Source: Balneola sp. | GTDB lineage: Bacteria > Bacteroidota > Rhodothermia > Balneolales > Balneolaceae | Direction: 5' to 3' | DNA length: 64,000 nucleotides | Assembly: GCA_002694685.1 (NCBI GenBank) | Contig: NZMW01000013.1 | Span: 62,001 to 126,000, forward strand | Shown here: piece by piece, positions 1 through 64,000 of the stretch | How the letters are laid out: the number at the start of each line of letters is the position of its first letter | Position numbering within the stretch: the stretch's first letter is position 1 | Notes under the pieces: model-generated | What the model saw: only the letters and a program-made list of their open reading frames with translations | What the model was told of the DNA's origin: nothing | The model's database searches: none | Program-made: the position numbers and the translations under genes

Positions 1-113
1 GCTACGGAACTTCTTTTTCAAAAATGGTGATACTCCCCAAAGTTTAACGCCCTCTTCATACTATCTACACTCAATTTTCCTTATCTTAATAGTGTAAAAG
101 TAAAATTTTGTTT

Positions 114-150
114 GTCCCGAACGCTCTGCGTTTTTCTGTCATTTAGGGAC
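114..150. repeat. Possible degenerate copy of the ACGCTCTGCGT repeat
   Basis: The segment contains the 11-base core ACGCTCTGCGT (121-131), which is also the core of the perfect inverted repeat at 4201-4248. It is flanked by a short inverted pair, GTCCC (114-118) and GGGAC (146-150). It lies in the 5' leader of fumC. It may be a decayed member of the same dispersed family or chance similarity. Confidence 0.25.
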
Positions 151-188
151 ACGTAATTCTCAATTTTAAAAAAGATATTCGTAGAAGA

Positions 189-1580
189 ATGAGTGAATTT
201 CGTACCGAAAAAGATTCCATGGGTGAAGTTAAGGTTCCTAAAGACGCTTTATATGGAGCACAGACCCAGCGTGCACACGATAATTTTCCAGTAAGTGGCA
301 TTAAATTCAGCCGGGAGTTTATTGAAGCTCTGGGCTATGTAAAGAAATCAGCCGCTGCTGTAAATGCAGAATTGGGACTGATTGATGAAGGGGTAGCCAA
401 AGCTATAAAGGCTGCAGCCCAGGAAGTCATCGATGGAATGCACGACAAAGAATTCGTGATCGATATCTTTCAAACCGGTTCCGGTACTTCTACCAACATG
501 AATGCGAATGAGATGATCGCTCACCGGGCTAATGAGCTCAAAAAAAATCTGGATGTAAATATTCACCCCAACGATCACATCAACTACGGACAAAGCTCCA
601 ATGATGTAATCCCAACTACTATCCGTGTAGCTGCTGTTAAAGCTGTAAATAATAACCTGATTCCGGCGCTTGAGCATCTTCACAAAACCTTTCTTGAAAA
701 AGGAAAAGAATATGCTGATGTGGTTAAAACCGGCCGCACTCACCTCATGGATGCTATGCCGGTTACTATTGAACAAGAGTTTAGTGGTTATGCCCGCCAG
801 ATTGAACTAGGTATAAAGAGGGTAGAATCTACGCTCGAACGAATTAGTGAACTTCCCCAGGGCGGAACAGCTGTTGGAACTGGAATCAATACACATAAAG
901 ATTTTGGGAAGAAGTTTGCGGCTAAAATTTCTGAATTAACGAACGAGAAATTCACCGAAGCAGAAAATCACTTTGAAGCACAAGCAACGGTGGATGCGCC
1001 CGTTGAGCTCAGTGGTCAGCTAAAAACCATCGCAGTTGGGTTGATGAAAATCGGAAATGACTTACGCTGGATGAACTCAGGTCCCAATAGCGGACTTGGC
1101 GAAGTTGAGCTTGCTGCCTTGCAGCCCGGATCATCCATTATGCCGGGGAAAGTAAATCCGGTAATTGAAGAATCTATTACCATGGTTTGTGCGCAAGTAA
1201 TCGGAAACGATGCTACAGTTACCATTGCCGGGCAAGCCGGAAATTTTGAACTAAATGTGATGTTACCCGTAGTGGCTCATAACCTGTTAGAGTCTATAAA
1301 TATATTGGCTAATGCTGCCAGAAATCTGGCGGACCGATCTGTTTCAAGACTGAAAGTAAGGAAGGAGAATATTGCTTCAATGGTAGAAAAAAACCCAATT
1401 TTGGTTACTGCTTTAAATCCTATCATTGGATATGATAAAGCAGCTAAAATTGCCAAGAAAGCTTATGCTGAAGGCAGAGCCCTGAAAGATGTAGCAAAAG
1501 AGATGACAGATCTTTCCGATGAGGAACTTGAAAAAGCATTAGATCCTATAAAAATGACAAAAGGAGGCTTTACCGAGTAA
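189..1580 (+). CDS. fumC: Class II fumarate hydratase
   Basis: Interconverts fumarate and L-malate in the cytosolic TCA cycle. At 463 residues it has the usual length of class II (iron-independent) fumarases. All family signatures are visible: the GSGTSTNMNANE segment at residues 97-108, the HPND...SSND region at 126-139, TGRTHLMDA at 181-189 with the active-site His185, and the mobile loop GSSIMPGKVNP at 314-324 that carries the catalytic serine. The family also holds aspartase and argininosuccinate lyase, but these loops fit fumarase best. The ATG at 189 is the first codon of the conserved N-terminal region. No good Shine-Dalgarno site is seen, as expected for this phylum. The gene is single and is followed by another central-carbon gene on the same strand after 146 bases. 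Confidence 0.97.
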   Translation: MSEFRTEKDSMGEVKVPKDALYGAQTQRAHDNFPVSGIKFSREFIEALGYVKKSAAAVNAELGLIDEGVAKAIKAAAQEVIDGMHDKEFVIDIFQTGSGTSTNMNANEMIAHRANELKKNLDVNIHPNDHINYGQSSNDVIPTTIRVAAVKAVNNNLIPALEHLHKTFLEKGKEYADVVKTGRTHLMDAMPVTIEQEFSGYARQIELGIKRVESTLERISELPQGGTAVGTGINTHKDFGKKFAAKISELTNEKFTEAENHFEAQATVDAPVELSGQLKTIAVGLMKIGNDLRWMNSGPNSGLGEVELAALQPGSSIMPGKVNPVIEESITMVCAQVIGNDATVTIAGQAGNFELNVMLPVVAHNLLESINILANAARNLADRSVSRLKVRKENIASMVEKNPILVTALNPIIGYDKAAKIAKKAYAEGRALKDVAKEMTDLSDEELEKALDPIKMTKGGFTE

Positions 1581-1654
1581 TACTTTTGTTAGCGCAGGAT
1601 TAACTCAAATTTAATAGGAAAAGAACGATAGGGGCGCTGGAGACTGTTTCATAA

Positions 1655-1696
1655 AAAAGCGCTTTTCCGTATAATATCGCCCCGTTTGGATGGGCG
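1655..1696 (+). promoter_or_regulatory. Candidate promoter/operator upstream of the E1 gene
   Basis: A perfect 12-base palindrome AAAAGCGCTTTT (1655-1666) is followed by TATAAT (1670-1675) and then by a short inverted repeat CGCCC/GGGCG (1678-1682 and 1692-1696). The palindrome would sit in the spacer of a sigma-70-like promoter, a place where a repressor could act. No strong -35 box is visible, so the promoter call is tentative. Confidence 0.3.
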
Positions 1697-1726
1697 CTTT
1701 CCTAAAAACAAGAACAAAATCACATA

Positions 1727-4147
1727 ATGGCTCAAGTAAAAGAAAAGACGACAAGAAGTAAGTTTACCGCTGCTCAGAAAAAAGAAATCCTTGCTGATTT
1801 CAAACTGGGTTGGGTAAGTCGGCATATGTCGTTGATCGGTAGAAAAGAAGTACTTACCGGAAAAGCCAAATTTGGGATTTTTGGAGATGGAAAGGAAGTC
1901 CCTCAGATCGCGATGGCTAAAGTTTTTAAGAATGGAGATTTCCGTTCGGGATACTATCGTGACCAAACCTTTATGATGGCGATTGGGCAAGTTACGCCTC
2001 AGCAGCTTTTTGCACAACTCTATGCTCACGCTGATGTAGAAGCTGACCCGCATTCAGCTGGCCGCCAGATGAATTCTCACTTTGCTTCTCGTTTAGTTGA
2101 TGAGGAAGGAAACTGGAAAGATCAAACCAAGTCAAAAAATACTTCATCTGATATTTCACCAACAGCCGGGCAAATGGCTCGTCTGTTAGGTCTTGCCCAA
2201 GCCTCAAAAGTGTATCGAAACGAAAAAGCTTTGAAAGGTAAAGAGTGGAAGAAGTTCTCAAATAAAGGAAATGAAATTGCATTCGGAACTATTGGTGATG
2301 CCAGTACTTCGGAAGGAGTTTTTTGGGAAACCATTAACGCTGCCGGAGTTCTTCAGATACCAATGGTAATGTCCGTTTGGGATGATGGATTTGGAATTTC
2401 GGTGGCCAAGCAATACCAGACTACTAAAGAAAATATATCTGAGATCCTGAAAGGCTTCCAGCGTACAGAAGAAGAGGATGGATATGAAATTCTGAGAGTG
2501 AAAGCCTGGGACTATGAAGCACTGATCGAAACCTATCAGAAAGCTGAAGAAATTGCTCGCAAAGAGCATGTGCCGGTTCTGATTCACGTTCAGGAAGTTA
2601 CTCAGCCCCAGGGGCATTCAACTTCAGGTTCTCACGAGCGTTACAAATCTGAAGAACGGTTGAAGTGGGAAGAGGAATATTGCTGTCTCGAACGTCTTCG
2701 CCAGTGGATTCTGGAAAACGATATTGCCAAGGAAGAAAAACTTGACGAGCTGGAAGAAGAAGCTCAAAATGAAATTAATGAGGCGAAGAAAGCAGCATGG
2801 AAAGCTTTCATGGATCCTATCAAGCAGGAGAAGTCTACGGTAATTGACCTTATCAATAAGCTGAAGGAAGAAACCGGCATTGAAAAGCTTGGAGAATTCG
2901 CAAAGAAGTTGAAGAATTATCCGAATGCAATTCGTAAGGATATCTTGTCCGCAGCTCGTAAATCTCTGGCATTGACTGCAGGTAAGAATAGTTCAGCCAG
3001 AAATGAACTTTCAGACTTTGTAAGCAAGTCCCGAGAAGAAAATAAAGAACGGTACAATTCTCACCTATATAGTGAGACCCCACATTCTCCGCTGAATGTA
3101 TCAGAAATCAAGCCTGAGTATCCTGAAAAACCCGAGCGTGTAGACGGAAGGTTGGTGATCAGAGAAAATTTCGACGCCATTTTTGACAAATATCCAAACA
3201 CCCTCATTTTTGGAGAAGATTCCGGTAAACTGGGTGATGTGAATAAAGGACTCGAAGGGATGCAGGAGAAATACGGCGAAACCCGTGTGAGTGATACCGG
3301 TATCCGTGAAGCGACTATTTTGGGACAAGGTATTGGGATGTCGATCAGAGGACTTCGTCCAATTGCTGAAATTCAGTATCTCGATTATTTACTCTATTGT
3401 TTTCAGGGCATTTCTGATGATTTGGCAACGCTCCGTTACCGCACGAAAGGCGGTCAGGCTGCCCCATTGATTGTACGAACACGTGGCCATCGGCTGGAAG
3501 GAATCTGGCACTCAGGCTCGCCAATGGGGATGATTGTAAACGGCGCACGAGGAGTGCATTTATGCGTTCCAAGAAATCTAACCGAAGCGGCAGGATTTTA
3601 TAACACCCTTCTACAAGGAGATGATCCCGCTATCGTTATTGAGCCACTCAATGGATATCGCCTGAAAGAAAACTTGCCTTCGAATGTGGGTGAATTTACG
3701 ACCCCTCTCGGTAAACCTGAGATTGTCAATGAAGGCTCAGATATCACAGTAATTTCTTATGGATCTACCTTTAATATTATTGAGGGCATTATACCACAGC
3801 TTGAGGAAGCCGGCATTTCCATGGAGCTCATTGATGTGCGAACGCTCATGCCTTTTGATCTGGATCATGTAATAGGTAAGTCGCTTAGCAAGACGAATCG
3901 CCTGATGATTGTTGATGAAGATGTACCGGGTGGAGGTTCAGCTTATATCCTCCATAAAGTTCTTGAAGAACAAGGTGGCTATTTCAATCTGGATTCAGAG
4001 CCGAAATGCGTTACTGCCCACGATCACCGTCCGGCTTATGCTTCTGATGGAGATTATTTCAGTAAGCCAAATGCTGAGGATATCTTTGAAGCGATTTATG
4101 AAGTGATGCGTAAAGCAGATACGGAGCGATTCCCGGCTATTTATTGA
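1727..4147 (+). CDS. 2-oxoacid dehydrogenase E1, fused alpha and beta subunits
   Basis: Thiamine-diphosphate-dependent decarboxylase component of a branched-chain 2-oxoacid or pyruvate dehydrogenase complex. One 806-residue chain carries both halves: an alpha-type domain at about 20-400 and a beta-type (transketolase pyrimidine-binding plus C-terminal) domain at about 460-806, joined by a charged linker. The ThDP motif starts at G190-D-A and ends at W218-D-D, so the usual GDG...NN is altered at both ends; from memory this variant is common in Bacteroidota fused E1 proteins. The beta half keeps the FGEDSG and DTGIREATILGQGIG regions. No E2 or E3 gene is adjacent, so those subunits must be elsewhere. 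The substrate (branched-chain 2-oxoacids, pyruvate or both) cannot be decided from sequence. Confidence 0.88.
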   Translation: MAQVKEKTTRSKFTAAQKKEILADFKLGWVSRHMSLIGRKEVLTGKAKFGIFGDGKEVPQIAMAKVFKNGDFRSGYYRDQTFMMAIGQVTPQQLFAQLYAHADVEADPHSAGRQMNSHFASRLVDEEGNWKDQTKSKNTSSDISPTAGQMARLLGLAQASKVYRNEKALKGKEWKKFSNKGNEIAFGTIGDASTSEGVFWETINAAGVLQIPMVMSVWDDGFGISVAKQYQTTKENISEILKGFQRTEEEDGYEILRVKAWDYEALIETYQKAEEIARKEHVPVLIHVQEVTQPQGHSTSGSHERYKSEERLKWEEEYCCLERLRQWILENDIAKEEKLDELEEEAQNEINEAKKAAWKAFMDPIKQEKSTVIDLINKLKEETGIEKLGEFAKKLKNYPNAIRKDILSAARKSLALTAGKNSSARNELSDFVSKSREENKERYNSHLYSETPHSPLNVSEIKPEYPEKPERVDGRLVIRENFDAIFDKYPNTLIFGEDSGKLGDVNKGLEGMQEKYGETRVSDTGIREATILGQGIGMSIRGLRPIAEIQYLDYLLYCFQGISDDLATLRYRTKGGQAAPLIVRTRGHRLEGIWHSGSPMGMIVNGARGVHLCVPRNLTEAAGFYNTLLQGDDPAIVIEPLNGYRLKENLPSNVGEFTTPLGKPEIVNEGSDITVISYGSTFNIIEGIIPQLEEAGISMELIDVRTLMPFDLDHVIGKSLSKTNRLMIVDEDVPGGGSAYILHKVLEEQGGYFNLDSEPKCVTAHDHRPAYASDGDYFSKPNAEDIFEAIYEVMRKADTERFPAIY

Positions 4148-4200
4148 TGAGGGGGGAACTGTTAGCTGTCAGATTTTAGCTTTCAGTCAGTTTATCTCGC

Positions 4201-4248
4201 TCCGCACGCTCTGCGTCGGAGCGATGGTTCCGACGCAGAGCGTGCGGA
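4201..4248. repeat. Perfect 20-bp inverted repeat, nested in a larger palindrome
   Basis: Arms at 4201-4220 and 4229-4248 are exact reverse complements around an 8-base loop. They contain the core ACGCTCTGCGT. The hairpin is nested inside a second inverted pair, AGCTGTCAG at 4164-4172 with CTGACAGCT at 4299-4307. No T-run follows on either strand, so it does not look like a simple terminator, although the stem alone could block read-through between the two converging transcripts. The form fits a dispersed REP-like or MITE-like element. Confidence 0.7.
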
Positions 4249-4309
4249 ACAAGTGGTATAGTGATATAATTATCACACTCATATAGATTGCGACAAAGCT
4301 GACAGCTTC

Positions 4310-5650
4310 CTAAATCAACCCGCGCGCCTTAAGCTCCAAATACTTATTAATCGCATTTACAGAAAGTTCTTTAGGTGGGGTGAGGATGGTCTGAATGCCT
4401 CGCTGATTTAATGCCTTCACAATCTGTTTCTTCTCGTAGGAAAATTTCTCAGCTACTGTTTTGGTGTACACCTGTCCAATCGTTTTAGACTCTTCATGCA
4501 GTAGTTTGGTCATTTCAGTATTCTCAAAAAAGATGGTAACTAGCAGGTGATCTTTCGCAATTCGCTGGAGGTAAGGAAGCTGGCGCTCCATGGAAGAAAA
4601 AGTCTCGAAATTGGTATAAAGCAAAACCAGACTTCGCTGATTGACATATTTCCGAAGTGAAACCACAAGACGCTCATAATCTGATTCCATGAAGTTGGTA
4701 TCGAGATTATAAAGTGCTTCCTGAATACGCTGAATATGTGGCCGCCTTTTCTCCGGCTTAACGACCACAGAATCATTATTGGAAAAAGTTACCAAGCCGG
4801 CTTTATCATCTTTGATGAGGGCAATATTCGAAATAACCAGACTGGTGTTGATGGCATAATCGAGCAGATGTAATCCCTCGAAAGGCATTTTCATTACTCG
4901 CCCCATGTCAATTACGTTAATGACATTCTGAGAGCGTTCATCCTGATACTGATTGACCATCAGGTCATTGGCACGAGCGGTGGCTTTCCAATTGATAGAA
5001 CGGACATCATCACCACGCACATATTCCTTGATTTGGTCGAATTCCATGGTGTGACCGACTCGCCGTATCTTTTTGATACCAATGTCAGTCAACCGGTTTG
5101 AGATAGCGTACATCTTAAATTTGCGCATCTGAATAAAAGAGGGGTAAACCGGAACTGTTTGCTGAGCAGGAATACTAATTTTTCTACGAACAAATCCTAC
5201 AGAGCTGTTCAGGAACACATTAATATCCCCAAAATCATATTCTCCCCGCTCAGTTGGTCTTAGTTCATAAGTAAATTCCTTTTGTTGGTTACTTTCCAAT
5301 TCAGACTGAATACTAAAATCCCGCAACTGAAATTGGTGTGGTATTTCATCAATAATTTCAGCCTGAATATTGAATGAGTAGATGCTGGAGATCTCTAATC
5401 GAATTGTATTTTCATCTCCATTAGACAATCGCTGAGGCACAATCCTTTTGCCTGAAACAGGGTCTTTTCTGCTGAAGAGTAATGCAAGATCAATCCCCAA
5501 AATGATAACAAATCCAAAGAAAAACACTTCAGCAAGGTGCCCGATGATGGGTACAAAATACCCAATCAGGAAAGTCAGAGCGACTCCCGCAAGCATCTGA
5601 AAGAACAGGTTGCTAAGATGAATTTGTTTGAAGATGGTTAGGGGGTTCAT
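4310..5650 (-). CDS. DUF58 domain protein (MoxR-associated)
   Basis: Partner protein of MoxR AAA+ ATPases; DUF58 proteins carry a von Willebrand A-like fold and often two N-terminal membrane helices. Here hydrophobic segments lie at about residues 12-60, a beta-rich region follows, and the DUF58 signature REYVRGDDVRSINW-type sequence (here KEYVRGDDVRSINWKATAR) is at about 210-230. The vWA metal site is degenerate: the first strand ends VIDMGRV rather than DxSxS. It is the last gene of the cluster, separated from moxR by 225 bases that hold a repeat, whereas all upstream genes overlap. Function is probably chaperone-like maturation of an extracytoplasmic or metal-containing target; the target is unknown. 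Confidence 0.85.
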   Translation of the reverse strand: MNPLTIFKQIHLSNLFFQMLAGVALTFLIGYFVPIIGHLAEVFFFGFVIILGIDLALLFSRKDPVSGKRIVPQRLSNGDENTIRLEISSIYSFNIQAEIIDEIPHQFQLRDFSIQSELESNQQKEFTYELRPTERGEYDFGDINVFLNSSVGFVRRKISIPAQQTVPVYPSFIQMRKFKMYAISNRLTDIGIKKIRRVGHTMEFDQIKEYVRGDDVRSINWKATARANDLMVNQYQDERSQNVINVIDMGRVMKMPFEGLHLLDYAINTSLVISNIALIKDDKAGLVTFSNNDSVVVKPEKRRPHIQRIQEALYNLDTNFMESDYERLVVSLRKYVNQRSLVLLYTNFETFSSMERQLPYLQRIAKDHLLVTIFFENTEMTKLLHEESKTIGQVYTKTVAEKFSYEKKQIVKALNQRGIQTILTPPKELSVNAINKYLELKARGLI

Positions 5651-5704
5651 GAAATTTTTATAGCGTTAATTCTTGTAAGGACACTTTTTTGGTGATATAA
5701 AAAT

Positions 5705-5847
5705 CGTCATTGCGAAGCCTTTTGTTCCGAGCATTAGGAACAAAGGCTGTGGCAATCTCCTGGAAAATGCTTATGAGCGTTGTTAGAGAGATCGCTTCGT
5801 CGAATGAAAAAATAGCTCATGCTAAAATAAAGGACTCCTCGCGATGA
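5705..5847. repeat. MITE/REP-like palindromic element (CGTCATTGCGA type)
   Basis: The segment starts with GTCATTGCGAAG and ends with CCTCGCGATGAC, which form imperfect terminal inverted repeats. Inside are a hairpin AGCCTTTTGTTCC/GGAACAAAGGCT (one bulged base, about 5716-5746) and a second inverted pair GCAATCTC (5752-5759) with GAGATCGC (5788-5795, one mismatch). This matches a widespread family of non-coding palindromic repeats that I know from Bacteroidota and other phyla. It sits between moxR and the DUF58 gene, inside an otherwise closely packed operon. Confidence 0.7.
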
Positions 5848-5875
5848 CATGTTGATTTTGGATTTATTCTAATCT

Positions 5876-6904
5876 TTACCGCGGTACCTCCACTTTTTCC
5901 AAGATGATCTGTATTACCTGGTCGGGTTTCATTCCTTCCATTTCTTTTTCCGGAGTCAAGGTGATTCGGTGGCGGAGCACAGGATTGATCATCTCTTTAA
6001 CATCTTCCGGAGTAATGAAATCTCGTCCGTTCATGGCAGCCCAGGCTTGTGCAGCTCTCATCACAAAAACGGAAGCTCGCGGAGAAGCCCCAATTGATAC
6101 AGAATTGCTGTTTCGGGTATTCTGGATGATTTGAGCTATATACTCCATCAGCTCGGGTTCTACATGGATGGATGAAACGACATCCCGCTGTTTGGTGATT
6201 TCTTCGCCGGAAATAACTTTATCTAGTTTGCTGATGTCCAGCTTATTTTTTCGGGAATAACTGCCTGAAAGAATTTTAACCTCTTCATCCAGTGACGGAT
6301 AAGGAACGTCAATCCGAAACAGAAACCGGTCAAGTTGAGCCTCCGGAAGCCGATACGTACCTTCATGCTCAATGGGATTTTGAGTAGCAACTACCATGAA
6401 AGGCGCTTCCATAAGGTAGGTTTTACCATCCACTGTTATTTGCCGTTCCTCCATCACTTCAAATAAAGCAGCCTGGGTTTTAGCTGGTGATCGGTTGATC
6501 TCATCAATCAAAACTATGTTCGAAAAAACAGGGCCTTCCTTGAACTCAAAGTCAGTAGTTTTTGGGTTGAAGACAGAGGTTCCGATAACATCGGCCGGCA
6601 TCAGGTCAGGGGTAAACTGGATGCGGGAAAAATCGGATGCTATAGTTTGGGCAAGCAGCTTAGTGGTTAAAGTCTTGGCTACACCCGGAACGCCTTCAAT
6701 CAAAACGTGTCCATCTGCCAGCAAGGCTGCAATCAGCAGATCAACCATACGCTGCTGTCCGACAATGATTTTGCCAATTTCAGCACGGATGCTGCTCACC
6801 AGCTTCTCAACACCGGATAAGTCCATTCGGCTTTCAAAAGGTGCTTTTTCTTGATCTTCTTTTTCAGGCTGTTCGTTTTGGGGATCTTTTTCTTCTGTGC
6901 TCAT
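5876..6904 (-). CDS. MoxR-family AAA+ ATPase
   Basis: ATP-driven chaperone of the MoxR class, 342 residues, cytosolic, acting with the DUF58 and membrane proteins of this operon. Visible motifs are Walker A GVPGVAKT (about residues 70-77), Walker B LIDEINRSPAK, the sensor region ATQNPIEHEGTYRLPEAQLDRF-like segment, and a C-terminal AAA lid. The N-terminal about 25 residues are charged and disordered in character. Its start overlaps the end of the DUF4350 gene by 4 bases (ATGA), which implies translational coupling. The window holds a second MoxR gene at 33.1-34.1 kb that is clearly homologous but has no partner genes nearby. Confidence 0.93.
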   Translation of the reverse strand: MSTEEKDPQNEQPEKEDQEKAPFESRMDLSGVEKLVSSIRAEIGKIIVGQQRMVDLLIAALLADGHVLIEGVPGVAKTLTTKLLAQTIASDFSRIQFTPDLMPADVIGTSVFNPKTTDFEFKEGPVFSNIVLIDEINRSPAKTQAALFEVMEERQITVDGKTYLMEAPFMVVATQNPIEHEGTYRLPEAQLDRFLFRIDVPYPSLDEEVKILSGSYSRKNKLDISKLDKVISGEEITKQRDVVSSIHVEPELMEYIAQIIQNTRNSNSVSIGASPRASVFVMRAAQAWAAMNGRDFITPEDVKEMINPVLRHRITLTPEKEMEGMKPDQVIQIILEKVEVPR

Positions 6905-8103
6905 CGTTGACTTAGGTTATAGAATTCATCAATTCGTTCGGTTAACAATTTTAGTTCTTTTTGGGTGATTTCATCCTGCCGGGAAATCTTGTCGATCAGG
7001 TCAAACAGTCCATCTATTTCTGCTTTATCAATACCTGATCGAAGGGAAATATCTTTTTTGGTATCAGCATCAATTTCTGAAGTATCAAGACCAAGGTTGG
7101 AGCGAATGTAGTCATAGAAAAACCGAATTTTCTTATCGGCTATTAACTTATGATCACCTTTCTCCAAATATAAACTCCCTATAGTTTTAGCAAATTCGAT
7201 ACTGGAGTTTTTGGGCTGTTCAATGTCTGGGATAATCCGTTGCTTCCGCTTGGCTCTGAAAATCATAAACAAAAGTACTCCACTCAAACTAATGAACCAT
7301 GCCCAGCTCAGGTATTCCTCAGAAACAATATAGCGTACCGCACTGCCTCTGGCGGATCGCACTTCTTTATAATATTCGTCCCAGATAGTTTCCTGTTGAG
7401 GCAGGTATGAGAGAGCTTTTAATGCATAATCAGCTCCGGTCCTGTCCCGCACAAAATAGTTCGTAAATAAGGTAGGATTTGAATGCAGGAAAAGGTTTCC
7501 TTCACCGAATTTCACTTTGATGTAATTTATATTTCCTTCATCATTCACGCCAAGAGAAGTGACAGAAAATGTTGAATCAAAATTTGAGAAATACGTTTCG
7601 GTTGTGCTTTGATAATAAGGAAAGCCGTTTGGTTGGTTGAGCGCTGGATTAGTAAAATTGACATAAGCGGTATCATCATCCGTAATAGATCCACCACCCA
7701 ATAGGGGATTGTTCAGTGTTGTGCCGATTTCGAAGCTGTCTTTAAAAGCCTGTTGAAAGGTTCTCGAGGCGATAAACACCTGTGCTCCACGTTCAACCTG
7801 GAAAAGGAGGATATCGGTTTCCCATTGATCAATTCCAAAAGTTCGGTTTATAAATATCCAGTTCTTTTGGGGATCGGTGGTGTCTGCATATTCAAAAATC
7901 GGGGCCCGGTTGGTGGTAATTTGATCTGCCGGAAATGCAGTAGGGAGCAGAGAGTGGATCAGATATCCGCCATAAGGAATTTTATCCTCAGCAGAAAAAC
8001 TCTCAGTCCAATCCAGAGGCTTGGGACTTAAAATCTGAACGAGAACGTAGATTGCAATCAGCCCGCCTAAAATAAAATAATATGTCCGTTCTTTCTTAAA
8101 CAT
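6901..8103 (-). CDS. DUF4350 domain membrane protein
   Basis: A 400-residue protein with one N-terminal helix (about residues 7-25), a large extracytoplasmic part with the DUF4350-type GATase-like fold expected at about 40-220, a second transmembrane helix at about 263-283, and a charged cytoplasmic tail of roughly 110 residues. The N-terminal LSPKPLDWTESFSAEDKIPYGG-type region is typical of Bacteroidota DUF4350 proteins. It overlaps the DUF4129 gene by one base upstream and moxR by four bases downstream. The biochemical role is unknown; context makes it part of the MoxR-DUF58 membrane system. Confidence 0.8.
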   Translation of the reverse strand: MFKKERTYYFILGGLIAIYVLVQILSPKPLDWTESFSAEDKIPYGGYLIHSLLPTAFPADQITTNRAPIFEYADTTDPQKNWIFINRTFGIDQWETDILLFQVERGAQVFIASRTFQQAFKDSFEIGTTLNNPLLGGGSITDDDTAYVNFTNPALNQPNGFPYYQSTTETYFSNFDSTFSVTSLGVNDEGNINYIKVKFGEGNLFLHSNPTLFTNYFVRDRTGADYALKALSYLPQQETIWDEYYKEVRSARGSAVRYIVSEEYLSWAWFISLSGVLLFMIFRAKRKQRIIPDIEQPKNSSIEFAKTIGSLYLEKGDHKLIADKKIRFFYDYIRSNLGLDTSEIDADTKKDISLRSGIDKAEIDGLFDLIDKISRQDEITQKELKLLTERIDEFYNLSQR

Positions 8104-8810
8104 CAGGAATCGGCCCGGGCTTGAAATTTATGGTATACATCCCGGACGGTTTCAAAGCCGGATTTATCAATCTTGAAATCCCCGTATTCTACATATTCAT
8201 AATAAGTGGTGAGCTTGTTAAAGAAGCTTCCGGAAGGGTGGGAGCCCAATTCTCTAAGATAATCATGATTGGTTTTGTCGGGTTTCCATGCAATCAGCTC
8301 TTTTTTATTGAGCTGCTGAATGGCTTTGAGGTAGAGAATCCGAACAGCATCCCGATAAAGATTCTCTGCAAGGGCTCTCTGAAGAAGCTCGTCATAGTCT
8401 GTTTTCGAAAGTTCTGATTCAGCTACATTCAATGAAACTGACTGACGGGCATTTTTCTTAGAAAAAGAGGTCGTTAAGTTTCCGCCCAACAGGTGATTGA
8501 CCAGCGCGACAAAAACCAGCCCGAAAATAACAAAGAAAATGAATTTGATAATTGTAGAAGCCCAGGGATTGTCAAAAATCCATTGTAGCGTTTGAATGAA
8601 CCATTGCTGGATTCGGCTCAATAATGTCTCAGGGTTTTCAGCTACTTCGTTATAATCAAAAACATCTTCATCGGTGAGGCTTTCCAAAGTTTGGGCATCA
8701 ATAGTACGGACATTAACCTCGCTGCTGTCGGGTTGAAATTGAACGGGGACGGAGTCCTGAGCAGTAACGGTTAAAGGAAACAGGAATATGAAAAGGAGTT
8801 TCGCAATCAA
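8103..8810 (-). CDS. DUF4129 domain membrane protein
   Basis: A 235-residue protein with a probable signal peptide (MIAKLLFIFLFPLTVTAQ), an extracytoplasmic acidic stretch, one transmembrane helix at about residues 90-112 and a C-terminal cytoplasmic DUF4129 domain (LLQRALAENLYRDAVRILYL and YYEYVEYGDF motifs). DUF4129 domains are regularly fused or linked to transglutaminase-like and DUF58 proteins. Its start overlaps the preceding membrane-protein gene by 4 bases and its end touches the DUF4350 start. No catalytic residues can be named; it is probably a structural or sensing component of the cluster. Confidence 0.8.
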   Translation of the reverse strand: MIAKLLFIFLFPLTVTAQDSVPVQFQPDSSEVNVRTIDAQTLESLTDEDVFDYNEVAENPETLLSRIQQWFIQTLQWIFDNPWASTIIKFIFFVIFGLVFVALVNHLLGGNLTTSFSKKNARQSVSLNVAESELSKTDYDELLQRALAENLYRDAVRILYLKAIQQLNKKELIAWKPDKTNHDYLRELGSHPSGSFFNKLTTYYEYVEYGDFKIDKSGFETVRDVYHKFQARADS

Positions 8811-9631
8811 CCCAACTCCTCAATTTGAGCACGCAGTCCTTTGCCTTCTTTACGCTCAATCAGGTTGAAGTACTGAAGGCACATGGCAATCAATAACAAA
8901 ACAGAAAATAGCGATGCGATAACAAGGATAAAACCGTATGCAAGGCCCATTCCGGTGCCAATAGCTCCTGATTCTCCGGCTCCCGAAGCAGAGACAAAAC
9001 CGATAATAATTGAGAATGGAATGATTAGAATATAAGACATGAAGGAACTGATGATATTCATAACTAGGTAAGTCGCAAAGGTAAACCACCAGTGACCTTG
9101 AACTAAATTCCACGACCTACTGAGGGACTCAAATGGGTTTTTCTCTTCAATAATAGCAACCGCAGGAGCAGTAAAGAGTTTTATGCCCACATAAATTCCG
9201 GGAATTATGAAGAGCATAAACGAAAAGAACATCGCAAAAATGATAATGAAGTAGAGCAGGAATAGCGTGATGAAATTTCTGCCGAAACTGCTAAATAGAT
9301 CATCAAATTCAACTTCATCATACTCATGGGCTAACTTGATATGTGTTAATGTGACCGTAAGTAACGAACAGGACGAAAACGCAAGAAGAAGCATCCCAAT
9401 AAGAAAATCACCGCCAATAAGTGCATCCATTGAAGCGTCAGGATTATCCATAACAGCTGAGAAAAAACTACTATATGCTCCACCAACCAATAGACCGGAA
9501 AGCAGATAAAAAGGGAGTACTAAAAAGAGAAGTCCTTTACCCAGACTTTTATAATAAACCCGAATGTAACCGAAAGAGTCGGTTAAAATGTCTCCAAGGT
9601 CTCTGTATTTCTGAAGTTTAAAGTCGTTCAT
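8807..9631 (-). CDS. Multi-pass membrane protein of the MoxR cluster
   Basis: A 274-residue integral membrane protein with about six hydrophobic helices. It resembles the membrane domain family that includes DUF975 and glycerophosphodiester phosphodiesterase membrane domains: an IIPGIYVGIKL-type loop followed by an acidic ENPFESLSRSWNLVQGHWW segment. These proteins have no known enzymatic activity by themselves. It overlaps its neighbours by 4 bases on each side, so it is translated as part of the same operon. I can give the fold type but not a specific function. Confidence 0.7.
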   Translation of the reverse strand: MNDFKLQKYRDLGDILTDSFGYIRVYYKSLGKGLLFLVLPFYLLSGLLVGGAYSSFFSAVMDNPDASMDALIGGDFLIGMLLLAFSSCSLLTVTLTHIKLAHEYDEVEFDDLFSSFGRNFITLFLLYFIIIFAMFFSFMLFIIPGIYVGIKLFTAPAVAIIEEKNPFESLSRSWNLVQGHWWFTFATYLVMNIISSFMSYILIIPFSIIIGFVSASGAGESGAIGTGMGLAYGFILVIASLFSVLLLIAMCLQYFNLIERKEGKGLRAQIEELG

Positions 9632-10581
9632 TGCTTAGTTTTTAGTTTATGAGGTAGAAGAACAAAATAGTATAGAATGAAGGCTAATGAACCCAAAATA
9701 ATAGTTAAGCTCAACCATAGTGGCATTTGCGTGTAGCGGGTCACAAATGACTCCAGAAATCCGGCTGCAATAAAAACAGGGACTAATCCCACAATCATTT
9801 TTAAGCCTTCTCGTCCGGCTTTTATAAAAGCATCTTTTCGGGAGTGGGTTCCGGGGAAGAGGAATCCATTTCCAACTACAAATCCGGCTGCTCCTGCAAT
9901 CACGATGGCTGATAATTCAAGTGTTCCATGTATGAAAATAACCCGGAGAGCCTCACCGACCAATCCATACTTTGCAAAAAAGTGAATAAAAGCTCCGACC
10001 ATAATTCCATTGTTTAGCAATACCATTCCGACTCCGATTGAAGTCAGCAGTCCGCTTACAAAAGCATAAAAGGAAACCTTGACGTTGTTCACCGTAATGG
10101 CAAAAAACATGTTCATTTCAGAAGCCTTCTTATACACCCCAAGTGGGTCACCCTGATCAATGTTACTGATGGTCATGTTCACATAAGCATCCCCCATGAT
10201 GTATCGCACAAAGGACGGGTCATTGACCGAAGATAAAACCCCGATGCCAATAGCGAGACTAAATACGATAAAGCTATACAGCAATTCTTTCTGTTTGGAA
10301 GCAAAGAGAGTCGGAAGTTCTTCGGTCCAGAATGTAATCAGGCGGTTAGTTTCCTCTTTTTTGGAGCGATAGATTTCATCATGAACCGCTACTGAGAGCT
10401 GGTTTAGATACTGCTCGGTTTTACTTCCCGGGTAATTTGCCTGGGCATAAGCGAGGTCAGCGCTGAGTTCAATGTATAAGTCTGCCAGCTGATCGGGGTT
10501 ATCCTGATCTTTCGCCTGCAGAAGTTGTTCAAACTCCTTCCACTTGTCGGCATTCTTCCGTAAGAAGGCTACTTCGCGCAT
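9628..10581 (-). CDS. Stage II sporulation protein M-like membrane protein
   Basis: A 317-residue protein of the SpoIIM/DUF95 family, first gene of the minus-strand operon. The N-terminal about 100 residues are soluble and helical (MREVAFLRKNADKWKEFEQLL); five or so transmembrane helices follow. The family hallmark GTLELSAIVIAGAAGFVVG is visible at about residues 217-236, as is the FFAITVNNVKVSFYAFVSG segment. In non-sporulating bacteria this family sits with MoxR and RDD genes, as here, and has nothing to do with spores. The divergent RDD gene starts 120 bases away. Confidence 0.85.
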   Translation of the reverse strand: MREVAFLRKNADKWKEFEQLLQAKDQDNPDQLADLYIELSADLAYAQANYPGSKTEQYLNQLSVAVHDEIYRSKKEETNRLITFWTEELPTLFASKQKELLYSFIVFSLAIGIGVLSSVNDPSFVRYIMGDAYVNMTISNIDQGDPLGVYKKASEMNMFFAITVNNVKVSFYAFVSGLLTSIGVGMVLLNNGIMVGAFIHFFAKYGLVGEALRVIFIHGTLELSAIVIAGAAGFVVGNGFLFPGTHSRKDAFIKAGREGLKMIVGLVPVFIAAGFLESFVTRYTQMPLWLSLTIILGSLAFILYYFVLLPHKLKTKQ

Positions 10582-10701
10582 ATTGATGAATTCGCTTTCG
10601 TTTTAAGGTACATGAGCCTAAATTGGCGCTCGTTTGTGTGCAGAAGATAATAAATCAAAACCATTACGTGGTTAGAGAAATCAGCATAATTTTAGATTGA
10701 G

Positions 10702-11445
10702 ATGGTAGGAATTGAAACTTCACAACATGTAAAACTAAGCTACGAACCGGCCGGAGTTGGAGAGCGGGTTCTGGCATTTTTTCTGGACGGGTTTTTTCTG
10801 GGGATTTATTACCTCATCAGTATATGGATTTGGGGATATGTGAATGATGTGGGTTCAACAAGCGGGGCTTTTGAAGATTCTGTGTGGATACTAACAGTTG
10901 TAGTTGGTTTGCCCATCTTGCTTTATCACTTGGTGAGTGAAGTGGTTTCGAATGGCTACAGTCTTGGCAAGAAAATAGTGGGTATTCGGGTGGTTAAAAT
11001 TGATGGGACCCGGGCCACCATTAGCGGTTACTTGGTGCGATGGATGTTTCGTTTAGTTGAAATCAGTATGACCAGCGGCATGCTCGCCTTTATCGTAATT
11101 TTATTAAATGGAAAAGGGCAGCGCATCGGTGATATTCTTGGAAAGACCTGCGTGATTAAAGAACGTAAGAAAGTAAAGCTTGATAACACATTGTTTGCAG
11201 AAGTTGCGAGCGCCTACGAGCCGGTATTTAAACAAGTAGCTGAACTGGAAGACAAAGACATCCGAATCATAAAAGAAGTGCTAGACTCACGGTCGCATTA
11301 CGATTACGATAACTGGTTCCTGATGCTCCAAAAAACGCGCAAGAAAATTGAAGAGCGCTTGGGTATCGAAAACCATGGAATGAGCGGAGATGATTTCCTG
11401 CGAACGGTTATTAAGGATTATAATGCAATTCACGGGAAAGGCTGA
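10702..11445 (+). CDS. RDD family membrane protein
   Basis: A 247-residue protein with an N-terminal RDD domain (Arg at GERVLAFFLDG, residues about 20-145, three transmembrane helices with the GYSLGKKIVGIRVVK loop) and a hydrophilic C-terminal region of about 95 residues rich in charged residues. RDD proteins are poorly characterised; some have been linked to ion transport. It is divergent from the SpoIIM-MoxR operon and shares a 120-base intergenic region with it, so common regulation is likely. The C-terminal extension is an addition to the bare RDD domain and may contact the cytosolic ATPase; that is inference. Confidence 0.85.
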   Translation: MVGIETSQHVKLSYEPAGVGERVLAFFLDGFFLGIYYLISIWIWGYVNDVGSTSGAFEDSVWILTVVVGLPILLYHLVSEVVSNGYSLGKKIVGIRVVKIDGTRATISGYLVRWMFRLVEISMTSGMLAFIVILLNGKGQRIGDILGKTCVIKERKKVKLDNTLFAEVASAYEPVFKQVAELEDKDIRIIKEVLDSRSHYDYDNWFLMLQKTRKKIEERLGIENHGMSGDDFLRTVIKDYNAIHGKG

Positions 11446-11614
11446 TCGGATATCAGAAAGGCAGCAAAAGTTAATATGAAAGGGTTAAGGCCATTGAGAT
11501 GCGAATTCAATAAAGTACCATTCCAAACTAAACTCTTGCATCACAATGATATATTTAGCTACTTCTGGTAGTTCGTGATTTCACTGCTAACGCAATAAAA
11601 CCAAGAGAATCCTC

Positions 11615-12094
11615 ATGAAGATTATCATAAGCCTGCTTCTTTTCCTCTCATTCATAAATAATGATAGCTCAGTAACTGAAACTTCCAAAGAGCGTGAAGT
11701 ATCGTTTATTAATCCGGTTCATGAGAATGCGGTTGTACTATCCAACTTTGGACTCCGAACACATCCTCTTCTTAACAAAGAACGAATGCACACCGGAGTT
11801 GATTTTCAGGCCATGGAAGGAGATCAGGTAAAAGCTTCAGAAAAAGGAATAGTCATTTTCGCGTCTGAGAAAGATACTTTTGGTAAAATGGTCATACTAG
11901 AACATGCGGATGGTTTCGTTACCCGATACGCTCATTTGGATAGTTTTGATCAGGAAATAGAAAAGGGAACAGCAGTCGAAAAAGGACAAACCATAGGTTT
12001 AGCAGGGAAATCCGGTTTTGCAAACTCGCCGGTTCTTCATTTTGAAATTTTACTGGACGGGGAAGCCAAAGACCCGCTTTCTTATTTAGAGTAG
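11615..12094 (+). CDS. M23/LytM-like peptidase domain protein, active site altered
   Basis: A 159-residue exported protein with a short signal sequence (residues 1-14) and one LytM/M23 domain (about 38-159), a fold that cuts peptidoglycan cross-links in the periplasm. Present: H59-x3-D63 (zinc ligands, MHTGVDF), H107 in RYAHLD, and H142 in the final LHFEI strand. Missing: the first histidine of the HxH motif, which is Val140 here (PVLHFEI instead of PHLHFEV). In LytM that residue helps catalysis rather than binding zinc, so the domain may bind zinc but cut slowly or act only as a regulator, as the degenerate LytM factors do. It stands alone between the RDD gene and the esterase gene. Confidence 0.8.
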   Translation: MKIIISLLLFLSFINNDSSVTETSKEREVSFINPVHENAVVLSNFGLRTHPLLNKERMHTGVDFQAMEGDQVKASEKGIVIFASEKDTFGKMVILEHADGFVTRYAHLDSFDQEIEKGTAVEKGQTIGLAGKSGFANSPVLHFEILLDGEAKDPLSYLE

Positions 12095-12250
12095 CCGAAC
12101 TATATCGCCTTTAATCACCTGCACTAATTCTCCCGAAAAAAATGAATACTACTTCTGCTAAGGGAAACGGAAAACGAGTGTATTTTTATAACTGAGGATG
12201 AGCTAGAATAAACCTCAAAACCTTATACAGATTATGCGATTTGGAAAGCA

Positions 12251-12258
12251 TATATTTG
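12251..12258 (+). promoter_or_regulatory. TAnnTTTG -7 box upstream of the esterase gene
   Basis: TATATTTG matches the Bacteroidota-type -7 consensus TAnnTTTG, 43 bases upstream of the chosen start at 12301. No clear TTG/TTTG -33 element is found at the expected distance. Its place supports the ATG at 12301 over an upstream TTG at 12241, which would lie before the transcript start. Confidence 0.35.
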
Positions 12259-12300
12259 CCTCATCTAATTCAGAATCCCGGTTGTTTAAATCTCTCTGCA

Positions 12301-13743
12301 ATGATCCATATTGTTGAACGACTTTTTTTAAGAGCATTTCTTCTATCATCAGTAATCGTAGGTATTGGTTCGTTTGGAGTTCAAGCTCAAAGCTCCGATA
12401 GCCTCTATTTTAGCCTTGATATGACCGAAGCTATTTCGGAAGGTTGGTTAGATCAGGCTACAGAGGAAGTTGGGATCAGGGGAGACCAGCCACCTCTAAG
12501 CTGGGGCACAACTTTTTTGGCATCTGATGATGATAACGATGGAATCTATGAAGTTGGTGTTCCCTTCAACCTAAATGCTGATAGTATTCTGCTTTCTTTC
12601 AAAATAAAAGTAGATGGAACGGGTAATCCTGATGATGGATGGCAGGCGGGCCGTAATCATGAAGTAGTAATCTATAAAAATCAGGAAAACAGAAAGGCAT
12701 TAGCCTGGGGAGATACACCACCGGAGCAGGAAAGCACGATAGTAGGTCAGGTTGAGATCTTCAGGGATTTTGAAAGTGGAAGTCTTCTTCCGCGCGACCT
12801 CTACATATATTTGCCTCCGGGATACGAAGAAAGCGAGCAGCGTTATCCTGTTCTTTACATGCACGATGGTCAGGCTCTTTTTGATGCCTCTGTAATTGGT
12901 CAGGAGTGGCAGGTAGATGAGGCGGCTGAAGAACTTATTCGTTCCGGAGAAATTGAGCCTTTGATCATAGTTGGAATTGGGAACACGGAAAACCGTATGG
13001 ATGAATACACTCCAACCCAGCAGGTTTGGCGGTACGAACTAGAGCGGGTTTCTGAACCGGATAATGATTCAAAATATGCAGGTGACTTTAAGAATTCCGA
13101 GGGAGATATTGTCCAGTTCAAATCGGTTGATGATACCTTGTTTACTATGATTCCCGGAGGAAGCGAGTGGCAGCAATTATTATCGGAAGAAGACGGCACC
13201 TACTACCTTCCAGGAGCAGGAATCAACTTCAATTTCTTGGCAAATGAAAGCAGTGAAATACAGACGATCATAGCCAGTAAACCTACCATGGGTGGCGATG
13301 GAGATGTGTATGGTGATTTCATTCTGCATACAGTAAAACCGTTTATAGACGAGAATTTGAGAACCCGGCCAGAGAAAGAATGGACTGCTTTGGGAGGATC
13401 TTCCCTAGGCGGATTGATAACACTTTATTTGGGTTTAGAGCATCCGGATGTATTTAGTGAACTGTTAGTTGTTTCTCCTTCAGTCTGGTGGGATCGGCAG
13501 TTTATCATTCAGAAAGTAAATGAAATGCCCGAATCTACCGGTCAGCATATTTGGCTGGATATGGGGACTTCAGAAGGAGAGGGTTCTGTGGAAAGTGCTC
13601 GGGCACTCTATCAGGCTTTATTGGATAAGGGTTGGAGTGAAGATGATATCAATTTTGTGATTGATGAAGGTGCCGTTCATAATGAAAGGGCCTGGGCAAA
13701 GAGGGTGCCTGATATGCTGCGATTTTTATTTGTGGGAAATTAA
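12301..13743 (+). CDS. Secreted alpha/beta-hydrolase esterase (enterochelin-esterase type) with an inserted domain
   Basis: Exported esterase of the Fes/YieL-like family. The ATG at 12301 gives a signal peptide ending VQAQ (residues 1-30); the frame also opens at a TTG 60 bases upstream, which would spoil it. Residues about 35-150 form a carbohydrate-binding (CBM20-like) beta domain. The hydrolase follows: RDLYIYLPPGYEE, PVLYMHDGQALFD, nucleophile Ser368 in GSSLGG, and His460 in the final VHNERAW segment. Residues about 257-325 do not belong to the hydrolase and look like an inserted DUF3471-type beta domain (KYAGDFKNSEG...FNFLANESSEI). The substrate may be a carbohydrate or siderophore ester; it cannot be told from sequence. 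Confidence 0.82.
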   Translation: MIHIVERLFLRAFLLSSVIVGIGSFGVQAQSSDSLYFSLDMTEAISEGWLDQATEEVGIRGDQPPLSWGTTFLASDDDNDGIYEVGVPFNLNADSILLSFKIKVDGTGNPDDGWQAGRNHEVVIYKNQENRKALAWGDTPPEQESTIVGQVEIFRDFESGSLLPRDLYIYLPPGYEESEQRYPVLYMHDGQALFDASVIGQEWQVDEAAEELIRSGEIEPLIIVGIGNTENRMDEYTPTQQVWRYELERVSEPDNDSKYAGDFKNSEGDIVQFKSVDDTLFTMIPGGSEWQQLLSEEDGTYYLPGAGINFNFLANESSEIQTIIASKPTMGGDGDVYGDFILHTVKPFIDENLRTRPEKEWTALGGSSLGGLITLYLGLEHPDVFSELLVVSPSVWWDRQFIIQKVNEMPESTGQHIWLDMGTSEGEGSVESARALYQALLDKGWSEDDINFVIDEGAVHNERAWAKRVPDMLRFLFVGN

Positions 13744-13782
13744 CGTCAGAGACTGTTTTGACTGAACTAAGATAGGGGTGCG

Positions 13783-14751
13783 ATGAAAGCAATTGTAAAT
13801 GATAAATACGGGGGGCCTGAAGTTTTGGTAATGAAAGAGATACCCAAACCTGCGCTGGCGCAAAATCAGGTGTTAGTTAAAGTTCATGCCTCTACAGTGA
13901 ACCGAACCGACTGCGCCATTCTTAGAGCAAAGCCCTTTATTATGCGTTTTATTCACGGGATGAAGAAACCAAAAATTCAAATTCCAGGAACTGATTTTTC
14001 AGGGGAAATAGTGTCAGTGGGCAGTAGTGTTTCTATGTATAAGGCAGGAGATAAGGTCTTTGGATTTAACGATACCGGATTAGCTTCAAAGGCTGAATTT
14101 ATGGTTCTGGATGAAGATGATAAATTTGGAAAAATGCCACAGGGAGTTTCTTATGAACAAGCTGCCGCAACTCTTGAAGGAGTACATTATGCATATAATT
14201 TCATCAATAAAGTAGATCTTAAGAAGGGAGATAAAGTATTGGTGAATGGCGCATCCGGTGCTATTGGGTCAGCGTTGGTTCAGTTATTGAAGTACTGGGA
14301 GGCTGAGGTTACGGCAGTGGCGAATACCAAGAATTTGGGGCTGATGAAATCAATAGGAGCTTCCACAGTGATCGATTATCAGCAGGAAGATTTTACGAAG
14401 ACCAATGGCACCTTTCATTATGTGTTTGATGCAGTAGGAAAAAGTACGTTCTCAAAGTGCAAGCCTCTGTTAAAAGACAGTGGGGTCTATATCTCTTCAG
14501 AATTAGGGCCTTATATCCAAAATCCATTTTTAGCTCTAATAACATCATTTTCGGCAGGGAAAAAAGTAAAGTTTCCAGTTCCCTTTGATGTGAAAGAAAG
14601 CATCCGGATTGCTGCCAAGTTAATAGAAGAAGGAAGATATGAGGCAGTTATTGGTAGGAGCTATTCTTTAGACCAAATACAAGAAGCCTATCAGTACGTT
14701 GAAACTGGCGAGAAGACCGGTAATGTAGTTATTAAGATTGTGGAGGGGTAG
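13783..14751 (+). CDS. NAD(P)-dependent alcohol dehydrogenase, quinone-oxidoreductase type
   Basis: A 322-residue medium-chain dehydrogenase/reductase of the zinc-independent quinone-reductase branch. The GroES-like N-terminal half has GTDFSGEIVSVGSSV and AGDKVFGF; the Rossmann half begins with VLVNGASGAIGSALVQ at about residues 151-166. The catalytic and structural zinc ligands of classical alcohol dehydrogenases (Cys/His/Cys cluster) are not present. These enzymes reduce quinones or enones with NADPH; the real substrate is unknown. It ends three bases before the convergent ctaB gene, so the two transcripts must overlap in their 3' ends. Confidence 0.87.
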   Translation: MKAIVNDKYGGPEVLVMKEIPKPALAQNQVLVKVHASTVNRTDCAILRAKPFIMRFIHGMKKPKIQIPGTDFSGEIVSVGSSVSMYKAGDKVFGFNDTGLASKAEFMVLDEDDKFGKMPQGVSYEQAAATLEGVHYAYNFINKVDLKKGDKVLVNGASGAIGSALVQLLKYWEAEVTAVANTKNLGLMKSIGASTVIDYQQEDFTKTNGTFHYVFDAVGKSTFSKCKPLLKDSGVYISSELGPYIQNPFLALITSFSAGKKVKFPVPFDVKESIRIAAKLIEEGRYEAVIGRSYSLDQIQEAYQYVETGEKTGNVVIKIVEG

Positions 14752-14753
14752 GT

Positions 14754-15659
14754 TTACACAAAAAACCGATCAATAAATACGGCAACCCAAACAAGCGGTA
14801 AATACGCAATTGAAGCGAACATCATCTTCTTAGCATTCTCCTTTGTTCGGTTTAAACTGAATCGAATGGTATAAGCTAAAAAGCCTACAGCAAATATCAG
14901 GCTTGAAACTAGAAAGATCATTCCCGAAATATCGAACTGATAGATTGCGATCGTAACCGGGAAAAGGCTCAGGGTGCAGATCAGAGAGAAAAATACTGTT
15001 TTATATCCCTTTTCATCTCGCTTAGGAAGCATCTTAAAGCCGGCGCTGGAATAATCATCCTTACAAAGCCATGCAATGGAGAGAACGTGAGGTACTTGCC
15101 ACAAAAACATAATCCCAAATAGCAGCCACATTCCCGGTTCTGCAATATTACCGGTAGCAGCAGCCCATCCACCAACAGGAGGAAGTGCCCCCGGAATAGC
15201 GCCAATGGCAATATTGATCGCAGAAACTCGCTTCATTGGCGTGTAAATCCCTAAATAAATCAGAGTAGTAACGAAAGAAACGGCACCGGCTACAGGATTA
15301 ACCAAAAGGATTAAATAGAGTAATCCTGAAAAAATCATACTCAATGAAAAGATCATTCCCTTTGTGGAATCGATACGCTGGTCAGGCAGGGGGCGTTTTG
15401 ATGTGCGCTTCATTAAGCCGTCAAAATTGCGCTCCAAAAATTGGTTATGAGCACCTGTTCCGGCTGCAATTAAGTACGTTCCAATCAAGGCGTGAATGAG
15501 GGTGACAAAATTGATGTTTGCACCACTGCCAAGGATAAAGCCGACGAGCATACTTACCAACACAGACATAGTTATGCCAGGCTTGGTTAGTTGATAATAA
15601 TCGGCAACAACACTCGTAAAAGATCTCTGGATGAGAATGTTATCTTCGGCTGAATTCAT
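14754..15659 (-). CDS. ctaB: Protoheme IX farnesyltransferase (heme O synthase)
   Basis: UbiA-family membrane prenyltransferase that attaches a farnesyl group to heme B to make heme O, needed by heme-copper oxidases. The 301-residue chain has about nine hydrophobic helices and the first prenyl-diphosphate/Mg site N72...NFDGLMKRTSKRP (residues 72-90) with Asp80 and Arg85. The second Asp-rich region is around DDYSSAGFKMLP. It is divergent from ctaA (80 bases between the starts), and the product heme O is the direct substrate of CtaA. The cytochrome oxidase genes themselves are not in the window. Confidence 0.95.
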   Translation of the reverse strand: MNSAEDNILIQRSFTSVVADYYQLTKPGITMSVLVSMLVGFILGSGANINFVTLIHALIGTYLIAAGTGAHNQFLERNFDGLMKRTSKRPLPDQRIDSTKGMIFSLSMIFSGLLYLILLVNPVAGAVSFVTTLIYLGIYTPMKRVSAINIAIGAIPGALPPVGGWAAATGNIAEPGMWLLFGIMFLWQVPHVLSIAWLCKDDYSSAGFKMLPKRDEKGYKTVFFSLICTLSLFPVTIAIYQFDISGMIFLVSSLIFAVGFLAYTIRFSLNRTKENAKKMMFASIAYLPLVWVAVFIDRFFV

Positions 15660-15739
15660 GTAACTTTGATAGGTAAAATAATTGCTTCAAGCAGTCTTAA
15701 ATTTAAATATTATTCCTCTTACTTGACAGTCTTTACTCC

Positions 15740-16672
15740 ATGAAATTAAATGCTTTTCAAAAAACAGCGATTACTACAGTTGGTGCTACTTTATTTCTGA
15801 TCTTAGTGGGCGGTTTAGTGCGAGCCGCAGGGGCAGGATTAGGATGCCCTGATTGGCCCAAATGCTTTGGTATGTGGGTACCTCCCACTAGTTTAGCCGA
15901 CCTTCCGGCCGGTTTTGATGCATCCCAATTCAATGTCTACAAAACCTGGATTGAATATCTAAATCGACTTGTTGGAGTGGTTATTGGTTTGCTAATAACA
16001 GCTACTTTTTTGCTTTCTATACGTTACCGGAAAAAGAAACCAACAGTTTTTTACAGTTCTGCAGCAGCTTTTGTGCTCGTCCTCTTTCAAGGTTGGCTTG
16101 GTGGGGTGGTTGTTAAAACCGGTCTGCACGAAGGCTTAATTACAGCTCACATGCTTGTTGCTATGGTGATAGTAACGACACTTCTTTATGCTACTTTCGA
16201 AGCTACGAGTGACTTTTTTAAAGTCCGGATTGAGGAAAGATTCAGAAAAAAAGTACTCTGGACGATGTGGATTTTATTTGGATTAACAATGATACAATTA
16301 GTACTTGGGACGCAGGTTCGCGAAGCTATTGACGTAATTAAAGAAGTAGCTAATGTACCTCCAAGAAGCCTGTGGATTGACCAAGTTGGGGCTATGTTTC
16401 CTATTCACCGAAGTTTTTCGTGGCTGGTTATTTTAGCGGGGGTGTTTCTTTTCTATCTCCTCAAAAAAGACAAAGCCGAGGGATTAGTTATGAAACTAGG
16501 CCAGTGGAATGTGATTTTGGTGTTGCTTCAGGTATTGATAGGAATAGGGCTGTATTATCTAGATATGCCTCGAGTTTTACAGGTACTCCATTTAGTGGGA
16601 ATGGCAATAATGGTCTGCGCTCAGTTCTTTATGATCCTTGTATTGCGGAGGAGTGCTAGATTAGAGTCTTAA
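15740..16672 (+). CDS. ctaA: Heme A synthase (COX15/CtaA family)
   Basis: Membrane enzyme that oxidises the heme O methyl group to give heme A. 310 residues, eight predicted helices. Seen: GGLVRAAGAGLGCPDWPKC with a cysteine pair at C36/C42; heme-ligand histidines in TAHML, FPIHRSF and LQVLHLVG. The first ligand motif, usually ExxHR, reads E72-Y-L-N75-R, so one of the four classical histidines is asparagine; a nearby extra histidine is in TGLHEG. I do not know whether this is normal for the phylum. Pathway logic (divergent from ctaB) still supports heme A synthesis. Its stop overlaps the convergent MerR gene by 4 bases. Confidence 0.9.
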   Translation: MKLNAFQKTAITTVGATLFLILVGGLVRAAGAGLGCPDWPKCFGMWVPPTSLADLPAGFDASQFNVYKTWIEYLNRLVGVVIGLLITATFLLSIRYRKKKPTVFYSSAAAFVLVLFQGWLGGVVVKTGLHEGLITAHMLVAMVIVTTLLYATFEATSDFFKVRIEERFRKKVLWTMWILFGLTMIQLVLGTQVREAIDVIKEVANVPPRSLWIDQVGAMFPIHRSFSWLVILAGVFLFYLLKKDKAEGLVMKLGQWNVILVLLQVLIGIGLYYLDMPRVLQVLHLVGMAIMVCAQFFMILVLRRSARLES

Positions 16673-16989
16673 AGACGCTCTAGAAGATCATTAAGAAAAA
16701 CTTTAATCTCGTTTAGATCTTTGCGGGCCTCAGCGCTAAGAGGTGGAGTTTCAATTTCTTCCTCTCCGCTCAAGATTTCCTGTACACCTTCCGCGCTGTA
16801 TTTTTTATCGTGAAGCAGTTCCTTAATTCGGAAAATGAGTGCGAGCTCGGGTTCTTTATAAACACGATTTCCAGCACTGTTTTTCTTAGGACTTAACTCA
16901 GTATATGTTTTTTCCCAGTTCCGGAGAACATGAGGTTCAAGTCCGGTTAGCTTACTGACTTCTCCCATTGAGTAATACAATTTTTTCAT
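16669..16989 (-). CDS. MerR-family transcriptional regulator
   Basis: A 106-residue DNA-binding protein with a MerR winged-helix domain: YYSMGEVSKLTGLEPHVLRNWEKTY (residues about 5-29) and the wing GNRVYKEPELALIFRIKELL (41-60). A short acidic linker and a C-terminal helix (about 80-106), the dimerisation coiled coil, follow; there is no effector-binding domain. Such short forms resemble the MerR-type regulators common in Bacteroidota. It converges on ctaA with a 4-base overlap. Target genes are unknown, heme A or oxidase genes being one possibility. Confidence 0.88.
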   Translation of the reverse strand: MKKLYYSMGEVSKLTGLEPHVLRNWEKTYTELSPKKNSAGNRVYKEPELALIFRIKELLHDKKYSAEGVQEILSGEEEIETPPLSAEARKDLNEIKVFLNDLLERL

Positions 16990-17069
16990 AGCAATCAGAA
17001 AGTGTATTTTAGAACGTTTTTAATGGCGTGAAAGTAAACCATTTCTGAACATATATAAAAGAACACATT

Positions 17070-18020
17070 TTGAAAGACCCAGATTTACAGACACAAATTG
17101 ATATCAGTATCGTTGTTCCGGTTTATAATGAAGAGGAATCGCTGCCCGAATTAGAGAAGGCGATTCAAGCCGCATTAGCCAACAAGTTTAGCTATGAAAT
17201 TATCTTTGTTGATGATGGTTCCTCGGACGGATCTTGGGCTGTTATCAAATCTTTGAGCGAACAAAAAAGTTTTGTACATGGGATTAATTTCAGCCATAAC
17301 TATGGGAAAAGTGTAGCACTGCAAGCCGGTTTTGAAACGGTAAAAGGTGATTATGTAGTAACGATGGACGCCGATCTTCAGGACGATCCAAATGAGGTCC
17401 CGGAAATGGTGCAAATGCTCAAAGATGGATACGACTTAGTAAGTGGGTGGAAAAAAGAGCGTCATGATCCTCTTTCAAAAACCATTCCCTCTAAGTTTTT
17501 CAATTATGTAACACGAAAAGCTGCAGGCATAGAACTCCATGATTTTAACTGCGGCCTTAAAGCCTATCGGGCTGATGTGGTAGAGGATATATACTTGTAT
17601 GGAGAGCTGCATAGATATATCCCGATGCTTGCAAAAAGAGAAGGCTATACGCGTATTACAGAAAAGGTGGTTAAACACCATCCACGCAAATATGGAAAGA
17701 CGAAATTTGGTCTTTCCCGTTTCATGAACGGCTTTCTTGATTTAATTACCATCACTTTTGTACAGCGTTACCTGCAAAAACCAATGCACTTCTTTGGAAC
17801 CATTGGTGTGTTATTACTACTGGCCGGCGGTGTTATCAATCTGTATATGGCGTTTTTAAAATTCGTTTATTCACAAGGAATCGGTGATCGGCCGCTCCTG
17901 TTTTTAGGAATATTACTCATGGTGGTTGGAGTTCAGTTCTTCTCAACGGGTTTACTTGGTGAAATGATCAATAAAAACAATGTTGAAAGCCAAAAACCAA
18001 AAATCAGAGAAAAAGTTTAG
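17070..18020 (+). CDS. Polyprenyl-phosphate glycosyltransferase, GT2 (DPM1/ArnC-like)
   Basis: Moves a sugar from a nucleotide donor to polyprenyl phosphate on the inner membrane. The GT2 domain (about residues 10-225) shows SIVVPVYNEEES, VDDGSSDGS and the metal-binding MDADLQDDP (D100, D102). Two C-terminal transmembrane helices lie at about 240-262 and 275-297, the usual GtrB/ArnC-like layout. The start is a TTG at 17070; there is no in-frame ATG before the conserved first strand, so either the TTG is used or the start lies elsewhere upstream. The adjacent MerR gene is divergent with 80 bases between. The sugar and acceptor cannot be told. Confidence 0.9.
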   Translation: MKDPDLQTQIDISIVVPVYNEEESLPELEKAIQAALANKFSYEIIFVDDGSSDGSWAVIKSLSEQKSFVHGINFSHNYGKSVALQAGFETVKGDYVVTMDADLQDDPNEVPEMVQMLKDGYDLVSGWKKERHDPLSKTIPSKFFNYVTRKAAGIELHDFNCGLKAYRADVVEDIYLYGELHRYIPMLAKREGYTRITEKVVKHHPRKYGKTKFGLSRFMNGFLDLITITFVQRYLQKPMHFFGTIGVLLLLAGGVINLYMAFLKFVYSQGIGDRPLLFLGILLMVVGVQFFSTGLLGEMINKNNVESQKPKIREKV

Positions 18021-18081
18021 TGACATATTATAATGCTTTAGAAAAGCGTTGATATTTTAACCTCTCACTAAACTAAATCTC

Positions 18082-18495
18082 ATGATTTCAAAAACGATAA
18101 CTAAGCTTTTTCTGCTGGTCTGTATTCTTTTAATAGCCGGTTGTGATACCAATTTATTTGAGGGAAATGAGGCTGTAAAAATCAGAATTGAGAATAACTC
18201 TGAGTTTGAAATGGAGAATATTACCGTTTCATTTCCGAAAGAAGAGGTCTCCTATGGGACTCTAAGACCGGGCGAGAACTCAGATTTCTTTGAAGTAAAG
18301 AAAGCCTACCGATATGCCTATCTCGAAACTGAAATTGATGGCGAACAAGCAGTAGTTCAACCTATTGACTACGTTGGTGAGCAACTCCTTGATGCAGGTA
18401 AATATACCTATCAGCTTTATGTGACTGCTCAAAATGAGTCGGACTCAGGTTCATCACCACGTTACTATCTTGGTATAGAGCTAAAGAAGAACTAA
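18082..18495 (+). CDS. Small lipoprotein of unknown function
   Basis: A 137-residue exported protein with a clear lipobox: the hydrophobic signal ends LLIAGC with the lipid-anchored cysteine at residue 21. The mature part is a single beta-rich domain with a conserved-looking IRIENNSEFEMENITVSFP start, reminiscent of small extracellular beta-sandwich domains. No catalytic motif is seen. It follows the GT2 gene on the same strand by 61 bases and may be co-transcribed. I do not recognise the family. Confidence 0.75.
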   Translation: MISKTITKLFLLVCILLIAGCDTNLFEGNEAVKIRIENNSEFEMENITVSFPKEEVSYGTLRPGENSDFFEVKKAYRYAYLETEIDGEQAVVQPIDYVGEQLLDAGKYTYQLYVTAQNESDSGSSPRYYLGIELKKN

Positions 18496-19014
18496 TAGTT
18501 CTTCTTCCAGACTCGATATCGGCGTGTGAGCGAGTAATCAATAACAGATATAAGCCTAATTAGAAATTGGGATTTGGTTGCAGATTATTTTTTCCGTTAT
18601 TTGCAATTCATATAAATAAGGAGCGTCTTAACTGGGCGTCAACTCACCTGTTGTATTCAAAAAAGGTTTGCTCCTGATTTAGCTAAACTGCAATTTCATA
18701 ATTAACAGCCAATGGCTTCATCAGTACATTCAACAAATTTTTGTTCAAAAAGCAACTTGCTACAGCTTAAAGGCAGTTGTAATACACACCTTTGCACAAT
18801 CCTTTTTTTGTTCTTAGGTAGCCAATATTTTTATTCTTTTCATCACAATCCAGACTGTAAAACGTATCTATAGCTGCTAACTATTTACCAGCTCGTTACT
18901 TTTTACTCCAAAATAACTCCTTAATTAGGCTAAATATGCTCTTGTTGAGGTCAGTCTCATAACATCTACAATTAACATTGATAGAAGTATATCTATCAAA
19001 CAGAGAAGAATTTC
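18496..19014. other. 519-base intergenic region without a recognisable gene
   Basis: No reading frame of useful length on either strand and no tRNA-like or terminator-like hairpin were found. The only structured piece is the inverted repeat at its right end, just before the permease gene. It probably holds the promoter of that gene; no TAnnTTTG box with a good -33 element is seen. Confidence 0.5.
18978..18999. promoter_or_regulatory. Inverted repeat before the permease gene, operator-like
   Basis: Perfect 8-base inverted repeat TTGATAGA - 6 bases - TCTATCAA, ending 15 bases before the ATG at 19015. The half-site spacing (centres about 14 bases apart) fits a dimeric repressor, and in mRNA it could form a hairpin near the start codon. 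There is no further evidence for its role. Confidence 0.4.
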
Positions 19015-21081
19015 ATGTCAAAGAAAAAGCTTAAAAAACAACTTGGTTTATATGATGTATTCGCCATTTGTACGGGTGCAATGTTTAGTTCAGGCTTCTT
19101 TTTACTTCCGGGTATCGCTGCGGCCCAAACAGGGGAGGCTGTGTACTTAGCCTATCTGGCTTCGGGTATATTGATTATACCGGCAATGCTAAGTGTGGCT
19201 GAATTATCAACGGCTATGCCAAAGTCAGGTGGAACCTATTACTTTTTGGATAGGAGTTTAGGCCCCATGATAGGAACCATAGGCGGACTCGGTTCTTGGG
19301 TGGCATTAATGTTCAAAAGTTCATTTGCACTGATAGGAATGGGGGCTTATTTAGCGCTTTTTGTTGATATGCCATTTACGGCATTGGCCCTTGCACTTAC
19401 GGTAATTTTTGGCGTTCTGAACATATTTGGGGCTAAGGAGACAACACTTTTACAGCGGATATTGGTTACGGTCTTAATCCTGATTATGGGAATATTCGTA
19501 ATACAGGGGCTTGGCGCGGTAGGATTCGAACTAGGGACTTCAGATTCAGATCAATCCTTTTTTGGAAATGGAATCCATGGCTTTATTGCGACTATTGGCT
19601 TGGTTTTTGTCTCTTATGCGGGGCTCACAAAAGTTACGAGTGTGGCGGAAGAGGTTGAGAATCCGGACCGAAATATACCACTCGGGATGATCCTTTCGCT
19701 GGCTACGGCTTCTTTAATTTATGTAGCTGGAGTTTATGTGATGCAGCAGATTCTCACTCCTGCCGAATTTCACGCAAGCCTTACCCCTGTAGCAGACGCA
19801 GGAGCTAAATTCATGTCGTGGCTACCCGGTTCGGGCGGTGTTCTTCTAATTGTGATTGCAGCGGTTGCAGCTTTTGCCTCAACAGGTAATGCAGGAATCA
19901 TGTCAGCCTCACGATATCCTTTTGCGATGTCCAGAGATAAACTGGTTAGCGCGAACTTTCGAAAAATAGGAAAGCAGGGAACCCCTTATTATGCAATAAT
20001 AATTACGGTGGTTTGTATGTTGGCAATTTTACTAATTTTTGATGTAGAAGCAGTGGCGAAGTTAGCAAGTGCGTTTCAGCTTCTTCTGTTTGGAATGATG
20101 TGCTTTGCTGTAATCATCATGAGAGAAAGTAACATAAAAGGATATCAGCCTGGATTTAAGTCTCCATTCTATCCTTGGGTACAGATTTTAGGAATGCTGA
20201 TTTCAATTTGGCTGATTTCTGAAATGGGTATCCTTGCCGTTTCTCTAACAGGTTTTATTATTGTGATGTGCATTATGTGGTACATCTACTATACCAAAGG
20301 AGAACTGTCTAGACGGGGAGCTATATTCCATGTGCATCAACGCTTAGGGAAGAATAGGTATGACGACCTGGACTTAGAGCTGCTGAATCTTATTAACGAT
20401 AAAAACCTAAGTGAACATCTTTCTTACAAGGAAACAATTGCACGCTGTGTAATCATCGATCTGGAAAAGAGTCACTCAGAAGCAGACTTATTTGAACAGG
20501 CCGCAGATATTCTATCAGGCAGAATAGGAGTCGAGAAAAAAGTGATACATACCGAGTTGACTAGTAAACAGGATATAAGCATTACAAAATTAGGTCAGGG
20601 TGTCGCTTGTAGCCATCATAAAGTATCGTATGTAGCTGAACCTGAGCTGGTGGTTTTCAGAACCAAAACAGACTTAGAGGAAATCAATAATGAAGAGGAG
20701 AACTACCTCTTTGCAATTCTACTGGTTCCGGAAACAGAGCAAGGTGTTGATATCCGTCTGATGGGTCATCTTGCTGAAATTGTTCAGGCTATTCATTTCA
20801 AAGAAAATTGGATGAAAGCAGACAGTAAGAGGAAGCTAAGAGATTGCCTGCTCACTGAAGAGCATTTCTCTCATATCAGTGTGAATGACCATTCACAGCT
20901 AAAGAAGTACATCAACAAGCCCATACGGGATATCGAATTACCAGGAACGTGCCTTATTGCTATCATTTACCGTGGCAGTGAACTCATTATTCCTCACGGA
21001 AACACTATTATAAGTGAGATCGATGAATTCCTGTTGATTGGCGAACCGGCTGATATAGAAAGTTTAGCAGGTAACTCATAG
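19015..21081 (+). CDS. APC amino-acid permease fused to PTS EIIA-like and RCK_C domains
   Basis: A 688-residue membrane protein with three parts. Residues about 1-435 are an APC-superfamily amino-acid/polyamine transporter with about 12 helices (DVFAICTGAMFSSGFF; PKSGGTYYFLDRSLG). Residues about 465-615 match the PTS EIIA type 2 (fructose/EIIA-Ntr) fold: a K/S-x-EAD helix, TKLGQGVACSHHKV with the potential phospho-histidine H534 (or H535), and LFAILLVPETEQ. Residues about 625-688 look like the RCK_C/TrkA-C ligand-binding domain (ELPGTCLIAIIYRGSELIIP). The tail probably gates or regulates transport in response to phosphorylation or a bound ligand; this is inference. The substrate is unknown. 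A terminator follows. Confidence 0.85.
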   Translation: MSKKKLKKQLGLYDVFAICTGAMFSSGFFLLPGIAAAQTGEAVYLAYLASGILIIPAMLSVAELSTAMPKSGGTYYFLDRSLGPMIGTIGGLGSWVALMFKSSFALIGMGAYLALFVDMPFTALALALTVIFGVLNIFGAKETTLLQRILVTVLILIMGIFVIQGLGAVGFELGTSDSDQSFFGNGIHGFIATIGLVFVSYAGLTKVTSVAEEVENPDRNIPLGMILSLATASLIYVAGVYVMQQILTPAEFHASLTPVADAGAKFMSWLPGSGGVLLIVIAAVAAFASTGNAGIMSASRYPFAMSRDKLVSANFRKIGKQGTPYYAIIITVVCMLAILLIFDVEAVAKLASAFQLLLFGMMCFAVIIMRESNIKGYQPGFKSPFYPWVQILGMLISIWLISEMGILAVSLTGFIIVMCIMWYIYYTKGELSRRGAIFHVHQRLGKNRYDDLDLELLNLINDKNLSEHLSYKETIARCVIIDLEKSHSEADLFEQAADILSGRIGVEKKVIHTELTSKQDISITKLGQGVACSHHKVSYVAEPELVVFRTKTDLEEINNEEENYLFAILLVPETEQGVDIRLMGHLAEIVQAIHFKENWMKADSKRKLRDCLLTEEHFSHISVNDHSQLKKYINKPIRDIELPGTCLIAIIYRGSELIIPHGNTIISEIDEFLLIGEPADIESLAGNS

Positions 21082-21090
21082 ATATAAAAA

Positions 21091-21120
21091 AAGCCTCATG
21101 AGAAAAATCTCAAGAGGCTT
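21091..21120. terminator. Bidirectional rho-independent terminator
   Basis: Stem AAGCCTC/GAGGCTT (21091-21097 with 21114-21120), an A/A mismatch, then TGAGA/TCTCA with an AAAA loop. A T-run follows on the plus strand and an A-run precedes it, so it can end both the permease transcript and the minus-strand tRNA transcript. Confidence 0.9.
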
Positions 21121-21129
21121 TTTGTTTCG

Positions 21130-21202
21130 TACCGCGTACGGGATTTGAACCCGTGCTACCGCCGTGAAAGGGCGGCGTCCTGGACCCCTAGACGAACGCG
21201 GC
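21130..21202 (-). tRNA. tRNA-Glu (TTC), copy 2
   Basis: Reverse complement folds as a 73-base tRNA without encoded CCA: acceptor GCCGCGT pairing with ACGCGGT (G1-U72 wobble), anticodon stem CCGCC/GGCGG with loop CTTTCAC, anticodon TTC, T-loop GTTCAAATC. It is identical to the copy at 21349-21421 and is the last gene of the tRNA cluster before the terminator. Confidence 0.96.
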
Positions 21203-21264
21203 ATTTCGAAAATATACTCAATAAAAAAACCGTGGATTTTCGTCCACAGCTAAAAGATAAAAAG

Positions 21265-21339
21265 GGAGCCCGATGGGAATTGAACCCACGGCCTCTAGGG
21301 CCACAACCTAGCGCTCTAACCGACTGAGCTACGAGCTCC
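21265..21339 (-). tRNA. tRNA-His (GTG)
   Basis: Reverse complement has acceptor GAGCTCG with CGGGCTC, discriminator C73 and an extra 5' G that gives the G-1:C73 pair typical of tRNA-His. The anticodon loop TTGTGGC carries GTG. It lies between the two identical tRNA-Glu genes. Confidence 0.96.
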
Positions 21340-21348
21340 GTTTAATAG

Positions 21349-21421
21349 TACCGCGTACGGGATTTGAACCCGTGCTACCGCCGTGAAAGGGCGGCGTCCT
21401 GGACCCCTAGACGAACGCGGC
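21349..21421 (-). tRNA. tRNA-Glu (TTC), copy 1
   Basis: Same 73-base sequence as the copy at 21130-21202, anticodon TTC. The exact identity, which reaches a few bases into both flanks, points to a recent tandem duplication that includes or surrounds tRNA-His, or to gene conversion. Confidence 0.96.
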
Positions 21422-21461
21422 ATAAAAATCAATAAGTCAAAAAATAAAGCATGTTACTATG

Positions 21462-21532
21462 AGGCGACAGGCGGACTCGAACCGCCGTACGAGGTTTTGC
21501 AGACCTCTGCCTAACCACTCGGCCATGTCGCC
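21462..21532 (-). tRNA. tRNA-Cys (GCA)
   Basis: Acceptor GGCGACA/TGTCGCC, discriminator T, anticodon stem GAGGT/ACCTC with loop CTGCAAA and anticodon GCA; 71 bases without CCA. Third gene of the minus-strand tRNA cluster. Confidence 0.95.
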
Positions 21533-21554
21533 TTGTTAAGTAAGCCAAAGCTTG

Positions 21555-21628
21555 TACGCCCGACAGGAGTCGAACCTGTAACCTACGCCTTAGAAGGGCG
21601 TTGCTCTATCCAGTTGAGCTACGGGCGC
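21555..21628 (-). tRNA. tRNA-Arg (TCT)
   Basis: Acceptor GCGCCCG/CGGGCGT with a G1-U72 wobble, anticodon stem ACGCC/GGCGT with loop CTTCTAA and anticodon TCT; 74 bases without CCA. Second gene of the cluster. Confidence 0.95.
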
Positions 21629-21689
21629 TCAACTACAGTATGTCAAAAATCAAAATTTCCCAACGATGAAGTCAGGAAATCAATGTTAG

Positions 21690-21763
21690 TCGGGGAGACA
21701 AGATTTGAACTTGCGACCCTTCGCTCCCAAAGCGAATGCGCTACCGGACTGCGCCACTCCCCG
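21690..21763 (-). tRNA. tRNA-Pro (TGG)
   Basis: Acceptor CGGGGAG/CTCCCCG, discriminator A, anticodon stem TTCGC/GCGAA with loop TTTGGGA and anticodon TGG; 74 bases without CCA. First gene of the tRNA cluster, 82 bases after the end of the glycosyltransferase gene on the same strand. Confidence 0.95.
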
Positions 21764-21845
21764 TTCATTCGAAAGACTCCAAATATATGACTTATTTCAG
21801 ACGGTTACCAAATGAATAAATCACTTTTTTCCTAAAATTTCGGAT

Positions 21846-23126
21846 TTATTCGGAGATGTCTTTCAGGATGGCTTTAACGTAGTTTTCCCAGCTCATATTC
21901 TCTGCAGATTTACGAACATTTTCAGAAGGAAGGGGGTGTTCAATAAACTTCAGCATCTGCTCTGCCATAGAATCTATATTCCGGTCTTCGGCAAGATATC
22001 CATTATAGCCATCTGTAATGGTTTCAGGGAAGTGACCTACGTTGGTAGCCAGAATTGGAAGTTCAAAATTGTAGGTAAGCGATTCAACACCAGAAGGGGT
22101 AGCTGTGAGATAGTAGAGCACGCTGCAATCACTAACCTGAAAATACTTGCTTACATCTTCATTTGGGATAAACTCGTTCTTAACTACGGTACTATCCTGA
22201 AGATTTAGTTCTTCAACCAATTTAAGTGGACGGTAATCCTGTTCGCTTTCTTTGTTTTTGAGCAACAGCTTTTGTGCTATTGCAAACAATCCGCGCTTTA
22301 TTTTTGTGGTGATTTTAGAAGTATCGAGCGTAGCCCAAAATTCTTCACCGCAAATGAGGAAGCTAACATCATCCCGCTGATCTGCTACTTTCTTGAATGC
22401 ACGGATAGCATTGTGCAAGCCTTTATACTTTCGAATGAATCCGAAGTAAAGAAAAACATGTTTCTTTAAGCCTAATTCTTTTTTGAAAGCTTCGGTATCA
22501 AAATCAGGATCCGGCTGATATAAATCATAGACAGGATGAAATAACTTAATCACCGTAGTTGCTTCAGGTGAATGAGTACGCTCGCCGGTTTCATTGACAT
22601 CAAAGTTTCGACTCGGATATAATGCTTTTAGCTCATCCACCGTTTTATATGCGTGGGTGATGTAGGTATCGGCGTGTTTAATACCCATTTTTGTGAGTCG
22701 CTCATCAATAGTGCTGCCTTCTTTTTGAACAACAAAATGCAGATCAAAAATAACCTCTGCTGTGCTATGCTTTTTCAGCCATTTTGAGATTGAACCCATG
22801 GGAATTCCCTGTATAGAAATAGCCCATTGAAAAATGACCTTATCAGGGTTTAAGGATTTGATGTACTTCGCGGTTTCTTTCCAACTCAGAGGGTTGTTAT
22901 AGTTTGTGATGTACTTCACCTTAATCCGAGTGCCTTCCAGAAAGTCAGACTTACTGGATTTATCGACAAATTCCCGGGGAATAATAGACGGATACTGATT
23001 GGTCCATGAAACAATATGAACTTCATTATCCGGATTTTTATCCAAAGTTTTAGCTAAAGAGGTATTATAGTTGGAAATACCTCCTTTAAATTTCGGTCCG
23101 GGTCCAAAGCATACAATAGTTGCCAT
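21846..23126 (-). CDS. Glycosyltransferase, GT4/GT-B fold
   Basis: A 426-residue GT-B glycosyltransferase, probably acting in surface polysaccharide or glycan assembly at the cytosolic face of the membrane. The N-terminal acceptor domain begins ATIVCFGPGPKFKGGISNY; the C-terminal domain contains KKHVFLYFGFIRKYKGLHNAI and the nucleotide-sugar motif GVESLTYNFELPILATNVG (E-x7-E). It starts 4 bases after the epimerase stop, so the two form an operon. The sugar and acceptor are unknown. Only two sugar genes are present, so this is not a complete polysaccharide locus. Confidence 0.87.
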   Translation of the reverse strand: MATIVCFGPGPKFKGGISNYNTSLAKTLDKNPDNEVHIVSWTNQYPSIIPREFVDKSSKSDFLEGTRIKVKYITNYNNPLSWKETAKYIKSLNPDKVIFQWAISIQGIPMGSISKWLKKHSTAEVIFDLHFVVQKEGSTIDERLTKMGIKHADTYITHAYKTVDELKALYPSRNFDVNETGERTHSPEATTVIKLFHPVYDLYQPDPDFDTEAFKKELGLKKHVFLYFGFIRKYKGLHNAIRAFKKVADQRDDVSFLICGEEFWATLDTSKITTKIKRGLFAIAQKLLLKNKESEQDYRPLKLVEELNLQDSTVVKNEFIPNEDVSKYFQVSDCSVLYYLTATPSGVESLTYNFELPILATNVGHFPETITDGYNGYLAEDRNIDSMAEQMLKFIEHPLPSENVRKSAENMSWENYVKAILKDISE

Positions 23127-23130
23127 CAGC

Positions 23131-24174
23131 CTAAGCGTATTTTTCTACAGCAGCGTCATAAACACGGCGCATGCCATCTTCGATAGAAAGTTTAGGCTTC
23201 CATCCCAAGTCATTATTCACGTAGCTCATATCGGCATATCGTGAGTGAACACCAACTGGCTTATCCAGTAACTTTTTAATATCCGGGTTGTAGCCGGCGA
23301 AAGAAGTGAAAATTTCTATGATTTCAAGAAAAGTGGTTAGCTTGCCACTGCCAATGTTAATAGCTTTTCCATCAGAAATGTTATCCATGGCGTAAAGAGT
23401 ACAGTCCATCACATCTTCAATATGGACAAAATCCCGTCCTTGTTTTCCGGTTCCCCAAACTTCAAAAGGATTCTCTTTTAGTGCTGCACGCCGGGCGATA
23501 GCTGGAATAGGGTATGAAAGATCCTGGTCTTCCCCATATCCTGAAAACGGACGGATACAAGTCACAGAAACATCATAGTATTTAGCTGCAATATGCGCGA
23601 GATACTCACCGGTAAGCTTAGACCAGCCGTAGGTCATGTCTGGCTGACCCATATTTTTGAAGTCGATGTCGCTCTCACTTAAGGCAATGGCATCAGACTC
23701 TGTTTGAAGGTCAACAGGGTAAGCAGCGCTTGAGCTTGGGTAGAGTACACGCTCAGGTTTTTGGCGGCACACCCAAAGAAAGAACTCTGCATCAATAGAT
23801 AAATCAAGAGCAACTAACATTGGGTCGCCATCAATTTTGGCACGGCCTCCAACAATAGCGGCAAAGTGGAATACATCTTTAAAGCTATCAACTTCAAGTC
23901 CGTAGGTCTTGTTGATGTAGTCTTTATCATCCAGCATTGCTCGGATAAAATAGCGGGCATCTTGTTTGAGAAAGACCATGCGTTCGTCTTCTCCAAAATA
24001 TTCCAGTCCATTTTCTTTCCGAGCCGGTGTTCCATCCGGAAGCCATTCAGAAGGATGAGTTCCGACCGATAAGTCATCAATAAAAAAGATGGTATCGTTG
24101 GTTGTTTTATGAAGTCGTTTTACAAAATTTCTGCCGACGAATCCGCACCCGCCTGTAATTAGATGATAGCCCAT
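23131..24174 (-). CDS. NAD-dependent nucleotide-sugar epimerase/dehydratase
   Basis: A 347-residue extended short-chain dehydrogenase. The Rossmann motif GGCGFVG is at residues 8-14, the catalytic Ser region is YPSSSAAYP and the active Tyr-Lys pair is in MTYGWSKLTGEY. Sequences such as GRDFVHIEDV and the C-terminal GWKPKLSIEDGMRRVYD are typical of UDP-glucose 4-epimerase, dTDP-glucose dehydratase and GDP-sugar relatives. An unusually long segment between strand 2 and strand 3 (residues about 35-80) sets it apart from canonical GalE or RmlB. Which sugar it changes cannot be told. It is the first gene of the pair with the GT4 gene. Confidence 0.87.
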   Translation of the reverse strand: MGYHLITGGCGFVGRNFVKRLHKTTNDTIFFIDDLSVGTHPSEWLPDGTPARKENGLEYFGEDERMVFLKQDARYFIRAMLDDKDYINKTYGLEVDSFKDVFHFAAIVGGRAKIDGDPMLVALDLSIDAEFFLWVCRQKPERVLYPSSSAAYPVDLQTESDAIALSESDIDFKNMGQPDMTYGWSKLTGEYLAHIAAKYYDVSVTCIRPFSGYGEDQDLSYPIPAIARRAALKENPFEVWGTGKQGRDFVHIEDVMDCTLYAMDNISDGKAINIGSGKLTTFLEIIEIFTSFAGYNPDIKKLLDKPVGVHSRYADMSYVNNDLGWKPKLSIEDGMRRVYDAAVEKYA

Positions 24175-24295
24175 ATAAACGTTTATTTATTCCGATTTTC
24201 AGTTAAGATATGAATTTTGATAAAAAGCCTTTGAAAAAGAAGAAATATTCTTGAAAAATCACGTTCTTTGCAGTGCATTTAATCAAAAGAACTAC

Positions 24296-25372
24296 ATGAA
24301 ATATTCGATTTTTCTTACCGTATTTACACTTATTAGTACATCAGTTTATTCTCAATTAAGAGTTTCAGAGTCATCTGCTACCAGAGGTAATAGCCCGAGT
24401 CAATTTATTGTGGCCGGGCATCAAGTGGCTATAAATGGTAGTTCTCTGAGTTTTGCAAGCGGAGTCTCAAACGATATTAATATTTTGACATCGCTTTCGG
24501 GAAGCTTAAATGCATCGGGTGTTTCTTTGTATGAAGGAAGTGGAACGCCGCTTCTAACAGGTTCTTACAATTTGCAGAGCGGGGATAATTCCGTAAAAGT
24601 ATATATAAAACCGAATGGCGGATATGTGGTCCGGGAAAACATTGCTAATTTTCTTTTTTATGACAATTCAGGAAAAGTACAGCAATCGATTTCAAACAGT
24701 TCTCAGAGTACCGAGGGAGAATCAATTTCCGAATTAGCCGCTGATCCAGCATTTAAGACGACTGTTTTATTCAATCCGAAGATCGTCCGTGGTGGAAAAG
24801 AAGGCTCCAGTGCTCAGGTAGTAAACAGAAATTGGACGACCACCAATATTTTCTACAGTGGTGATCGGACTATAAGTTTGGTGAAGGTATCAAAAGATGG
24901 CCAGTTTATTGCTGTGGTTTCATCTCAATCCGGATCAGATGATCAGGTAAATATAACAGATCGCTTTGGGAATGAGCTTGGTACATTTACATTCAACCAA
25001 AATATTGCAGATGTTAGATTTTCAGGTGAAGGAGAATATATAACCATCCGCTCTTCCAGCAGAGTTGGGGTTTATTCGTTGTTAAGCGGTGAAAGGGAGG
25101 GAAGTACAAGCTTCCGGTCTGACTTACATTTTGCAGAATTTGTACCTGAAGACAATGTAATTGTGGCCTTAACTGCCGATGAAACAGCCTCTGTGCTTAC
25201 CGATGTTGAGCTTCATACTATTAATATTGAAGCGCGATCCATTGAGAGACAAGATTATAGCGGATCATTAGGAAAATCAGAATTGCTGTCCATCGAGTTA
25301 CAGAGAACGAGAGCAAACCAGTATACGCTAAGTGGATTGAATAAAGCGCTGAACTTAAATGTGAGCTTTTGA
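24296..25372 (+). CDS. Exported protein with WD40-like C-terminal half, unknown function
   Basis: Taking the ATG at 24296 gives a clean signal peptide ending VYSQ (residues 1-20) and a 358-residue product; an in-frame TTG 45 bases upstream would add a hydrophilic leader and is less likely. The first half is Ser/Gly/Asn-rich with repeated short beta strands. The second half has propeller-like repeats (ISLVKVSKDGQFIAVVSS; IADVRFSGEGEYITIRSS), four or so blades, which is fewer than a closed propeller needs. No catalytic site is seen. It is divergent from the epimerase and convergent with clpC, with a shared terminator in between. Confidence 0.65.
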   Translation: MKYSIFLTVFTLISTSVYSQLRVSESSATRGNSPSQFIVAGHQVAINGSSLSFASGVSNDINILTSLSGSLNASGVSLYEGSGTPLLTGSYNLQSGDNSVKVYIKPNGGYVVRENIANFLFYDNSGKVQQSISNSSQSTEGESISELAADPAFKTTVLFNPKIVRGGKEGSSAQVVNRNWTTTNIFYSGDRTISLVKVSKDGQFIAVVSSQSGSDDQVNITDRFGNELGTFTFNQNIADVRFSGEGEYITIRSSSRVGVYSLLSGEREGSTSFRSDLHFAEFVPEDNVIVALTADETASVLTDVELHTINIEARSIERQDYSGSLGKSELLSIELQRTRANQYTLSGLNKALNLNVSF

Positions 25373-25406
25373 TTTAAATTTCTTTAAAGAAAGAATTGTC
25401 CAAAAA

Positions 25407-25438
25407 AAAGACCTGCACAAGTGATTGGGCAGGTCTTT
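25407..25438. terminator. Bidirectional rho-independent terminator
   Basis: Perfect stem AAAGACCTGC/GCAGGTCTTT with a 12-base loop, preceded by an A-run and followed by TTTCA. It lies between the convergent exported-protein gene and clpC and can serve both; the A-run makes it strongest for clpC on the minus strand. Confidence 0.88.
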
Positions 25439-25462
25439 CAATGTTCTTAAAGAAAATTCAGT

Positions 25463-28039
25463 CTAAGCTTCTTTGGGCTTTTCTGAAGTATCCTCTTCTT
25501 TAGATTTGGTGTCTTCGTCTTTCTGTGAAGGTTCAGCTTCATCCCAATCAAAGTCTAATCCATCTCTGGATTTATTCATCTTAATCTTGATGAGTGATCC
25601 TTCGTTGTGTCTGTTCTCGAGGAGTTCTTCAGCTAATGGATCTTCGATATATTTCTGGATTGCTCGCTTAAGTGGTCGCGCTCCATACTTCTGATCGAAG
25701 CCTTTATCTGTAATGAATTCCTTAGCTGCTTTTGTTACTTCAATTTCAAAACCAAGCTCCTTAATTCGTTTGAAGAGATCTTCATTCATCAAGTCGATAA
25801 TCTGATAGATATCAGCTTTTTCGAGTGGACGGAAGGTGATTACATCATCAATACGATTCAGGAATTCAGGATTAAACACTTTCTTAAGTGCATCCTGAAT
25901 GGTTGATTTCATCTTCGCATAGTCGAAAGCAGAGTCATCAACATCAAAACCGATGCCTTTACCCATATTTCGGATATCACGTGCTCCAATATTAGAAGTC
26001 ATGATGATAATAGTATTACGGAAATCAACTCGACGGCCGAGGCTGTCAGTCAGGATTCCATCATCCAACACCTGAAGTAAAATGTTAAACACATCAGGGT
26101 GGGCTTTTTCAATTTCATCCAGAAGAATGACACTGTAAGGCTTACGACGAACTTTTTCAGTAAGTACACCACCTTCTTCATATCCAACATATCCCGGAGG
26201 AGCTCCTACGAGTCTGGATACAGAGAATTTCTCCATATACTCACTCATGTCGATGCGGATGAGCGTGTCTTCTTTATCAAATAGATACTTGGAAAGAACC
26301 TTCGCCATTTCTGTTTTACCAACACCGGTTGGTCCTAAGAAAATAAAGGAACCAATAGGACGGGTTGGGTCTTTAAGTCCAGCACGTGTGCGCTGAATGG
26401 CTTTGGTTAATTTGATGATTGCTTCGTCCTGACCAATTACCTGTCCGGAAAGCTCTTCCTTCATTTTCAGAAGTTTCTGGCCTTCGTTCTGGCTAATCTT
26501 GTTAACAGGAACGCCACTCATCATGGCTATTACAGAAGCTACATCTTCTTCTTCAACATCATACACAATGTCTTCTGATTCTTTTTCCCACTGCTGTTGA
26601 GCTACTTCCAATTCTTCAATCAGACGTTTTTCTTTATCTCGCAGGCGGGCAGCTTCTTCAAAACGTTGCTTCTTAACCATTGAGTTTTTCTCAACACTTG
26701 TAGTCTCGATTTCTTCTTCGAGGTCGATAATATTCTGAGGAACCGTGATGTTCGATAAGTGAACGCGAGCTCCTGCTTCATCTAAAGCATCAATCGCTTT
26801 ATCGGGAAGGAAATGATCGGTTACATATCGGTCGGTGAGTTTCACACAAGCTTCAATCGCATCTTCGGTATAGCGAACGCTGTGATGTTTTTCGTATTTC
26901 GGTTTGATTTGATTTAAAATCTCGTTGGTTTCTTCAGGGGTGGTCGGATCAACCATAATCTTCTGGAAACGTCGTTCCAGCGCACCATCTTTTTCAATAA
27001 ACTGACGATACTCATTCAGAGTTGTAGCACCAATTGCCTGTACATCACCGCGGGCAAGAGCAGGTTTCAGCATATTGGAAGCATCTAAAGAACCACTGGC
27101 TCCTCCAGCTCCAACAATAGTATGTAGCTCATCAATAAATAGAATGACATCGTCGGTTTTTTCGAGCTCGGTCATTACCGCTTTCATACGCTCTTCAAAC
27201 TGACCGCGATACTTCGTCCCAGCTACCAAAGCAGCCAGATCTAAAGCAATTACGCGCTTGTCATAAAGTACACGAGATACTTTACGTTCAATTATTCGTG
27301 TTGCAAGTCCTTCTGCAATCGCAGTTTTACCAACACCGGGTTCTCCAATAAGAACCGGGTTATTTTTCTTACGGCGGCTTAATACCTGAGCCACTCGCTC
27401 AATTTCTTTTTCACGCCCAATAATTGGGTCGAGGCGACCTTCTTCAGCCATTTCGGTCAAGTCACGGCCAAAGTTATCGAGTACAGGTGTTTTAGATTTT
27501 TCCATTTTCTTCTCGCGTGAGCTTCCTGATCCAGAACCGGATCCTTTTGATGCGGATGCACTCGCTGTCATAGACGAAGAATCGCCATGGTCTTCACGAG
27601 ATTTTCCTGATATGATAAGATCCAGTTCTTCCCGAACTGCATCATAAGAAATGCTGAACTGTTGCAGTATTTGTGCAGCAATATTTTCATCATCTCTCAA
27701 CAGGGATAATAAAAGGTGCTCAGTACCAATTGTATCGCTTTTATATAATTTGGCTTCTAAATACGTGATACGAAGTACTTTTTCGGCCTGTTTGGTTAAC
27801 GGAATATTTCCAACCTGAACCGATCCACCTGTACCTCTCACGGTGTCTTCGATTGTTTTTTTAAGTTTGAAAAGATCACAATCCAAATTCTTGAGAATCC
27901 GAACTGCAACTCCATCACCTAAACGAACGATACCTAAAATTAAATGCTCCGTTCCGATATAATCATGTCCTAACCGTAAAGCTTCTTCACGGCTGAATTG
28001 GATGACATCCCGAACTTTGCTTGAAAAATTTCCCTCCAT
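25463..28039 (-). CDS. clpC: ATP-dependent Clp protease ATP-binding subunit ClpC
   Basis: Hexameric AAA+ unfoldase that feeds proteins to ClpP. 858 residues: two Clp_N repeats (about 5-145), a Ser/Gly-rich linker (154-173), AAA1 with Walker A GEPGVGKT at 232-239, a central UVR-like coiled segment ([20 protein letters not shown], about 440-470), and AAA2 with GPTGVGKT and the ClpP-binding-loop region, then a D2 small domain and an acidic, Lys/Glu-rich tail. The UVR motif marks ClpC rather than ClpA or ClpB. No mcsA, mcsB or ctsR neighbour is seen, unlike Bacillota operons. No CIRCE element was found in the 141 bases upstream. Confidence 0.96.
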
Positions 28040-28180
28040 TAGACGAGTTCCTATAATCTTTGTGCTAAAATAAGTCTGTTAATTTCAGATAAAAAAACGT
28101 CTGAAACACTGCTTTAGTTCATTACTACTCGAAGGTAGTAGCGAGGAAAAGTAAATGCAAACTAAATGCGAAGTGATTGG

Positions 28181-29701
28181 TTAAAATAATGGTTTGCCGG
28201 TCATTTCTTTCGGCTGCTCAACACCCATAAGCTTTAGGAGCGTAGGAGATACGTCAGCCAGAATACCATCGTGTAAGGTGATATCATCGGGGTGATTAAC
28301 CACTATGGCCGGTACTAAAGCAGTTGTATGAGCAGTGTGAGGGCTGCCATCTTCCTTAATCATGCAGTCTGCATTACCGTGATCGGCAATAATCAGAGAG
28401 CGATACCCGTGCTTATTTGCTGTTTCAATTACTCTCTTAAGTTGTGCATCAATAGTTTCAACGGCTTTGATTGCCGCTTTCATGTCACCTGTGTGCCCAA
28501 CCATATCCGGATTTGCGAAATTAAGCACCGCAAGTTGATACTCATTCTTAGCTAAATTTTCGCAAAGTGCATCAGCCACTTGCTCAGCATTCATTTCAGG
28601 CTGAAGGTCGTAAGTAGCCACTTTTGGACTTGGAATCACAGTTCGGTCTTCGCCCTCGTTGGGTGTTTCCACTCCGCCATTAAAGAAGTAGGTGACGTGC
28701 GGGTATTTCTCGGTCTCAGCTATTCGAAATTGCTTTAAACCTTTTCCGCTTACCCACTCACCAATAGTATTTGTGAGTTCCTGAGGAGGGTAGGCTACAT
28801 GAGCAAACCCAAAAGTCTCATCATAAGAAGTGAATGTGGTGTAATGGAGATCCAGGTCATCTACATCAAACTCTCTAAAATTATTTTCGTTGAGAGTCCT
28901 TGAAATCTGCCGGGCACGGTCTCCACGAATATTGTAATAGATGACAACATCTCCTTTTTCAATTCGCGAGTTGGGAGAGCTATCTAATAGTATTGGTTTG
29001 ATAAATTCATCGGTGACTTCCGCTTCATAAGAGGCTTTAAAGGCTTCTTCAGCGGAATCGAATTTTTCACCTTCACCATGAACTAAGAGATCGTAAGCAA
29101 GTTTAATGCGCTCCCAGCGGTTATCACGATCCATAGCGTAATAACGCCCAACAATAGAAGCCAATTTGCCAACGCCTATCTCTTCGGCTTTTGATTTAAA
29201 TTCTTTGGCATAATTAATGCCTCCGTCGGGATTAGTATCTCTTCCATCCGTGAAAGCATGCACATTCACATTGTCGATACCGTGTTTTTTGCACAGTTCG
29301 AGAAGAGCAAACAGATGCTCATTGTGGCTGTGAACGCCTCCATCCGAGAAAAGCCCCATAAGATGTATCTTATTTTTGGGCTTGGCTTTATTAATAGCTT
29401 TTAGAAGTTCTTCATTCTCAAAAAAAGAACCGTCTTTGATAGCCTTATTAATTCTGGAGAGTTCTTGCCAAACAATTCGTCCGGCACCAATATTAAGATG
29501 TCCCACTTCAGAATTGCCAAACTGACCGTCTGGGAGACCTACATTTTCTCCGCTTGCAGAAAGTTTGGAGTGGGGACATGATTCAAAAAGTGAATCAATG
29601 AAAGGTTTGTCAGCCTGGTCCACAGCGCTGACGGTTGGATCTTTTGCCAACCCGAATCCATCTAAAATGACGAGCAGTGCTTTCGATTCAGGGTTGGTCA
29701 T
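28181..29701 (-). CDS. gpmI: 2,3-bisphosphoglycerate-independent phosphoglycerate mutase
   Basis: Glycolytic enzyme of the alkaline-phosphatase superfamily that interconverts 3- and 2-phosphoglycerate using two metal ions. 506 residues, usual length. Seen: ALLVILDGFG at the N-terminus (metal site), GNSEVGHLNIGAGR with the phosphorylated serine, FTDGRDTNP and GRYYAMDRDNRW, and the C-terminal metal sites NPDMVGHTGD and IADHGNAD...HTAH. It is transcribed after rpsT with 11 bases between, so both are likely driven by the promoter near 30.0 kb. Confidence 0.97.
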   Translation of the reverse strand: MTNPESKALLVILDGFGLAKDPTVSAVDQADKPFIDSLFESCPHSKLSASGENVGLPDGQFGNSEVGHLNIGAGRIVWQELSRINKAIKDGSFFENEELLKAINKAKPKNKIHLMGLFSDGGVHSHNEHLFALLELCKKHGIDNVNVHAFTDGRDTNPDGGINYAKEFKSKAEEIGVGKLASIVGRYYAMDRDNRWERIKLAYDLLVHGEGEKFDSAEEAFKASYEAEVTDEFIKPILLDSSPNSRIEKGDVVIYYNIRGDRARQISRTLNENNFREFDVDDLDLHYTTFTSYDETFGFAHVAYPPQELTNTIGEWVSGKGLKQFRIAETEKYPHVTYFFNGGVETPNEGEDRTVIPSPKVATYDLQPEMNAEQVADALCENLAKNEYQLAVLNFANPDMVGHTGDMKAAIKAVETIDAQLKRVIETANKHGYRSLIIADHGNADCMIKEDGSPHTAHTTALVPAIVVNHPDDITLHDGILADVSPTLLKLMGVEQPKEMTGKPLF

Positions 29702-29712
29702 CCAACGTGTAT

Positions 29713-29964
29713 TTAAAGGTTGTTAACGTGTTTAGTTAACTGAGCTTTTTTACGAGCGGCATTATTCTTGTGAATAATTCCTTTAACGCTCATTCGGTCG
29801 AGGTAAGAAACAGCTTCTTTGAGCGCTTTTTCAGCTTGCTCTTTGTCATTAAGGTCAAAAACCTTTTTGATAAGCGATCTCATTTTTGAGCGTCGGTTAC
29901 GGTTATGATCTCTTCTTTTCTCAGCCTGACGAACACGTTTAACGGCTTGTTTAGTAATTGGCAT
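29713..29964 (-). CDS. rpsT: 30S ribosomal protein S20
   Basis: Basic 83-residue protein that binds 16S rRNA. The Lys/Arg-rich helical start (ITKQAVKRVRQAEKRRDHNR) and the GIIHKNNAARKKAQLTKHV end are the family signature. It is read first in a two-gene unit with gpmI. In other bacteria S20 represses its own translation; no such element is evident here. Confidence 0.96.
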   Translation of the reverse strand: MPITKQAVKRVRQAEKRRDHNRNRRSKMRSLIKKVFDLNDKEQAEKALKEAVSYLDRMSVKGIIHKNNAARKKAQLTKHVNNL

Positions 29965-30013
29965 TGCGAAATATGCTTTTAAATTGATTTTTCCTCGATT
30001 CTTTTCGAGAAAC

Positions 30014-30044
30014 CAAAATTAAGAGTTATGGAAATATTAAACAA
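30014..30044 (-). promoter_or_regulatory. Bacteroidota-type promoter for rpsT-gpmI
   Basis: On the minus strand TTG, a 20-base spacer and TAATTTTG (consensus TAnnTTTG) are found, with the -7 box at plus-strand 30014-30021 and the -33 element at 30042-30044. It lies 50 bases upstream of the rpsT ATG. The same spacing is seen before nuoJ. Confidence 0.6.
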
Positions 30045-30092
30045 GAAATGATTGAATAATTAACAAGATAAGTTTAATTTAGCTGATCTGAT

Positions 30093-30755
30093 ATGATAGT
30101 GGTAATAGATGGACCCGCAGGATCGGGCAAAAGTTCAACAGCAAAAGCCGTAGCGGCAAATCTTCAGATTCAATTTCTGGACTCTGGAGCGTTGTATCGT
30201 GTAGCTACCCTTGTTTATTTGAACTCTAATAAAGAATTACCACAGTTCATTGACATGCTGAAAGAAAGTGAGATTTCCTTTTACTTCAAACAGAAAACAT
30301 TTCATTCCTTTTTAAATGGTCAAGATGTTAGCGACCAAATACGAAGTATGGAGGTTTCTGAGAATGTAAGTGAGGTAGCCTCAAACCCAGATGTGCGCGC
30401 ATTTGTCAACGGTTTAATGCATGAAGCAGTAAAACACGACATATATATTGCCGACGGAAGGGATTTGGGTACAGCGGTTTTTCCTGATGCAGCCTTAAAA
30501 TTTTATATGGTTGCAGATTTAGAAACGCGGGCCAAACGAAGATTTGAAGAAGTGAAAGCGAGTGGCAAGAAAGTTACACTTGAAGAAGTGAAGCAAAACA
30601 TTGCCGCAAGAGATGAGAAAGATTCTAACCGAAGTTCTGATCCTCTTAAAAAAGCTGACGATGCCATTTTAGTAGATACTTCTGAAATGACGTTCGAAGA
30701 GCAGGTCACTTTCATCAGTAATAAGATCAAGGAATTGATCAATCAGACTAAATAA
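30093..30755 (+). CDS. cmk: Cytidylate kinase
   Basis: Phosphorylates CMP and dCMP with ATP in the cytosol. 220 residues with the P-loop GPAGSGKSST near residues 7-16, the LDSGALYRVATL nucleotide-binding region, the DGRDLGTAVFPDAALKFYM segment and the lid Arg-rich RDEKDSNRSSDPLKKADDA. Length and motifs fit Cmk rather than Adk or Gmk. It is 61 bases upstream of rpsA on the same strand; the cmk-rpsA pair is conserved in many bacteria. Confidence 0.96.
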   Translation: MIVVIDGPAGSGKSSTAKAVAANLQIQFLDSGALYRVATLVYLNSNKELPQFIDMLKESEISFYFKQKTFHSFLNGQDVSDQIRSMEVSENVSEVASNPDVRAFVNGLMHEAVKHDIYIADGRDLGTAVFPDAALKFYMVADLETRAKRRFEEVKASGKKVTLEEVKQNIAARDEKDSNRSSDPLKKADDAILVDTSEMTFEEQVTFISNKIKELINQTK

Positions 30756-30772
30756 TTAATCATAACTTATCC

Positions 30773-30793
30773 CACAATTGAAAGTCAATTGTG
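30773..30793 (+). promoter_or_regulatory. Hairpin in the rpsA leader
   Basis: Perfect 8-base inverted repeat CACAATTG - AAAGT - CAATTGTG in the cmk-rpsA gap, 24 bases before the rpsA ATG. No T-run follows, so it is not a terminator. S1 controls its own translation through leader structure in E. coli; a similar role is possible here but not shown. Confidence 0.45.
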
Positions 30794-30816
30794 AGGTAAA
30801 TCTATAACCAAACATA

Positions 30817-32844
30817 ATGACTGAAGAAGTAAAACAAGAACAAACGGAACAGGAAGCTACCGAAGATACGGTTGAAGAAACCACGGTAGCTGAAGCGGAA
30901 GAAGAAACAACAGCTGAAGAAAGTTCAGAAGAGCAAGCAGCAGCTGAAGCTAAAGAAACAGCCGCAGAAGAGAGAAAAGAAACATTGACTCATGTGTATT
31001 CTGGCGACGTAGAAGGCGAGGTATACAAACTTGAAGACCTCCAGCGCCCATCAGATGAATATTCTGATGACGAATACAATGAAATGGTGGGTATGTACGA
31101 AGATACCCTCAATGAAATTGAAGAAAAAGAAATTGTACACGGCCGTGTAGTCTCAGTTGATGAGAAGTACGTGGTTGTTGATATTGGCTTCAAATCTGAA
31201 GGTATTATTCAGGTTAATGAATTCTCAAATGAGGCTCTCGAAGCGATGCAGCCCGGCGATGAAGTGGAAGTATTCCTTGATCGTGTTGAAGATAAAGAAG
31301 GCCAGCTAATTCTATCCCGCCGTAAAGCAGATATCCTGAAAGCTTGGGAGACTATCGAAGCTTCTCATGACGACGGCGTTGTTATTGAAGGTTACATCAA
31401 GCGACGTATCAAAGGTGGTATGGTTGTAGATGTATTAGGAATTGATGCTTTCCTACCTGGATCGCAAATTGATGTACGACCTGTTCGTGACTTTGATGCC
31501 TATGTAGGCAAAACCATGGAATTCCAGGTTGTGAAACTTAACATGGCTGCAGAAAACGTAGTTGTTTCTCACCGTGTTCTTATTGAGTCTGATCTTGAAG
31601 AGCAGAGAGAAGAAATTCTTGAAACTATTGAAGCCGGTCAGGTTCTTGAAGGTGCTGTTAAAAACATTACAGACTTCGGTGTATTCATCGATCTTGGTGG
31701 TGTTGACGGACTTCTTCACATTACCGATCTATCTTGGGGACGTGTTGACGATCCGCACGAGATTGTATCCCTCGACCAGCGCATGAACGTTGCTGTTATC
31801 GACTTTGACGAGAAGAGCAAACGAGTTTCTCTTGGTCTTAAGCAATTACAGCCGCATCCATGGGATGGCATCAACGAGAAATATCCTGAAGGAAATAAAG
31901 TTCAGGGGCGCGTTGTTTCTATCGCTGATTACGGTGCATTTATTGAACTTGAAAAAGGTGTTGAAGGTCTTATTCACATTTCTGAAATGTCATGGACACA
32001 ACACATTAAGCACCCATCTCAATTAGTTGAGAAGGATGATATTGTAGAATGTATAGTGCTGAACATCAACGAAGAAGAGAAGAAAATCTCTCTTGGTGTT
32101 AAGCAACTTGAGGACGATCCATGGGCAGATATCCTGGACCGCTTCCCGGTTGGTTCCAAGCACACAGGTATTGTTCGCAACCTTACCAACTTTGGCGTAT
32201 TCGTTGAGCTCGAGCCAGGTATTGACGGCTTGATTCACGTTTCTGACCTTAGCTGGACTGAGAAAGTTGACCATCCAAATGAAGTGGTTGACAAAGATCA
32301 GGAAATCGAGGTTGTTATCCTTGGTGTTGACTTCGACAACCGTCGAATCACCCTTGGCCACAAACAAGTGGAAGACAATCCTTGGAAAAAATATGCTGAA
32401 GAGTACGCTCCCGGAAATACTGTTGAAGGGGAAGTTGTTAAAACAACCGACAAAGGCGTATTTGTTAAGCTTCCATTAGGCGCTGAAGCCTTCTTGAACT
32501 ACAGCAAATCTACTGAAGCCGAATACAAAGAAGGCGACAAGGTAGAAGATGCATTTGTTCTGAATTTCGATGAGAACAGCAAAAACATCGAAATTAGTCA
32601 GCTTGACTCTGACAAGGACAAAGCCAAGAAAGCGAAGAAGAAAGTAGATACCTCAAACATGGAAACCGGAGCTCCTACGCTTGGTGAAATGTCAGGACTT
32701 GCTGCTTTGAAAGCGGACATGGAAGAGAAAGAAAAAGCTGAAGCTCAGGAAAAAGCAGACGCAGCTAAAGCCAAGAAAAAGGCAGCTGAAGACACTAAAG
32801 CTGAGAAAAAAGAGGAAGACGAATCTTCAGACGAAGAAGAGTAA
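30817..32844 (+). CDS. rpsA: 30S ribosomal protein S1
   Basis: mRNA-binding ribosomal protein, 675 residues. Six S1 (OB-fold) domains are visible in order, starting near residues 105 (EIVHGRVVSVDEKYVVVD), 188, 275, 360, 445 and 535; domains 3-5 share the TDFGVFIDLGGVDGLLHI pattern. There is a strongly acidic Glu-rich N-terminal extension of about 75 residues and a Lys/Glu-rich C-terminal tail of about 70 residues, making the protein longer than the E. coli one (557). In a lineage with weak Shine-Dalgarno use, S1 and mRNA leader contacts may differ; that is inference. A terminator follows the stop. Confidence 0.96.
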   Translation: MTEEVKQEQTEQEATEDTVEETTVAEAEEETTAEESSEEQAAAEAKETAAEERKETLTHVYSGDVEGEVYKLEDLQRPSDEYSDDEYNEMVGMYEDTLNEIEEKEIVHGRVVSVDEKYVVVDIGFKSEGIIQVNEFSNEALEAMQPGDEVEVFLDRVEDKEGQLILSRRKADILKAWETIEASHDDGVVIEGYIKRRIKGGMVVDVLGIDAFLPGSQIDVRPVRDFDAYVGKTMEFQVVKLNMAAENVVVSHRVLIESDLEEQREEILETIEAGQVLEGAVKNITDFGVFIDLGGVDGLLHITDLSWGRVDDPHEIVSLDQRMNVAVIDFDEKSKRVSLGLKQLQPHPWDGINEKYPEGNKVQGRVVSIADYGAFIELEKGVEGLIHISEMSWTQHIKHPSQLVEKDDIVECIVLNINEEEKKISLGVKQLEDDPWADILDRFPVGSKHTGIVRNLTNFGVFVELEPGIDGLIHVSDLSWTEKVDHPNEVVDKDQEIEVVILGVDFDNRRITLGHKQVEDNPWKKYAEEYAPGNTVEGEVVKTTDKGVFVKLPLGAEAFLNYSKSTEAEYKEGDKVEDAFVLNFDENSKNIEISQLDSDKDKAKKAKKKVDTSNMETGAPTLGEMSGLAALKADMEEKEKAEAQEKADAAKAKKKAAEDTKAEKKEEDESSDEEE

Positions 32845-32869
32845 TTCTCTAACTAAGCTTAGATAAATT

Positions 32870-32907
32870 TAAAGCCTCGTTCATTAATTTGAGCGAGGCT
32901 TTTTTAT
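32870..32907 (+). terminator. Rho-independent terminator of rpsA
   Basis: Stem AGCCTCG (32873-32879) with CGAGGCT (32894-32900), extended by TCA/TGA around a mismatch, followed by TTTTTT. It begins 25 bases after the rpsA stop. Confidence 0.9.
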
Positions 32908-33021
32908 TGTTTAACAAATCTGATACCAAATTCCGGTTCCCAATGTCCAGTTCATAACGAAGAGCTTGATTTACGATTAACCGATAGATCGAATGACCGA
33001 TTTTTGATTTACCAGTCGCAA

Positions 33022-33047
33022 TAAAAAAAGGCGCTCGAAAGCGCCTC
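33022..33047 (-). terminator. Terminator of the second moxR gene
   Basis: On the minus strand the stem AGGCGCT/AGCGCCT closes on a TTCG tetraloop and is followed by a run of seven T. It lies 45 bases after the moxR stop at 33092. Confidence 0.88.
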
Positions 33048-33091
33048 TAAAAATTCAATGTTCTGAAATCAATATTGAGTGTTCAATATTC

Positions 33092-34093
33092 CTACGGAAC
33101 CTGAACGTTATTCATAATCTTCGTTACGATATCTTCCGGGGTAATGTCTTCCGCTTCCGCTTCAAAGGTTGGAATAATACGGTGACGTAATACATCCATC
33201 GCTATAGTCCGCACATCTTCCGGTGTAACGTATGCACGGTGCTCCATAAAGGCTTGCGCCCGGGAAGCAAGATTGAGGTTGATAGTAGCTCGTGGAGAGG
33301 CTCCAAAGCTAATTAAGTCCTCCAGATCATCGAGGTTGTAATTCTTGGGCTTACGGGTGGCAAAAACCAGATCAACGATATATTGCTCTACTTTCTCATC
33401 CATATATATATCATTGATGGTAGCACGAGCATCCATAATTTTGTCAACGGTAACCACTTTTTTAAGCTGTACTTTTTCGCCGGTTTTGGCCTGCATACGC
33501 ATAATCTGCATCTCTTCCTTTTCGGTAGGATAGCCAATCTTTAATTTCAGCATAAAACGATCAACCTGTGCTTCAGGGAGTGGATACGTTCCTTCTTGCT
33601 CAACCGGGTTTTGAGTAGCCAGTACCAGGAAAGGTTCTTCCAGCTTGAATGTGTTTTCCCCGATGGTAACCTGCTTTTCCTGCATGGCCTCAAGTAAAGC
33701 ACTTTGCACCTTAGCGGGAGAACGGTTAATCTCATCTGCGAGAATGATGTTTGCGAAAATGGGTCCTTTCTTAACTAAGAATTCCGCTTCTTTTTGGTTA
33801 TAGATGAGCGTACCAATCAGATCGGCAGGGAGTAAGTCAGGCGTAAACTGTATACGCTGAAAAGCTGTATCTAATACGGTGGCCAAACTTGAGACCGTTA
33901 GCGTCTTAGCCAAACCGGGAACCCCTTCAAGTAAAACGTGCCCGTTAGTGAGTAATCCCACCAAAAGCCGGTCAATCATATAACGCTGACCGATAATTAC
34001 TTTATCTAATTCAATCCTGATGTCTTCGATAAAAGCACTGGTTTTCTGAATTTTTTCACCCAGCGCTTCCATGTCTACTGCGTATTCACTCAT
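33092..34093 (-). CDS. MoxR-family AAA+ ATPase (second, lone copy)
   Basis: A 333-residue AAA+ chaperone. Walker A GVPGLAKT (about residues 57-64), Walker B LADEINRSPAKVQSALLEAM, and ATQNPVEQEGTYPLPEAQVDRF sensor region are complete, so it should hydrolyse ATP. It is homologous to the MoxR at 5.9-6.9 kb but lacks its charged N-terminal extension and has no DUF58 or membrane partner beside it: the neighbours are rpsA and uppP. A terminator lies directly downstream, so it is a single-gene unit. It may work with the partners of the other cluster or with partners elsewhere in the genome. Confidence 0.93.
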   Translation of the reverse strand: MSEYAVDMEALGEKIQKTSAFIEDIRIELDKVIIGQRYMIDRLLVGLLTNGHVLLEGVPGLAKTLTVSSLATVLDTAFQRIQFTPDLLPADLIGTLIYNQKEAEFLVKKGPIFANIILADEINRSPAKVQSALLEAMQEKQVTIGENTFKLEEPFLVLATQNPVEQEGTYPLPEAQVDRFMLKLKIGYPTEKEEMQIMRMQAKTGEKVQLKKVVTVDKIMDARATINDIYMDEKVEQYIVDLVFATRKPKNYNLDDLEDLISFGASPRATINLNLASRAQAFMEHRAYVTPEDVRTIAMDVLRHRIIPTFEAEAEDITPEDIVTKIMNNVQVP

Positions 34094-34169
34094 TTTCTAA
34101 ATTCTTTTTTTAGTATTAGCTGATGATATGATTATTTTCTCGCCTTCAAAAAGTGAACAAATATAATAA

Positions 34170-34976
34170 ATGGACGTTTTACAATCTTTTTTATTAGGAC
34201 TTATTCAGGGGATCACTGAATTTCTACCTATCAGCAGCTCTGGACACCTTGTTTTAGGTAAATATATTTTAGGCGGCGATCTTGAGGCCGGCATAACCTA
34301 CGAAGTAGTGGTTCACTTTGGAAGTTTGTGCGCGATACTCATTTACTATCGCAAACTTTTAGGTGATTTATTAATGTCGGGCATTGGATTCTTAAAATCC
34401 CCGTCTCAGAAGAAAGATGACCCACAAGTTAAAACAATTGGGTTCATTTTAGTGAGTATGATACCGGCTATGGCCATTGGCTTTACACTCAAAGATTACA
34501 TTGAAGATATTTTTATGGATCCGCTGCTGGTATCCATTATGCTGATAGTTACGGGTTTCATTCTGTTCCTTACCCGATTTGTAGGTGATACAACGAAAGA
34601 AATCAACCTTCCCAAGAGCTTTGTGATTGGCTTAGCGCAGGCCTTCGCAATGATTCCGGGAGTGAGTCGGGCCGGATCTACTATCTCAGCTTCTTTATAT
34701 TTAGGAGTGAAACGAGAGGATGCCGCTAATTTTTCTTTTCTGATGGTTATTCCGGTAATTGCTGGAGCCATGTTACTTCAATTTAAAGAGATGTTGGAAG
34801 TGGGGGTAAGCGATGCTCAACTGATGAGCCTAACCGTAGGATTTCTGACCTCATTTATCTCCGGATATTTTGCACTTAAGTACCTGATCCTGATTCTTAA
34901 GAAAAAAGGATTCCATTATTTTGCTTATTACTGCTGGATGGTTGGTGGAATTGGTCTTTTTTACTTTTTGGCTTAA
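34170..34976 (+). CDS. uppP: Undecaprenyl-diphosphatase
   Basis: Integral membrane phosphatase (BacA/UppP) that recycles undecaprenyl diphosphate to the monophosphate carrier for cell-wall synthesis; also gives bacitracin tolerance. 268 residues, about eight helices. The two catalytic segments are present: QGITEFLPISSSGH near residues 14-27 (Glu17, Ser-rich) and PGVSRAGSTIS with the catalytic Arg near residues 167-177. The gene is 102 bases upstream of nuoJ, but nuoJ has its own promoter, so the two are probably separate units. Confidence 0.96.
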   Translation: MDVLQSFLLGLIQGITEFLPISSSGHLVLGKYILGGDLEAGITYEVVVHFGSLCAILIYYRKLLGDLLMSGIGFLKSPSQKKDDPQVKTIGFILVSMIPAMAIGFTLKDYIEDIFMDPLLVSIMLIVTGFILFLTRFVGDTTKEINLPKSFVIGLAQAFAMIPGVSRAGSTISASLYLGVKREDAANFSFLMVIPVIAGAMLLQFKEMLEVGVSDAQLMSLTVGFLTSFISGYFALKYLILILKKKGFHYFAYYCWMVGGIGLFYFLA

Positions 34977-35025
34977 GATTGATTGAAAAAAAATTAATAA
35001 TTAACAAAAATTGCGGGCCCAGTTC

Positions 35026-35056
35026 TTGAAGCCGGAAGCAAATATGGCTACCTTTG
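35026..35056 (+). promoter_or_regulatory. Bacteroidota-type promoter for nuoJ-nuoK
   Basis: TTG (35026-35028), a 20-base spacer, and TACCTTTG (35049-35056), a full match to TAnnTTTG, 22 bases before the nuoJ ATG. With the terminator after nuoK this makes nuoJK an independent transcription unit. Confidence 0.6.
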
Positions 35057-35078
35057 GCGCTCACAAAACAGATTATTT

Positions 35079-35597
35079 ATGATCGTTTATTTATTCTTTA
35101 TGCTGGCAGCGTTAGCAATAGGTTCAGCCTTAGCTATGGTCATCAACAAAAATGTAGTTAACAGTGCTCTCTTCCTTGTTTTGAATATGGTATCACTGGC
35201 GGGAATTTTTCTCGTTCTGAATGCTCAGTTTCTTGCCGTAATTCAAATTCTGGTATACGCCGGAGCCATCATGGTTTTATTCCTCTTCGTAATCATGTTA
35301 CTGAATGTAGAGGATGAAGAGAAGCTTTTCGATAAATTCAGAGTAAAATATATTCTGGCAGTTCTGTTGGCTATTGGTGTAGTTGGGCAGATTTTTTACA
35401 GCCTAGCTGGCGTAACCGATATGCTTCCTGCAATATCTGAAGAGATGGCAACGGTTGGTACCGTTGAAGCAGTAGGAGACGTGCTCTTTACCAAATACCT
35501 TCTTCCGTTCGAGATAACGGCAATATTGCTAACAGCGGCAGTTGTGGGTGCTTTAATGATTGCGCAGCATAAAATTAAAAGAACAGACGAGATTTAG
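35079..35597 (+). CDS. nuoJ: NADH-quinone oxidoreductase subunit J
   Basis: Membrane-arm subunit of respiratory complex I. 172 residues with five hydrophobic helices; the conserved [26 protein letters not shown] segment (helix 3, which bends during the catalytic cycle) is easily recognised. It is 2 bases from nuoK. In most genomes nuoJ sits inside nuoA-N; here no nuoA-I gene is within the window and the next membrane-arm genes are 9 kb away. Confidence 0.95.
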
Positions 35598-35599
35598 TT

Positions 35600-35902
35600 A
35601 TGATAGGAATCGATTGGTTTTTAGGAATTAGTGCAATCATGTTTACCATTGGTCTTGTTGGTGTATTAATACGCCGCAATGCCATTGTGATTTTTATGTG
35701 TGTGGAATTGATGTTGAATGCCGTGAACCTCTCTCTGGTGTCTTTTGCGAGTTACCACGGCAATATTGACGGGCAGATTTTAGTGTTTTTTGCTTTAGCG
35801 GTAGCAGCAGCTGAAGCGGTAGTTGGATTGGCTATTATCATCGCAATTTTCCGTAATAATCTTACAGTTGATGTTAGCAAGATTAACTTACTTCGCTGGT
35901 AA
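35600..35902 (+). CDS. nuoK: NADH-quinone oxidoreductase subunit K
   Basis: Membrane-arm subunit of complex I, MrpC-like fold, 100 residues and three helices. The conserved glutamates of the proton path are in [16 protein letters not shown] (Glu36-type) and AEAVVGLAI (Glu72-type). It is the last gene of a two-gene unit with nuoJ, closed by a terminator. Confidence 0.95.
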
Positions 35903-35930
35903 AAGTAAGTCAGCTTATTGTTTTTAGAAT

Positions 35931-35958
35931 AAAGCCTTTCTCTCTCAGGAAGGTTTTT
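35931..35958 (+). terminator. Terminator after nuoK
   Basis: Stem CCTTTC (35935-35940) with GGAAGG (35948-35953, one G-U pair) and a 7-base loop, flanked by an A-rich left side and TTTTT on the right. It separates nuoJK from the convergent outer-membrane protein gene. Confidence 0.7.
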
Positions 35959-35986
35959 CTATTTCCGTGAAGTTTTTGAGTTGGAC

Positions 35987-37159
35987 TCAGAATAAATAAC
36001 CAGCGGTAAAGTAAATCCCATATCCTTCCTTAGAGAAGCCGACATCTCCCCGCATGATGAAGTCGTTAGTGAAGAAGGAGGCAGTCGCTCCAAAGCCAAA
36101 TGTGTACTTCAGATCATTATAAATATTCTCTATGGATTCTCCATTTGGGAATGTTCGTCCGATATCTGTGAAGAGGCTTCCTCCAAGCCTGACATCAACA
36201 GATGGAAACTCAAATAACCAGGTCCTTAGTTCGGAGTTAAGGAGGATGGCATTATCATCCCGAAAACGATATTCTGGATAACCTCTTAAAAGATCAGCTC
36301 CTCCTAAATCAGGAAGTTTCCAAAAAGGAAGGTCTCCAGTAGTATTTCTGAAAAGCAGACGATTTGCGAAGGTGATTTCTTTAAGAATAGTGAAAGAAGT
36401 GTATGAACGCGTATCCGTTTCAAGCATAAAATAGCTGGACGAACTGCCTAAGAATGTACTAGCAACCTGAAAACCAGCTTTTGCATACACACCTTTGGTT
36501 GGATTGAATTCGTTATTACGTGCTTCCCAAACTAATCCTCCTCCAATGTTTGTGGTGTATGCTCCATCAATCCCATCCGGTTGATCAGCAATAATCAGCT
36601 GGGTTGAGTCATTGCCCCACGGAGTCTGATATTCGAAGCCTGCCACCCCAAATACATCAAGTTGTGAGTCATTTATATTGCGGAATAGAGGCTTTCTCAA
36701 GGTGAATTTTGCACCTGCTGAGAAGGAATTGAAAAAGTAATACTCAGCGCTGTCAACTAAAGCTTCAGGAAGCTCACTGTAATTCCCAATACCATAAAAC
36801 TGATTCCCTGTAAACCGAGAAATAAAAGTCTCAGATTGGAGTCGGTTTTCGGTATTAAGAAAATAGGGCTTGTCATAGGCCACAAAAAAAGATAGCAATC
36901 CTTTTGTAGTTACAATTAATGAGGTGTTGATGTAAGAATAGAAAGGTTTCATTCCATCCTGATAGCGGTACCTGCTACCAATTCCTCCAAGTATTAACCC
37001 CAAGTCACTGTCGTAAGCTATAGCTGGTAAAAAGGCGTATTCAGTTGAATCCTTAACAGCCTGATTTTGTGCTGATGTGTTAGTAGTGATTAGAGTAGCA
37101 CAAAAAAGTACTAAAAGCAGGAATGTTGGTGCGGATACTTCCTTCAAAAGATTAACCAC
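35987..37159 (-). CDS. Omp85/BamA-type outer membrane barrel without POTRA domains
   Basis: A 390-residue outer membrane protein. A signal peptide (residues about 1-31, ending SAQ) is followed at once by amphipathic beta strands; there is no room for POTRA domains. The C-terminal part matches the bacterial surface antigen (Omp85) barrel: the lid-loop motif LRGYPEYRFRDDNA, GGSLFTDIGR, and a final aromatic strand YFTAGYLF. Such POTRA-less barrels occur in Bacteroidota, often of unknown role. It is transcribed in the same direction as the Mrp operon, starting 73 bases after it, and may be read with it. Confidence 0.85.
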   Translation of the reverse strand: MVNLLKEVSAPTFLLLVLFCATLITTNTSAQNQAVKDSTEYAFLPAIAYDSDLGLILGGIGSRYRYQDGMKPFYSYINTSLIVTTKGLLSFFVAYDKPYFLNTENRLQSETFISRFTGNQFYGIGNYSELPEALVDSAEYYFFNSFSAGAKFTLRKPLFRNINDSQLDVFGVAGFEYQTPWGNDSTQLIIADQPDGIDGAYTTNIGGGLVWEARNNEFNPTKGVYAKAGFQVASTFLGSSSSYFMLETDTRSYTSFTILKEITFANRLLFRNTTGDLPFWKLPDLGGADLLRGYPEYRFRDDNAILLNSELRTWLFEFPSVDVRLGGSLFTDIGRTFPNGESIENIYNDLKYTFGFGATASFFTNDFIMRGDVGFSKEGYGIYFTAGYLF

Positions 37160-37231
37160 TTAGTTTTATGCGATTGTTTATTGTGTTCCGAAGATATAAA
37201 GAAAAGGCATTACTAAGTGAAGACAAAGTAA

Positions 37232-38959
37232 TTATAACAATACAAACAGGGCGGCAACGATAAATCCGAATAATATGAATGATAAGGCAGCGCCCATTGT
37301 GGCGGTAAAACCATCAGATTTAATCTCACGCCCGCCCATCACGAAAGAAGGGAGTATGATCTTCATTGGGTTTTTTAAAAGCGCTGAGAGCCTGTTTGCA
37401 AGATTTAAAGAAACCGTTTCTGCAATACCAAACAGGTTGTTCGGAAACTGGACAAAAACGGTATTAACAATAGCGGCAGGACGTCGGTAAAACCAATCCG
37501 TGTCAAGCGAAATGGTTGAAGAAACGTTAAGATGGTTTTTAAGAAACCAGAAACCTGCAAAAGCTAAAACCAGAACTTGAGTCATTTCAACAAAATTGTA
37601 CACAGAAAATGGCTGGAAGTCGGTTGGGAATGGAAGTTGGCTATATAGCAGATTCGGCGCTACTCCAAATAGGATGCAGAAAAAAGCACCAATTCCCATG
37701 GCCACTTTCATATTCATTGGAATATCCGAAAGTTGAAGCTCTTGTTTGGACTCTTTGAACCAAGTGAAGTAGGGAAGTTTAAGTCCCGTGTGAAGGAAAG
37801 TACCAACGGTTGCTAAAAGAAGCAGTAAAATGGGCCATTCCAGGTGAGCATCACCAAGAGCTCCGGAGATCATAGTTTTACTAATGAAACCATTTAAAAA
37901 GGGCATTCCTGAAATAGACAGGGCACCCACCATATATAAACCTAATACCAGTGGCATTTTTCGGGCTAATCCACCGAGCTCACTTAATTTGCTTGTGCCA
38001 GTTGCATAAATAACTGAGCCTGCAGCCATAAATAGCAAGGACTTATAAATAATATGGTTGAAAGCATGAGCGGTTGCTCCATTTAACGCAAGTTCAGTTC
38101 CAATACCAATAACCGTAACCATGTATCCAATCTGGCTAATGATACTGTATGCTAAAATTTCACGAATATCATTGGCAAGCAGTGCATAAATGGTTCCATA
38201 AATAGCCATGATTACTCCAACCCAAATCAGGATTTCCCAACCGGGGAAGAGGCGTATCATAACATAAACGGCAGATTTTGTAGTAAGAGCACACATGAAA
38301 ACAGCACCGGTGATAGTAGCTTTTGGATAAGCGTCAGCAAGCCATGCATGCAGGGGAGGAACAGCTGTGTTCAGAGCTACACCCAGTAACATGAAAATAT
38401 TCGCTGCAGTATAAGCCGGTTCGATGCTATCTATATAAAGAGAGCCTCCACTACTTAGATGCAAAAGGATACCTGTAAACAATAAACCGCCGCCAAAAAT
38501 ATGTACAAGCAAATAACGCATTCCTGCTTTAGCCGACTCTTCAGTTTCTCTTGCCCAGATTAAGTAGGAAGAAGTCGCTGCCATAATTTCCCAAAAAATA
38601 AATAGGGTAAAGAAGTCACCCGCAAAGGTAACGCCTAAAGCCCCGCCGGCATAAGCCAGTGCAGAGCTCTGCTGACCGATATCTTTTATATGAAAAGCAT
38701 AGATACCACCGATTACGGTGATGAGTGCGAAGATAATTCCGAAGATACGACTGAGTCCATCAACAGCAAGAAGGTCAAGTTCGTAGCTTGCAAAGGGTAC
38801 CTGAATAAGATTGCCTTCGGGCATAGTCCAAACCATAGCCAATGCAATTACCCCAAAGGTGATAAAAGCCGAACTGCGAACACTTTTCGGCAGTAGAGGG
38901 AGCACAAAAGCTCCCAATATCAAAATTACAGCAGGAATAGAAAAAAGCTCAAGCATCAT
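37232..38959 (-). CDS. Mrp/complex I NuoL/M/N-type subunit, third D-like copy, TM7 lysine lost
   Basis: A 575-residue member of the proton_antipo_M family with about 14 helices plus a C-terminal extension (two more helices). The TM5 glutamate is present (FWEIMAATSSY, Glu124) and so is the TM8-type lysine (TTKSAVY, Lys228) and GFISK near the broken helix 12. The TM7 lysine, which in NuoL/M/N and MrpA/D sits just before the PLHxWL motif, is replaced: LGVALNTAVPPLHAWL with Asn197. Proton movement by this subunit may be lost or altered. It is the last gene of the antiporter operon and overlaps the 71-residue protein by 8-11 bases. Confidence 0.85.
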   Translation of the reverse strand: MMLELFSIPAVILILGAFVLPLLPKSVRSSAFITFGVIALAMVWTMPEGNLIQVPFASYELDLLAVDGLSRIFGIIFALITVIGGIYAFHIKDIGQQSSALAYAGGALGVTFAGDFFTLFIFWEIMAATSSYLIWARETEESAKAGMRYLLVHIFGGGLLFTGILLHLSSGGSLYIDSIEPAYTAANIFMLLGVALNTAVPPLHAWLADAYPKATITGAVFMCALTTKSAVYVMIRLFPGWEILIWVGVIMAIYGTIYALLANDIREILAYSIISQIGYMVTVIGIGTELALNGATAHAFNHIIYKSLLFMAAGSVIYATGTSKLSELGGLARKMPLVLGLYMVGALSISGMPFLNGFISKTMISGALGDAHLEWPILLLLLATVGTFLHTGLKLPYFTWFKESKQELQLSDIPMNMKVAMGIGAFFCILFGVAPNLLYSQLPFPTDFQPFSVYNFVEMTQVLVLAFAGFWFLKNHLNVSSTISLDTDWFYRRPAAIVNTVFVQFPNNLFGIAETVSLNLANRLSALLKNPMKIILPSFVMGGREIKSDGFTATMGAALSFILFGFIVAALFVLL

Positions 38960-39164
38960 AGTAGTCTTCTTCGCTTAAGATGAAAAATTTGCCTAATCCC
39001 TTAGAAACAAAAATGAGAGCTGCACAACCAAGACCGCCCCAAAGTGCATAAAACGCAGGGACGCTATTCCACCAATGGGAATCGTAGTCGGCCAGATAAG
39101 TAAATTCCAGAATCAGGCTCGCAATCAATAAAATACCAAGTATAGTCCAGTGCCAGTTCTTCAT
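38949..39164 (-). CDS. Small two-helix membrane protein of the Mrp operon
   Basis: A 71-residue protein with two hydrophobic helices (about residues 6-24 and 36-55) joined by a loop with several aromatic residues (YDSHWWNSVPAFYALWGG) and an acidic end. It lies between two D-like subunits with a 2-base gap upstream and an overlap downstream, so it must be translated with them. It is likely a structural accessory subunit. I do not recognise a named family. Confidence 0.7.
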   Translation of the reverse strand: MKNWHWTILGILLIASLILEFTYLADYDSHWWNSVPAFYALWGGLGCAALIFVSKGLGKFFILSEEDYYDA

Positions 39165-39166
39165 AA

Positions 39167-40651
39167 TTATAAAGGATTAAAAATGCTTGATGCTACAGAG
39201 GTAGCCATATCAAAAAAGTTGAAGAATAAATCGGGATTCAGCCCAAATAAAATAGATAGAACTGCTGTGCTGAATAGCGGAACTACCATAAATGGCGAGG
39301 CTTCCGTGTGTCCTTCAAGTTCGGGACCACCTTTGCGGAAGTAAGCTCGGTGTATAATGGGGAAAAAATAGCCCACGTTTAACAAACCACTTACGACTAA
39401 TATAATCACAGGGAGCATCATGCCGCCCTCAAGTGCTCCGGAGGCAAGATACCACTTACTTACAAATCCGTTTACAGGGGGAATTCCGGCCAATCCCATA
39501 GAACCAATTGTAAAGGCAGCCATGGTCCACGGCATAACCTTGGCAATTCCATTCAGTTCGCTGATGTCTTTTTTATGAAGATTCACCATAATAGCTCCGG
39601 CACAGAAAAACAGAGTAATTTTCATGGTAGCGTGGAAGGAAATATGCATAATACTTCCTATCAATCCTGTTTCTGTTAAAAGAGCTACGCCTAACACGAT
39701 ATAAGAAAGATGACCAACCGTTGAATACGCAAGCCGGCGCTTCAAATTATCCTGTGCGAAGGCGAGGAGGGATGCTACAATTACGGTAATTCCGGCCAAT
39801 ACCATTAAGATTTCATTAAGACCAAATTCAGCCATCACCTCTGGGCCAAAGATATAGCCAACTACACGGATTACACCAAACACTCCGGATTTAACAACTG
39901 CTACCGCATGCAATAATGCACTAACAGGAGTTGGTGCTGCCATTGCAGAAGGTAACCAACTGTGTAAGGGCATGATGCCGGCTTTCACCCCAACGCCGCC
40001 AAGGAACAAAATGAAAATAGTAACCGCCATGGTTTGGGAAAGCTCAACGCCTTCAAAGATACCTCCGGCCTGGAAGTCAAGGGTTCCGGTGAGAGAGTAG
40101 GTGATTCCAGCAGCAGCAATTAAAAGGAGTCCGGCAGTTAATGTGTAGGTCAGATATTTTCGTCCGGCAGCGATTCCTTTCTTAGTCTCGCTATGGATAA
40201 CTAAAGGATAGGTTGCCAGAGTCAGCATCTCATAAAAAATGATGAAGGTCAGCAGGTTACCGGAGAAAGCGATCCCAATGGTGGAACTCAAACAAATTGC
40301 GAAACTGGCAAAATAGCGGGTCTGCTTTTTCTCGTGATGACCGCGCATATATCCAATAGAATAGAACGAGGTAAAGATCCAAAGTCCGGATGCAATCAGG
40401 GCAAAGAAAACTCCAAAAGTATCTGCTTTAAGAACCAATGGAAGGTTAGGGGCAATCTCGAATAACTCTAACTCTATTACATTCCCCTGCAATGCGGATG
40501 GTAATAATGTGAGTACCAACAGAAACTTAATCACACCAGCCAGTATCGTCCAAAACTCACGTAAGTTCGGCTTCTTTGAACTCAGCAATATGAACGGCAC
40601 CGCAGCAAGCGATACAAGAACAGCAAATAAAGGGATGTACGTAAGCTCCAT
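39167..40651 (-). CDS. Mrp/complex I NuoM-type subunit, second D-like copy
   Basis: A 494-residue proton_antipo_M family protein with 14 helices. Key residues look complete: TM5 glutamate in IIFYEMLTLATY, TM7 lysine in GVGVKAGIMPLHSWLP, TM8-type lysine in VVKSGVFGVIR, and GFVSKWYLA in the helix 12 region. It should therefore move protons or take part in cation/proton exchange. It is 20 bases downstream of mrpD and 2 bases upstream of the small membrane protein. Whether it replaces the MrpA role (there is no long MrpA here) is open. Confidence 0.88.
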   Translation of the reverse strand: MELTYIPLFAVLVSLAAVPFILLSSKKPNLREFWTILAGVIKFLLVLTLLPSALQGNVIELELFEIAPNLPLVLKADTFGVFFALIASGLWIFTSFYSIGYMRGHHEKKQTRYFASFAICLSSTIGIAFSGNLLTFIIFYEMLTLATYPLVIHSETKKGIAAGRKYLTYTLTAGLLLIAAAGITYSLTGTLDFQAGGIFEGVELSQTMAVTIFILFLGGVGVKAGIMPLHSWLPSAMAAPTPVSALLHAVAVVKSGVFGVIRVVGYIFGPEVMAEFGLNEILMVLAGITVIVASLLAFAQDNLKRRLAYSTVGHLSYIVLGVALLTETGLIGSIMHISFHATMKITLFFCAGAIMVNLHKKDISELNGIAKVMPWTMAAFTIGSMGLAGIPPVNGFVSKWYLASGALEGGMMLPVIILVVSGLLNVGYFFPIIHRAYFRKGGPELEGHTEASPFMVVPLFSTAVLSILFGLNPDLFFNFFDMATSVASSIFNPL

Positions 40652-40671
40652 GTGTTGAGTAAATTACTTGT

Positions 40672-42165
40672 TTAAAATCCTGCCGGAAACATTGTGAAAA
40701 TTACATTTACGATATAGACATTAAAAATACCAACCAGCAATAGTCCGATAGCCATTACAGCCATAGGGAACATCATACTGAAACCCACTTCGTCGTTTTG
40801 AATGGTTTCTTCTTCAGAAGACTCTTCAGCTTCAGGGTTATTGAGATATATTTTTTCTATGATGCGGAAGAAATACACGGCATTAAGCAGTGAGCTTATC
40901 AATATAACTGCAAGAAGCATCCAGCTGCTGTTTTCAATAGTACCAAGGGCGAGATACCACTTGCTGAAGAAACCGGCAAGCGGAGGCAGCCCAACCATGG
41001 AAATAGCGGCTGTTGTAAAAGCGGCCATAGTCCAAGGGTATTTCTTGCGATAACTGTTATCAAATTTTGTAATCAGAGAATGACCTTCTTTCAACCTCAT
41101 ACTACCAGAGACAAGGAAAAGCAGGGCTTTCATCAGGGCATGATTCAGAATGTGCAGCACGGCACCTATAAAACCAAAAGGGTTTGCCAGACTTATTCCC
41201 ATTATGATATATCCAATTTGTGAAACGGAACTGTATGCCAGCATTTTCTTCAATTCGCTTTGGGCGATGGCCATGATGGATCCATACAAAATCCCAATTC
41301 CCGCAAAAGCACCAAGGATGGTGGTAAGCGGAAGCTGATCGTCCACCAGTTCAACGCCAAATAAGAAAAGAACAACCCGGAGTAAAATATAGGCTGCGAC
41401 CTTGGTTCCAATGGGGGCAATAAGAGCCGATGAAGTGGATGACGCGAAGGTGTAAGAATCAGGTAACCAACCGTGTAGCGGAAATAGTGCTGCTTTCACC
41501 CCTACACCAACTACCATTAAGACAAGGGCAGCTATGACTGAAGAATGCCCGATCACTTGTGGCAACATCGCATGCATGTCTATGATGTTGAGCGTGCCTG
41601 TAACGGTGTATAAAAATCCTACCCCCAACAAATACAGCGAACCACCGACGGTTCCAATGATCAAATACCGGAAGGCTGAATATGGAGCTCGTTTTTCTCC
41701 AATAGCAATCAAGGCATAACTAGACAGGGAAGATATTTCAAGGAATACATAAAGGTTGAAAAGATCGCCGGTTAGCACCATCCCGTTGAAGCCGAGCATC
41801 AGCAGCATGGAAACGGTGTAGTACGCCATTTTTTTTCCGGGGAATTCAACCTTGCTAATTTCTTTGGAATGAATGAGCACCAAGAAAGCAATAGCATTAA
41901 TTACTAAAACGATAAATGCGGCCAATCCGTCATAAACGAACTCAATACCGATAGGAGGAGCCCATCCACCAAAAAAGTAACGGATGGTTTCGCCGGTTTG
42001 GATCAGGTGCCAGAATCCCCAAGCAGAAAGAAAGGTCGCAATTCCAGTACCCAGCAGACTCAGTTGCCAGGTGAGTTCACGTTTCCAGAGTCCAACTACG
42101 GGAATCAGAATCGCAAAAAGGATATAAGTAACGGGTATTAACGCCGGTATTTCGGATCCGATCAT
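40672..42165 (-). CDS. mrpD: Cation/proton antiporter subunit D
   Basis: A 497-residue proton_antipo_M family protein, 14 helices. TM5 glutamate (YVFLEISSLSSYAL), TM7 lysine (GVGVKAALFPLHGWLPD) and TM12-region lysine (GFFSKWYLA) are all present. It follows mrpC with a 4-base overlap (ATGA), the usual C-D order in Mrp and Mbh operons, so I assign the MrpD name to this copy. A charged loop near residue 440 (EAEESSEEETIQND) is unusual for the family. Confidence 0.9.
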   Translation of the reverse strand: MIGSEIPALIPVTYILFAILIPVVGLWKRELTWQLSLLGTGIATFLSAWGFWHLIQTGETIRYFFGGWAPPIGIEFVYDGLAAFIVLVINAIAFLVLIHSKEISKVEFPGKKMAYYTVSMLLMLGFNGMVLTGDLFNLYVFLEISSLSSYALIAIGEKRAPYSAFRYLIIGTVGGSLYLLGVGFLYTVTGTLNIIDMHAMLPQVIGHSSVIAALVLMVVGVGVKAALFPLHGWLPDSYTFASSTSSALIAPIGTKVAAYILLRVVLFLFGVELVDDQLPLTTILGAFAGIGILYGSIMAIAQSELKKMLAYSSVSQIGYIIMGISLANPFGFIGAVLHILNHALMKALLFLVSGSMRLKEGHSLITKFDNSYRKKYPWTMAAFTTAAISMVGLPPLAGFFSKWYLALGTIENSSWMLLAVILISSLLNAVYFFRIIEKIYLNNPEAEESSEEETIQNDEVGFSMMFPMAVMAIGLLLVGIFNVYIVNVIFTMFPAGF

Positions 42166-42530
42166 TGAATCTTATCTAAAAGTTCTTCTTCGTTAAGGGT
42201 GCCATATCGATTATAAATGTTGATCAATAAGGCAAAAGCAACACCCAGTGTCGCTACACCAACTACAATAGCTGTGAGCATTAAGGTGTGAGGAAGCGCA
42301 TTCATATAGTTTGATACCTCACTAACAGGTAGGTTGTATGCTTTAACAGGTACCGTAGCTCCTTCTTTCATTGCCACGGAAACAAAAAATAAAATAACGC
42401 CGGCTTGGAAAATGGAAAGTCCAATAGTTTTCTTCACGAGGTTTTTTTTGAGAAGCATCCCGTAAAGCCCCAGTGCCAGCAGGATAATGGTAAACCAATA
42501 AGCATAATGCCCTAAAAAGAATTCAAGCAT
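42162..42530 (-). CDS. mrpC: Cation/proton antiporter subunit C
   Basis: NuoK-like three-helix subunit, 122 residues from the chosen start. The ATG at 42530 is preferred over one 39 bases upstream because it gives the standard N-terminal helix (MLEFFLGHYAYWF), overlaps mrpB by 8 bases only, and is preceded by GGAGAAG. The TAIVVGVATLGVAFAL segment in the last helix is typical of MrpC/MnhC. Confidence 0.9.
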   Translation of the reverse strand: MLEFFLGHYAYWFTIILLALGLYGMLLKKNLVKKTIGLSIFQAGVILFFVSVAMKEGATVPVKAYNLPVSEVSNYMNALPHTLMLTAIVVGVATLGVAFALLINIYNRYGTLNEEELLDKIQ

Positions 42531-42963
42531 AATCTTCTCCTTTAACCATGTTGTCATAAATAAGAACAAGTACTGTCATAACTGTAAGTCCAATTCCCAA
42601 CTCGATGATTAATATTCCCCAGTAACGTAAATCGGCTGCTTCCAGACCAGGGATTGGTAGTTGTTCATAATCAAGAAAATAGCCTCCGGTAAAAATGGCC
42701 ACGAGCCCGGTTCCAAAATAAATAAGTACTCCAAGGGCTGCGTAGGGAGTGGCCAGATAATCTTTAAATTGAAGGCTGGCAATTTCAGTACCGCTGGCAA
42801 TTCGTACTAACAAAAGAGAGACTGCAAGCAAAGTTCCACCTTGAAAGCCACCGCCCGGGGAGTAGTGTCCGTGAAATATCACATAAAAACCGAACAGCAT
42901 GATATAGGGACTCAAAAAGCGTGAGCCTAATAAAATAATAGGGCTTTGTTCTTTATTCGTCAT
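42523..42963 (-). CDS. mrpB: Cation/proton antiporter subunit B (MnhB domain)
   Basis: A 146-residue membrane protein with four helices and the MnhB signature HGHYSPGGGFQGGTLLAVS near residues 28-47. It occurs in Mrp antiporters and as MbhF in membrane-bound hydrogenases. It overlaps the preceding MbhE-like gene by 11 bases and mrpC by 8 bases. Confidence 0.92.
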   Translation of the reverse strand: MTNKEQSPIILLGSRFLSPYIMLFGFYVIFHGHYSPGGGFQGGTLLAVSLLLVRIASGTEIASLQFKDYLATPYAALGVLIYFGTGLVAIFTGGYFLDYEQLPIPGLEAADLRYWGILIIELGIGLTVMTVLVLIYDNMVKGEDYA

Positions 42964-43267
42964 CGCTTTCTCCTTCTTTACGATTTCTTAGCAGTAAAAA
43001 AGTGATGAGTCCGGCTGTAAATATTACAATTTGCTCACCCAGGGTATCAATGCTACGATAGTCACCTAAAATAACGGTTACAATATTTGGGGTATGGGCA
43101 TCATTGTAGGCTTCCTGTATGTAATAATTACCAGGAACCTCTGTGCCCGTCATGCTAACTTCCTGATTCATTTGGTTGTCAGCGTCTCCACGGTATGGCA
43201 AGTCCGTTGCCGCAAAAAGCAGCACGGTGGTAAAGGCAATAATGATAAGTAGCTTAAGATATTTCAA
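42953..43267 (-). CDS. MbhE-like subunit (detached part of MrpA C-terminus)
   Basis: A 104-residue protein with an N-terminal helix, an extracytoplasmic loop (about residues 22-60) and a second helix. The motif DYRSIDTLGEQIVIFTAGL matches the end of the MrpA C-terminal region and the MbhE hydrogenase subunit. In canonical Mrp systems this is fused into MrpA; here it is a separate gene, overlapping MbhD-like by 4 bases, as in the Mbh operon layout. Confidence 0.83.
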   Translation of the reverse strand: MKYLKLLIIIAFTTVLLFAATDLPYRGDADNQMNQEVSMTGTEVPGNYYIQEAYNDAHTPNIVTVILGDYRSIDTLGEQIVIFTAGLITFLLLRNRKEGESDDE

Positions 43268-43509
43268 TCTTCTGTTTTATATGTGGTTTGATAAATTGCT
43301 ACGATTAACAAAATTCCGGTGACCCCGGCTCCAACTACAGCTTCAGTAAAACCTACATCAACAGCGCCCATAGTGGTAAATAAGAGGGCCATCAAAAAAC
43401 TGAAGATGGTTAACATAACTACCGAAATAAGAAGGTCATTAGCTTCAAGCGCTATATATGCTGTAATCAACAAAAAGATGAATAATATGAGTTCAAGTTC
43501 CCAGTACAT
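43264..43509 (-). CDS. MbhD/DUF4040-like subunit (detached part of MrpA)
   Basis: An 81-residue, three-helix protein with the DUF4040 motif AVDVGFTEAVVGAGVTGILL, including the conserved glutamate in TEAVVG. It corresponds to NuoJ-like helices found at the end of MrpA or as MbhD. It sits between mrpG (3-base gap) and the MbhE-like gene. Confidence 0.87.
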   Translation of the reverse strand: MYWELELILFIFLLITAYIALEANDLLISVVMLTIFSFLMALLFTTMGAVDVGFTEAVVGAGVTGILLIVAIYQTTYKTED

Positions 43510-43512
43510 TAA

Positions 43513-43854
43513 CTAGCCTTCAGTTTTATCATTTTTATTATCCGGAAACATAGGTTTAAGTCCGGAGTTATATGCTGCACGGGCCATTGCATGAGCCCCA
43601 ATCGGGTTGGCCAATAGAATGAATAACAAAACAAGCATCAATTTCCCGCTGTTGATCGTCAAACCTTCAAAGATAATCAGCCCAACAATAATTAAGATCA
43701 TACCAAGCGTATCGCTTTTACTGGTGGCGTGGGTGCGGGAGTAAAAATCGGGCAGTCGGATGATTCCAACACTTCCCACTAATAGGAAAAAGATGCCAGC
43801 TACCACAAATATAATGGTCAATATGGAAGTAAAATCAATCATCAAATCGGACAT
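43513..43854 (-). CDS. mrpG: Cation/proton antiporter subunit G
   Basis: A 113-residue three-helix protein of the PhaG/MnhG family; the signature GSVGIIRLPDFYSRTHATSKSDTLG is clear at residues about 28-52. The start at 43854 overlaps mrpF by 20 bases; a second in-frame ATG at 43842 would cut the overlap to 8. Confidence 0.93.
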   Translation of the reverse strand: MSDLMIDFTSILTIIFVVAGIFFLLVGSVGIIRLPDFYSRTHATSKSDTLGMILIIVGLIIFEGLTINSGKLMLVLLFILLANPIGAHAMARAAYNSGLKPMFPDNKNDKTEG

Positions 43855-44116
43855 CAGTTTTTTCGGATGAGAAGTACTTTGCGATAGTCAGAGAACCGAT
43901 GAACCCAAGAATTGCATAAGCGAGAGTAATGTCTATAAACATACCAATGCGGTCAAAGACATATCCAATCAGGCAAATAAGCACGATGGTCTTGGTTGCA
44001 ATAGCGTTGGTTCCCACCAGTCGGTCAAATACAGTAGGTCCTTTAATGACCCGATAAGCCGGTACGGCGATAATAATAGTTAAAATGACGGCGCTATATA
44101 GGAAGAAGGCATTCAT
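43835..44116 (-). CDS. mrpF: Cation/proton antiporter subunit F
   Basis: A 93-residue three-helix MnhF/PhaF protein with VIKGPTVFDRLVGTNAIATK (residues about 24-43) and DITLAYAILGFIGSL as signatures. Its start shares one base with the mrpE stop. Confidence 0.93.
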   Translation of the reverse strand: MNAFFLYSAVILTIIIAVPAYRVIKGPTVFDRLVGTNAIATKTIVLICLIGYVFDRIGMFIDITLAYAILGFIGSLTIAKYFSSEKTDVRFDD

Positions 44117-44673
44117 TATAAGTTCTCCTTGTTGTGAATGACTTCAAAATCTGATACCACGTCGTGAAGATCTGTGGTAAACAATTTTAGAACCTGTTTT
44201 GGCATTTTATCACTGGCAATTCCTTCAAATGAAACAGGAGAAATTGAATGAACAATAAACTCATCACCATTTATATCTACTGTAAGTGTACCGGGGGTAA
44301 GGGTAATGGAATTTCCCAATATCATTTTAGCATGGGGATTAGGGTAATTTACTTTGAACCTGACCAATGATGTTTCAATTGGAAGTGAAGGGCTCAGTAA
44401 GATCTTAGCTACATGAACTCCGGAAACTACTATCTGCCAAAACAACCAAATAAAATACCAGGGCAGATAAAGGAATCGCAGGTCTTTTATGACGTCCTTT
44501 TCATCCTCATAGAAATTAAAAGCCTTCAGCCGGTAATTAATCGCCATGACGATAGACACGCTGATAATACCCATTATGGTATGGGTAATATCAAAAAAAC
44601 CACTCATGATATACCAAAAACCCATCAGGGTTAGGAAAGATACAATCGGACTTTGAGCAGAAAAAGACTTCAA
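44116..44673 (-). CDS. mrpE: Cation/proton antiporter subunit E
   Basis: A 185-residue MnhE/PhaE protein, first gene of the antiporter operon. Two N-terminal helices (about 10-45), then a helix at 70-90, and the conserved cytosolic part with ANPHAKMILGNSITLTPGTLTVDI-type sequence. A Bacteroidota-type promoter lies 39 bases upstream. Operon order E-F-G-(MbhD)-(MbhE)-B-C-D is that of the Mbh antiporter module rather than classical mrpABCDEFG. Confidence 0.92.
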   Translation of the reverse strand: MKSFSAQSPIVSFLTLMGFWYIMSGFFDITHTIMGIISVSIVMAINYRLKAFNFYEDEKDVIKDLRFLYLPWYFIWLFWQIVVSGVHVAKILLSPSLPIETSLVRFKVNYPNPHAKMILGNSITLTPGTLTVDINGDEFIVHSISPVSFEGIASDKMPKQVLKLFTTDLHDVVSDFEVIHNKENL

Positions 44674-44711
44674 GATTCTGGTTTATATGGTTATTGAAAA
44701 TCGAATGGTTA

Positions 44712-44742
44712 CAAACATACAAATTCTGTGTATTAGCCGAAA
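44712..44742 (-). promoter_or_regulatory. Bacteroidota-type promoter for the mrp operon
   Basis: On the minus strand TTTC (plus 44739-44742), a 19-base spacer and TATGTTTG (plus 44712-44719), a full match to TAnnTTTG. It is 39 bases upstream of the mrpE ATG. Confidence 0.6.
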
Positions 44743-45084
44743 TATAAATTGGGACAAACGCGATACTATATTATATGCAATGCCAAGATTATTCACAGTC
44801 TGCTACTACTTTGAGCAGAGAGTGTTCGTGGAAAACACAAGATTTTAAATGTGTAAATTCTGGAGACCGTTTCTTTGGAGTATGTCATTGGAATTTGAGC
44901 GCTGAAAATAAGAGCCCCAATATATATTTAAAATGAATTTTCTGAAGTTTTTAACTAACAGCGTTTAAAGATTGTAAATGAGGGCAGACGAAGAGTGATC
45001 TGCCAGCAATGCTTTTAATTTGGGTTTCTGGAACCGACTTTCCGATGGTTATAGTTTTTAGTGTAAAAATCACAGAAAACAGTC
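44743..45084. other. Intergenic region between the divergent mrp and nuoLMN units
   Basis: The gap between the mrpE and nuoL starts is about 508 bases, with a promoter at each end. In the middle I see no reading frame with coding character, no tRNA and no strong hairpin. It is long enough for regulator binding or an undetected small RNA. Confidence 0.5.
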
Positions 45085-45114
45085 TTTACCTTCCTATAGT
45101 TTTTTGTATCTTTG
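45085..45114 (+). promoter_or_regulatory. Bacteroidota-type promoter for nuoL-nuoM-phhB-nuoN
   Basis: TATCTTTG (45107-45114) matches TAnnTTTG; a TTTA at 45085-45088 is a weak -33 element at 18 bases. The box is 67 bases before the nuoL ATG. The same TATCTTTG octamer precedes rpsF. Confidence 0.5.
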
Positions 45115-45181
45115 CCAACCATTTCGGAGCCGTGCGAGTCGCGGTTTTGTTTTTTATCGTAATCAAAACAAAGTTTAATAA

Positions 45182-47203
45182 ATGGAATCCGCTACGGCGC
45201 TGTTTTCTCTCATTATTGCTCTTCCATTAGCTGGTTTTCTGATCAACGGACTTATCGGCTTGTTCGCAGAGAACTATAGAAATAAGAAGCAACTTATTGG
45301 CTTAATCGCCAATCTAGCTGTTTTTGTACCGTTTGCTATAGCGGTTTATTTCTTCCTTAATATGAATGCTGAATCCGAAGCAGTTGTATTCAAACTGTTT
45401 ACATGGATGGATGTAGGTAGCTTCAGTGTAGATGTTGCCTATCGCTTAGATCAGCTTTCTATCATGATGACACTGGTTGTAACCGGTGTTGGTTTTCTAA
45501 TCCACTTGTATTCAATGGGATACATGGCTGATGACGACGGCTACTGGAAGTTTTTTGCATACCTGAATCTCTTCATCTTTGCGATGTTGAATCTTGTTCT
45601 GGGTAATAACCTATTACTGTTATTCCTTGGATGGGAAGGAGTGGGGGTTTGTTCCTACCTCTTGATCGGTTTCTGGTATACCGACATGGCTAAATCCGAC
45701 GCAGCCAAAAAAGCTTTTATCTACAATCGCGTTGGTGACTTTGCCTTTCTGATTGCCATGTTTATGGTTTTTCAGACGGTAGGGAGTTTGAACTTTGATG
45801 CCATCCTTGGCAATCTTGATGCTTTTTCAAGTGAATACATTTTTGCCATAGGCCTACTGATGTTCATTGGTGCTACCGGTAAATCGGCACAGATTCCATT
45901 ATTTGTTTGGTTACCTGATGCGATGGCGGGTCCTACTCCTGTGTCCGCACTCATTCATGCCGCTACTATGGTAACTTCGGGTATTTATCTGATTTCCAGG
46001 ATGTCTCCGATGTTTGTAATGACTCCGGAAGTGATGCTGATTATCGCCGTAATTGGAGCCTTGACCGCAATTGTTGCAGCAACTATCGCCATCACCCAAA
46101 ACGATATTAAGGGTGTTCTGGCTTATTCTACTGTATCTCAACTGGGATATATGTTCCTTGCACTGGGTTCCGGTGCATTTACAGCCGCGATGTTTCATGT
46201 AGTTACTCATGCATTTTTTAAAGCCTGTTTATTCTTGGGTTCCGGTTCTGTTATTCATGCTATGCATCATGTTGAACATGAATTGGAGCATGAAGGCAAG
46301 GATGTTCATTTCGATCCTCAAGACATGAGGAATATGGGTGGGCTTAGAAAATATATGCCTTCCACCTACAAAACCTTTTTGATTTCAACGATAGCAATTG
46401 CAGGTATACCGCCATTAGCAGGATTCTTTTCTAAGGATGAAATCCTAGCGATGACCGCTAACGCTGGTGCGGGAGAATTTGGAAGCTATATGTATATGGC
46501 ACTTTGGGGTGTTGGGATGATTACCGCGTTCCTCACAGCATTTTACATGTTCCGACTTACTCTGACTACTTTCCATGGTGAATTTAAGTTAGGTCAAAGA
46601 TTTAAAGAGGCAATAGGCGCAGAAAAATATTTACATGAAAGTCCTGCTACTATGACGATTCCTCTGTGGACTTTGGCAGGATTAGCAGCTGTAGGTGGTT
46701 TTTTAGGCGTGCCGAATTTCATTGTTGAGACTTTCACCGGGGAAACTGCACACGTCAACTTGCTACACGACTGGCTTTATAACATAAATGCCGACTACGA
46801 ATTGATACTCGGCAAGCCAATCAAATGGGGCATTATGGTTTTCTCAATTGTTATTGCAGTTGCAGGGACTATGGTCGCTTTCCGAATGTATAATGATAAC
46901 CAGCAGGAAGAATCTGACGCAAAGCTTGCCGTTCGCTTTGGTGGTCTATACCAAACCTGGAAAGAAAAATACAACCTCGATGAGGTTTACGAAGGCTTGA
47001 TTATAAACCCGATAGTTAAATTTTCAGATAAAGTACTCGCTGTCTTCGACATGAAAGTAGTAGACGGTATTGTAAATGCCACAGCTGGAACCGTTCGGTT
47101 GTTTGGTAGCTTATTCCGATATGTACAAACTGGTGTTGTATCCAGTTATGCGCTGGCCTATGTGATTGGCGTTATTGTAATTCTCTATTTAATGGTAATG
47201 TAA
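45182..47203 (+). CDS. nuoL: NADH-quinone oxidoreductase subunit L
   Basis: Distal proton-pumping subunit of complex I with the long lateral helix. 673 residues, about 16 helices. The key residues are present: TM5 glutamate in GWEGVGVCSYLLIGFW (Glu152) and TM7 lysine in TGKSAQIPLFVWLPDAM (Lys234). The GPTPVSALIHAATMVTSGIYL segment is diagnostic of NuoL rather than the Mrp D-like subunits nearby. It heads the nuoL-nuoM-phhB-nuoN unit. Confidence 0.96.
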   Translation: MESATALFSLIIALPLAGFLINGLIGLFAENYRNKKQLIGLIANLAVFVPFAIAVYFFLNMNAESEAVVFKLFTWMDVGSFSVDVAYRLDQLSIMMTLVVTGVGFLIHLYSMGYMADDDGYWKFFAYLNLFIFAMLNLVLGNNLLLLFLGWEGVGVCSYLLIGFWYTDMAKSDAAKKAFIYNRVGDFAFLIAMFMVFQTVGSLNFDAILGNLDAFSSEYIFAIGLLMFIGATGKSAQIPLFVWLPDAMAGPTPVSALIHAATMVTSGIYLISRMSPMFVMTPEVMLIIAVIGALTAIVAATIAITQNDIKGVLAYSTVSQLGYMFLALGSGAFTAAMFHVVTHAFFKACLFLGSGSVIHAMHHVEHELEHEGKDVHFDPQDMRNMGGLRKYMPSTYKTFLISTIAIAGIPPLAGFFSKDEILAMTANAGAGEFGSYMYMALWGVGMITAFLTAFYMFRLTLTTFHGEFKLGQRFKEAIGAEKYLHESPATMTIPLWTLAGLAAVGGFLGVPNFIVETFTGETAHVNLLHDWLYNINADYELILGKPIKWGIMVFSIVIAVAGTMVAFRMYNDNQQEESDAKLAVRFGGLYQTWKEKYNLDEVYEGLIINPIVKFSDKVLAVFDMKVVDGIVNATAGTVRLFGSLFRYVQTGVVSSYALAYVIGVIVILYLMVM

Positions 47204-47220
47204 TTGTCACTGATTAGTTG

Positions 47221-48828
47221 ATGGAAACTCTCTTAAACATCGTTATTTATTTACCACTGTTAGGCATTCCCCTGATCCTATTGATTAAGGGTGAAACTTC
47301 CCGAAAGTGGATCGCATTGCTGGTGACTGCACTTACATTTGTTGCCTCATTACCACTTATGTTTGGTTTTGATGTTGCCGCATCTGGCACCCCTCAATTT
47401 TTGACAGAAGGTGGCCGCCTGATGGAGTCCCTGGATATTAAATATCTGGTTGGCCTTGACGGATTGAGCTTACTACTGTTCATGCTTACCACTTTTATGG
47501 GGCCGATCGTCATCATGTCTTCATGGAATTCTGTGAAGAAGCATATGGCCGGTTATTTGAGCATGCTCCTCTTGCTACAAACAGCCTCGCTTGGAGTATT
47601 TGCATCGCTTGACCTAATGGTCTTTTATGTTTTCTTCGAGCTTTCACTTATACCCATGTATTTCCTAATTGGAATTTGGGGTGGAGCAGGACGTATTCAA
47701 GCCACTATTAAGTTTTTCATTTATACCTTGGTGGGTTCACTCATCATGTTGGTTGGGTTGATTTATTTAGGATATGATGCCGGCGCAGCCATGGGAGCTG
47801 GAACAACTTTCACAACCGATTGGAGATTCCTTTCCAGTGATATATACACCATCGGCCTTGTTGAGCAAACCTATTTATTCCTGGCTTTTGCATTAGCTTT
47901 TTGTATCAAAGTGCCTTTATTCCCATTCCATACTTGGTTGCCTTATGCTCACACCGAAGCGCCAACTGCTGGTTCTGTAGTTCTTGCTGCCATAATGTTG
48001 AAGATGGGTACTTATGGGTTGATCCGTGTTTGTCTTCCAATTTTTCCAAATGCGTTTATGGAGTTTGCTCCATGGATGGCAACACTTGCAGTAATCGGTA
48101 TTATTTATGGTGCTTTGGTAGCCATGGTTCAGAAAGACGTGAAGAAGCTTGTTGCTTATTCATCAGTCAGTCACCTTGGTTTTGTAGTGCTTGGAATTTT
48201 TGCGCTAAATACGGTAGCTGTTCAGGGTGCGATCATTCAAATGATCAACCATGGACTTTCAACAGGAGCACTCTTCCTTATTGTTGGAATGATTTATGAT
48301 CGCCGACATACCCGCATGATCAAAGACTTTGGTGGCATTGCTAAGAAGATGCCTATCTTCACCGTAATGTTCATGATTGCAACATTTGCTTCTATAGGAC
48401 TACCGGGACTAAACGGATTTGTAGGTGAATTTTTGATTCTTAACGGTTCATTTTTCTCTGAACTCTACGATAACAAAGTGTTTGCTATACTCGCTGCAAC
48501 CGGCGTGATTTTAGCCGCCGTTTATATGCTATGGATGTTCCAGCGTGTAATGTTCGGTCCATTGACTAATGAAGAGAATGAAAAATTAGTAGATTTAAAC
48601 GGCCGTGAAATTGGGTTACTAGTTCCATTAGTAATTTTCATGTTCTGGATTGGAGTCCACCCTGTAGATTTCACAAAGTATTCTGAAACTCAGGTAACCG
48701 AATTGATTGAGGCTTCTGAAGCAAAAAGCATGGCTGTTATTGAACAGTCTAAGCTTGAAGAGCTACCTGACTGGACCGCAAAATTCTATGACGTAGATCA
48801 AGTTGAATCACAAATGGTATCCAAATAA
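47221..48828 (+). CDS. nuoM: NADH-quinone oxidoreductase subunit M
   Basis: Proton-pumping membrane subunit of complex I, 535 residues and about 14 helices from the ATG at 47221 (a TTG directly before it is an alternative). TM5 glutamate in VFFELSLIPMYFLIGIWGG and TM7 lysine in CIKVPLFPFHTWLPYAHTEAP are intact. It starts 17 bases after nuoL and its stop is one base from the phhB start. Confidence 0.96.
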   Translation: METLLNIVIYLPLLGIPLILLIKGETSRKWIALLVTALTFVASLPLMFGFDVAASGTPQFLTEGGRLMESLDIKYLVGLDGLSLLLFMLTTFMGPIVIMSSWNSVKKHMAGYLSMLLLLQTASLGVFASLDLMVFYVFFELSLIPMYFLIGIWGGAGRIQATIKFFIYTLVGSLIMLVGLIYLGYDAGAAMGAGTTFTTDWRFLSSDIYTIGLVEQTYLFLAFALAFCIKVPLFPFHTWLPYAHTEAPTAGSVVLAAIMLKMGTYGLIRVCLPIFPNAFMEFAPWMATLAVIGIIYGALVAMVQKDVKKLVAYSSVSHLGFVVLGIFALNTVAVQGAIIQMINHGLSTGALFLIVGMIYDRRHTRMIKDFGGIAKKMPIFTVMFMIATFASIGLPGLNGFVGEFLILNGSFFSELYDNKVFAILAATGVILAAVYMLWMFQRVMFGPLTNEENEKLVDLNGREIGLLVPLVIFMFWIGVHPVDFTKYSETQVTELIEASEAKSMAVIEQSKLEELPDWTAKFYDVDQVESQMVSK

Positions 48829-48829
48829 T

Positions 48830-49114
48830 ATGGCACAACCACTATCAGAAAAGGACATAAGCGCAGCTTTGAATTCCTTAGATGGATGGGAGTTTAGCGA
48901 TGACACCATTTCAAAAGAATTTGAATTTAACGATTTCAGCGAAGCCCTTGGATTTATAGTTCAAGTAGGATTGCAAGCTGAAAAACAGGTTCACCACCCA
49001 CAGTTATTTAATGTGTACAATACGGTTAAAATCAGCCTGAATACACACGATGCAGGGGATAAGGTCACCCAAAAAGATGTAGACCTGGCCAAAGCAATAG
49101 AAAGCATTTTATAA
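48830..49114 (+). CDS. phhB: Pterin-4a-carbinolamine dehydratase
   Basis: Cytosolic enzyme that dehydrates 4a-hydroxytetrahydrobiopterin, normally to recycle the cofactor of aromatic amino-acid hydroxylases; the family also has proposed roles in molybdopterin and folate metabolism. 94 residues from the ATG at 48830 (one base after nuoM); a longer frame start inside nuoM at 48803 is less likely. The catalytic signature QVHHPQLFNVYNTVKI and LNTHDAGDKVTQKD, with the three active histidines/aspartate, is intact. It is wedged between nuoM and nuoN (9 bases to nuoN) and must be co-expressed with complex I. Confidence 0.93.
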   Translation: MAQPLSEKDISAALNSLDGWEFSDDTISKEFEFNDFSEALGFIVQVGLQAEKQVHHPQLFNVYNTVKISLNTHDAGDKVTQKDVDLAKAIESIL

Positions 49115-49123
49115 AATTACCGA

Positions 49124-50590
49124 ATGGATTATTTAGGCGATATACAAGCTTTTTTACCCGGAGTTATCACAGCCGTAGCTGGTTTAGTAGTAATTGTTGT
49201 GGAAGCTCTCAAAAAAGACAGTCCACTTAACTTTTGGATTACTGTACTATCATTAGTAGCTGCATTGCTGTTAACAGTTCAGTCCCTGGGCACTACACTC
49301 GATACTGCATTCTCTGGAATGCTTGTATTTGGCGGACCTGTGGCGTTTGGCAACTTAATTATTCTTACCGGTACACTTTTCTGTGTATTTATTTCGGAGG
49401 ATTATCTGCGCGGTATTGATCACTATTATGGTGAGATTTACGCACTCATTTTATTTGCTACCACGGGTATGCTTGCCCTGGCCGGTTCTAATGACCTGAT
49501 TACACTTTTCGTTGGTCTGGAAACCATGTCTATCTGTTTATACGTGATGGCAGGGTTGATTAAAAATGAAAAAGCAGGTGCTGAGTCAGCTCTTAAGTAT
49601 TTCTTGTTAGGCGCATTTTCTACAGGTTTTTTGCTGTACGGAATGGCGCTACTATACGGAGCAACAGGAACAACGAGTATTCCTGAAATTGGAGCTGCTG
49701 CAAGTACAAATCTACTCTTTTTAGCTGGTGCAGCTCTTCTTTTGATAGGATTTTTATTCAAAATATCTGCGGTTCCATTTCATATGTGGACACCGGATGT
49801 GTATCAGGGAACCCCAACCACACTCACAGCCTACATGGCAACAGCTTCCAAGGCTGGTACATTTGTGGCTTTTATTCTGATACTATCGAGAGCCTTCCCA
49901 ATTATGGAGGGTTTAAACTGGCAGTTGGTGCTCAGTGCCGTTGCTATCGTAACGATGATTTTCGGTAACATCATTGCTCTCGTTCAAGACAACGTCAAGC
50001 GAATGCTAGCTTATTCAAGTATAGCACATGCCGGTTACGCACTGGTTGGTTTGGCGGCTGGAACATTTGAAGGATTTAGTGCAGTACTCTTTTATCTGTT
50101 CGCTTATACCCTTATGAATGTCGGGGCTTTCGGAGTTATTGCATACTACGAGCGCAATAAAGGGCTTGATTTCACTCAGGTTCAAAATCTTGCAGGTCTT
50201 GGTTATAAAAATCCATTAATGGGGGTATCACTTTCTGTATTTCTTTTCTCATTAGCTGGAATTCCACCTTTAGTTGGTTTCGTTGGTAAGTATTATGTCT
50301 TCGCAGCTGCAATCAGTGCGGATATGGTTGGTTTAGCCATTGTAGGAGTACTGGCCAGTGCGGCTAGTGTATATTATTACCTCCGGGTAATGGTTTACTT
50401 ATACTTCCGTGAAGAGCATCAGCCAATCGAACTATTCAATCCAACACTGCTTTATAAGGGAACCATTGCAATACTCGCTATTCTAACACTGTATTACGGA
50501 GTTGAACCACTATTGCCAACTGGTGGGTTGATGGATATCCTGAATACTTTTGGCGGATACACAACTCCGGCCATTTCAGTAGCTCCCTGA
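49124..50590 (+). CDS. nuoN: NADH-quinone oxidoreductase subunit N
   Basis: Third proton-pumping subunit of complex I, 488 residues, 14 helices. TM5 glutamate in LFVGLETMSICLYVMAG and TM7 lysine in FLFKISAVPFHMWTPDVYQG match NuoN. It is the last gene of the unit; no strong terminator follows before the toxin-antitoxin genes, only a weak TGAG/CTCA hairpin near 50600. Confidence 0.96.
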   Translation: MDYLGDIQAFLPGVITAVAGLVVIVVEALKKDSPLNFWITVLSLVAALLLTVQSLGTTLDTAFSGMLVFGGPVAFGNLIILTGTLFCVFISEDYLRGIDHYYGEIYALILFATTGMLALAGSNDLITLFVGLETMSICLYVMAGLIKNEKAGAESALKYFLLGAFSTGFLLYGMALLYGATGTTSIPEIGAAASTNLLFLAGAALLLIGFLFKISAVPFHMWTPDVYQGTPTTLTAYMATASKAGTFVAFILILSRAFPIMEGLNWQLVLSAVAIVTMIFGNIIALVQDNVKRMLAYSSIAHAGYALVGLAAGTFEGFSAVLFYLFAYTLMNVGAFGVIAYYERNKGLDFTQVQNLAGLGYKNPLMGVSLSVFLFSLAGIPPLVGFVGKYYVFAAAISADMVGLAIVGVLASAASVYYYLRVMVYLYFREEHQPIELFNPTLLYKGTIAILAILTLYYGVEPLLPTGGLMDILNTFGGYTTPAISVAP

Positions 50591-50640
50591 TAGGATCTGA
50601 GCTAGTTTTTTGACTCAATTCAGGTATTTGTGGTTTTACT

Positions 50641-50658
50641 AAATATGTAATACATTTT
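50641..50658. promoter_or_regulatory. Candidate operator of the toxin-antitoxin operon
   Basis: A palindrome centred on 50650 pairs AAATATGTA with TACATTTT (ATGTA-A-TACAT is perfect), nested near a wider inverted pair GTTTTAC (50633-50639) and GTAAAAC (50659-50665). It ends 22 bases before the antitoxin ATG, where RHH antitoxins usually bind to repress their own operon. Confidence 0.4.
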
Positions 50659-50679
50659 GTAAAACAATCAATTACGAGT

Positions 50680-50928
50680 ATGAGATCAGTAAGATTACCT
50701 GAAGATATCGACAAAGAGTTAGAGAACCTTGCCAATCAAAAGAAGGTCTCTCGTTCAGAAATCATAAAAGAAGCCTTGGTAGAATATATGGCACAAGAGA
50801 AAAAATATAATCAGCCCTTTGAAAGTGGTTCCCGTTATTTTGGAAAGCATGGAAGTGGTGAAAAAGACCGGTCTGCAAGTTATAAATCCCGCATAAAAGA
50901 CAAGATCCGTGATAAGCACTCTGATTGA
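50680..50928 (+). CDS. Ribbon-helix-helix antitoxin
   Basis: An 82-residue CopG/RHH protein: MRSVRLPEDIDKELENLA followed by KVSRSEIIKEALVEYM forms the ribbon-helix-helix DNA-binding domain (residues 1-45); the positively charged, disordered tail (about 50-82) would wrap the toxin. It overlaps the PIN gene by 20 bases. Together they form a VapBC-like type II toxin-antitoxin module. Confidence 0.85.
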   Translation: MRSVRLPEDIDKELENLANQKKVSRSEIIKEALVEYMAQEKKYNQPFESGSRYFGKHGSGEKDRSASYKSRIKDKIRDKHSD

Positions 50929-51328
50929 TGCCGGACCCATAATTGCCCTGTTTGATAAAAGCGATCAGCACCATGTTCTGATGATGGAATTCATGAAGAA
51001 TTTCCAGGGGAGACTTATTTCGACCTGGCCTGTTTTAACCGAAGCTTCTTATATGCTTGACTTCAACAAAGAAACTCAACTCGATTTTATTTCATGGGTT
51101 TCGGAAGGTGGTATTGAAATATTTAATCTGGAACAGTGGCAACTGGTTAATGTGAGGGAATGGATGAATAAATACTCAGATTTACCTGCTGATTTTGCAG
51201 ATGCGTCTTTACTGGTAGCTGCTGAAACTAAGAATCTGGACTCAATTATTTCATTAGACAGTGATTTTTCTGTGTACACATTGAATAATGGAGAAGTACT
51301 TTCCAATTTATTGACTGGGTCAGAATAA
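50909..51328 (+). CDS. PIN-domain ribonuclease toxin
   Basis: A 139-residue PIN domain protein, likely the toxin of the RHH/PIN pair and a Mg-dependent RNase. The acidic active site is complete: Asp7 (LIDAGPIIAL), Glu45 (LTEASYML), Asp98 (DFADAS) and Asp117/Asp119 (SLDSDF). The start is a GTG at 50909 inside the antitoxin gene. The pair lies between nuoN and rpsF, an odd place for a selfish module; 14 bases after it comes the rpsF promoter. Confidence 0.87.
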   Translation: MISTLIDAGPIIALFDKSDQHHVLMMEFMKNFQGRLISTWPVLTEASYMLDFNKETQLDFISWVSEGGIEIFNLEQWQLVNVREWMNKYSDLPADFADASLLVAAETKNLDSIISLDSDFSVYTLNNGEVLSNLLTGSE

Positions 51329-51342
51329 TCATACTCGAGAAG

Positions 51343-51374
51343 TTGGAATAGACTACAAAAAAAGTGTATCTTTG
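51343..51374 (+). promoter_or_regulatory. Bacteroidota-type promoter for rpsF-rpsR-rplI
   Basis: TTG (51343-51345), a 21-base spacer and TATCTTTG (51367-51374). The start of transcription would fall near 51381, just before the structured leader. Confidence 0.55.
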
Positions 51375-51382
51375 GGCTCTCT

Positions 51383-51430
51383 GTTGCTCGGCAAAGTGCC
51401 AGGGCGACTGCTTTCATCTTAGGAAGCAAC
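51383..51430 (+). promoter_or_regulatory. Structured leader of the rpsF operon, candidate S6:S18 site
   Basis: GTTGCT (51383-51388) pairs with AGCAAC (51425-51430), closing a domain that holds a small hairpin GGCA-AAG-TGCC (51390-51400). A competing hairpin TGCTTTC/GGAAGCA (51409-51415 with 51422-51428) uses part of the same strand, so two folds exclude each other. rpsF leaders in many bacteria bind the S6:S18 pair to repress translation; the position, 19 bases before the rpsF ATG, fits. I did not verify the published motif base by base. Confidence 0.45.
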
Positions 51431-51448
51431 CAAAGAAACATATATAAA

Positions 51449-51838
51449 ATGAGCAAGAACTATTACGAGTTTACCTATATCATAAATCCTGTTCTCGAAG
51501 AGGATAAGTTCAAAGAAGCCGTCGATAAAGTTACCAAGCTGATCGAAAAAAACGGTGGAGAAATTGATGAAGTTGATGAGTGGGGCTTACGTCAGTTTGC
51601 ATATAACATTGACAAAAAAGGCAGTGGCTATTATGTGAACATGTACTTCGATGCACCTGCTGAAGCGATCGCTTCTGTTGAGCGTCAGTTAAGAATCGAT
51701 GATGATATTCTTCGGTTTATGACTCTCAAGTACGACGCTAAAATGTTGCGTCATCGCGAACTTCAAAAGAAAAATGAAGTTCCTGATGTCTTCGCAATTG
51801 AAGATGAAGACGACGATTCAGAAGAGAACGACGATTAA
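51449..51838 (+). CDS. rpsF: 30S ribosomal protein S6
   Basis: Ribosomal protein of the central 30S domain, partner of S18. 129 residues; NYYEFTYIINPVLEEDKF at the N-terminus and WGLRQFAYNIDKKGSGYYVNMYFDAP are characteristic. The C-terminal tail is very acidic (EDEDDDSEENDD), as in many S6 proteins. First gene of the S6-S18-L9 operon. Confidence 0.96.
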   Translation: MSKNYYEFTYIINPVLEEDKFKEAVDKVTKLIEKNGGEIDEVDEWGLRQFAYNIDKKGSGYYVNMYFDAPAEAIASVERQLRIDDDILRFMTLKYDAKMLRHRELQKKNEVPDVFAIEDEDDDSEENDD

Positions 51839-51867
51839 GTATAACACTCATACAAAGAATTTGAATT

Positions 51868-52119
51868 ATGATTAAGAATCCATCACATCCGAAAAAAGGT
51901 CAACGTAAGGTAAAGCAATGCAAATTTACCCGTGCCGGCCTTGAGTATATTGATTACAAAGACACTGAAACACTTCAGCGTTTTACAAACGATCAGGGTA
52001 AAATCCTCCCTCGTCGTGTAACCGGCACTAGCGCAAAACATCAGCGACAATTAACTACTGCAATTAAAAGAGCTCGTTTTTTATCTCTTCTGCCGTATGT
52101 AGCTGAAAACCTTCGATAA
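51868..52119 (+). CDS. rpsR: 30S ribosomal protein S18
   Basis: Basic 83-residue ribosomal protein; [22 protein letters not shown] and [20 protein letters not shown] are the family signature. It is 29 bases after rpsF and 18 bases before rplI. Confidence 0.97.
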
Positions 52120-52137
52120 AATAAAGTTGACAGAATT

Positions 52138-52584
52138 ATGAAAATCATTCTTAGAGAAGACGTAGAAAAATTAGGACAATCTGGTGAAGTTGTTGATGTA
52201 AAAGACGGCTATGGAAGAAACTTCCTGATCCCAAAAGGTAAAGCTGTTATGGCAACTAAAGGTGCCGTACAAGAACTTAGCAGACTGAAAAAAGAAGCTG
52301 CTCGACAAGCTGAATTTACAGTACAAGAAGCCAAAGAATTGGCTCAGTTGCTTGAAGTTACTTCACTTACAATTCCGGTAACAACCGGTGAAGAAGACAA
52401 GATTCACGGAACAGTAACTAATGCTGATATTGCAGACGCATTAGAAGAACGTGAAATCATGGTTGACAAAAAAGACATTAGCCTTGACCAAGACGTTAAA
52501 GCTCTTGGTGAATACACAGCAACAGTTAACCTGGTTGGAGATCTAAATCCACAGGTTAAGTTCTGGGTAGTTAAAGACGAGTGA
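52138..52584 (+). CDS. rplI: 50S ribosomal protein L9
   Basis: A 148-residue two-domain protein. The N-terminal rRNA-binding domain has MKIILREDVEKLGQSGEVVDVKDGYGRNFLIP; a helical linker and the C-terminal domain (KIHGTVTNADIADAL) follow. Last gene of the ribosomal operon. Confidence 0.97.
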   Translation: MKIILREDVEKLGQSGEVVDVKDGYGRNFLIPKGKAVMATKGAVQELSRLKKEAARQAEFTVQEAKELAQLLEVTSLTIPVTTGEEDKIHGTVTNADIADALEEREIMVDKKDISLDQDVKALGEYTATVNLVGDLNPQVKFWVVKDE

Positions 52585-52762
52585 TAACTGGTCGATTCAG
52601 ATTTTAAATTCTGATTTCGAATAAACTGGGTTGCTACTCGTAAGAAAAGCAGCGAAGCAATCATCTAAAGGTTACCGGATTCAATATGAAACGGATAAGG
52701 TAAAGATTTGATTAGTGGTAACTGTTAACACGCACTTGGTTTATTCAATGAAATTAGGATTC

Positions 52763-54676
52763 ATGAAATCATTTAATACAGTTTTAGTGGGGATCATCAT
52801 TTTGATGTTATCCCCATTTTTTATTCAAGCACAAATTCCTGACCCTGTTAAATTCAGTGTTTCTGAATCACCGGAAGAAGTTCTCGCTGGGGATGTGTTT
52901 GAAATTAAGATTGATGCTTCAATTGAGGGTGACTGGCACCTTTATTCTATTCTCAACGCTGAAGACGCAGGTCCTTTCCCAACTGAATTCTCGGCAAAAT
53001 CCAGCAATTTTGTAATTGCAGGTGATGTAGTTGAATCCGAAGCAGATATCGAATACGATCCTAACTTTGAAGCTGAACTAGGCTGGCACAGCAGCTTTGC
53101 TAGCTTTACGATCCCCGTTGCTATTAAAACTGATCAAACTGGAAAGCAAAATCTGGATATTGAAGTTTATTATCAGGTTTGTGATGACCGGGTTTGCCTT
53201 CCCCCAAAAACAAAGTCTATTATTGCTGCCGTTAACGTAATCGGCGTTTCAGATACTCCAGTAGATGCTGCAGTATCTACTGGAAGTGATGGTGCTACAG
53301 ATGGATCTGCTCAGGTAAAAACATCGAATTTAGGAGGGGATGGAATCTTTTCCTTTATCTGGATAGCTATACTAGCCGGATTTGCTGCACTGTTAACGCC
53401 CTGTGTTTTTCCAATGATCCCACTTACCGTTTCCTACTTTTCTAAACAGGAAGATTCCGGGAGTGGGGCAGGTAAAGCTGTTTTATTTGGGATAGCTATT
53501 GTAGCCACGTTTACAATTCTTGGGGTGTTATTGGCTGCGTTTTTTGGGGTGTCAGGTGCTCAGAATTTCGCTTCAAATCCTTGGGTAAATTTATTTATCG
53601 CTTTTGTATTGGTTGCTTTTGCTTTCAGTTTATTGGGGATGTATGAACTTGGATTACCACATCAGTTAACCAACTGGCTGAATCGTCAGAGCAACGAGAG
53701 TTCAGGAATAGCTGGTATTCTTTTTATGGCCCTAACAATTAGTGCAGTTTCTTTTTCCTGTACGGCTCCTTTTGTAGGGGGCGTTTTTGCAGCCACAACT
53801 GGGGGTGAATGGTTCTACCCAATCATTGGGATGATTGGCTTCTCTGCAGCATTTGCTAGTCCATTTGTTATACTGGCTATTTTTCCAAAATGGATGGAAT
53901 CGTTACCTAAAAGTGGTTCCTGGATGAATATCGTGAAGGTTCTTCTTGGATTTATTGAGCTCGCTGCTGCCTTTAAATTCTTATCAAACGTTGACCTGGT
54001 TTGGGAATGGGGCATTGTTTCTCGTCCACTAGCAATTGCAGCATGGATCGCGATTTTCTTATTGACCGGCTTATATTTACTCGGTTCTTATTCCCTTAAG
54101 CATGAAAAAAAGCCTGAAAGTATTTCTACCGGAAGAATGTTGCTATCAATCCCATTTTTGTTATTCAGCTTTTACCTGATTCCCGGTTTGCTGGGTTCAT
54201 CTCTGGGAATTTGGGATGCTTTCCTTCCCCCAAAACAAGCAACGGATGTAAGTTTGGTCGCTTCGATTGGGACAACAGGAGGACCTGGAGCCTCAACCAG
54301 CGCTGATGATGGTTGGTCTAAAGATTTTGAAGCTTCTAAGAAAGCAGCCCTACAGTCAGGAAAACCTATCTTCGTAGATTTTACGGGTTATACCTGCACC
54401 AACTGCCGTGCCATGGAATCAAATGTATTTCCACTGGAAGAAGTGGTACAACGATTTGAACAAATGGAACTTGTAAAGTTGTACACTGATGGAGGGCCAA
54501 ATGGACCTGAAAATCAGATGTTTCAGTTTGAACTAACCGGAAATGTTGCGCTCCCAACATATGCCATCGTCAATCCTGAAACGGGCAGAGTTATTACACA
54601 AAGTTTAGGCTACAGCAAGAAAGACGAATTTGTGGCGTTTCTGGACAGAGGACTACAGGCATATAATAACCGCTGA
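52763..54676 (+). CDS. dsbD: Thiol:disulfide interchange protein DsbD
   Basis: Inner-membrane protein that carries electrons from cytosolic thioredoxin to periplasmic partners. I chose the ATG at 52763, preceded by AGGA, which gives a signal peptide ending FIQAQ; an ATG at 52748 is an alternative. Domains in order: periplasmic DsbD-alpha with Cys140/Cys145 (VCDDRVCLPP), eight-helix membrane domain with the cysteines in LTPCVFPM and SFSCTAPFVGG, and C-terminal thioredoxin-like domain with Cys545-x2-Cys548 (TCTNCRAM). All three redox pairs are present, so it should be functional. It precedes a large outer membrane protein gene. Confidence 0.95.
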   Translation: MKSFNTVLVGIIILMLSPFFIQAQIPDPVKFSVSESPEEVLAGDVFEIKIDASIEGDWHLYSILNAEDAGPFPTEFSAKSSNFVIAGDVVESEADIEYDPNFEAELGWHSSFASFTIPVAIKTDQTGKQNLDIEVYYQVCDDRVCLPPKTKSIIAAVNVIGVSDTPVDAAVSTGSDGATDGSAQVKTSNLGGDGIFSFIWIAILAGFAALLTPCVFPMIPLTVSYFSKQEDSGSGAGKAVLFGIAIVATFTILGVLLAAFFGVSGAQNFASNPWVNLFIAFVLVAFAFSLLGMYELGLPHQLTNWLNRQSNESSGIAGILFMALTISAVSFSCTAPFVGGVFAATTGGEWFYPIIGMIGFSAAFASPFVILAIFPKWMESLPKSGSWMNIVKVLLGFIELAAAFKFLSNVDLVWEWGIVSRPLAIAAWIAIFLLTGLYLLGSYSLKHEKKPESISTGRMLLSIPFLLFSFYLIPGLLGSSLGIWDAFLPPKQATDVSLVASIGTTGGPGASTSADDGWSKDFEASKKAALQSGKPIFVDFTGYTCTNCRAMESNVFPLEEVVQRFEQMELVKLYTDGGPNGPENQMFQFELTGNVALPTYAIVNPETGRVITQSLGYSKKDEFVAFLDRGLQAYNNR

Positions 54677-54788
54677 TTGTTGACCCTTTCCGTGGAAAGC
54701 TTTAGCCTTAATGACTTCTTAATTAATATAGATTCCCCTGACGGCAACGGCATTTCAAAAATCCGCTTATCAAATTACACTCACGCTT

Positions 54789-57700
54789 TTGGTGTGCTTG
54801 TTTTGCGTGATTGCTGGTCAGGCTCAGTCCACAATCAGTCAGAAAAAGACTTTATCGCCTTTTAATCCAGACTCTTCTTACTACCTGAGTGACTGGGTGG
54901 TGCCCGAAAGTATTGAGATCATTATTGACGGTGAATCAATTTCACCCCAGAGCTGGAATTTTGAGGAGCAAACAGGTTTACTTTCTTTTAGGCGGGGTGA
55001 ATTTGATCAGGTTTTGGAAGTCATAGCCAGTTTTGAGGCCTATCCATTTTCTATTCCAAGAACATTTCAACCCAACGAACCCATAGAGCTGGACTCTTCT
55101 TATTTTGAGAATCCTGATTCATTGAATCAACAACTCGAACAAGCTCGGGGACCATCGCCTTACAGTGAATCAAACCTAAGGCAGTCAGGAAGTTTAAGCC
55201 GTGGAATAATCGTAGGGTCCAATCAAGATTTTGCTTTGGAAAGTGGATTGAATTTCGAACTAAGCGGAGCCCTTACCGAGAACATTAATATTAATGCTTC
55301 TCTTACCGATCAGAGCATTCCCATTCAACCAGACGGTACCACGCAAAACCTTCGTGAATTTGATAAAGTCTTTATACAGGTCGAAGCTCCGAATACCTCG
55401 ATTGAAATGGGAGATGTAGATATTAGTCTTGATCAAAGCACATTCGCCCAACTTAACCGGCGGCTTCAGGGAGCGGCGGGATATGTGAATTCTGACTATG
55501 GAGATTATACCGGAGCGGCTTCGGTGGTACGCGGCACGTTTAAATCTCTGAGTTTTAGTGGGCAAGATGGGGTGCAGGGGCCGTATCGGTTGACGGGCAG
55601 AAATGATGAACAATTTGTGATCATCCTTGCCGGAACAGAGCGGGTGTATATTAATGGTGAGCAGGTGCAGCGTGGGGCAGAAAATGAGTACATCATTGAC
55701 TATGGGCTGGGTGAAGTTACTTTTACGAACAATCTGCTCATCAAAGACGAAACCCGCATTGTCATTGAATACGAATATGTTGATCAGGATTTTAATCGAA
55801 CCATGGTTGCTGCTGAAGGTGGAGATTCTTTCTTAGATGGAAGATTGAAAATTGGGGCCACCGTTATTCGACAGGCTGATGGAGATGATTTGCTCTCCCA
55901 GCAAACTCTAACCGAAAGTGACATCAACTTACTTCAGGATGTAGGAGATAACCTGGAAGGAGCAGTTGTAAGCGGAGCTCGGATCGCTACAGAAGAAGAG
56001 CGGGATCAATTTTTGTTATATGCTGAAATTGATACTGTAGTTAACGGGCAGACTTATACGATCTATCAGAATCAGCCCGGATCGGAAGATGCGATTTATC
56101 GAGTTCAGTTTTCGAATGTTGGTGAAGGAGAGGGAAGCTACAGACGGTCAAGCGGACAGGTTAATGGACTTTTATATGAGTGGGTAGGTCCCGGTCTTGG
56201 AAGCTATGAACCGTTTCGGCAATTGCCAGCTCCAGAAAAACAGCAAATGGTAGCTTTGAACGGCAGTTTTGATCTCACTGAAAACATAGAAGTCTTTGGT
56301 GAGTGGGCGGCCAGTGACTTCGATGCGAACCGGTTTTCATCGCTCGATGATGGCAACAATACGGATATGGCTTATGAGTCAGGATTGAGGGTCAAAGAGG
56401 TGAAATCGTTACTTGGAGAAATTAATGTATCGGCTAGTCGGCGTTATTCCGGAAGCAGATTTCAGTTTTTTGAACGAACCCGGGATGTTGAGTTTGATCG
56501 AAAATGGAACATTACGCGAACAGCTCAAAGTAGGGAGGAGATTAATGAGGCCAAGTTGAGTATTAGTCCCACTGATCAAACAACAATTACTGGTGAATTT
56601 GGATTGGTTGAGCGCGATGGGTTCTCAGGATTGAGGCAGGCCTCAGCCTTTAGTAGTAATGAAGTTGGCGTTTTAGAAGTAGCCTATAATCAAGACTGGG
56701 TTCAAAGTGAAGATAGATTCACGAATCAGGAAGGAAACTGGTTTAGACAGAGTGGTAATGTCAGCAAGGCTTTCGATATGAATTCGGCAACAGTCACCCC
56801 ATATATTGGCTTTGAGCAAGAAGATCAGGAACAGCGTAATAGTTTAACGGATTCTTTAACCCAACTTTCTCAAAAATTTTATGATGTAGGGCCGGGTGTA
56901 TCCTTAGAATTTGAGTATCTAGAGTTGGACGCTTCTATAGCATATCGGGAAGAAGAAGGAGTCTTAGATAACAGCTTACAAAAAGAAGCCACGGCTTTTG
57001 AGCAGCGGTATAAAGTAAGCTACAGGCCGGGAGTTAATTTCTCTACAACCAATGAAATCCGTTACAGAGATAAGCAGTTCACGGATGCTTTTGAGGAAGA
57101 AGGAAGCAGAAACCGGCAAGGATTGCTTATTCGATCTATAACAAATTACTCAACAAAGGGTAAGTTTCTGGACGGGGAGTTTTTCTATGAAGCCAACACA
57201 CAGCGGCAGGCTTTACTTCAGGAAACCTATATAGAAGTTGGACCTGAAATAGGACAGTATGTTTGGGATGATTTAAATGGAGACGGGACCCAGCAGGTGG
57301 ATGAATTCTTCCTGGAAGTAAGTCCGAATGAAGGAACTTTTATACGGCAGTTTCTTCCGTCTGATGAGTTGCTCCCGGTTATTGATTTAAACGTTCGTTT
57401 ATTGAATACCCTTAAACCGCTCGCAAAGCTTGGCGGCGATAGCTGGTTATCAGAAATAACCATTCAGTCAAGAATAGATATCACCGAAAACTCTACAACT
57501 CAGGATCTCAGGGATGTATATCTATTAAATGTATCTACGTTTCGAAATGATTCATCCACTGTACAGGGACGTTTGCTTTGGGAGAAAGAACTGAATCTCT
57601 TGAACGGTCTTGATAGGGCAGACTTAAGATTGGGTTATACGGAAAGCCGGAGTTTGAATCAGCGAAGCACAGAATCCATACAAAGTTATACAGACTTATG

Positions 57701-58214
57701 GTTTTTAAATACAGCGTATGACATAACCGATCGGATTCGGTTAAACTTTGAAACACAGAGTACCACAAACAGAAGTGAAAGCAGCCGCCTTCAAAACCGA
57801 AACTATAATATTCAAACATTGAGTTTTAAGCCCGGCATTAATGGCACTATAAATCGCTCGTGGAATGCCGGACTGGAATTCTCTTATGCTCAAAAAGAGG
57901 ACCGGTTTCCTGTAGAAGATGTAACCGCTAATCTTTTAAAGATCTCAACTACTCACCGAATGTATTTATGGAGAAAGCTGCAGTCAAATGCCCGACTTGA
58001 GATTAGAAGTACAAGTGTAAATGGAAGTTCCTCATCCTATGGTAGTTATGAATTGACGGAAGGAACGGGGGAAGGAACAAATCTCATATGGTCGCTCAAT
58101 AGTACATACCGAGCAAGCAATTTAATTCGGCTAAGTTTCAATTATGACGGAAGAACGGTTACAGACCGCCCTTCAGTACATACTATAAAATTAGTTGTAA
58201 GCGCAACTTTTTAA
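54789..58214 (+). CDS. Large SprA-like outer membrane beta-barrel protein
   Basis: A protein of at least 1141 residues, exported, rich in Asn/Ser/Thr beta strands to the last residue (final strand IKLVVSATF). The region at about residues 120-215 (GSLSRGIIVGSNQDF, LTDQSIPIQPDGTTQ, FDKVFIQVE, GDVDISL) resembles, from memory, the repeated units of SprA, the type IX secretion translocon; the chain is about half the length of SprA. The start is uncertain: 54789 is a TTG that leaves a 13-residue signal without charge, while the open frame goes upstream to 54732 and supplies FQKSAYQITLTLL, a full signal peptide, but with only ATT or CTG as first codon. Function unknown. Confidence 0.75.
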   Translation: MVCLFCVIAGQAQSTISQKKTLSPFNPDSSYYLSDWVVPESIEIIIDGESISPQSWNFEEQTGLLSFRRGEFDQVLEVIASFEAYPFSIPRTFQPNEPIELDSSYFENPDSLNQQLEQARGPSPYSESNLRQSGSLSRGIIVGSNQDFALESGLNFELSGALTENININASLTDQSIPIQPDGTTQNLREFDKVFIQVEAPNTSIEMGDVDISLDQSTFAQLNRRLQGAAGYVNSDYGDYTGAASVVRGTFKSLSFSGQDGVQGPYRLTGRNDEQFVIILAGTERVYINGEQVQRGAENEYIIDYGLGEVTFTNNLLIKDETRIVIEYEYVDQDFNRTMVAAEGGDSFLDGRLKIGATVIRQADGDDLLSQQTLTESDINLLQDVGDNLEGAVVSGARIATEEERDQFLLYAEIDTVVNGQTYTIYQNQPGSEDAIYRVQFSNVGEGEGSYRRSSGQVNGLLYEWVGPGLGSYEPFRQLPAPEKQQMVALNGSFDLTENIEVFGEWAASDFDANRFSSLDDGNNTDMAYESGLRVKEVKSLLGEINVSASRRYSGSRFQFFERTRDVEFDRKWNITRTAQSREEINEAKLSISPTDQTTITGEFGLVERDGFSGLRQASAFSSNEVGVLEVAYNQDWVQSEDRFTNQEGNWFRQSGNVSKAFDMNSATVTPYIGFEQEDQEQRNSLTDSLTQLSQKFYDVGPGVSLEFEYLELDASIAYREEEGVLDNSLQKEATAFEQRYKVSYRPGVNFSTTNEIRYRDKQFTDAFEEEGSRNRQGLLIRSITNYSTKGKFLDGEFFYEANTQRQALLQETYIEVGPEIGQYVWDDLNGDGTQQVDEFFLEVSPNEGTFIRQFLPSDELLPVIDLNVRLLNTLKPLAKLGGDSWLSEITIQSRIDITENSTTQDLRDVYLLNVSTFRNDSSTVQGRLLWEKELNLLNGLDRADLRLGYTESRSLNQRSTESIQSYTDLWFLNTAYDITDRIRLNFETQSTTNRSESSRLQNRNYNIQTLSFKPGINGTINRSWNAGLEFSYAQKEDRFPVEDVTANLLKISTTHRMYLWRKLQSNARLEIRSTSVNGSSSSYGSYELTEGTGEGTNLIWSLNSTYRASNLIRLSFNYDGRTVTDRPSVHTIKLVVSATF

Positions 58215-58383
58215 TAAAAGTCATTAATAATATGTAACTTGTATCAGTGAAAGAAAAAGCGGGTAACATTACGTAAAAATGCTTTTTTATGGTTGATGTT
58301 ACTTTGACATTTAGTATAAAATGAACTATTCTTTCGCTTCATTAAACTTAGCCTTTAACATTTAAACTATAAGTGGAGTAGAC

Positions 58384-59103
58384 ATGATATCGTCGATTGC
58401 TCTTTTTCTTTTACAAGCCCCTGCTGACGAAGGGTTTTTCAATGTGGTTGTAGCAAAATTTAACGAAGGTAATGATGGTGGATGGATGTGGCCTGTATTG
58501 GTTACATTGATTCTCGGTCTTGCAATCTTCTTAGAGAGAATTATTACTCTCAACCTTGCTGACATCAACACACGTAAATTTATCGTCAACGTACAAGAAG
58601 CCCTTCAAGATGGTGGTATAGAAGCTGCCGAAGAACTTTGTGCACAAACACGTGGTCCAGTTGCGTCTGTATTCCAGGCCGGACTTATGCGTTCACACGA
58701 AGGTATTGAAGCCGCTGAAAAAGCAATTTCAGCTTACGGCTCAATTGAGATGAGTTTTCTCGAAAGAGGACTTGTATGGTTGTCACTATTCATTGCAATT
58801 GCTCCACTCTTTGGATTCCTTGGTACCGTAGTAGGTATGATTGAGGCGTTTGATGATATTGAAGCTGCAGCGGATATCTCCCCAAGTATTGTAGCGGGTG
58901 GTATTAAAACTGCACTCTTGACTACAGCCGGTGGTTTGATAGCGGGTATTATTCTTCAGATTGGTTACAACTATTGTGTATCCAAAATTGACCGTTTGAT
59001 TGCTGATATGGAAGAGAGTTCAATTACTCTTATTGATTCCATCATCATGTTAAACGAAGGAAAAGATTTAGTTCCTCCATCAACATCGGAATCTGACGCG
59101 TAA
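58384..59103 (+). CDS. exbB: MotA/TolQ/ExbB proton channel family protein
   Basis: Inner-membrane channel of a proton-driven energy transducer (TonB or Tol type). 239 residues: one N-terminal helix at about 38-58, the soluble loop (EALQDGGIEAAEELCAQTRGPVASVFQAGL) and two further helices with LFGFLGTVVGMIEAF (the conserved channel glycine-threonine motif) and LLTTAGGLIAGIILQIGYNY. It heads a four-gene unit with a small membrane protein and two ExbD genes. A sigma-70-like TTGATG...TATAAA pair lies near 58297-58320 upstream, which is weak. Confidence 0.93.
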   Translation: MISSIALFLLQAPADEGFFNVVVAKFNEGNDGGWMWPVLVTLILGLAIFLERIITLNLADINTRKFIVNVQEALQDGGIEAAEELCAQTRGPVASVFQAGLMRSHEGIEAAEKAISAYGSIEMSFLERGLVWLSLFIAIAPLFGFLGTVVGMIEAFDDIEAAADISPSIVAGGIKTALLTTAGGLIAGIILQIGYNYCVSKIDRLIADMEESSITLIDSIIMLNEGKDLVPPSTSESDA

Positions 59104-59141
59104 GCAGAATAGAATCCAAAAACAATAAAAAGGATATAACA

Positions 59142-59408
59142 ATGGCTGCAATAAGTGTAGGACTTGCTGGATTATTGATAGGTCTGGGTCTGGTAACGAT
59201 GATCGTTGCCGGAATCAGAAGCTTGACATTAGGCAAGCAAGATTTTAAGAAAATAGGCATGATGGCCGTCCCATTCGTAATCTTCGGAATCACTTTTGCT
59301 GTGTCAGGTAAGTATGCCACAGCAGGAGTAGCTACCGCTGGAATAATGATGGCTTTTATGGTGCTCACGATAGTCTTTACCGGACTACGTGGAACATTTA
59401 AGTTTTAG
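59142..59408 (+). CDS. Small membrane protein of the ExbB/ExbD cluster
   Basis: An 88-residue protein with three hydrophobic helices (about 4-24, 38-56, 60-80) and a short basic loop GKQDFKKIGMM. It lies between exbB and the first exbD with gaps of 38 and 12 bases. From memory, Bacteroidota ExbBD clusters often carry a small membrane gene at this place; its role is not known. It may be an accessory of the proton channel. Confidence 0.7.
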   Translation: MAAISVGLAGLLIGLGLVTMIVAGIRSLTLGKQDFKKIGMMAVPFVIFGITFAVSGKYATAGVATAGIMMAFMVLTIVFTGLRGTFKF

Positions 59409-59420
59409 TAGGAGCACAAT

Positions 59421-59963
59421 ATGCTACTCAAAAAACGAAAAAGAGAAAGTGCGGAGATCAATGGATCTTCCATGGCAGATATCGCCTTTCTCTTGCTGAT
59501 ATTCTTTCTGGTAACAACAACGATTAACGTTGATACCGGAATTGGGTTGGTTCTTCCTCCTCCTTTAGAGGATGATGTTGAACCACCACCCATTAAGGAA
59601 AGAAACCTGATGAACATTCTTGTGAATCAGGAAGGCCGTATCGTGATGGATGAAGAATTCTATCAGCTCGGTGAAGTTAAAGCTCGACTTATCGAGTTTA
59701 TCAAAAATCCGACAGCAGATCCTAATTTGGCTGAGACGCCAGATTTAGCGATCGTGTCCATTAGAACTCAACGCGAAACTCCATATAGAATTTATGTGGA
59801 TATGTTGGATGAGGTGATGGGTGCTTACAAGGATTTAAGAGACGAAGCTTCAAGAGCTAACTACGGAGTCCCTTATGGTTCTCTGGAAGAAGATAGCCCT
59901 CAGCAAGAGCAAGTAAAGGATATGTATCCTAAGAAAATTTCAATAGCAGAACCCAACGAGTAA
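59421..59963 (+). CDS. exbD: ExbD/TolR-type biopolymer transport protein, first copy
   Basis: A 180-residue protein with a cytosolic basic N-terminus, one helix with the proton-carrying aspartate (SMADIAFLLLIFFLVTTTI, Asp25), a Pro-rich periplasmic segment (PPPLEDDVEPPPIKERN) and a periplasmic ExbD domain. It is longer than typical ExbD (about 140) because of an acidic C-terminal region. It is 6 bases before the second exbD. Confidence 0.92.
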   Translation: MLLKKRKRESAEINGSSMADIAFLLLIFFLVTTTINVDTGIGLVLPPPLEDDVEPPPIKERNLMNILVNQEGRIVMDEEFYQLGEVKARLIEFIKNPTADPNLAETPDLAIVSIRTQRETPYRIYVDMLDEVMGAYKDLRDEASRANYGVPYGSLEEDSPQQEQVKDMYPKKISIAEPNE

Positions 59964-59969
59964 TCAATC

Positions 59970-60419
59970 ATGGCTCATTTTAAAAAGAAAAATGCAGGAA
60001 GTAAGCAGGAAGTACCAACTTCTGCCATGCCGGATGTTGTATTCATGTTGCTCTTCTTCTTTATGGTAACTACTGTATTGAGAGAAGTGACCCTTCAGGT
60101 TCGAGTTAACCTTACACAGGCTGAAAACATTGAGAAAATCGAACAGAAACGTTTGCTTTCTTATGTATACATCGGCCCTGAAAGATTACCCGGAAATCGA
60201 TTGGGTGAAGATAAGGTTCAGATTGATGATGCAATTATAGAAGACATCGGAGGCATCAGAACATTAATGTATGATAAGCTCCGTGAACAGCCTAAATTAA
60301 TTGTTTCCTTACGTGTTGATGAGAATTCAGAATTTGGATTACTCACAGATGTTCAGGAAGAATTAAAGCAGGCAAGTACTTTTAGGATTAACTACTCCAC
60401 TCGTCGAGAACCTAATTAG
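59970..60419 (+). CDS. exbD: ExbD/TolR-type biopolymer transport protein, second copy
   Basis: A 149-residue ExbD protein with the transmembrane aspartate in AMPDVVFMLLFFFMVTTVL (Asp23) and a periplasmic domain. Together the two copies can form the heterodimer that sits in the ExbB pentamer. The unit ends at a terminator 20 bases downstream; no TonB gene is in the window. Confidence 0.92.
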   Translation: MAHFKKKNAGSKQEVPTSAMPDVVFMLLFFFMVTTVLREVTLQVRVNLTQAENIEKIEQKRLLSYVYIGPERLPGNRLGEDKVQIDDAIIEDIGGIRTLMYDKLREQPKLIVSLRVDENSEFGLLTDVQEELKQASTFRINYSTRREPN

Positions 60420-60439
60420 AATTAATTTTTCAAAAATTA

Positions 60440-60477
60440 AGGCAACTGTGTTCTTTGACGCAGGTGCCTTTTTTTAT
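60440..60477 (+). terminator. Terminator of the exbB-exbD unit
   Basis: Stem AAGGCA (60440-60445) with TGCCTT (60466-60471), then after one mismatch CTGTG/CGCAG with an 8-base loop, followed by a run of T (60470-60476). Confidence 0.88.
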
Positions 60478-60493
60478 TTAAACACCTCTGTTT

Positions 60494-61522
60494 ATGTCAG
60501 ATGAATTTCAGACCATACAAAGCATAGGTAGCAAAGCGCTACTTGAAAAGATTTCCAATTTTGATGCCTACAAAAATAAGAAGGTAGTTCAATCTATTGG
60601 AGATGATGCAGCTGTCATCAATGAAGAGAATGATGAACTTACGCTACTAACCAGCGACACTTATGTGGAGGGGGTAGACTTTGACCCAACCTATACTCCA
60701 TTTAATCATCTTGGTTATAAGATACTTTCGGCATGTGTCAGTGATATCTACGCCATGAATGGGAAGCCTGAAGCCGTATTGGTAAATCTCGCCGTTCCGA
60801 ATAGAATGTCTGTTCAAATGATCGAAGATTTGTACGGTGGCATCTACGCAGCAGGTAAAGCTCATGAAGTTGAAGTAGTTGGTGGTGATTTAAAAGCAAA
60901 TCATGCCAACTTGGTTGTATCTGTCAGTGTGTATGGTAAAGTCGATGAGAAACATGTCACATACCGAAAAGGAGCTAAAGAAGGGGATGCAATATGTGTT
61001 ACTGGTGATTTGGGCGGTGCTCTTGCCGGCCTGAGAATCTTGATGAGAGAAAAAAAGTTTTGGGAAGAACATGGTGATGAAACCATTCAACCAGAATTGG
61101 GCGACTATCAGTTTGTAGTTAAGAGACAGCTTGTGCCAGAGGCAAGAAAAGACCTCATTGAAACGTTGAGGGAGAAGAAAATGATTCCAACTTCAATGAT
61201 AGACATAACCAAAGGGTTGGTAAATGAAATCAGTGAAGTTTCGGAGGCATCCGATTTAGGTGCCTATATCTACCAGGCAGCGCTACCTATAGCCATAGAA
61301 ACAAGGCAGGTTGCTGATGAGATGCAAGAAGATGTAGATCGTTATGCATTGTTTGGCGGAGAAGACTTAGAGCTCATGTTTACTCTTTCAGAGAAAAAAG
61401 TCGAAGAATTCGTGAATCATTTTAATGACTTTGTTGTAATAGGGCGCATGGTTCCGAAAGAAGAGGGAATGAAAATGCAGACAGCAGAAGGAGACGTTGT
61501 CTCTTTTGATGATTTGTCATAA
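60494..61522 (+). CDS. thiL: Thiamine-monophosphate kinase
   Basis: Phosphorylates thiamine monophosphate to thiamine diphosphate, the cofactor of the E1 enzyme at the left of this window. 342 residues, PurM-like fold. Metal and substrate sites: SIGDDAAVI at about 35-43, TSDTYVEGVDF, SDIYAMNG, VVGGDLKANHANLVVSV and GGEDLELMF. The motif that usually reads DISDGL is DITKGL here, replacing a conserved aspartate by lysine, which may alter metal binding. Still the best assignment. It lies between the exbD terminator and ftsH as an independent gene. Confidence 0.92.
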   Translation: MSDEFQTIQSIGSKALLEKISNFDAYKNKKVVQSIGDDAAVINEENDELTLLTSDTYVEGVDFDPTYTPFNHLGYKILSACVSDIYAMNGKPEAVLVNLAVPNRMSVQMIEDLYGGIYAAGKAHEVEVVGGDLKANHANLVVSVSVYGKVDEKHVTYRKGAKEGDAICVTGDLGGALAGLRILMREKKFWEEHGDETIQPELGDYQFVVKRQLVPEARKDLIETLREKKMIPTSMIDITKGLVNEISEVSEASDLGAYIYQAALPIAIETRQVADEMQEDVDRYALFGGEDLELMFTLSEKKVEEFVNHFNDFVVIGRMVPKEEGMKMQTAEGDVVSFDDLS

Positions 61523-61648
61523 AGAAAAACGTGGCACGTTTATTGCCAAATATCAGTTCAACTAATAAAGATAATTTAACGTGGTAAGCTCATCTGAGTG
61601 TAAGGTTCGTTATATTATATTCTAAGATAATTTTATAAGCTTGTTTTA

Positions 61649-63775
61649 ATGGCTCAGAAAGACCAGAAAAAGAAAAAATCAGTTAAGCCAGATGGCAATA
61701 AAGGCGGAAATGCGCCAAAATTCCCTACCTGGAGTATATTTGTACTATTCTTCATACTTCTACTTGCTCAGGTACTTTTCTTTTCTCCGGAAACGGGAAA
61801 TCGTATTAAGTACAGCAAATTCCTTGAATATGTAGAGCAAGGCTATGTAACGGAAATTACAATTACCAACGGAGTTGATGTAACAGGTAATTATTCTGAT
61901 AAGGCAATTAGTGATGGAATTATTACCAGACCTGAACAAGAGGATACTAACCTCCCATTTGCAACGGGCGAAAATCAGGAATTCAATAAGTTCAGAACAA
62001 CCATGCTTCGTGGCGATGAAATTCGCCCTGTATTGGATGCTAATTCCGTTGAATATGATGTAAGGATTGAAGAAGATTGGTTTAGCGGGATTTTTGTTTG
62101 GTTGATACCTATCGCACTTCTCGTTGTTATCTGGATTTTCATTTTTAGAAAAATGAATCCAGGCCAACAGGTATTAAACATAGGTAAGAACAAGGCTTCG
62201 CTTTATGATCAGCAAAAAGAGACGAAAGTTACCTTTGAAGATGTAGCAGGACTTCAGGAAGCAAAAGCAGAAGTCGAGGAAGTGGTAGAGTTTCTAAGGA
62301 GTCCTCAGAAATTCACCAAACTTGGCGGTGTACTTCCTAAGGGTGTATTATTAGTAGGCCCCCCCGGAACAGGTAAAACGTTACTTGCTAAAGCTACAGC
62401 CGGTGAAGCCAGTGTGCCATTCTTCAGTTTAAGTGGTTCTGATTTTGTGGAAATGTTTGTTGGTGTAGGTGCTGCACGAGTTCGTGATTTATTTAAGCAA
62501 GCCAAGGAAAAAGCACCTTGTATTATTTTTATTGATGAAATTGATTCTATAGGTCGTACTCGTGGTCGTGGAATGGCTATGGGATCTAATGATGAGCGTG
62601 AGAATACACTTAATCAGTTGTTAAGTGAGATGGATGGATTCAACTCCGATAAAGGGGTTATCCTGATGGCTGCGACCAACAGACCCGATATTTTGGATTC
62701 AGCTTTATTACGTCCAGGTCGATTCGATCGCCAGATTATGATTGATAAGCCAGATCTCAACGGTCGGGTCCAAATTCTTGAAGTGCACAGTAAGAAATTA
62801 AAACTCTCCGGTGATATTGACTTAAGAGTACTTGCTTCACAAACACCTGGATTTGCAGGAGCCGATCTTGCAAACCTTTGTAATGAAGCCGCATTACTTG
62901 CTGCCCGCCGAGAGAAGAACAGTATTGAAATGGAAGACTTTCAGGATTCCATTGAAAAAGTAATTGCAGGTCTTGAGCGTAAGAATAAGCTTATCAGTCC
63001 TAATGAGCGCAAGATTGTAGCTTATCATGAAGCTGGTCATGCAATTGTAGGATGGTTCCTTGAGCACACGGATCCTGTCTTAAAAGTAAGCATTGTTCCT
63101 CGTGGACTGGCAGCTTTAGGTTACACACTTCAAACTCCATTGGAAGAGCGCTTCCTTATGACTACTGAGGAGTTGAACGATAAAATTTGTGCATTGCTTG
63201 GAGGCCGTGTTGCTGAAGAAATTATTTTTGGCAGAATTTCAACAGGCGCGCAGAATGACCTTGAGCGAATCACTAAGATGGCATTTGCTATGGTAGCTGA
63301 ATACGGTATGAGTGAGAAGCTTGGGTATATTTCACTTAAAGATTCTCAGAATGCTGAAAATAGTTATGGGTTTAATAAAATATACTCAGAGCAAACCAGT
63401 GAGCAGATTGATAAGGAAGTTCGCAAGATCATCGACATGAATCGCGATCGCACTATTGAGTTGTTGAATAAGCACCGTGACGAACTCGAGAAATTAGCCG
63501 AAACACTTCTGGATAAAGAAGTACTGGATCACCACGCACTTCGTGACTTGTTAGGTGACCGACCGCATGGAAAATATCCTGAAGGAATATTTGGGAGCAA
63601 ACCGGATTCAAAGAAAAACGGTGTTTCTCAAAACGGTAAAGAAGAGGCTGAAGAAAGTTCTGAAGATTCAGAACCAACAAAAGAAGCAGAAAAGAACCAA
63701 GAAACGGAGAAAAAGCCTAAGAAAGACTCCGAAAGCACATCTGATAAAAAAGAGAGTGAAGAGTCTGAGGCGTAA
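61649..63775 (+). CDS. ftsH: ATP-dependent zinc metalloprotease FtsH
   Basis: Membrane-anchored AAA+ protease that removes misassembled membrane proteins and regulators. 708 residues: basic N-terminus, helix 1 at about 27-46, a periplasmic FtsH_ext domain, helix 2 at about 143-162, AAA domain with Walker A GPPGTGKT at 237-244 and [10 protein letters not shown], and an M41 protease domain with HEAGH at 460-464. The C-terminal about 75 residues are highly charged (Glu/Lys) and look disordered. Long basic and acidic ends are common in this phylum. Confidence 0.97.
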
Positions 63776-63856
63776 TAGCCGGACTCTTAACACTCAGGTA
63801 ATCTACAGGTAAAGAAAGGATAACTGCTGGTTAACAGTAGCGCAAAGGCTGAGAGT

Positions 63857-63864
63857 TAGTTTTG
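63857..63864 (+). promoter_or_regulatory. TAnnTTTG -7 box before the truncated gene
   Basis: TAGTTTTG matches TAnnTTTG, 41 bases before the GTG at 63906. No clear -33 element at the usual distance, so the call is weak. Confidence 0.3.
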
Positions 63865-63905
63865 CATCATAGTAATGAAAGCAAAACTAAAACACATCAG
63901 CACAC

Positions 63906-64000
63906 GTGAAAAAACACATATTATCAGCACTCGTTTGTTTTGCGCTTTCTATTTCATTTAATCTAAAAGCGCAAGAAACAGGAACCCTTACGGGAACCGT
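63906..64000 (+). CDS. Start of an exported protein, probably TonB-dependent receptor (cut by window end)
   Basis: Only 31 codons are visible. From a GTG at 63906 the frame encodes a signal peptide (MKKHILSALVCFALSISF, ending LKAQ) followed by ETGTLTGTV. A short beta strand of the form xGTxTGxV right after the signal is the usual start of the carboxypeptidase-regulatory-like plug domain in Bacteroidota TonB-dependent receptors. An ATG at 63875 is in another frame that soon stops. The family is inferred from few residues. Confidence 0.5.
   Translation, partial: MKKHILSALVCFALSISFNLKAQETGTLTGT

Follow-up and report, generated by a model that had tools for sequence, protein, structure and literature searches.

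An APC-fold permease of Balneola sp. with a C-terminal RCK_C domain and an EIIA-like domain that lacks the two-histidine active site

The permease gene and its C-terminal domains

The window, as we call the whole 64,000-nucleotide stretch of Balneola sp. DNA analysed here, contains a gene for a 688-residue APC permease that continues beyond its transmembrane domain into a conserved helical linker, an EIIA-like domain and an RCK_C domain (Table 1).

Table 1. Features of the permease gene. Positions refer to the window; helix numbers are inferred.
Feature	Position	Strand	Basis or remark
APC permease with C-terminal EIIA-like and RCK_C domains, 688 residues, type II family member	19015..21081	+	ORF, Pfam, family alignment
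APC transmembrane domain, residues 10–401 (PF13520, AA_permease_2)	19042..20217	+	Pfam, profile match to GkApcT/CAT4, model
K101 codon, third membrane helix	19315..19317	+	Invariant in 105/105 family members
K206 codon, sixth membrane helix	19630..19632	+	Invariant in 105/105 family members
Conserved helical linker RxGAIxHxxxRLG..., residues about 428–470	20296..20424	+	Alignment and model, weak at 451–468
EIIA type 2 domain, residues 479–612 (PF00359)	20449..20850	+	Pfam, predicted fold
H534 codon CAT, EIIA active-site column	20614..20616	+	Tyr (TAT) in orthologues L018 and L019
H535 codon CAT	20617..20619	+	His kept in 4/4 members of the window protein's own clade
D579 codon	20749..20751	+	Second active-site His here in type I and stand-alone EIIA
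RCK_C/TrkA_C domain, residues 631–684 (PF02080)	20905..21066	+	Pfam, fold, profile

Against a Pfam cut-off of 27 bits, the permease domain scored 157 bits, the EIIA domain (PTS_EIIA_2) 37.2 bits and the TrkA_C domain 40.0 bits. An AlphaFold2 model of the tail (residues 431–688) reached a mean pLDDT of 84.5, and one of the full-length permease 85.3, its weak stretch lying in the linker. The best structural neighbours of the tail model were chains of EIIA-Ntr (PtsN), which share the predicted fold of residues about 469–613 (2a0j: Z 17.2, 2.4 Å over 144 residues; 1a6j: Z 16.0). EIIA-Mtl (1a3a, Z 13.2) was among the structural matches listed, and the end of the model matched the RCK_C chains 5f29, 4ys2 and 3jxo. 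Chance similarity of the tail domains can be ruled out, since both pass curated Pfam cut-offs and the predicted fold agrees with them. The sequence-only reading had proposed an EIIA type 2 fold and a TrkA-C-like domain at the C-terminus of this permease; the architecture of permease, EIIA and RCK_C is confirmed, with the two tail folds themselves being predictions.

The EIIA active site occurs in two forms

H534 is the first histidine of the motif GVACSHHK and had been placed at the phosphorylation site of the EIIA domain. This placement holds, as the alignment puts it in the column of the histidine of GLAIPH in 10/10 stand-alone EIIA proteins from relatives, and the profile in that of VAIPHGR in solved EIIA-Ntr chains. 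K536 occupies the place of the usual arginine. The second active-site histidine is present in all 10 stand-alone EIIA proteins aligned and is replaced in the window protein by D579, a position that we take to be equivalent to H111 of EIIA-Mtl. The window protein thus shares with EIIA-Ntr the histidine of the active-site column, and differs from it in forming one chain with a permease and an RCK_C domain, in carrying an aspartate for the second histidine, and in a first histidine that its orthologues do not keep.

The expectation that the genome would contain PTS phosphocarriers was borne out. The window's genome (G000; 3.95 Mb, 99.7% complete) holds one EI (C2:168759) and one HPr (C2:168437), and PTS_EIIA_2 occurs in three places: a stand-alone EIIA (C1:41589), the window gene, and a paralogue on C2. 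Phosphorylated HPr might phosphorylate H534, and the phosphate state gate amino-acid uptake so as to couple carbon and nitrogen status to transport. An EIIA domain above the Pfam cut-off, a histidine in the right column, a lysine in the usual arginine place, the presence of EI, HPr and stand-alone EIIA, and a histidine likewise in the orthologue L017 all speak for this reading, which we nevertheless consider unlikely in view of the family alignment.

The alignment comprised 105 distinct near-full-length members, drawn from relatives and from the best 80 of 427 confirmed loci in public genomes; five fragments (L021:-1-1330, L022:0-1319, L023:2349-3740, L038 and L046:2732-3781) and the remote members L003, L004, L005 and L077:5986-6816 lie outside these 105 rows. 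A tree was built without the columns at and beside H534; it is a quick tree, unrooted and without bootstrap. We refer to its all-histidine clade as type I (n = 39) and to everything outside that clade as type II (n = 66), a grouping that the unrooted tree does not demonstrate to be one clade, and one that is favoured in the sampling because the 80 loci were chosen as the most similar to the window protein. Type I members have histidine at 534 and at 579 in 39/39 cases each. Among type II members only three, the window protein, L017 and L125, have histidine at 534, the remainder having Tyr (37), Ile (8), Leu (5), Thr (5), Phe (4) or, once each, Gln, Asp, Met and Arg; residue 579 is Asp in 51, His in 14 and Glu in one, and not one of the 66 combines both histidines. 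Four changes between histidine and non-histidine at 534 suffice on the tree of 105 rows, against a mean of 33 after shuffling.

The sequence-only reading had made its proposal depend on conservation of H534, and here it fails. The window protein falls into a starred four-row clade (100) with L017 (His), L018 and L019 (both Tyr), so that two of its three closest orthologues carry tyrosine, and this clade is nested in a six-row clade (96) with L062 (Tyr) and L020 (Gln), four of whose six rows are non-histidine. L017 and L018 share 676 of 693 residues, and still codon 534 reads CAT in the former and TAT in the latter. The simplest reading of the codons would be that histidine at 534 in this clade reflects a one-base change at a freely varying site, making H534 of the window protein a chance histidine. 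With the first histidine not kept in orthologues and the second being Asp579, phosphorylation of the window protein at H534 is not supported. Without a look at orthologues and at the second histidine, the alignment of a histidine with the active site predicts phosphorylation poorly. The neighbouring H535 was considered as an alternative phosphosite and appears improbable: although kept throughout the clade, it should face the other way because it is one residue off on the predicted strand 530–537.

Loss of the site could also mean that the protein is an ordinary amino-acid permease whose tail domains have decayed and have no function. The EIIA part is indeed the least conserved, with a mean pairwise identity among type II members of 0.37 versus 0.71 for the permease part. 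However, L569, P572, L578, R581, G584, H585, A587, E588, F595 and W599 are each kept in at least 94% of the 66 type II members, and type II EIIA therefore has conserved positions of its own and is not simply decaying; the domain is also kept in members of several phyla (judged by record title), and its fold is predicted with high confidence. Decay without function is accordingly the reading to which we give least credit.

The phosphotransfer relay and the type I paralogue

The paralogue on C2 (L011:5140-7245) is a type I member that is 51% identical to the window protein over its length and possesses both active-site histidines, in the motifs GVALNHAR and GQHLR. From these sequence features it appears to be a far better candidate for PTS phosphorylation than the window protein, and its tail probably reads the PTS relay through the two conserved histidines. 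It lies about 11 kb from the HPr-EI genes, and the distance is similar in other Balneolaceae; we give this little weight, since gene order among relatives would lead one to expect it. A link to amino acids through lysA and hisS, which lie beside the type I gene, was discarded, as these two genes have the opposite orientation and their position seems to reflect no more than shared gene order.

Coexistence of the two types raises the possibility of mixed assemblies of a phosphorylatable type I permease and a pseudo-EIIA type II permease, in which the relay would act on the window protein by way of its paralogue. Among 24 genomes (the window's and those of relatives) seven have both types, and in two loci the type I gene follows the type II gene in tandem, 89 bases apart (L079:5959-10235 and L053:520-4805). 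Against this, four of the 24 genomes have type II only and 13 type I only, and the two genes are on different contigs in the window's genome, which leaves mixed assemblies decidedly improbable.

HPr was found in 64 of the 74 genomes searched, a set made up of those behind 50 of the 80 loci and those of 24 relatives. The ten genomes in which HPr was not found were all reached via type II members (L075, L076, L089, L091, L097, L101, L102, L105, L106 and L108). EI is likewise missing in 10/10 of them and present in 12/12 HPr-positive controls checked, and each absence, falling in the same genomes, lends weight to the other. All ten are titled as metagenome-assembled genomes (MAGs), six of them Acidimicrobiales, and they consequently represent few independent events. 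With G000 added to the sample and G029 left out, HPr was lacking in 10/48 genomes with type II only versus 0/26 in which type I was seen (Fisher p = 0.012), a value we do not lean on because the genomes are related and the MAGs may contain further copies that escaped notice. Gene content thus suggests that in some genomes type II members function with no relay present; since 64/74 genomes do have HPr, a missing relay accounts for a minority only.

Transport context and comparison with known systems

Among solved structures, GkApcT (6f34, 5oqt) and CAT4 (9sqh), of the GkApcT/CAT (SLC7) amino-acid transporters, come closest to the permease part by profile. The usual helix-1 motif of such permeases is G(S/T)G. 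The present family departs from these transporters in carrying SSG there and in the two invariant membrane lysines K101 and K206. No NCBIfam transporter model exceeded its own cut-off among the 25 of 42 matches listed. Because of this, and because of the ion-transport genes found next to relatives, an amino-acid substrate should not be assumed. The window's genome has another APC permease (L014:937-3279, on G000:C10), 35% identical in the permease part, whose long C-terminal tail resembles two Usp domains by eye.

A gene for the Na+/H+ antiporter NhaA was found in 17 of the 80 loci, on the same strand as the permease in 17/17 and directly beside it in 15, and was not found within the examined flank in the other 63. 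Six loci (L067, L069, L070, L072, L088 and L137), alphaproteobacterial by title (Hellea, Algimonas, Caulobacterales), have the order NhaA, permease, SbtA with gaps of 0 to 84 bases, and L112 and L127 the order NhaA, SbtA, permease; SbtA (PF05982) is a Na+-dependent bicarbonate transporter. The compact NhaA–permease–SbtA clusters may represent a bicarbonate/Na+ module. Upstream of five of the six, on the other strand, lies a gene for a LysR-type regulator. Balneolota show the orders permease, permease, NhaA (L110, L114, L124 and L128) and permease, NhaA (L063). Further neighbours are CPA1 antiporters, a SulP transporter (once, L121) and, in L062, a Na+/Ca2+ exchanger gene that overlaps the end of the permease gene by one base. 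Among the window's relatives, L144 and L145 have an NhaA gene behind the permease. Across 57 genomes (the window's and relatives) there are 15 NhaA genes in 14 genomes, and five of these 15 genes adjoin a family member. Taken together, the genes surrounding relatives suggest a connection with Na+/H+ and bicarbonate transport. The window's own genome has NhaA on another contig (G000:C17), so that NhaA is linked to the permease family and to orthologues of the window protein, and the window locus itself shows no such link.

The reading we favour, and hold to be somewhat probable, is that the tail constitutes a type II control module of pseudo-EIIA and RCK_C on a permease linked to Na+/pH physiology, and that this module is not phosphorylated by HPr. 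The cytoplasmic tail of linker, EIIA-like domain and RCK_C domain would control transport by the APC-fold permease. The EIIA-like domain would act as a pseudo-phosphotransferase domain, without accepting phosphate from HPr, by binding to the protein's own permease domain or to a partner, or jointly with an RCK_C ligand; the RCK_C domain would provide a second input. Judging from the neighbours of relatives, the permease may act in Na+, pH and inorganic-ion homeostasis beside NhaA. Of this, the analysis shows the domain order, the existence of two forms of EIIA active site among family members and the membership of the window protein in the form without the two-histidine site, with the EIIA and RCK_C folds as predictions.

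SLC4 transporters are membrane transporters of the wider APC superfamily, with a transport fold that differs from that of the window permease and an EIIA-like domain that is N-terminal. The tail model matches SLC4 cytoplasmic domains with Z of 12 to 15.7 (BTR1 15.7, AE2 13.0, band 3 12.8). This agrees with a published account in which the cytoplasmic domain of SLC4 bicarbonate transporters has an EIIA-like fold (PMC4664831). Compared with an SLC4-type EIIA-like domain without a phosphorylated histidine, the fold matches, whereas the window protein does have a histidine, although not a conserved one. The permease part belongs to the APC family PF13520 in Pfam and not to the SLC4 transmembrane family, and the parallel would be one of design, not of membership.

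We suggest tentatively, and with considerable doubt, that an SLC4-like design was reached independently: an EIIA domain would have lost its catalytic histidines and come to sense pH or ions, with no need of phosphate, on a transporter acting together with NhaA and SbtA. If so, the family would retain both the phosphorylatable (type I) and the exapted (type II) state, sometimes in one genome, and the transition from a phosphate-accepting domain to a binding-only regulator would be open to study. As both states coexist in one genome with an intact EI–HPr relay, a direct comparison of phosphate transfer is possible. More widely, ion transporters with EIIA-like domains range from bacteria to human red cells.

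The RCK_C domain matches those of TrkA, KtrC and CpaA (PF02080; 3jxo, 6i8v, 5f29, 4ys2) in sequence and predicted fold; unlike these proteins, the window permease has a single RCK_C without RCK_N. The chains 5f29 and 4ys2 have c-di-AMP ("cda") bound; among RCK_C domains, binding of this nucleotide is characteristic of the CpaA/KtrA kind only. The c-di-AMP cyclase family PF02457 was detected in 17/36 genomes, including the window's, and gave no hit in the Hellea and Henriciella genomes searched, which rules out c-di-AMP as a general RCK_C ligand of the family. In Balneolota, where the cyclase is present, it could be the ligand.

In the CPA2 antiporters L117:3244-5721 and L120:431-2908, whose genes adjoin permease-family genes, an EIIA_2 domain of the same family is attached to an ion transporter that has another fold and bears Usp where the window permease has RCK_C. 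In Balneolota, several ion transporters thus seem to make use of EIIA domains. The titles and abstract openings consulted mentioned no fusion of permease, EIIA and RCK_C; subscription journals are thinly represented among them, and absence from print is not thereby established.

In a genome of the same genus (G005, L144) the order of the window is kept: glycosyltransferase, lipoprotein and permease, then a tRNA cluster. There nhaA (L144:3476-4789) lies 27 bp behind the permease and before the tRNA cluster, at a place syntenic with window positions 21082-21128, and it is absent from this place in the window, L142 and L143. In the window, six tRNA genes (Glu, His, Glu, Cys, Arg, Pro) lie on the reverse strand at 21129-21763, 47 bases behind the permease gene and convergent to it. 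Small ORFs listed over the same interval overlap the tRNA genes and are probably not genes. The order of the tRNA cluster is kept in L142, L143 and L144.
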